A stretch of 20,047 nucleotides of DNA, from positions 1 through 20,047 of the IMG/VR virus record IMGVR_UViG_3300010885_001527, one strand, 5' to 3'. This document shows positions 1 to 20,047 of the stretch, piece after piece. The stretch is from a virus. The notes beneath the pieces were generated by a model. The model was given only the letters and a program-made list of their open reading frames with translations. It was not told the DNA's origin and did no database searches. Within the stretch, counting starts at the first letter, position 1, and every line of letters begins with the position of its first letter. Both the position numbers and the translations under genes were made by a program.

Positions 1-1
1 C

Positions 2-1099
2 GCTGTTAACGGTGCCAAAATCGGCTCTACACTGCGTATCCGCCTGCCTGACCGGGCACTGGTGACCGACGGTGCCGCCCTGCAAGTTCAGGACGACAAC
101 GAGCAGTTCACAACCCTGACTGTTGCAAGCCAGAAACACATTGGCGTGAACTTTACGTCCGCTGAACTGACTATGCAATTGGACGACTTTGCAGAACGGG
201 TTCTCAAGCCCCGTATCTCTCAGTTGGCCTCCAGCATTGATGCTGACGTTGCCAACGCTTACAAGTCGATTTACGCGACTGTTGGCACTCCCGGCACGAC
301 TCCAGCTACCTCTTTGGTTTTGTTGCAAGCGCAGCAAAAACTGAACGAGAACGCTGCTGTTATGTCTCCTCGCTACGCTACCGTCAACCCTGCCGCTAAC
401 GCTGGTCTGGTTGAAGGCATGAAAGGCTTGTTTAACCCCACCGACACCGTGTCACGCCAGTTCAAGAACGGCATGATGGGTACTGGTGTTCTTGGGTTTG
501 ATGAAGTCAACATGAGCCAGTCCATCAAGGTTCACACCACTGGCTCACGGGCCGGTACGATCCTTGTCAACGGCGCTGTGACGACCCAAGGTCAGTCAAC
601 CATTACTTTGGATGGCCTTACCAGCAACACCACTGTGACTGCTGGCGATGTGTTCACGATTGCAAATGTGTACGCAGTTAACCCACAAACTCGTGAGTCA
701 ACTGGTTCGCTTCAGCAATTCGTTGTGACGACTGCTCAGACTGCTTCTGGCGTTGACATGGCAAGCATGGCTATCAGCCCTGCGATCTATACCAGCGCAA
801 GCGCATTGGCTACCGTTGACAGCTTCCCTGCTGACAACGCTGCCGTGACGTTTGTTGGTACTGCTTCTACCGGCTATCCGCAGAATCTGATTTACCACAA
901 GGACGCCATCACGTTTGCTACTGCTGACCTCTTGATGCCCCAAGGCGTTGATATGGCTGCTCGCGCAAACCATAATGGTATCTCGCTTCGTGTGGTTCGC
1001 CAGTACGATATAAACAATGACCGGATGCCCTGCCGTATTGACGTTTTGTACGGCTATGGCACTATTCGTCCGCAGATGGCTTGCCGTCTGTGGGGCTAA
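2..1099 (+). CDS. P22 gp5-like major coat protein, 5' end outside the window
   Basis: This is the major capsid protein that builds the icosahedral head. The reading frame is open back to base 2 with coat-like sequence (KIGSTLRIRLPDR) before the internal GTG at 62, so that GTG is not the start and the N-terminus lies outside the window. About 365 residues are visible, against about 430 in P22 gp5. The stretch DGAALQVQD, then a helical segment around ERVLKPRISQLASSIDADVANAY, is characteristic of the P22 coat family. The middle part (TAGDVFTIANVYAVNPQT) corresponds in position to the inserted beta-rich domain of P22 coat. The C-terminus ends in RPQMACRLWG. A strong terminator follows directly, as expected for the most highly expressed virion gene. 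Family call is confident from motifs and from the downstream gp4/gp10 homologues. Confidence 0.9.
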   Translation, partial: AVNGAKIGSTLRIRLPDRALVTDGAALQVQDDNEQFTTLTVASQKHIGVNFTSAELTMQLDDFAERVLKPRISQLASSIDADVANAYKSIYATVGTPGTTPATSLVLLQAQQKLNENAAVMSPRYATVNPAANAGLVEGMKGLFNPTDTVSRQFKNGMMGTGVLGFDEVNMSQSIKVHTTGSRAGTILVNGAVTTQGQSTITLDGLTSNTTVTAGDVFTIANVYAVNPQTRESTGSLQQFVVTTAQTASGVDMASMAISPAIYTSASALATVDSFPADNAAVTFVGTASTGYPQNLIYHKDAITFATADLLMPQGVDMAARANHNGISLRVVRQYDINNDRMPCRIDVLYGYGTIRPQMACRLWG

Positions 1100-1106
1100 A
1101 TTGAAC

Positions 1107-1136
1107 GCCCCTTCGGGGGCTTCTTAACATTTTTTA
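1107..1136 (+). terminator. Rho-independent terminator after the coat gene
   Basis: A perfect 5-bp GC stem GCCCC/GGGGC (1107-1111 with 1116-1120) closes a TTCG tetraloop. It is followed by a T-rich stretch that ends in a run of six T at 1130-1135. It sits 8 bases after the coat stop codon. It probably ends most coat transcripts and sets a step-down in expression of the later virion genes. Confidence 0.8.
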
Positions 1137-1146
1137 AGGATTTATC

Positions 1147-1572
1147 ATGGCTCTCCCTAATGGTTCTGGTGGTTATCAAGTCGGTGACGGCAATACTGGT
1201 GAAATTCAGTTCAATGCCCAGCCCACACCAAGCGCAGTCGCCGCAGGCGCAGCAACTCTAACCGTGGCTCAACTGGCTACCCGGATTATTCTTGGTTCCC
1301 CAGGCTCGTCTGCTGCTGCCTATACGCTCCCAACGGCTGCTTTGATGGACGCTGCTTTCCCAAGTATGCCCAACAACTCGGCTTTTGAGTTCCAAGTGAT
1401 CAACGTGGACGGCTCCAGTTCTGGCGTCATCACTATGACTGCTGGTACTGGCTGGACGGTTGGCACTTCTGGCTCGCTAGGTCTTATGACCATTGCGGCT
1501 GTTGCAGGTACGTCCGCTACCTTCCGCGCCCGTAAAACTGGCGATGCTACTTGGACTTTGTACCGTCTGTGA
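1147..1572 (+). CDS. Small Ala/Gly/Thr-rich virion-associated protein of unknown function
   Basis: The product is a 141-residue protein that I do not assign to a characterised family. It has a low-charge, Ala/Gly/Ser/Thr-rich beta-type composition with no signal peptide or membrane segment. It starts MALPNGSGGYQVGDGNTGE and ends with TFRARKTGDATWTLYRL. An AAGGA ribosome site at 1136-1140 supports the ATG at 1147. Its place directly after the coat gene and its composition are consistent with a head decoration or other accessory capsid protein, but that is inference from position only. It lies past the coat terminator, so it is read either by read-through or from an unseen promoter. Confidence 0.75.
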   Translation: MALPNGSGGYQVGDGNTGEIQFNAQPTPSAVAAGAATLTVAQLATRIILGSPGSSAAAYTLPTAALMDAAFPSMPNNSAFEFQVINVDGSSSGVITMTAGTGWTVGTSGSLGLMTIAAVAGTSATFRARKTGDATWTLYRL

Positions 1573-1580
1573 TAGAAACG

Positions 1581-1603
1581 CCTCACGCTCACAAGGCGTG
1601 GGG
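1581..1603 (+). other. Intergenic hairpin, possible processing site or weak terminator
   Basis: CCTCACGC (1581-1588) can pair with GCGTGGGG (1596-1603) over eight base pairs including one U-G wobble, with a 7-base loop. No T run follows, so it is not a classical terminator. It lies between the stop codon at 1572 and the ribosome site (AAGGA, 1611-1615) of the next gene. Confidence 0.35.
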
Positions 1604-1621
1604 CATTCATAAGGAAACATC

Positions 1622-2038
1622 ATGCCAAATACCCAAGCAGTAGGTGTTGCTTATAGCGACCCCGAATTTACTACCTGTTACGCAAGCCAAGAACTTGGCT
1701 ATAGCGCAGCAGCCCAAGGTGCTGTGACTCAAGCCACAAGCAAATCCACCGGCGTAACGTTGAATACCAGCGCTGGCCGCATCACAATGAACAATGCAGC
1801 ATTGGCCGGAGCCACTGCTGTGTCGTTTGTTTTGACCAATAGCTCAATTTCCATCAATGACACAATCATTGTGTGCGTTTCTAGCAATACCACGGGTAGC
1901 GCGGCTGGTGCTTACACCACGTATGTGTCCTATCTGGCTGCTGGCTCTGCCTTGATTACATTGCGAAATCTGACTGCTGCAACTTCATACTCTGAGGCGG
2001 TAATAATCAATTTCTCAATCATTCACGGCGCATCATAA
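1622..2038 (+). CDS. Small virion-type protein sharing a domain with the C-terminus of the 2948-3823 product
   Basis: The 138-residue protein has no function I can name. From about residue 26 to the end it matches the C-terminal part of the protein encoded at 2948-3823. Both have GY, then TQ.TS, TGVTLN, G.ITM, a V/I-rich strand with LTNS or VTNS, a .D.I(I) stretch, and end in an F(S/A)(I/V)I motif. This gives one freestanding and one fused copy of the same beta-rich domain within 2 kb. The ribosome site AAGGA at 1611-1615 supports the ATG at 1622. A structural (head or tail surface) role is likely from the neighbourhood and the domain sharing, but unproven. Confidence 0.75.
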   Translation: MPNTQAVGVAYSDPEFTTCYASQELGYSAAAQGAVTQATSKSTGVTLNTSAGRITMNNAALAGATAVSFVLTNSSISINDTIIVCVSSNTTGSAAGAYTTYVSYLAAGSALITLRNLTAATSYSEAVIINFSIIHGAS

Positions 2039-2040
2039 AA

Positions 2041-2229
2041 ATGGTCATCTATCTACGTCACCCGGATCACGGAACTAAAGTAGCTTGCGCTGAAAAGGAA
2101 GCTGACTACGACGAGCAAAACGGCTGGGTAAGGTATGATTTGGATGACGTTGAGCCGCCTGTCACGGTAAACGAAATGAGGCGTCCCCGTGGCAGGCCGC
2201 GAGTTGGGGTTGTTGAACTAGGAGCATAG
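2041..2229 (+). CDS. 62-residue phage protein with a basic GRP (AT-hook-like) tail
   Basis: The protein opens MVIYLRHPDHGTKVACAEKEADYDEQNGW, a small conserved-looking acidic domain of a type often encoded next to head-tail joining genes. Near the C-terminus it carries MRRPRGRPRVG, which has the RGRP core of an AT-hook minor-groove binder. The gene starts two bases after the previous stop codon and ends two bases before the gp4 homologue, so it is part of a tight translational unit. No clear Shine-Dalgarno precedes the ATG, so translation may depend on coupling. Function is unknown. The basic tail suggests contact with packaged DNA, which is inference. Confidence 0.7.
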   Translation: MVIYLRHPDHGTKVACAEKEADYDEQNGWVRYDLDDVEPPVTVNEMRRPRGRPRVGVVELGA

Positions 2230-2231
2230 GT

Positions 2232-2945
2232 ATGACCACATCTGCTGGCGACCAAATTAACGGGGCCATGCGCCTGATTGGAATGCTGGCGGAAGGTGAG
2301 ACACCTTCAGCGGCAGCGTCGCAGGACGCGCTGTCGGCGATGAACCAGATGATTGACTCATGGAACACTGAGCGATTGTCAGTGTTTAGCACTCAGGATC
2401 AAGTGTTTACTTGGCCTGCAAGCACCCTAAGTCGCACGTTAGGCCCAACTGGTAATTTTGTTGGCAACCGGCCAATTTTGGTGGATGACGCCACTTACTT
2501 TAGGGATGCGGCTACCAACGTTAGCTACGGCATCAAGATCATCAATCAGCAGCAGTACGACGGCATTGCTGTTAAAACGGTGACCAGCACATACCCGCAG
2601 GTTCTGTGGATCAACATGGCGTACCCCGACATTGAGATGTACGTTTACCCGGTGCCGCTGCGTCCGTTGGAATGGCATTTTGTTTCGGTTGAGGAACTTA
2701 CCCAACCGGCAACGCTAGCAACTACGCTGTCGTTCCCACCGGGCTACCTTCGGGCGTTCAGGTTCAATCTAGCTTGTGAGATTGCTGCTGAGTTTGGCGT
2801 CGAGCCAAGTCCTCAAGTGAAGCGGATTGCAATGACTTCCAAACGCAACATCAAACGCATTAACAATCCAGATGATGTGATGGCAATGCCTTACGGCATA
2901 GTCGCCAATCGGCAACGCTACAACATTTACGCGGGGAATTTCTAA
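2232..2945 (+). CDS. P22 gp4-like head-to-tail adaptor / tail accessory factor
   Basis: This protein is expected to form the ring below the portal that closes the filled head and receives the tail. The N-terminal helical part (GDQINGAMRLIGMLAEGETP, then ALSAMNQMIDSWNTERLSVF) has the pattern of P22 tail accessory factor gp4 relatives, and the late segment LRAFRFNLACEIAAEFGVEP matches the conserved helix that follows in that family. It has 237 residues, longer than P22 gp4 (166), with an extra beta-rich middle section (about residues 55-165) as in many environmental podoviruses. AGGAG at 2219-2223 supports the ATG. Location just before the gp10 homologue, separated only by a repeat protein, supports the call. 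Confidence 0.8.
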   Translation: MTTSAGDQINGAMRLIGMLAEGETPSAAASQDALSAMNQMIDSWNTERLSVFSTQDQVFTWPASTLSRTLGPTGNFVGNRPILVDDATYFRDAATNVSYGIKIINQQQYDGIAVKTVTSTYPQVLWINMAYPDIEMYVYPVPLRPLEWHFVSVEELTQPATLATTLSFPPGYLRAFRFNLACEIAAEFGVEPSPQVKRIAMTSKRNIKRINNPDDVMAMPYGIVANRQRYNIYAGNF

Positions 2946-2947
2946 CC

Positions 2948-3823
2948 ATGACTACCGTTGCCATCTCGGCTCTGCCCGTTGCTACTGTCATCAACGCCGC
3001 AGATATAATTCCTATCGTCCAAGCTGGAACGACCAAAAGCATCAGCAAAACTTTGTTGTTTACCAGCCCCGCGATGGTCACTCCCGCATTGGGAACGGTT
3101 GCTAGCGGCGTTATCAGCGCCTGCACCAGTACCAATATGGTGATGGTCACGCCTACCTTGGGGGTCGTAGCGTCAGGCAACATTAGCGCCTGTACCAGCA
3201 CCAGCATGGTGATGGTTACGCCCAATTTGGGGACCGTTGCCAGTGGCGTTATCAGTGCTTGCACCAGCACTGGTATGGTGCTAGCCGCGCCTGTTTTGGG
3301 TACGGTCGCCAGCGGCGTTATCAGTGCTTGCACCAGCACTGGTATGGTGCTAGCCGCGCCTGTTTTGGGTACGGTCGCCAGCGGCAACATTAGCGCATGT
3401 ACCAGCACGAGCATGGCGCTAGTCACGCCTGTGATTGGCGCGGCCACCGGCACTAGCCTGACAGCAAGCGGCACAATCGTATCGACCGGCACGGCAGGCG
3501 TAGGGTACGCAACTGGCGCAGGCGGCGCGACGACTCAACTGACCAGTCGGACAACTGGCGTAACGCTAAACAAAACGACTGGCTCAATCACAATGTTTAG
3601 TGCTGCGGGGTCAGTTACTGCGGCTACCTTTATTGTGACCAACAGCACTGTGGCGGCAACAGACGTAATCATTCTGAATCAACAGTCAGGCACCAACTTG
3701 TACGAGCCGCTGGTTACGTACGTAACCACAGGATATTTTTACATTACATTCCGCACTACCGGCGGCGTTGCTGTTGACGCCCCGGTCTTCAACTTTGCCG
3801 TAATCAAAGCTGTAGCTGCGTAA
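2948..3823 (+). CDS. Repeat-containing virion protein, probably fibre- or needle-like
   Basis: The 291-residue protein has three parts. Residues 1-40 are a short head (IIPIVQAGTTKSISK). Residues about 41-155 are five 23-residue repeats of the form TPxLGTVASGxISACTSTxM. Residues about 180-291 are a C-terminal domain homologous to the product of 1622-2038. Phage fibre and appendage proteins often use repeats with a TPxLGT core, so a trimeric or elongated surface protein is the best guess. It is inserted between the gp4 and gp10 homologues, where P22 has nothing. The GGGGAA at 2934-2939 is a usable ribosome site. Its stop codon overlaps the next start (TAATG at 3821-3825). Function is inferred only. 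Confidence 0.75.
   Translation: MTTVAISALPVATVINAADIIPIVQAGTTKSISKTLLFTSPAMVTPALGTVASGVISACTSTNMVMVTPTLGVVASGNISACTSTSMVMVTPNLGTVASGVISACTSTGMVLAAPVLGTVASGVISACTSTGMVLAAPVLGTVASGNISACTSTSMALVTPVIGAATGTSLTASGTIVSTGTAGVGYATGAGGATTQLTSRTTGVTLNKTTGSITMFSAAGSVTAATFIVTNSTVAATDVIILNQQSGTNLYEPLVTYVTTGYFYITFRTTGGVAVDAPVFNFAVIKAVAA
3068..3412 (+). repeat. Five tandem 69-base coding repeats, two of them perfect copies
   Basis: The repeats encode 23-residue units whose TP/AP dipeptides recur at residues 45, 68, 91, 114 and 137. Most units have diverged, but bases 3245-3316 are identical to 3314-3385, so one 69-base unit has been duplicated recently. The period is a multiple of three, so unit gain or loss keeps the frame. 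Confidence 0.9.
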
Positions 3824-5478
3824 TGCACACGCCCATCCTTGGTTCGGCCTATGTTGTTCGCAGCATCAATGCTGCAAACAACAGGATGGTCAACCTTTTT
3901 CCAGAAATTATTCCTGAGGGTGGACTAGAGCCTGGGTTTCTTAACCGCGCTCCGGGGCTTAGTTTGCTCGCTACGGTTGGCACCGGACCAATCCGGGGCT
4001 TGTGGACGTTTGGAGGCATCGGCTATGTAGTCAGCGGGGGCGGACTCTACAGCCTTACCACGGCGTATGTATCCACTTTGCTAGGTTCGATAGGGGGTAC
4101 TGGCCCGGTCAGCATGAGCGACAACGGCACTCAGTTGTTTATCGCAGCAGACGGGCCGGGTTACATTTACAACAGCAGTACGGCGGTGTTTGCCCCGATC
4201 ACTGATGTTGACTTTGCTGGCGCGTTGGTAGTTGGCTACCTGGACGGCTACTTTGTTTTTATCCAGCCCGATAGTCAAGTGTTCTGGGTGACGCAACTGT
4301 TGGACGGCACATCGGTTGACCCGCTTGACTTTGCCAGTGCTGAAGGTTCGCCTGATGGCTTGGTCAGCATGATCATTGACCACGGGCAGATTTGGTTGTT
4401 TGGCACCAATTCAGTCGAGGTTTGGTACGACTCTGGCGCTGCCGACTTCCCTATGACCCGCATCCAAGGCGCGTTCAATGAGATAGGTTGCGCGGCGACG
4501 TTCTCTGTTGCAAAGTTGGACAACGGCATTTTCTGGCTAGGCGCAGATGCGCGGGGCCAAGGCATCGTTTATCGGGCGAATGGCTACACCGGCACTCGCG
4601 TTAGTACGCACGCCATCGAGTACGCGATTGCTCAGTACGGCGACATTAGCAATGCCGTTGCCTACACCTACCAGCAAGAAGGCCACGCCTTCTATGTGCT
4701 GACATTTCCATCTGGAAATGCTACTTGGGTTTACGATGTGTCTACCCAAGCGTGGCACGAACGGGCTGGGTTTGACAACGGCGTATTCATGCGCCACAGG
4801 TCGAACTGCCAGATGGCGTTCAACAACCAAATTGTGGTTGGCGACTTTGAGAACGGTAACATTTACAAGTTTGACTTGGATGTGTACGCTGACAATGGCG
4901 ATGTCCAAAAATGGTTGCGGTCTTGGCGGGCGCTGCCAACAGGACAGAACGACTTCAAACGCACGGCACAGCACACTCTTCAACTCAATGCAGAGACAGG
5001 TGTAGGGCTTGGCATTACTCCTGCGCAAAGTGCTGAAGGTATCCTAACGGAACTGCTCAACGTCCCACCGGCAGGGCCAAGCTACCAATTGATTGCTGAG
5101 TTCAATTTGGAATATTTGGTAACCGAATCTGGCAGTGAAATTACCACTGAAGCTGGCGACGGTTTTGAGTCATTGGTGACGTTTGCCTATAACGGGCCGG
5201 ATATTGCTGGCTATGAAATAGTCACTGAATCAGCCCCCGAAACTCCAGGATACGATCCGCAGTGCATGTTGCGCTGGAGCGATGACGGCGGTCACACTTG
5301 GTCCAATGAGCATTGGGCCAGCATGGGCAAGATCGGTGAGTACGGCTACCGTACTTTCTGGCGTCGGTTGGGCATGACGGTTAAGTTGCGTGACCGGGTG
5401 TATGAAGTTAGCGGCACTGCCCCGGTAAAGGTGAGCATTATGGGCGCTGAGTTGATGGTGAGTCCAACGTCAAGTTGA
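3823..5478 (+). CDS. P22 gp10-like packaged-DNA stabilisation (tail hub) protein
   Basis: P22 gp10 joins the gp4 ring to the tail needle and seals the packaged DNA. The 551-residue protein shows the gp10-type beta-propeller-like repeats: the start PILGSAYVVRSINAANNRMVNLFPE, then WTFGGIGYVVSGGGLYSL, DGYFVFIQPDSQVFWVT and FGTNSVEVWYDSG. The end has LRWSDDGGHTWSNEHWASMG and GYRTFWRRLGM, which are family hallmarks. It is longer than P22 gp10 (472 residues). The excess is an inserted segment at about residues 398-476 containing YLVTESGSEITTEAG and YEIVTESAPET. The start codon overlaps the stop of the upstream gene, indicating coupled translation. Position after gp4 agrees with P22 order. Confidence 0.9.
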   Translation: MHTPILGSAYVVRSINAANNRMVNLFPEIIPEGGLEPGFLNRAPGLSLLATVGTGPIRGLWTFGGIGYVVSGGGLYSLTTAYVSTLLGSIGGTGPVSMSDNGTQLFIAADGPGYIYNSSTAVFAPITDVDFAGALVVGYLDGYFVFIQPDSQVFWVTQLLDGTSVDPLDFASAEGSPDGLVSMIIDHGQIWLFGTNSVEVWYDSGAADFPMTRIQGAFNEIGCAATFSVAKLDNGIFWLGADARGQGIVYRANGYTGTRVSTHAIEYAIAQYGDISNAVAYTYQQEGHAFYVLTFPSGNATWVYDVSTQAWHERAGFDNGVFMRHRSNCQMAFNNQIVVGDFENGNIYKFDLDVYADNGDVQKWLRSWRALPTGQNDFKRTAQHTLQLNAETGVGLGITPAQSAEGILTELLNVPPAGPSYQLIAEFNLEYLVTESGSEITTEAGDGFESLVTFAYNGPDIAGYEIVTESAPETPGYDPQCMLRWSDDGGHTWSNEHWASMGKIGEYGYRTFWRRLGMTVKLRDRVYEVSGTAPVKVSIMGAELMVSPTSS

Positions 5479-5479
5479 T

Positions 5480-6544
5480 ATGGCAAACATCACTCAAATT
5501 CCAGCGCCAAGGGTTGTTTTCACGGAAGACGGGCAAATCACGACCCAATGGTTTCGCTGGCTCAACAACGTCTACACCATCACTGGATCGGGCCTTGGCA
5601 TCACGCCGGTAATCAACGGTGGTACGGGACTAGGTACTATCCCGACTAACGGCCAACTGTTGATCGGCAACGGCACGGGCTACGCGCTGAATACGTTGAC
5701 CGCTAGCACCGGCATCACGGTTACCAATGCCGCAGGCGCTATCACGGTCACCAACAGCTTGCCCGATTTGACGGTGGTGTTGACGGGCGGAGGCACAACG
5801 GTTGTAACAGGAACGTACCCTAGTTTTACGATTACCAGCAACGATGCTTTTGTAGGTACGGTGACTAGCGTTGCGGCCTCTGTACCGGCATTTTTGGCAG
5901 TAGCGGGCAGTCCAATTACTACCGCAGGCACGTTGGCGATTACTTTGTCAGGTACGGCGCTGCCGGTCCTTAACGGCGGTACTGGAGTCACAACCAGTAC
6001 CGGCACTGTAAGCGTCGTACTTTCAACCTCACCAGTTCTTATCACCCCGGACCTTGGCACGCCTTCAGCAGTTGTGTTGACCAATGCAACAGGCACAGCC
6101 GCTAGTTTGACTGCTGGTCGTGTCACTACCAACGCCAACCTTACCGGTGCAGTTACAAGTACTGGTAACGCCACAATCCTTGGGTCATTCACTACGCTTG
6201 CTCTTTTCACAGCACTGACTACCAAAACTGGTACTGGTTTGGCTGTATTTGCTACAAGCCCGGTATTGACTACCCCGTCGCTTGGCACGCCCACGCTTCT
6301 TGTCTTGACTAGCGCAACAGGTTTGCCGCTTACGACTGGCGTATCGGGTATCCTTCCCGTAGCTAACGGCGGCAATGGACTAGGCGCAGCGTATACGGTG
6401 GCCACCCTTCCAGCAGCGGGTACACAAGGCCGCAGATCGTGGGTGACAAATGCGCTAGCGCCAACATTTCTAGCCGCTCCTGTTGGTGGTGGTGCGGTGG
6501 TTTGCCCGGTGTTTGACAACGGCACTGCCTGGGTGGTTGCGTAA
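5480..6544 (+). CDS. Tail fibre- or needle-like repeat protein
   Basis: The 354-residue protein begins ITQIPAPRVVFTEDGQITTQWFRWLNNVY, a short N-terminal module common in phage appendage proteins (a proline-containing strand, then a W/F-rich helix). The rest is Gly/Thr-rich repeats: (V/L)NGGTG at several places, GTIPTNGQLLIGNGTGYALN, and two copies of TSPVL.TP.LGTP...LT.ATG. The end, TFLAAPVGGGAVVCPVFDNG, is a typical C-terminal cap of such proteins. It starts two bases after gp10, the position of the tail needle gene 26 in P22. It could be a needle or a receptor-binding fibre, but no enzymatic (endosialidase or lyase) domain is seen. The shared TPxLGT motif links it to the product of 2948-3823. 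Confidence 0.75.
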   Translation: MANITQIPAPRVVFTEDGQITTQWFRWLNNVYTITGSGLGITPVINGGTGLGTIPTNGQLLIGNGTGYALNTLTASTGITVTNAAGAITVTNSLPDLTVVLTGGGTTVVTGTYPSFTITSNDAFVGTVTSVAASVPAFLAVAGSPITTAGTLAITLSGTALPVLNGGTGVTTSTGTVSVVLSTSPVLITPDLGTPSAVVLTNATGTAASLTAGRVTTNANLTGAVTSTGNATILGSFTTLALFTALTTKTGTGLAVFATSPVLTTPSLGTPTLLVLTSATGLPLTTGVSGILPVANGGNGLGAAYTVATLPAAGTQGRRSWVTNALAPTFLAAPVGGGAVVCPVFDNGTAWVVA

Positions 6545-6557
6545 CAAGGAGTGACAA

Positions 6558-6896
6558 ATGATTAACCACCACTTTAGCTCTGGGGTGTACGCCAAAGAAA
6601 CACGAATCCCAGCAGGGTACATCTTGGTGCAACACGCCCACAAGCATGACCATTTGTCTATTTTGGCTAGCGGGTCTGTTGAGCTGGCGGTTAATGGAAA
6701 GAAGTCAATTGTTAATGCCCCTGCTTGCTTGACTATTACCGCAGGTAAGCATCACGGCATAAAATCAATCACAGATGTTGTGTGGTACTGCGTACACGCC
6801 ACTGATTGCACGGATGAAGATCATATTGACGAAGTGCTGATTGAGTCTGGAAATACGGAAGAAACGCAAAAATTGGCGTTAAGCCTTCAGGAGTAA
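6558..6896 (+). CDS. Cupin-fold protein encoded in the virion operon
   Basis: The 112-residue protein matches the single-domain cupin plan. Motif 1 reads G20-x5-H26-x-H28-x3-H32-x6-G39, so the usual glutamate is replaced by histidine, with a fifth nearby histidine at 30. Motif 2 contains the sequence TAGKHHGIKS with H66 in the metal-ligand place. Cupins bind a metal in a small beta-barrel and range from enzymes to binding proteins, so no reaction can be named. A perfect AAGGAG ribosome site lies before the ATG. It sits between a fibre-like gene and the ejection proteins, so it is late-expressed and may be a virion part or a cytoplasmic accessory enzyme. Confidence 0.8.
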   Translation: MINHHFSSGVYAKETRIPAGYILVQHAHKHDHLSILASGSVELAVNGKKSIVNAPACLTITAGKHHGIKSITDVVWYCVHATDCTDEDHIDEVLIESGNTEETQKLALSLQE

Positions 6897-6899
6897 ATT

Positions 6900-7880
6900 A
6901 TGCCTTGGTCATTTATCGTACCCGCCGCTATCAGCCTATTTTCAAGCAGCCAGCAATCAAACGCTGCTGAAAATGCAGCAAATGCTACCGGTGCAGCAGC
7001 AGACCGTGCAGCGGCGCTCCAAAAGGAGATGTTTGATCGGCAGATGGCGGGGCAGGAGCCTTACCGTCAAGCTGGACTAGCAGGCCAAAACCGGCTGATG
7101 GAGTTGCTTGGCCTCAGAATGCCAGCACAACCTAGCGGTGCTAACGCTCCGTATATGCGTACAGATGCTCAACTTAGAGATGAGTTGGTGGGGCAGTTTA
7201 CGTCTGCGCCAAGCCAAGGTCAAATAGCGCCGGGGATTGGCATGGTGGGCAACGCCTCGGCTGGCGGAATTAACGAGGCCGGTCTTGCGGCTGCTATGGC
7301 TGCGGCTCGTCAAGGCGACCAAAACGCCATGAGCAACTATCGACCCCAGCAAGTTGCTACGCAGCAAAGTCCTGATTTTGGAAGGTACGCCAGAGACTTC
7401 GGCATGGCTGACTTCCAGCAAGACCCAGGCTATGCGTTCCGGTTGAGCGAAGGCCAGAAAGCACTTGACCGATCTGCGGCTGCTCGTGGGGGTCTAATGT
7501 CTGGTGGTGCTCTTAAAGCCGCCGCTCGTTACGGGCAAGACATGGGTTCACAAGAGTACAACAACGCATTCAACCGCTACCAGACAAACCGAGCTAACCA
7601 ACTGCAACCTTTGGGCAGCTTGATGGCTTCCGGTCAGTCTGCGGCGTCTAACCAAGGCTCTGCGGCTGGACAGTACGGCACTAATGTAGGCAACCTCTAC
7701 ACAAACCAAGGTGTTAACCAAGGTAATGCAATGTTGGCTGGCTCTCAAGCACGCACGTCAGCGTATGGTGACATTGCCAAAATGTACGGTAACACTAGAC
7801 CTGATTTTGGTAATTTGTTTGGCGGGGGCGGTGGTATGACAGGAAGTCAAAATGATCTTTTGGCTCAAAGCTTTAGGTAA
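6900..7880 (+). CDS. Putative ejection (DNA transfer) protein, P22 gp7 position
   Basis: The 326-residue protein has a hydrophobic N-terminus (MPWSFIVPAAISLF), then Ala/Gln/Gly/Asn-rich helical sequence. At about residues 170-220 it has a conserved-looking block, DFQQDPGYAFRLSEGQKALD followed by AARGGLMSGGALKAAARYGQD, which recurs in podovirus DNA-transfer proteins. The C-terminus is glycine-rich (NLFGGGGGM). In P22 three ejection proteins (gp7, gp20, gp16) follow the tail genes and enter the host envelope ahead of the DNA. This is the first of three such genes here and the shortest, like gp7. CAGGAG before the ATG is a good ribosome site. The family call rests on motif, composition and order. 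Confidence 0.7.
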   Translation: MPWSFIVPAAISLFSSSQQSNAAENAANATGAAADRAAALQKEMFDRQMAGQEPYRQAGLAGQNRLMELLGLRMPAQPSGANAPYMRTDAQLRDELVGQFTSAPSQGQIAPGIGMVGNASAGGINEAGLAAAMAAARQGDQNAMSNYRPQQVATQQSPDFGRYARDFGMADFQQDPGYAFRLSEGQKALDRSAAARGGLMSGGALKAAARYGQDMGSQEYNNAFNRYQTNRANQLQPLGSLMASGQSAASNQGSAAGQYGTNVGNLYTNQGVNQGNAMLAGSQARTSAYGDIAKMYGNTRPDFGNLFGGGGGMTGSQNDLLAQSFR

Positions 7881-7886
7881 CTAATC

Positions 7887-9383
7887 ATGGCACTTAATTT
7901 TGGAATACTTCAGCCAGCCGATATTGGCGGCAACCTTATGGCTGGCCGACAAGAAGCGCAACGCAATCAATTGGCTCAACAGCAATTGCAAACCGGCGCA
8001 ATGCAGCAAGAAAAAACCCAAATGGAAATGGCTGATTTTAAAGCCAAACAAACGGGTTTAGATAAGTTTTTGCAAATGAGCGCAGCCAATGGAAAGACTG
8101 GTTCACCTGAAGATCAAGTGTCTAGTTTTTTTGACTTTGCGGTATCTCAAAGAGACCCGCAGCTAATTATGAGCGCGCAGCTATTGGATAGAGCGGCCAA
8201 GGAACGCAAAGCGTATATTGCTAGTAAACAACCGCCTGTTGCTCCTATGACCGGCGTGGATGCGGGCGCTGCACCCGTGCCTATGGCTAACAATATGGCA
8301 CCCGTATCTGCTGCGCCGGTCAATAAACTTGGCGTGGATGCGGGCGCAATTGAACAACGAATTGTTGATCTAGAAACCAACTATCCAAACGTGCCTGCTG
8401 CTAAAGCAGAAGCAGCAAGACTTACCAAACAACTGGATGAATTTCGCAAGCCATATTCAACTGGTGGAAATTTAGTGACTGGTTTTGGAGATGTACTTTT
8501 TAGAGAACCTGTAAAACCAGCAGCGCCGCCAAGTATGGTTGCCGAGTATACATTTGCTAAAACGCCAGAAGGCGGCAATTTTAAAGGGTCGTTTCAAGAC
8601 TTTGTTACGGCTCGCGCGGTTGCTGGTCGTGCGCCCGGTACAAGCGTTACTATGGTGGGCGAAAGGGCTGAGGCTGGTGCGTTCGGTAAAATGTTGGTTG
8701 ACCAATTTACTGATATTTCTAAAGCCGCTGGTTTGGCAACTAGGTCGCTGCCGTCTATTGAAGCTAATCTTAGTGCGTTGAACAGGGGTTTTGATACTGG
8801 ATTTGGTACGTCAGCTATAGCCGCAGGCGCTAGTGTACTTGGCGCTCTTGGTGTGCAAAACGCTGAAAAATTAGCTACCGACGCTCAGACTTTCCAATCT
8901 AACGCTATTAGCGCCGTATTGCAAAAGCAGCTAGAACAAAAAGGTCCGCAAACCGAATCGGATGCTCGCCGTATTGAACAAATTGGCCCGGAGTTGGGTA
9001 AGACCAAAGAGACCAACAAGTTTATTTTGGCAGTGGCTAAAGAACAACTGAAACGCGATATTGAACAGCGTAATTTTTACGCCAAGTGGAGAGACAAAAC
9101 AGACAGCTATAAAGGCGCTGAAGATGCTTGGTTTGCGGGTGAAGGCGGCAAATCATTGTTTGAGCGCCCCGCGCTTAAAATCTATGCCGGGCCAGTTCAA
9201 AACGCTTCCGCACAAATCCCTACTGCGGCTCAAAATGCTACTGCCCCCACACCAGTTGCGGCTGCACCGGTTGCTATTTCGCAAGACGCAATTAAGTTCT
9301 TGCAAGCAAATCCTAACCTGAAAGCGCAATTTGACGTGAAATACGGCGCTGGCGCTGCCGCCCGTATTCTTGGGGGCAAATAA
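7887..9383 (+). CDS. Putative ejection/internal virion protein, P22 gp20 position
   Basis: The 498-residue protein is mostly predicted helix. Residues about 20-60 are very Gln-rich with heptad-like spacing (RQEAQRNQLAQQQLQTGAMQ), suggesting a coiled coil. An Ala/Pro-rich linker (around residues 111-150) contains GVDAGA twice. A central domain (residues about 250-420) is followed by a second Ala/Pro-rich linker. The C-terminus ends AIKFLQANPNLKAQFDVKYG, a short terminal module seen in other phage internal proteins. Size and place agree with P22 gp20 (471 residues), but I see no decisive motif. The stop and the next start overlap (TAATG), so production is probably coupled to the next ejection protein. 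Confidence 0.65.
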   Translation: MALNFGILQPADIGGNLMAGRQEAQRNQLAQQQLQTGAMQQEKTQMEMADFKAKQTGLDKFLQMSAANGKTGSPEDQVSSFFDFAVSQRDPQLIMSAQLLDRAAKERKAYIASKQPPVAPMTGVDAGAAPVPMANNMAPVSAAPVNKLGVDAGAIEQRIVDLETNYPNVPAAKAEAARLTKQLDEFRKPYSTGGNLVTGFGDVLFREPVKPAAPPSMVAEYTFAKTPEGGNFKGSFQDFVTARAVAGRAPGTSVTMVGERAEAGAFGKMLVDQFTDISKAAGLATRSLPSIEANLSALNRGFDTGFGTSAIAAGASVLGALGVQNAEKLATDAQTFQSNAISAVLQKQLEQKGPQTESDARRIEQIGPELGKTKETNKFILAVAKEQLKRDIEQRNFYAKWRDKTDSYKGAEDAWFAGEGGKSLFERPALKIYAGPVQNASAQIPTAAQNATAPTPVAAAPVAISQDAIKFLQANPNLKAQFDVKYGAGAAARILGGK

Positions 9384-11011
9384 TGGCAACAAACCCGTTT
9401 GATCAATTTGACGCGCCGCAAGCCAATTCTTTTGACCAATTTGACGCAGCGCCAATTAAGACCGCAGCCCAACGCCAAGTGCCAAGCTTTCTAACGCAGC
9501 TAGGGCGAGGCGCTGCTTCGCTGGCCGACGTTACGGTCGGCGGCGTGTTGCCTGCAATCGCACAGCAAGTGGGCTACCCGTTGGCGCGGGTGGGCCGCAC
9601 GCCAGAAGAAGCTCAAGCCATGACCCGGAACATGGTTAGTGCAGTTGAGTCGCCTTTTGGCAAAGCCTTTGGGGTCACCGACACGCCTGAATACAAGCAA
9701 GAGGCTACCCGCCAGCTATTGGATTTTGTTGGTCAAAATTTTCAGAAAGGTGCTAAATGGATTGCGGACAACACCGGCCTTCCGCAGTCTGATGTTGAAA
9801 ACATGTTGGGCACCGCCACACTTGCAGCACCCGCTGTGGGCCGAGCGGTTCAACGAACGGTTGCGCCTGTGGTTGAGCGCACGGTTGTTGCCGCAAAAAT
9901 GCCGTTTGAGCAGCAAATACAGGCCAAACGTGAGCGTCAATCGCTAGAAGATTACGCACGCGGTCCGCAGTTGGACGCAGCCGCCGAAGCGCAGCGTTTA
10001 AAAATTGCTCTTAACCCAACTGACATTGAATCTACCGTAGGCACAAGATTGACCTCAATGGCGGCTGGCCCACGTGCTGCTGCTGTTTTGGCAACGGCCA
10101 ACAAAAACCAAGTTCGCAACATTGCGTTGAAAGAAATGGATTTGCCGCGTACATCTCAACTTGATGGCGGCACCGCGTTTAGCCAAGCCCGCGCTCAACT
10201 AGCCGAGCCTTACAACCAAGTCAAAAATTTGCCTATCCAACAGGCTGATGACGCAATGGTTCAACGGCTTGAAGCGTTACGCGCCGATCTAGATGTGATC
10301 GGAGCTAAAGAATACGCGCCTGCCATCAGCAAGATTGTTGACGATGCTATTGCAAAGACGCAAACTGGACTAACCGGCGAAAAACTGCTAAAGAACATTA
10401 GCGTTCTGCGTGAGCGCGCACGCAAGACGTACAACAACAAATCGGCTACTACCGAAGCGTTGGACATTGCCGACACCAACCTTAAAGTGGCGACCGAGTT
10501 GGAGTCGATGATTGACAACAGCATCTTCAACCCAAAGCTGCTTAATGAATTTCGTGATGCGCGTCAAAAAATGGCTCGCTCATATGCGTATGAGGGCGCA
10601 ACTGACTTCAACACCGGCATTGTAGATGTCAGCAAACTTGCCCGTATAACATCAAAAAACAACGCGCTGACTGGCGACATTGCTTCGCTAGGTAAGATTG
10701 CGGGTAACTTTCCAGACGTATTCAGTTCACAGGCCACACCCGGTTTTTTTACCGCGCCTCGTTTAAGCCGTTCTGGACCAGGGGGCGCGGCAGGCGCGTT
10801 ACTCGGTTCGCCGTTTGGTTTGACCGGCTCCATCTTGGGCGGTGTGCTGGGCGGCGCAACGGCTGAAGGTTTGGGTGCGTTAGCCGCACGCCGCATAGCA
10901 TCTCCGGGTTACCAAGCTGGTTTGAAATTGCGCGACATGCGTATTCCAGTCAATCAGTTGGCCGAGTCAATGCAACCGATTCCGCAAAACCAAAACGCAA
11001 TGGCACCGTAG
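9383..11011 (+). CDS. Putative ejection/internal virion protein, P22 gp16 position
   Basis: The 542-residue protein starts with two short repeats, NPFDQFDAP (residues 4-12) and NSFDQFDAA (residues 15-23), then a long Ala-rich helical region. Around residues 455-500 there is a Gly/Ala-rich hydrophobic stretch (GGAAGALLGSPFGLTGSILG and following) that resembles a glycine-zipper membrane segment, fitting a protein that must cross or sit in the host inner membrane during DNA injection. P22 gp16 (609 residues) is the equivalent by order and size. The ATG shares one base with the upstream stop. No lytic transglycosylase motif is visible. Confidence 0.65.
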   Translation: MATNPFDQFDAPQANSFDQFDAAPIKTAAQRQVPSFLTQLGRGAASLADVTVGGVLPAIAQQVGYPLARVGRTPEEAQAMTRNMVSAVESPFGKAFGVTDTPEYKQEATRQLLDFVGQNFQKGAKWIADNTGLPQSDVENMLGTATLAAPAVGRAVQRTVAPVVERTVVAAKMPFEQQIQAKRERQSLEDYARGPQLDAAAEAQRLKIALNPTDIESTVGTRLTSMAAGPRAAAVLATANKNQVRNIALKEMDLPRTSQLDGGTAFSQARAQLAEPYNQVKNLPIQQADDAMVQRLEALRADLDVIGAKEYAPAISKIVDDAIAKTQTGLTGEKLLKNISVLRERARKTYNNKSATTEALDIADTNLKVATELESMIDNSIFNPKLLNEFRDARQKMARSYAYEGATDFNTGIVDVSKLARITSKNNALTGDIASLGKIAGNFPDVFSSQATPGFFTAPRLSRSGPGGAAGALLGSPFGLTGSILGGVLGGATAEGLGALAARRIASPGYQAGLKLRDMRIPVNQLAESMQPIPQNQNAMAP

Positions 11012-11020
11012 GATCATGAC

Positions 11021-11254
11021 ATGGAAGTATCAAGTATTGTTCTATGGGGTTTGGCTATGGTTTGCGCGGCGCTTGGCTGGTTTGCGCGGGAGCTTTACGG
11101 GGCAACACAAGGGCTTAGGCGCGATCTATCAACCCTTGAGGTTCGTATTGGCACAGACTATGTACGCTATGACAGATTGCAGGACGCATTCAAGCCGATC
11201 ATGGACTCGCTGCACGAAATAAAGCAGACTCTTGTTTCAAAGGCCGACAAATGA
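11021..11254 (+). CDS. Small membrane protein with coiled-coil tail, first gene of lysis cassette
   Basis: The 77-residue protein has one N-terminal membrane segment (residues about 5-24, SIVLWGLAMVCAALGWFARE), then a charged helical tail (LRRDLSTLEVRI, DRLQDAFKPIMDSLHEIKQT). This layout is common for small phage proteins encoded beside holins and endolysins, but the role is not established. The ATG at 11021 is preferred to the ATG at 11016, which opens a different frame without protein-like features. AGGAT at 11010-11014 is the ribosome site. Its stop overlaps the next start as ATGA. Confidence 0.75.
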   Translation: MEVSSIVLWGLAMVCAALGWFARELYGATQGLRRDLSTLEVRIGTDYVRYDRLQDAFKPIMDSLHEIKQTLVSKADK

Positions 11255-11514
11255 TATCTATCTCAGCCGTACTGCCGCAGCTACCTGCCGACAAAGCCAA
11301 CCACTTTATCTACGGTTTGGCCTTGTTTGTCGCGTCAACCTTTGTCCTCGTTCCGCTCTATTCTTTGGCATTGGTAATCGTGGTAGGCATCGTCAAAGAG
11401 GTCTACGATCATCTGACCGCTAGCGGTACGCCTGACGTATGGGACGCCGTGGCGACGGCTGCTGGTGGAGGGGCCGGGTATTTGTGCATTGCTCTACATT
11501 GCGGGGTGAAATGA
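11251..11514 (+). CDS. Small two-segment membrane protein, DUF2279/YfiM-like
   Basis: The 87-residue protein contains DKANHFIYG, a hydrophobic segment, then VVGIVKEVYDHL and SGTPDVWDAVATAAGGGAGY. The order DK..NHF, KE.YD, D..D..A..GG is that of a family of small envelope proteins (DUF2279/YfiM-like) frequently found in phage lysis regions. Two membrane passes are likely (about residues 22-49 and the glycine-rich end). Exact function is unknown. It overlaps both neighbours by ATGA (11251-11254 and 11511-11514), so it is translated by coupling. Confidence 0.75.
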   Translation: MISISAVLPQLPADKANHFIYGLALFVASTFVLVPLYSLALVIVVGIVKEVYDHLTASGTPDVWDAVATAAGGGAGYLCIALHCGVK

Positions 11515-12041
11515 TGAAATACCTACTGCTTCTTTTTGTATCGTCCGTCTACGCTGAACCGGCGCTGGTGATCTGCAACGGCCAGTACGCGCTGTGCGCC
11601 GCCAGCCCCACAACGCCGACTAGCAAAACGATGGTCATCAATGGCGCAACCTTCCAAGAAGGCGTGTCAGTCTGTCCCGTGCTAACCGGCAAAGCTGTCG
11701 GTGATAGAAACTTGATCGGCTCGTGCAAACCTCCGAAAGGCAAGCATACGGTCTGGTCCCTGTTCAGCACCGAAATGAGCTACCCACAAGCGCCGACCTG
11801 GGCGGTTGTCAAAGCGCAACCTCGCACCTTTGTCACCACTGCTGGCACGGGCGGCATGGCGAACCAATGGTCATACCCTTGCACCATCCGGCCTCAAAAG
11901 GTCAACGGCGCTACGTTGTCAGACTGCCTTGGTCCGATCAATGAAAGCCCGTGGAACGGCGCTGTGGTGCCTGTTGGCGCATCGGTCGTGACTTCTGCGC
12001 CTGTTGGCGCTGCTTACCCCGTTGGAGGTAACTTGCCATGA
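11511..12041 (+). CDS. Exported six-cysteine protein of unknown function in the lysis cassette
   Basis: The 176-residue protein starts with a clear signal peptide: MMKY, a LLLLFV core, and SSVYA before a probable cleavage site ahead of E16. The mature part has six cysteines (22, 29, 55, 72, 124, 139), an even number suited to three disulfides in the periplasm. The tail is Pro/Val/Gly/Ala-rich and repeats PVGA twice. The start at 11511 is chosen because it makes an ATGA overlap with the upstream stop and gives a proper signal peptide. An in-frame upstream ATG at 11439 would bury the signal sequence and overlap the previous gene by 76 bases. I do not recognise the family. Position suggests envelope action at lysis or host alteration, which is inference. 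Confidence 0.8.
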   Translation: MMKYLLLLFVSSVYAEPALVICNGQYALCAASPTTPTSKTMVINGATFQEGVSVCPVLTGKAVGDRNLIGSCKPPKGKHTVWSLFSTEMSYPQAPTWAVVKAQPRTFVTTAGTGGMANQWSYPCTIRPQKVNGATLSDCLGPINESPWNGAVVPVGASVVTSAPVGAAYPVGGNLP

Positions 12042-12181
12042 GCAAAACAAGGCCACATTTTTTGCCTGGGGGCAAGGTGTACAAGGGCGAAACGCACAAA
12101 TCTGGCACTGTCCTGATGACGGGTGCAAAGCACACGCCAGCAAGTAAGCCCCTGACGCATACACCACCTAAAAAGAAATGA
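12038..12181 (+). CDS. 47-residue basic protein in the lysis cassette
   Basis: This short gene fits exactly between its neighbours with an ATGA overlap at each end (12038-12041 and 12178-12181), which is the main evidence that it is real. The product reads MSKTRPHFLPGGKVYKGETH, followed by a segment with TGAKHT and a lysine-rich end (PPKKK). It is basic, has no membrane segment, and its two HxSG/TGAKHT-type stretches look like a repeat of a short HK(S/T)G pattern. Similar small LPxG..YKG-type proteins occur beside phage lysis genes. No function is known to me. Confidence 0.75.
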   Translation: MSKTRPHFLPGGKVYKGETHKSGTVLMTGAKHTPASKPLTHTPPKKK

Positions 12182-12564
12182 TCGGTCTTGACGCTATCCT
12201 TGGGATCGGCGGCAAGCTGATCGACAAGCTGATCCCCGATCCCGTTGCCCGAGATGCGGCACGGTTGGAGCTGCTCAAGCTGCAACAGTCGGGCGAGCTA
12301 GCGGTGATAACCGCTCAGACTGAGATTAACAAGGCAGAAGCCAGCAACGCCAATGTGTTTGTCAGCGGCTGGCGTCCAGCTATCGGCTGGGTCTGTGCGT
12401 TGGCGTTGGGGTACCAGTACCTAGCCCGACCGCTGATGATGGCTTTCATGCCCGCGCTGTCCTTCCCTGGCCTTGATGACAATCTTTGGCAGTTGATGAT
12501 GGGTATGTTGGGTCTGGGCGGGCTGCGGACGTTTGAGAAGACCCAAGGCGTTGCGGCAAAGTGA
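12178..12564 (+). CDS. Holin of the three-transmembrane (GTA/3TM) superfamily
   Basis: Holins form holes in the inner membrane that time lysis and let the endolysin out. The 128-residue protein starts with an amphipathic helix (IGKLIDKLIPDPVARDAARLELLKL region), then has the characteristic block FVSGWRPAIGWVCALALGYQ, a second hydrophobic segment (PLMMAFMPALSF) and the ending LWQLMMGMLGLGGLRTFEK. SGWRP..GWV and GMLGLGGLRT.EK are hallmarks of the 3TM holin family (PF11351 type). It overlaps the endolysin start as GTGA, coupling the two lysis functions. Confidence 0.9.
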   Translation: MIGLDAILGIGGKLIDKLIPDPVARDAARLELLKLQQSGELAVITAQTEINKAEASNANVFVSGWRPAIGWVCALALGYQYLARPLMMAFMPALSFPGLDDNLWQLMMGMLGLGGLRTFEKTQGVAAK

Positions 12565-12980
12565 ACTTGTCACCGCACTTCACGCTTGCTGAGTTGACGG
12601 TAACGTCCCACAGGACGCTAGACAACTCACCAACTCAAGCCGTAGTCGCTAACCTGACCCGGTTGGCTGAGTTTCTTGAGACAGTCAAAGCTACGCTAGG
12701 CGGTAAGCCAATTATGGTCACCTCGGCGTATCGCTCCAAGGCCGTCAATGACGCCGTAGGCAGCAAAGACTCATCACAGCATAGGTTGGGCTTGGCAGCA
12801 GACTTCCGCGTGCCTGGGATGACGCCTGACGCCGTGGTGAAGGCGTTGCTTGCGCTGCCCTATGACCAGATCATCAGAGAGTACGACGCCTGGACGCATA
12901 TCAGCATTGCCGACACGCCCCGGCGTCAGGCGCTGATTATTGACCGGCAGGGCGTTCGAGCATACCCACCGCTTTCATAA
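12561..12980 (+). CDS. Endolysin, M15-family zinc peptidase
   Basis: The 139-residue enzyme should cleave peptide cross-links of peptidoglycan. It matches the M15 (VanY/D-Ala-D-Ala carboxypeptidase-like) fold: the FTLAELTVTSHRTLDN start, SAYRS at 55-59, the zinc ligands H74 and D81 in SSQHRLGLAADF, the likely catalytic E107, and the third ligand H113 in WTHIS. It has no signal peptide or cell-wall binding domain, so it depends on the holin just upstream. Translation starts at GTG 12561, which overlaps the holin stop (GTGA). The last 44 bases overlap the end of a convergent gene on the other strand. Confidence 0.92.
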   Translation: MNLSPHFTLAELTVTSHRTLDNSPTQAVVANLTRLAEFLETVKATLGGKPIMVTSAYRSKAVNDAVGSKDSSQHRLGLAADFRVPGMTPDAVVKALLALPYDQIIREYDAWTHISIADTPRRQALIIDRQGVRAYPPLS

Positions 12981-13164
12981 TCTCTGCGATTACAGCGGCG
13001 AGCGTGTCGAGTTCCGCTTGCAAACGCGCAATCGTCAGCGCGTCATCGCACTGCGGGCAGTGTTGGCCTAGCTGGCCGTGGACGCAGATGTCTGCCATGT
13101 CTTCCATCGCTTCCTCGTGCTTCGCCATGTTCATGCACCATTCCTTTGTAAATTCAATCTTCAT
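12937..13164 (-). CDS. Small phage protein with CxxG..C..C cysteine motif, convergent with endolysin
   Basis: The 75-residue protein starts MKIEFTKEWCMNMAKHEEAM, a type of N-terminus found in small phage accessory proteins. It continues with CVHGQLGQHCPQCD, three cysteines and two histidines that could hold a zinc ion, and ends in a helical segment (LTIARLQAELDTLAAVIAEI). The ATG is preceded on its strand by GGGGGA, a good ribosome site. Its C-terminal codons run into the endolysin gene from the opposite side. It is the last gene of the leftward operon and lies just past the attC-like site. Function unknown. Confidence 0.65.
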   Translation of the reverse strand: MKIEFTKEWCMNMAKHEEAMEDMADICVHGQLGQHCPQCDDALTIARLQAELDTLAAVIAEIMKAVGMLERPAGQ

Positions 13165-13182
13165 CGAGTCTTCCCCCGTTGT

Positions 13183-13241
13183 GGCCTAACCTTTCGTTCC
13201 ACTGGACGCCTGACGGCGCCAGTGAACTCATACGTTAGGCC
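13183..13241 (+). other. attC-like integron recombination site (site 1, 59 bases)
   Basis: All four attC boxes can be read on the + strand. R'' is GCCTAAC (13184-13190) and R' is GTTAGGC (13234-13240); they are perfect inverse complements fitting RYYYAAC and GTTRRRY, and one extra base pair extends them to 13183 and 13241. The 5-base and 6-base spacers CTTTC and TCATAC do not pair. L'' GTTC-c-ACTGG (13196-13205) pairs with CCAGTGAAC (13219-13227), leaving C13200 extrahelical. After a second unpaired base, A13206, CGCC/GGCG closes a TGAC loop. The extrahelical bases lie on the 5' half, as in the well-known aadA attC, which fixes the orientation as rightward. At 57 bases from R'' to R', it is at the short end of the attC range. 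Confidence 0.85.
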
Positions 13242-13572
13242 CCAAGGCCGCAGTCAGGCGCTTCACCAGCTTGCCGCAGTTATCGGCCCAATCTGCTTCC
13301 ATCGTGTATTCCTTGCCGTCGTTCCTCACCCACAGGTTTGCCATCTTGAAGCCGTACAGGCCATCGTGCGTCAGCAGGTAGTGCATCGGCGGGCAGGCCG
13401 TCTTACTGGTGGCAATCATTGAAGCCAGGATTTCGGGCGCGTCTTTGGCAGCTTCCCGCAGCGCCGTCACCTCGTCGCGCAGGCGCCAGTTCTCGTTGCC
13501 AAGTTCCACCACGCAATCCAGGCACCAGCCCTCGGCGGTGTGCGGGCAGTTCATCAGGTGCGGTACTGTCAT
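13228..13572 (-). CDS. Small protein with N-terminal Cys/His motif and coiled coil, inside the attC-bounded unit
   Basis: The 114-residue protein has CPHTAEGWCLDC near the N-terminus (C9, H11, C17, C20), a likely zinc knuckle. A charged helix follows (ELGNENWRLRDEVTALREAA), then a domain with YLLTHDGLYGFKMANLWVRN. The AGGAG ribosome site six bases before the ATG is strong. Its last codons and TGA stop (13228-13230) lie inside attC site 1, in the spacer between the L' and R' boxes. It runs against the orientation of both attC sites, as a minority of integron cassette genes do. The sequence type resembles small phage accessory proteins; function is unknown. Confidence 0.7.
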   Translation of the reverse strand: MTVPHLMNCPHTAEGWCLDCVVELGNENWRLRDEVTALREAAKDAPEILASMIATSKTACPPMHYLLTHDGLYGFKMANLWVRNDGKEYTMEADWADNCGKLVKRLTAALGPNV

Positions 13573-13686
13573 TTAGCTCTCCTACTTGGTCACGTTGGGG
13601 CCTAAACCATCGCTCAACTCGGACTTGCCGCCATCAAAGTTTTCATTCATGGAATCTCCTTTGCGGCAAGCCGCTTAGCTAAATCG
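13235..13686 (+). mobile_element. Candidate integron-type gene cassette (452 bases)
   Basis: IntI recombination cuts attC after the G of the R' box (G^TTRRRY). Taking the two R' boxes at 13234 and 13686 as cut points gives a unit beginning TTAGGC at 13235 and ending with the G of attC site 2 at 13686, the standard linear form of an integrated cassette. It contains one attC and one gene-sized frame (13228-13572, reverse), plus a micro-frame inside the attC. No integrase gene (intI) or attI site is visible in the window. The boundaries follow from the attC boxes; that the unit moves is inference. Confidence 0.65.
13582..13650 (-). CDS. 22-residue micro-frame starting in the attC site 2 loop
   Basis: On the - strand, AGGAGA (13655-13660) stands four bases before an ATG at 13650. 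The frame reads MNENFDGGKSELSDGLGPNV then TK and stops at TAG 13582. The TAG overlaps the AGGAG that serves the 114-residue gene starting at 13572, so ribosomes ending here would be placed to start there. It may be a leader peptide that couples translation, or simply chance. Only the strong ribosome site and the coupling geometry support it. Confidence 0.35.
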   Translation of the reverse strand: MNENFDGGKSELSDGLGPNVTK

Positions 13687-13692
13687 TTAGGC
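13600..13692 (+). other. attC-like integron recombination site (site 2, 93 bases)
   Basis: R'' is GCCTAAA (13600-13606, one mismatch from RYYYAAC) and R' is GTTAGGC (13686-13692). L'' GCT-c-AA (13612-13617) pairs with TTAGC (13675-13679), leaving C13615 extrahelical. CGG-a-CTTGCCGC (13620-13631) pairs with GCGGCAAGCCG (13663-13673), leaving A13623 extrahelical. The 31-base terminal loop (13632-13662) is the variable part. Extrahelical bases are again on the 5' half, and the right arm CTTAGCTAAATCGTTAGGC closely follows the usual attC right arm. Orientation is therefore the same as site 1. The R' box supplies the TAA stop of the leftward gene at 13687-13938. Confidence 0.82.
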
Positions 13693-13938
13693 AACCTTGG
13701 CTGGCCCCATGTCCACTAAGTAAATGGCGTTCTTGTACATACGCGACTTCAACAGCCGGACGTGCCGCAGCTTTCCCTCTGCCTTTATGATTGCGTCATC
13801 TCCAACACGTCGAGGCGCGCCGCCGACAAAAATTGGCGCGTCATCTTTTTCTTCCGCAACTGGCACCAAACCAAAACCGGGAATGTAAACGCAAAACCTG
13901 TTTGCGCGCCTTCTAAAAAACTGCTTTCTTATCATCAT
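13687..13938 (-). CDS. Small basic protein of unknown function ending in an attC R' box
   Basis: The 83-residue protein begins MMIRKQFFRRRANRFCVYIP, strongly basic, then has a G/P-rich middle (GFGLVPVAEE, FVGGAPRRVG) and a charged C-terminal part (KLRHVRLLKSRMYKNAIYLV). Two adjacent ATGs exist. The second, at 13935, has better spacing from the GAGGAA ribosome site and may be the real start. The first 26 bases overlap the end of the upstream gene. The stop codon TAA is part of the GTTAGGC box of attC site 2, so the natural C-terminus may have been replaced when the element arrived. I do not recognise the family. Confidence 0.6.
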   Translation of the reverse strand: MMIRKQFFRRRANRFCVYIPGFGLVPVAEEKDDAPIFVGGAPRRVGDDAIIKAEGKLRHVRLLKSRMYKNAIYLVDMGPAKVA

Positions 13939-14098
13939 TTCCTCGCTTTCCGTTTAATGCCCGGTACGCATTCATCGCGTCCCTAAGATCACCGCGCAGT
14001 TGCTCAATCTCATCTTGCTGCTGTTGAAGCCGCAAGTAAGCCTCAGACGCAAACTTGTCTAGCGTGTGACGATCCCATTCTGCAAAAGTAGGCGTCAC
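13913..14098 (-). CDS. 61-residue helical phage protein
   Basis: The product has WDRHTLDKFASEAYLRLQQQ followed by DEIEQLRGDLRDAMNAYRAL, a long charged helix likely to form a coiled coil. Small proteins of this kind are common in phage early operons and have no known role. The GTG start at 14098 is chosen because it overlaps the upstream TGA as GTGA, the same junction used elsewhere in this operon. A TTG twelve bases upstream (14110) is possible but has no ribosome site. Confidence 0.65.
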   Translation of the reverse strand: MTPTFAEWDRHTLDKFASEAYLRLQQQQDEIEQLRGDLRDAMNAYRALNGKRGNDDKKAVF

Positions 14099-14313
14099 GG
14101 GTGCGGGCAATCGTCAGGGACAAAAGCCAAGCAATGAACCGCTGCGTACCTTCGTGTGGTTTTCTGCCAGCGGTCAACGTAAACATCTGGCATCCCCTTC
14201 ACGGAATGCGAAATTTGTGACCGCTCTACATTCAGCTTGGCCGCAAGCTCTTTTGAAGTTAGACCATCTGCCGCTTGCGCCAACAAGGCTCTAATTCTTG
14301 CTGAAATTACCAT
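14095..14313 (-). CDS. Small helix-turn-helix DNA-binding protein
   Basis: The 72-residue protein contains an apparent winged-helix/HTH core at residues 5-40: IRALLAQAADGLTSKELAAK, then LNVERSQISHSVKGM. The pattern 'LTSKELAAKLNVERSQISHSVKGM' without its ends is a typical turn between two helices, with S/Q/S at the recognition positions. The C-terminal third may form the wing. GAGGAT seven bases before the ATG is the ribosome site. It could regulate the divergent early promoters at 16356-16437, but a single small HTH protein deep in an operon could also serve replication. Role inferred, fold fairly likely. Confidence 0.65.
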   Translation of the reverse strand: MVISARIRALLAQAADGLTSKELAAKLNVERSQISHSVKGMPDVYVDRWQKTTRRYAAVHCLAFVPDDCPHP

Positions 14314-14516
14314 TGCGTATCCTCGTATTCCGCATCAACTAAAAATTTCCTGAGCCGCTTAATTCTGGCGTTTTGATAGTTCACCACACTGGTAGCGTAC
14401 TCAACGGCGCTATGGGCTTCTAGCCGGCTTAGTTCAGCGTCTGCCAACTCTGACGCCGCCACTTCTTCAGGCGTCAAACGCCGCATCAATTTCCTGATCT
14501 GTTGAAGCAGGGTCAC
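14307..14516 (-). CDS. 69-residue helical phage protein
   Basis: The sequence MTLLQQIRKLMRRLTPEEVA is followed by an acidic/basic helical stretch (LADAELSRLEAHSAVEYATS, YQNARIKRLRKFLVDAEYED). It has no membrane or enzyme motif. Translation starts at GTG 14516, which overlaps the upstream stop as GTGA. GGAGG stands about ten bases upstream. It overlaps the downstream HTH gene by seven bases. Coupled small helical proteins like this are typical of phage early operons, and the function is unknown. Confidence 0.65.
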   Translation of the reverse strand: MTLLQQIRKLMRRLTPEEVAASELADAELSRLEAHSAVEYATSVVNYQNARIKRLRKFLVDAEYEDTQW

Positions 14517-14701
14517 GGTCGTTTTCCCTCCTTCAAAATCTCCAGACGTTCCCTACCGGCGCGTAGCGTGCAGTAGCGTTGGTGGATGCGTGCCAACATG
14601 CTCACCCTGCGGTGAGCTGTCCGTTCCTCGTACAGCAAAGCCAACAGTTCGGCCTCGGTGTAGTTGGGCAGGTTACTTTGAAACTTTCTCCAAGATACCA
14701 A
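14513..14701 (-). CDS. 62-residue phage protein
   Basis: The protein reads MVSWRKFQSNLPNYTEAELL then ALLYEERTAHRRVSMLARIHQRYCTLRAGRERLE, an Arg-rich helical pair of the kind seen in small phage early proteins that accompany helicases. The apparent start is TTG at 14701 with GGAAGA about six bases upstream. No ATG or GTG is available before the in-frame upstream stop, so the weak start looks genuine. It overlaps the gene upstream by 29 bases and the gene downstream by GTGA. Function unknown. Confidence 0.6.
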   Translation of the reverse strand: MVSWRKFQSNLPNYTEAELLALLYEERTAHRRVSMLARIHQRYCTLRAGRERLEILKEGKRP

Positions 14702-14837
14702 TTTTTTCTTCCAGTTCGGTGATATGGGCGGTCACCTTGTTGTAAGCCCGTGACGCGCTGTTGTGCGTCCGGGTGCGAATCAAAAGTTCGGCCTGAGCTG
14801 CTTTAAGTTTGGCCTTCATTTGTGTAAGTCTGTTCAC
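14673..14837 (-). CDS. 54-residue coiled-coil protein coupled to the helicase
   Basis: The frame starts with GTG at 14837, overlapping the helicase stop as GTGA, and has an excellent GGAGG ribosome site seven bases upstream within the helicase gene. The product is MNRLTQMKAKLKAAQAELLI, RTRTHNSASRAYNKVTAHIT, ELEEKIGILEKVSK, a fully helical, charged sequence likely to form a coiled coil. An internal ATG at 14819 exists but lacks a ribosome site. It fills the only gap between the helicase and the next small gene. Function unknown. Confidence 0.65.
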   Translation of the reverse strand: MNRLTQMKAKLKAAQAELLIRTRTHNSASRAYNKVTAHITELEEKIGILEKVSK

Positions 14838-16114
14838 TTCAACGCCTCCAATGCAATGTCAGAAACGGCGCGTTTGTCATGGAGCGCCGTCCATATCTTT
14901 TCGTCAACCGTCTTGTTCGCCACCATGACGTAGCACCACACATCGTGCCGCTGGCCGCTGCGGTGTAGCCGACCAATAGTCTGCTCGTACAGTTCCAGCG
15001 ACCAAGGCAGCGACAAGAAGATAATCTTGCTGCCGCCGTGTTGCAGGTTCAGACCGTGGCCCGCCGACTTAGGGTGGGCCAGCAACAACTCGACCTTGCC
15101 AGCGTTCCAGCGTTCAATGGCGTCGGGTTCGTCCAGCGTCACGGCACGGGGGTAGCGGCGCTTGAGTTCGGCCAACTCCTCCCGGTAGGTGTACGCAATG
15201 ATGGTGTTGGCATGTTGGTTTTCGGCCAGCAGGTCGTCCAGGGCGTCGAACTTGGTCGTGTCAAACCAGACCGTTGAGTCGCCGTAAACGAACCCGGACG
15301 CCATCTGTTGCAGCTTGGCCGTGACTACGCCAGCGTTGACGGCCACAGCCTGCGCGTCGGGGAACTGCGCTACAAACTCAGTCTTCATGGCGTCGTATGG
15401 CTTGCGGTTGACCATATCAAACCGCACGGGGACCGTGTGCAACTCCGGCAGTTTGTCCTTGTACTCACCCGGCTCCAGCACAAACGTAGCAGGTTTGATG
15501 CGCTCCATGACCTGCTCAAGCGCACCTGGGCGCGGCTCCCACTGGTTGAAGTCCTTGTTGACCAAGAAGAAGTACTGCTGTTGGAACGCGCCCTTGCTGC
15601 GGCCCAACAGCGACTGATCGACGATCTTGCATTGGCCGAATACGTCCTCCAAGCCGTTGCTGGTAAAAGAACCCGTCAAGCCCCACCGTACAGGGCAGTC
15701 CAGCATCTTGTTGAGCGCCTTGAACCTAGCCCCGCTAGGGTTCTTGAGCCGGGTCAGTTCGTCAAACACGATACCGTCAAAACTTAGGGTGGGCAGGGTC
15801 TGCAAATTGTCGTAGTTGGTCACTACCACATCACTGTCTGACCGAAACGCCGCCTCGCGCTGTTTAGGCGTCCCTACAGCCACGCTAACGCGCAGGGACG
15901 GTGCCCACAACTTGGCCTCAGTCGGCCATACGCTGACGGCCACACGCTTAGGTGCCAGTACGAGGAACCGGCAGGCATGGCCGCTGGTCAACATGGCCTG
16001 CATAGCCGTCAACGTGATGGCGGTCTTGCCTGCGCCGACCGGCGCTAAAATCATGGCGCGGTCGTTGGCGAACAAGAAGTCCGCCGCCTCATTTTGGTAG
16101 GGACGTAAATTCAT
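14834..16114 (-). CDS. SNF2-like superfamily 2 DNA helicase
   Basis: This 426-residue protein is an ATP-driven DNA translocase or helicase, probably acting in phage replication or recombination. Counting from the TTG at 16117, the motifs are Walker A APVGAGKT (25-32), motif Ia LVLAPKRV, motif II DELT (119-122) in place of DEAH, motif III GLTGS (146-150), motif V SAGHGLNLQ (351-359) and motif VI QTIGRLHRSGQ (379-389) with its arginines. The last is diagnostic for SNF2-type phage helicases. The ATG at 16114 is preferred over the TTG at 16117 because AAGGA lies eight bases upstream. It overlaps the VRR-NUC gene by 26 bases and is coupled downstream by GTGA. Confidence 0.92.
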   Translation of the reverse strand: MNLRPYQNEAADFLFANDRAMILAPVGAGKTAITLTAMQAMLTSGHACRFLVLAPKRVAVSVWPTEAKLWAPSLRVSVAVGTPKQREAAFRSDSDVVVTNYDNLQTLPTLSFDGIVFDELTRLKNPSGARFKALNKMLDCPVRWGLTGSFTSNGLEDVFGQCKIVDQSLLGRSKGAFQQQYFFLVNKDFNQWEPRPGALEQVMERIKPATFVLEPGEYKDKLPELHTVPVRFDMVNRKPYDAMKTEFVAQFPDAQAVAVNAGVVTAKLQQMASGFVYGDSTVWFDTTKFDALDDLLAENQHANTIIAYTYREELAELKRRYPRAVTLDEPDAIERWNAGKVELLLAHPKSAGHGLNLQHGGSKIIFLSLPWSLELYEQTIGRLHRSGQRHDVWCYVMVANKTVDEKIWTALHDKRAVSDIALEALK

Positions 16115-16355
16115 CAACTTGTTCCTTCGTCCACAGCACTGTGTACTTCTGCTTCAACCGCGCCATGTCGGCGGCGAAGACCTTCTGGAGCGCGGACAGA
16201 CGCCCGCCGATGGTCTTAACCTCCACGAACCAGACCACGCCGTCAGGCAGGACGATGATGCGGTCAGCTACACCGCCCACGCCGCGCCACTTGTACGCTA
16301 TGCCGCCGAGCGCCTTGACGCGCTTGACGAGGTAGGCTTCGATGTGTTTTTCCAT
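16089..16355 (-). CDS. VRR-NUC domain nuclease
   Basis: VRR-NUC proteins are compact PD-(D/E)XK endonucleases, some of which cut branched DNA. The 88-residue protein consists of this domain only: EKHIEAYLVKRVKALGG, then KWRGVGGVADRIIVLPDG with the catalytic Asp, and WFVEVKTIGGRLSALQ with the E-x-K and the conserved Q. The ATG at 16355 is chosen; the TTG two codons upstream adds only two residues and has no better ribosome site. It is the first gene of the leftward operon and is followed by the SNF2-like helicase, a pair seen together in many phages. Confidence 0.88.
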   Translation of the reverse strand: MEKHIEAYLVKRVKALGGIAYKWRGVGGVADRIIVLPDGVVWFVEVKTIGGRLSALQKVFAADMARLKQKYTVLWTKEQVDEFTSLPK

Positions 16356-16406
16356 GCACAAAACTTTAACACAGAAAAAAAGATTTTTGTGCTATTATTT
16401 GCGTAC

Positions 16407-16415
16407 CTAGTCTAG
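16407..16415. promoter_or_regulatory. CTAG-T-CTAG palindrome overlapping the -10, possible operator
   Basis: CTAG at 16407-16410 and 16412-16415 form a perfect inverted (and direct) repeat around one base. It covers most of the leftward -10 and lies between the two divergent genes. It is short, so the operator reading is only suggestive. Confidence 0.3.
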
Positions 16416-16437
16416 TCAGCAACGAAAGTACAGTCAA
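16409..16437 (-). promoter_or_regulatory. Candidate sigma70-type promoter for the leftward operon
   Basis: On the - strand TTGACT (16437-16432, five of six matches to the -35 consensus) is followed after exactly 17 bases by TAGACT (16414-16409, four of six to the -10). Transcription would start near 16402, giving a leader of about 45 bases to the VRR-NUC ATG. The -35 touches the start codon of the divergent gene. For the rightward gene only a TATTAT (16393-16398) without a well-spaced -35 is seen. Confidence 0.5.
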
Positions 16438-17565
16438 ATGCAGCACAGTAAGATCGTCGGCGGGTCCACCGCCAAACGGGTGATAGCCTGCCCTGGCAGT
16501 GTCGCGCTAGTCGCCAAGATGCCGCCCCAAGTCCAGAACAAGTACATGGCCGAGGGCACGGCCTTGCACTCAGCCATCGACTACCTTGTTAGTGTGGGAG
16601 ACGTTGACCCGTACAGCCAGATGGGCAAAAGTTTCGGGGGCGTGACGCTGGACGAAGACCACTGCGAGAAGCTGAAGTCTGCGCTGGCGCTGCTGAACGA
16701 AGTTGATCCGAAACAGGAGATGAACTTCGCCACCGAGACACGGGTCGGTTTCGGCGACCTGCTGCCGGGTGTGTTCGGCTCGACTGACCTAATCGGTCGG
16801 ATCGGCGACCGCGCCATCGTGCTGGATTGGAAGTTTGGTGACGGCGTGATCGTTGACGCCGAGGAGAACGCGCAGCTTATGTTCTACGCTGCCGCAGCTA
16901 TGCGGACGCCTGAGTCGGCCTGGGCGTTCGATGGCGCGACCGAGGTCGAGTGCGTTATCGTGCAGCCGCCAGCAGCGCGGCGCTGGGTCACTACACCCGA
17001 GCGCATCCGGTCGTTCGAGCGCGATCTGGTGCAGGCCGTCAAGCAGTCATCGCTGCCTGACGCGCAGCTTACGGTTGGTGACCACTGCCGGTTCTGCACC
17101 GCCAAGCCGATTTGCCCACAGATGACCGGCGCTGTTGACCGGGCGTTGGCGACTAAGCTGGAGAGTATCGACAAGAGCTTGATTAGCAGCTACCTTAAAA
17201 ACGCTGAACTGCTGGACGCTTGGATTTTCAGCCTGCGCGAGTTGGCTCTCTCTATGATGGAGTCTGGTGCCAAGCTGCCCGATTACAAACTGGTCGCCAA
17301 GCGGGCGATCAGACAGTGGACCGACGAAGACAAGGCCAAGGTCGCCCTGTTCGCGTTGGGCCTCGAAGAATCTGAGGTAACGGAGACTTTTATTATGTCG
17401 CCAGCGAAGGTCGAGAAGGTGCTCAAAAAGCGCAAGATCGCTCTGCCTAGCGATGTGGTCGTCGCCGTTTCTTCGGGTAACACCTTGGCAAGCGCGGATG
17501 ACCCGCGCCCCGAGGTGATCCTCTTGGGTAGGCAGTTGACCGCCGCCCTTTCTAAACTGCAATAA
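16438..17565 (+). CDS. RecB/Cas4-like PD-(D/E)XK nuclease, DUF2800 type
   Basis: This is a 375-residue predicted exonuclease, probably acting in phage recombination or replication with the ssDNA-binding protein encoded next. Nuclease motifs in order are EGTALH (39-44), GSTDLIG (114-120), VLDWKFG with the catalytic D130 and K132, and NAQLMFY (144-150) with the conserved Q and Y. Four cysteines, one in ACPGS (C18) and three in CRFCTAKPIC (C217, C220, C226), have the spacing of the iron-sulfur cluster of Cas4 and AddB nucleases. A C-terminal part of about 130 residues is of unknown role. The ATG at 16438 lacks a strong ribosome site. Confidence 0.85.
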   Translation: MQHSKIVGGSTAKRVIACPGSVALVAKMPPQVQNKYMAEGTALHSAIDYLVSVGDVDPYSQMGKSFGGVTLDEDHCEKLKSALALLNEVDPKQEMNFATETRVGFGDLLPGVFGSTDLIGRIGDRAIVLDWKFGDGVIVDAEENAQLMFYAAAAMRTPESAWAFDGATEVECVIVQPPAARRWVTTPERIRSFERDLVQAVKQSSLPDAQLTVGDHCRFCTAKPICPQMTGAVDRALATKLESIDKSLISSYLKNAELLDAWIFSLRELALSMMESGAKLPDYKLVAKRAIRQWTDEDKAKVALFALGLEESEVTETFIMSPAKVEKVLKKRKIALPSDVVVAVSSGNTLASADDPRPEVILLGRQLTAALSKLQ

Positions 17566-17573
17566 GGTACAAA

Positions 17574-18203
17574 ATGAGCAATCTTTCAGTGTTTTCGCAA
17601 GCCGGTCTGCCAGCTATCGGTACTCTCTCAACCGCGCTTAAAAGCATGGCCGTGTCTGCGGCTGGTCCATCCAATGTTGTCATCCTCAAGATGGACAAGA
17701 CCGGCCATTGGGTGTTTGGCGCTGACCAGACCGAGGTCGAGGACGACTCGACTTGGGCAGTCAACCCGTTCAGCTTTGTCCACGGCTTTATCGCCTGGGG
17801 CGATGGCGAGGTGCTTGGTGAGCGCATGGTATCGGTCAGCCGTCCGCTGCCAGAAATCGAAGACGCGCCGCCATCGGCCAAGCGTGGCTGGGAGCAACAA
17901 ATCGGCATGAGCCTTAAGTGCATGTCGGGCGACGATAAGGGTCTGGAGGTGCGGTACACGTCCACGTCAGTCGGCGGCAAGCGGTCTGTCCAGACCATCG
18001 CCGCCGCGCTGGCCGAGCAGGTTGACATCGACCAGACCAAGCCGGTCGCTGTTGTCAAGCTTAAGAAGGACCACTATCAGCACAAGAGCTACGGCAAAAT
18101 CTACACGCCAATCTTTGACGTTGTTGAGTGGGTGAGTATGGATGGCGAACCAGAGGTTGACGCACCGGCACCAGCCAGCCGTCGTCGTCGCGTAGCAGCG
18201 TAA
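17574..18203 (+). CDS. Putative single-stranded DNA-binding or annealing-type protein
   Basis: The 209-residue protein lies nine bases after the RecB/Cas4-like nuclease and nine bases before the polymerase, the usual place of a phage ssDNA-binding protein (DUF2815-like genes follow DUF2800 genes). It is soluble and beta-rich, with VVILKMDKTGHWVFGAD, WAVNPFSFVHGFIAWGDG and KLKKDHYQHKSYGKIYTP as the most conserved-looking parts. Unlike most SSB and gp2.5 proteins it does not end in an acidic tail but in SRRRRVAA. AAGG seven bases before the ATG is the ribosome site. The role is inferred from context. Confidence 0.65.
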   Translation: MSNLSVFSQAGLPAIGTLSTALKSMAVSAAGPSNVVILKMDKTGHWVFGADQTEVEDDSTWAVNPFSFVHGFIAWGDGEVLGERMVSVSRPLPEIEDAPPSAKRGWEQQIGMSLKCMSGDDKGLEVRYTSTSVGGKRSVQTIAAALAEQVDIDQTKPVAVVKLKKDHYQHKSYGKIYTPIFDVVEWVSMDGEPEVDAPAPASRRRRVAA

Positions 18204-18212
18204 TCCCCGTCG

Positions 18213-19883
18213 ATGATTTGGGTTGACTTTGAAACCCGTAGCGCCTGCGACCTAAAAGTCGCGGGCGTCTACAACTACGCGCAAGACCTAACGACCGAGG
18301 TGCTGTGCATGTCCTACGCCGTCGATGACGGCGAGGTCTTGACTTGGCTCCCCGGTCAGCCGTTGCCCGACCTGACCGGCCACCGCATCATGGCCCATAA
18401 CGCCGCTTTCGAGCGGCTGATCTGTTGGTACGTCTTGCAGGTCAACATCCCACTGGAATCGTTTTATTGCACCGCCGCGCAGGCCCGTGCCAACTGTGCG
18501 CCTGGGTCGCTGGAGGACGTGGGCCGGTTCATGGGCGCGACGATGAAGAAGGACCACCGGGGCGCGGCCCTTATCCGCAAGATGTGCATCCCACCCTACC
18601 AAGAGTCGGCTGAGTTGACCGCCGAGATGGTGGCCTACTGTGAGCAGGACGTGCGCGCCATGCGGGCGATCAGTCAGGCCATGCGCCCACTGTCGGACGA
18701 GGAACTGGCCGACTACCATGTCAACGAGCGCATCAACGACCGTGGCGTTCTGGTCGATGTGCCGCTCTGCCATGCAGCCGTGTCGTATGCCGCCGCAGAG
18801 GCCACTGAGATCGCCGAGATCGTCAAGGAGGTATCGAGGGGTGAGCTTGTCTCTGTGCGGTCGCCCAAGATGCGCCAGTGGGTTTGGGATCGTGTCGGCC
18901 CCGAGGCCCAAGCGTTGATGATTAAGGACGATAAAGTCAGCATCGACAAGACCGTTCGCGCCAACCTGCTGAACTGCGACGGAGTGCCGCCTGACGTGCA
19001 GGAGATTATCCAGTGCGCCGACGACCTGTGGGCGTCGTCGGTCGCCAAGTTCAGCCGCTTGGCCCAACTGGCCGACGTTGAGGACAACCGCGTCCGAGGC
19101 GCGTTCGTGTTCGCTGGCGGCAGCGCCACGGGCCGTGCCAGCAGCTACGGTGCCCAAGTCCACAACTTTACCCGCAAAACCGCAAAGACCCCCGAGGACG
19201 TTCGGGCCGCAATGTGCAGGGGCCACGCCATTGTCCCCAAGTACGGCAAGCGCGTTACAGACGTTCTTCGGGGGATGCTGCGCCCCGCTCTGATTCCCGC
19301 CAAGGGACATCAGTTTGTCGTGGCCGACTGGTCGTCGATTGAGGCCAGAGTCAACCCGTGGCTGTCCGGTACGGGTCAGGCCAAGCTGAATGTTTTCGAG
19401 TCGGGCCTCGACCCCTACATCGTCAACGCCTCCGGTACGTTCCAGCGTAGCTATGCCGATATCAAGGCCGACTACGACCGTGACGGCGAGTCCTCGCAGC
19501 GCCAGATTGGCAAGGTCCAAGAATTAGCCTGCGGTTTCGCAGGCGGTGTGGGCGCGTTCGCGTCTATGGCCCGAATCTACAACGTGCGCCTGTCTGAGTC
19601 CGAATCTAAGCGCATGGTGGACGCCTGGAGGCGCAACAATCAGTGGGCGGTCGGCTTCTGGCAGCAGCTTGAGCAGCAGTATACGCGGGCCATGCGAAAC
19701 AGGGGTGAGGAGTTCACTGCTGGGCGCGTTACCTACCTGTTTGACGGTCGCCATCTCTGGTACGCTATCCCTTCGGGCCGGGTGCTTTGCTACCCTTTTG
19801 CCCGCCTGGAAGAAGACGGCATTAGCTATGCCAAGGCAGCTTGGAAGCCTGCTCAGGATGCCACCGAGTGGCCCCGCGCTTGA
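18213..19883 (+). CDS. Family A DNA polymerase with 3'-5' exonuclease, interrupted by in-frame TGA
   Basis: This is the replicative polymerase. The exonuclease domain has D5/E7 (VDFETRS), HNAAFER (62-68) and YCEQD (142-146), a DEDDy site. The polymerase domain has motif A VVADWSSIEARV (D372) and motif B RQIGKVQELACGF (R430, K434). The frame stops at TGA 19881-19883 after 556 residues, before motif C. The same frame resumes immediately afterwards with [13 protein letters not shown] and motif C, so the listed stop is premature relative to the family. The ATG at 18213 is the first codon after an in-frame stop that is compatible with the exonuclease motif at residue 5; no clear ribosome site is seen. 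A product ending here would lack a catalytic aspartate and should be inactive. Confidence 0.9.
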   Translation: MIWVDFETRSACDLKVAGVYNYAQDLTTEVLCMSYAVDDGEVLTWLPGQPLPDLTGHRIMAHNAAFERLICWYVLQVNIPLESFYCTAAQARANCAPGSLEDVGRFMGATMKKDHRGAALIRKMCIPPYQESAELTAEMVAYCEQDVRAMRAISQAMRPLSDEELADYHVNERINDRGVLVDVPLCHAAVSYAAAEATEIAEIVKEVSRGELVSVRSPKMRQWVWDRVGPEAQALMIKDDKVSIDKTVRANLLNCDGVPPDVQEIIQCADDLWASSVAKFSRLAQLADVEDNRVRGAFVFAGGSATGRASSYGAQVHNFTRKTAKTPEDVRAAMCRGHAIVPKYGKRVTDVLRGMLRPALIPAKGHQFVVADWSSIEARVNPWLSGTGQAKLNVFESGLDPYIVNASGTFQRSYADIKADYDRDGESSQRQIGKVQELACGFAGGVGAFASMARIYNVRLSESESKRMVDAWRRNNQWAVGFWQQLEQQYTRAMRNRGEEFTAGRVTYLFDGRHLWYAIPSGRVLCYPFARLEEDGISYAKAAWKPAQDATEWPRA

Positions 19884-20047
19884 CTTTGGAAAGGGCTAGC
19901 CTGCGAGAACGTCACCCAAGCCGTCGCCAACGACGTGCTCCGGTTCGCGTTGCGCCAGCTTGGTGATGTAGTTCTACACGTTCACGACGAGATCGTCGTC
20001 GAGGGAGGCAACGAAGATGATGTGCGCCGAGTGATGACTACGCCGCC
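19884..20047 (+). pseudogene. C-terminal continuation of the DNA polymerase after the TGA, cut by the window end
   Basis: In the same frame as the polymerase, 54 further codons are open to the window end. They begin [20 protein letters not shown] and contain [11 protein letters not shown], the family A motif C; its catalytic Asp is codon 592 counted from 18213 (bases 19986-19988). No ribosome site or suitable start follows the TGA, so this part is made only if the TGA is read through, or if the TGA is a mutation or sequence error (for example CGA to TGA). It is marked as a broken part, not as a separate gene. Confidence 0.85.

Follow-up and report, generated by a model that had tools for sequence, protein, structure and literature searches.

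A putative integrase-less integron array in a tailed-phage early operon and the antisense orientation of cassette genes in phage arrays

An attC pair at the end of a phage early operon

The stretch of DNA analyzed here (the window, 20,047 nucleotides) is a 20-kb fragment of the genome of a tailed phage of freshwater type. Its late and lysis genes are on the + strand and end with an endolysin gene, and an early operon that includes an SNF2-type helicase gene runs on the − strand from about 16361 to 12937. Three small − strand ORFs and two hairpins lie between the endolysin gene and the gene at 13913–14110. The features of this region are as follows.

12561..12980, + strand: endolysin gene, convergent left flank of the insert (PHROG 894, E 1e-32)
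12937..13164, − strand: ORF of 75 aa beyond attC 1, overlapping the endolysin gene at its 3' end
12960..13950: insert carrying the array, ~0.99 kb, missing from seven related phages
13184..13240, + strand: predicted attC site 1, 57 nt (attC model R1, 54.0 bits, E 2.5e-12); R'' GCCTAAC 13184–13190, L'' CACTGG 13200–13205, L' CCAGTG 13219–13224, R' GTTAGGC 13234–13240; extrahelical A13206; predicted crossover 13234^13235
13228..13572, − strand: cassette gene of 114 aa (RBS AGGAG; coding model score 25)
13235..13686, + strand: cassette unit from R' crossover to R' crossover, 452 bp; its inner gene is antisense to attC polarity
13582..13650, − strand: possible small ORF of 22 aa, putatively coding (RBS AAGGAG; MNENFDGGKSELSDGLGPNVTK)
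13600..13692, + strand: predicted attC site 2, 93 nt (R1, 23.7 bits, E 1.7e-4); R'' variant GCCTAAA 13600–13606, L'' 13620–13631, L' 13663–13673, R' GTTAGGC 13686–13692; extrahelical A13623 within L''; predicted crossover 13686^13687
13687..13938, − strand: ORF of 83 aa; its stop codon, TAA, reads as the crossover TTA of attC 2 on the + strand
13913..14110, − strand: final conserved gene of the early operon (65 aa), bordering the insert on the right (tblastn matches in relatives)
14834..16117, − strand: SNF2-type helicase gene of the early operon, phage backbone (Pfam SNF2-rel_dom, E 1.2e-15)

We scanned the window with R1, a covariance model with R and L stems derived from the attC sites of integrase-flanked arrays at 80 bacterial loci. 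The two hairpins are its two top matches in the 20-kb window with filters off, and both score higher on the + than on the − strand (54.0 versus 11.6 bits for site 1 and 23.7 versus 6.9 bits for site 2). As a positive control R1 yields 102 matches across 82 integron-bearing loci, and as a negative control its top score across 827 kb of related phage DNA is 17.1 bits (E 0.37); the E-values are rough because the calibration was short. The R'' and R' heptamers of site 1 fit the consensus RYYYAAC...GTTRRRY perfectly and pair with each other, and the R'' box of site 2 has one mismatch to RYYYAAC, with which the R''/R' criterion is still met. Both sites also satisfy the length and score criterion (57–142 nt, covariance-model score above background). 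Predicted folds place A13206 and A13623 at equivalent positions on the R''–L'' arm and leave the spacers largely unpaired; the extrahelical bases of this arm determine the choice of attC strand, and the crossover occurs at R' (PMC2727003). Folded as DNA, site 1 has z = −6.0 and −6.7 on its two strands, with none of 200 shuffles as stable, and site 2 has a z of about −2.9. An Rfam search found nothing. Judged by model, structure, and polarity, both hairpins are attC sites; their activity in recombination is inferred.

The initial annotation had recognized two attC-type sites with R'', L'', L', and R' boxes and would have been refuted by a covariance model without significant hits; both sites match R1 at the coordinates it gave, on the same strand and with significant scores. 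Its description of a pair in a single orientation, with 359 nt between the sites, bounding a unit at 13235–13686 is confirmed for exactly that unit, and the gap holds the 114-aa gene. The location that it gave, inside a phage early operon, can be refined to the 3' end of the operon, before the convergent endolysin gene.

The pair meets the criterion for a CALIN, namely two attC sites of the same orientation with a gene between them and no intI nearby. The criterion for a complete integron is unmet, and the earlier statement that no integron integrase is seen stands: the 20-kb window contains no intI and no match to TIGR02249. No attI was recognized in the same 20 kb. A standard cassette, in which the gene follows attC polarity, is also not what we observe, given that the genes are on the − strand and the attC sites on the + strand, an inversion that the initial annotation did not remark on. 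The stop codon of the 114-aa gene lies just past the cassette boundary, within attC 1, and the coding model supports no competing + strand gene in this region. We found neither a known family nor a homolog for the 114-aa gene, no homologs of the 75-aa ORF among 80 relatives or in phage records, no match to the insert or its proteins in phage records, and no match to the 114-aa and 83-aa proteins in IMG/VR. The cassette genes match no Pfam or PHROG family and have no clear match among 274 phage cassette proteins. No distal attC was found for the 83-aa ORF, and the 75-aa and 114-aa ORFs run past cassette or insert boundaries; the array may therefore be degraded. The putative 22-aa ORF starts inside the variable loop of attC 2, and its end, LGPNV(TK), echoes the LGPNV at the C terminus of the 114-aa ORF, mostly through other synonymous codons.

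Related phages with and without the insert

The helicase has more than 590 related viral loci in IMG/VR. Among the best 80 of these relatives, seven (L013, L015, L016, L018, L019, L020, and L022) have an empty site, at which both sides align with the window and about 12960–13950 is missing, and these establish the insert. None of the three insert ORFs has a homolog in any of the 80 relatives; the flanking early genes do have homologs. An R1 scan of the whole contigs of 46 relatives detected no attC. The junctions lie near 12965 on the left and 13950 on the right, and the last bases of the endolysin gene are replaced. The GC content of the insert is 0.557, and that of the phage is 0.559 and 0.561. 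From these junctions we could not reconstruct how the array might have entered an ancestral secondary site by a clean R'-to-R' insertion. A more distant relative (G020, locus L186) also carries an array at this locus and in this polarity, with three attC sites and other cassette genes. G020 is a phage with genes for terminase, portal, major head, and DNA polymerase. Its array is flanked by the early operon on one side and by convergent lysis genes on the other, and one of its attC sites is 82% identical to site 1.

Palindromes shared by all related phages as fixed, terminator-like hairpins had been named as an outcome that would refute the attC reading; because the insert is missing from seven relatives, the sites are not fixed terminator hairpins. 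A comparison of related phages for the presence or absence of exactly the 13235–13686 unit had also been proposed, and its result is partial: among close relatives of the window the only variation seen is presence or absence of the whole ~0.99-kb insert, and variation at single cassette boundaries comes from other phages.

Cassette orientation, integrases, and exchange in phage arrays

Bacterial cassette genes normally run along attC polarity. In phages, cassette genes antisense to attC are the rule, an arrangement that is new as far as we found. We collected 49 IMG/VR contigs with a strict attC pattern, regardless of their genes, in which R1 finds 267 attC matches. Scored with a pooled codon model, the non-redundant cassette genes of these phage contigs are 146 antisense to 13 sense, and only three of the 40 contigs whose cassettes could be scored, namely L170, L185, and L207, are sense. 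The 19 long contigs, which include the window, have 134 antisense and 3 sense genes, and the intI-bearing viral contigs 155 and 4. The bacterial control is 39 sense to 4 antisense by longest ORF and 21 to 3 by the pooled model; diverse bacterial chromosomal integrons, at 53 sense to 13 antisense, differ from the intI-bearing phage contigs with Fisher p = 4e-34. The depositor annotation of phage MW202573, with attC sites on the − strand and genes on the + strand, is inverted too. In 67 of 256 antisense phage cassette genes, the stop codon TAA is the complement of the first TTA of the cassette and ends one base inside the crossover. The layout that we propose for the inverted class (array at the 3' end of the early operon, antisense genes, convergent late genes) is met by the window, G020, G018, MW202573, and others.

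These counts have limits, since the viral contigs are mostly metagenomic fragments, the gene calling is home-made, and R1 spans part of attC diversity. R1 detected no usable attC sites in phages Rctr41k, Shewanella M16-3, PH101, and P12002L and only one weak site in phage TJE1; given these misses, the model covers mainly attC sites of the class 1/beta-proteobacterial type and the counts are lower bounds. Two other counts were set aside: the first, by longest ORF (83 sense to 108 antisense), was noisy and is superseded by the pooled codon models, and one with codon models from single short loci (41:104) was noisy and misassigned some arrays. Sense cassette genes in the bacterial style occur on viral contigs L170, L185, L207, and L325; L207 belongs to an isolate genome that encodes an intI of its own, and in L325 the intI/attC geometry is also opposite. 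Contigs G012 (L218, L219) and G006 (L251) have two or three attC clusters each in opposite orientations, with genes antisense to the local attC polarity in each cluster.

Some of these phages encode integron integrases. Two of the 49 contigs, G018 and G043, have a full-length integron integrase beside the array (428 and 427 bits, cut-off 265), and a third is found in G041, the sense-oriented isolate that carries L207. G018 also carries major head, tape-measure, and tail-fibre genes and a separate phage integrase gene; its IntI is 52–54% identical to bacterial IntI, and phage and bacterial IntI proteins have the additional domain and catalytic residues in common. Relatives of these integrases occur in 86 viral stretches. 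We examined 80 of them, 49 of which have attC sites visible to R1, and the intI/attC geometry is standard in these 49 with one exception, L325. Typically, the early genes are followed by the cassettes and then by intI, in many cases with a second tyrosine recombinase after it, before the convergent late genes begin. In a quick tree, the viral IntI proteins fall mostly into two viral-only clades (18 and 32 rows, SH-aLRT 91 and 97) that adjoin class 1-type IntI proteins, and the viral label changes 8 times, versus 45 for shuffled labels. No tyrosine recombinase was found in ten intI-less, attC-bearing contigs of at least 30 kb. The suggestion that the phage may rely on a host integrase therefore survives only in part: none is encoded in the window, but many such phages encode their own, and a host enzyme is one option only. 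In G025 (L245), a truncated integron integrase at 18372–18734 takes the position of the intact intI and adjoins an inverted array of eight attC sites, an apparent decay toward an integrase-less array. In phage Rctr41k (KX853513, L410), an integron-integrase relative at 4680–5678 has the same direction as all its neighbors; R1 found no attC there, and the attC sites may be of another type.

Cassette exchange is shown in other array phages. The near-identical phages L212 and L192 differ by two events compatible with R' crossover, one of them confined to 14 bp that contain G^TTAGGC. Of 149 starts of blocks shared between otherwise different phages, 27 lie within 10 nt of an R' crossover and 3 at R'', against a random expectation of 3.5% (about 5) for each, and this excess at R' supports the attC polarity of the model. 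Cassette-exact differences and shared cassettes that start at R' indicate that phages carry and shuffle cassettes; the proposal that they take up, carry, or shuffle them is upheld by these phages, which differ by exact single cassettes. One cassette-exact deletion between the nearly identical phages L208 and L215 crossed at the R'' end and not at R'. The crossing, at 4796–4815 of L208 and at 9999–10018 and 10372–10391 of L215, is at GCCTAACCC, and this event may be homologous recombination.

Most of 131 phage cassette proteins are unknown. The cargo recognizable with Pfam and PHROG comprises five or six DNA methyltransferases, three or four Lar restriction alleviation proteins, one Acb2/Tad1 hairpin protein, and zinc ribbons. 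Three of these classes (Lar, methyltransferases, and Acb2/Tad1) are established kinds of counter-defence protein; that the unknown genes of the window serve counter-defence is only an inference.

Origin of the arrays and relation to known integrons

Clusters of attC sites and some integrons in phages are already known, and the inversion is new as far as we found. Qi et al. 2023 (PMC9892861) described CALINs and integrons in 21 phages, with the same kind of integrase-less attC cluster (MW202573 included) and with complete integrons in temperate phages of Vibrio, E. coli (P1), and Shewanella; five of six tested phage attC sites recombined with attI1 via IntI1. The initial annotation took a phage-borne attC pair to suggest that phages can take up, carry, or shuffle cassettes; attC clusters in phages had been published in 2023, and the bare claim is not new. 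MW202573 shares with the window the locus at the operon end, beside an M15 peptidase gene, and the gene inversion, but that study says nothing of genes inverted relative to attC, and here we find more than 80 viral contigs with integron-integrase relatives and arrays that are almost uniformly inverted. Phage arrays have the attC sequence, structure, polarity, and R' crossover of bacterial chromosomal and class 1 integrons and share their canonical geometry, in which intI is transcribed away from the array. They differ in that the cassette genes are inverted, pointing toward intI and on its strand, and in that transcription of the cassettes comes from a phage operon and not from a promoter near attI; intI is also missing from the window array. 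Spirochaete integrons (PMC9668308) are another departure from the standard layout, with a reversed intI gene, whereas phage arrays keep the standard intI/attC geometry and have reversed cassette genes. We found no description of inverted phage integrons in the open-access literature (a scope without bioRxiv preprints and without most subscription papers), and these arrays are a widespread class that is apparently undescribed.

We consider it very likely that the window holds a small integrase-less integron array of a phage-specific kind, in which two attC sites of + polarity separate − strand genes so that the phage early operon would read through them. The mobile unit is predicted to extend from one R' crossover (G^TTAGGC) to the next, with its attC on the side that faces the early promoter. 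Integron-type recombination adds, removes, and exchanges these units in related phage arrays, and many of the phages concerned have their own integron integrase as the last or near-last gene of the array operon. Inheritance or acquisition by this route is the probable origin of the window array, and the integrase would now be supplied in trans by a co-infecting phage, a prophage, or a host integron; both the source of the integrase and recombination at the window attC sites are inferred. The orientation in which a cassette enters is fixed by attC polarity (PMC2727003), and an early operon read toward intI would express only inverted genes, so selection would keep inverted cassettes; this scheme is an inference from orientation and layout. 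More broadly, we think it probable that tailed phages have an integron system of their own, an early-operon array read toward a terminal intI, with inverted cassettes and a separate cassette pool that includes counter-defence genes, and that the window is an integrase-less array of this system. Several observations weigh against our explanation: site 2 is the weaker site with a mismatched R'', the three window ORFs have no known homologs from which to read a cargo function, the array may be degraded, there is no intI and no recognized attI in what is only a genome fragment, and the indel between L208 and L215 lies at R''.

The insert could instead consist of ordinary bacterial cassettes, taken from a host chromosomal integron by IntI secondary-site or illegitimate recombination without any phage-specific system. 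The window attC sites do resemble proteobacterial ones, phages with host-derived integrons, for example of Vibrio, were reported by Qi et al. 2023, and L207 fits the host-derived type. Bacterial cassettes, however, are mostly sense (39:4 and 53:13) and phage arrays almost uniformly antisense, the GC content of the insert equals that of the phage, and cassettes are common to several phages, and we regard this origin as unlikely. There is far less to support the idea that the hairpins are fixed transcription terminators or RNA-processing signals that merely resemble attC. They do sit in intergenic gaps and fold well on both strands, but the match to attC extends beyond hairpin shape to sequence and polarity (54 versus 11.6 bits on the reverse strand of site 1), the hairpins are missing from all relatives examined except G020, and there is no T-run downstream of site 1 as it is transcribed. 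An artifact, whether from the way genes were called or from the convention by which the attC model assigns strands, seems an equally improbable cause of the antisense arrangement. In its favor, counting naively by longest ORF gave a milder bias, and some arrays were misassigned when codon models had been trained on a single short locus; yet the identical model and caller yield mostly sense genes in bacteria, the depositor-annotated MW202573 agrees with the inversion, proteins of antisense cassette genes have Pfam and PHROG matches, the stop codon falls exactly on the crossover TTA in 67 of 256 genes, and attC polarity is backed by recombination junctions.

If the phage-specific reading is true, phages run a mirror-image version of the integron, known as a bacterial gene-collecting platform, and have a direct mechanism for the fast assembly of counter-defence repertoires; their recognizable cargo includes anti-restriction and anti-CBASS-type genes. 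Because attC polarity sets the orientation of insertion, bacterial and phage cassettes would be silent in each other's platform, and expression in one kind of platform only would explain separate phage and bacterial cassette pools. One bacterial genome (G312) has an integron (L385) with mixed cassette genes, six sense and six antisense, which possibly contains phage-type cassettes or a prophage array.
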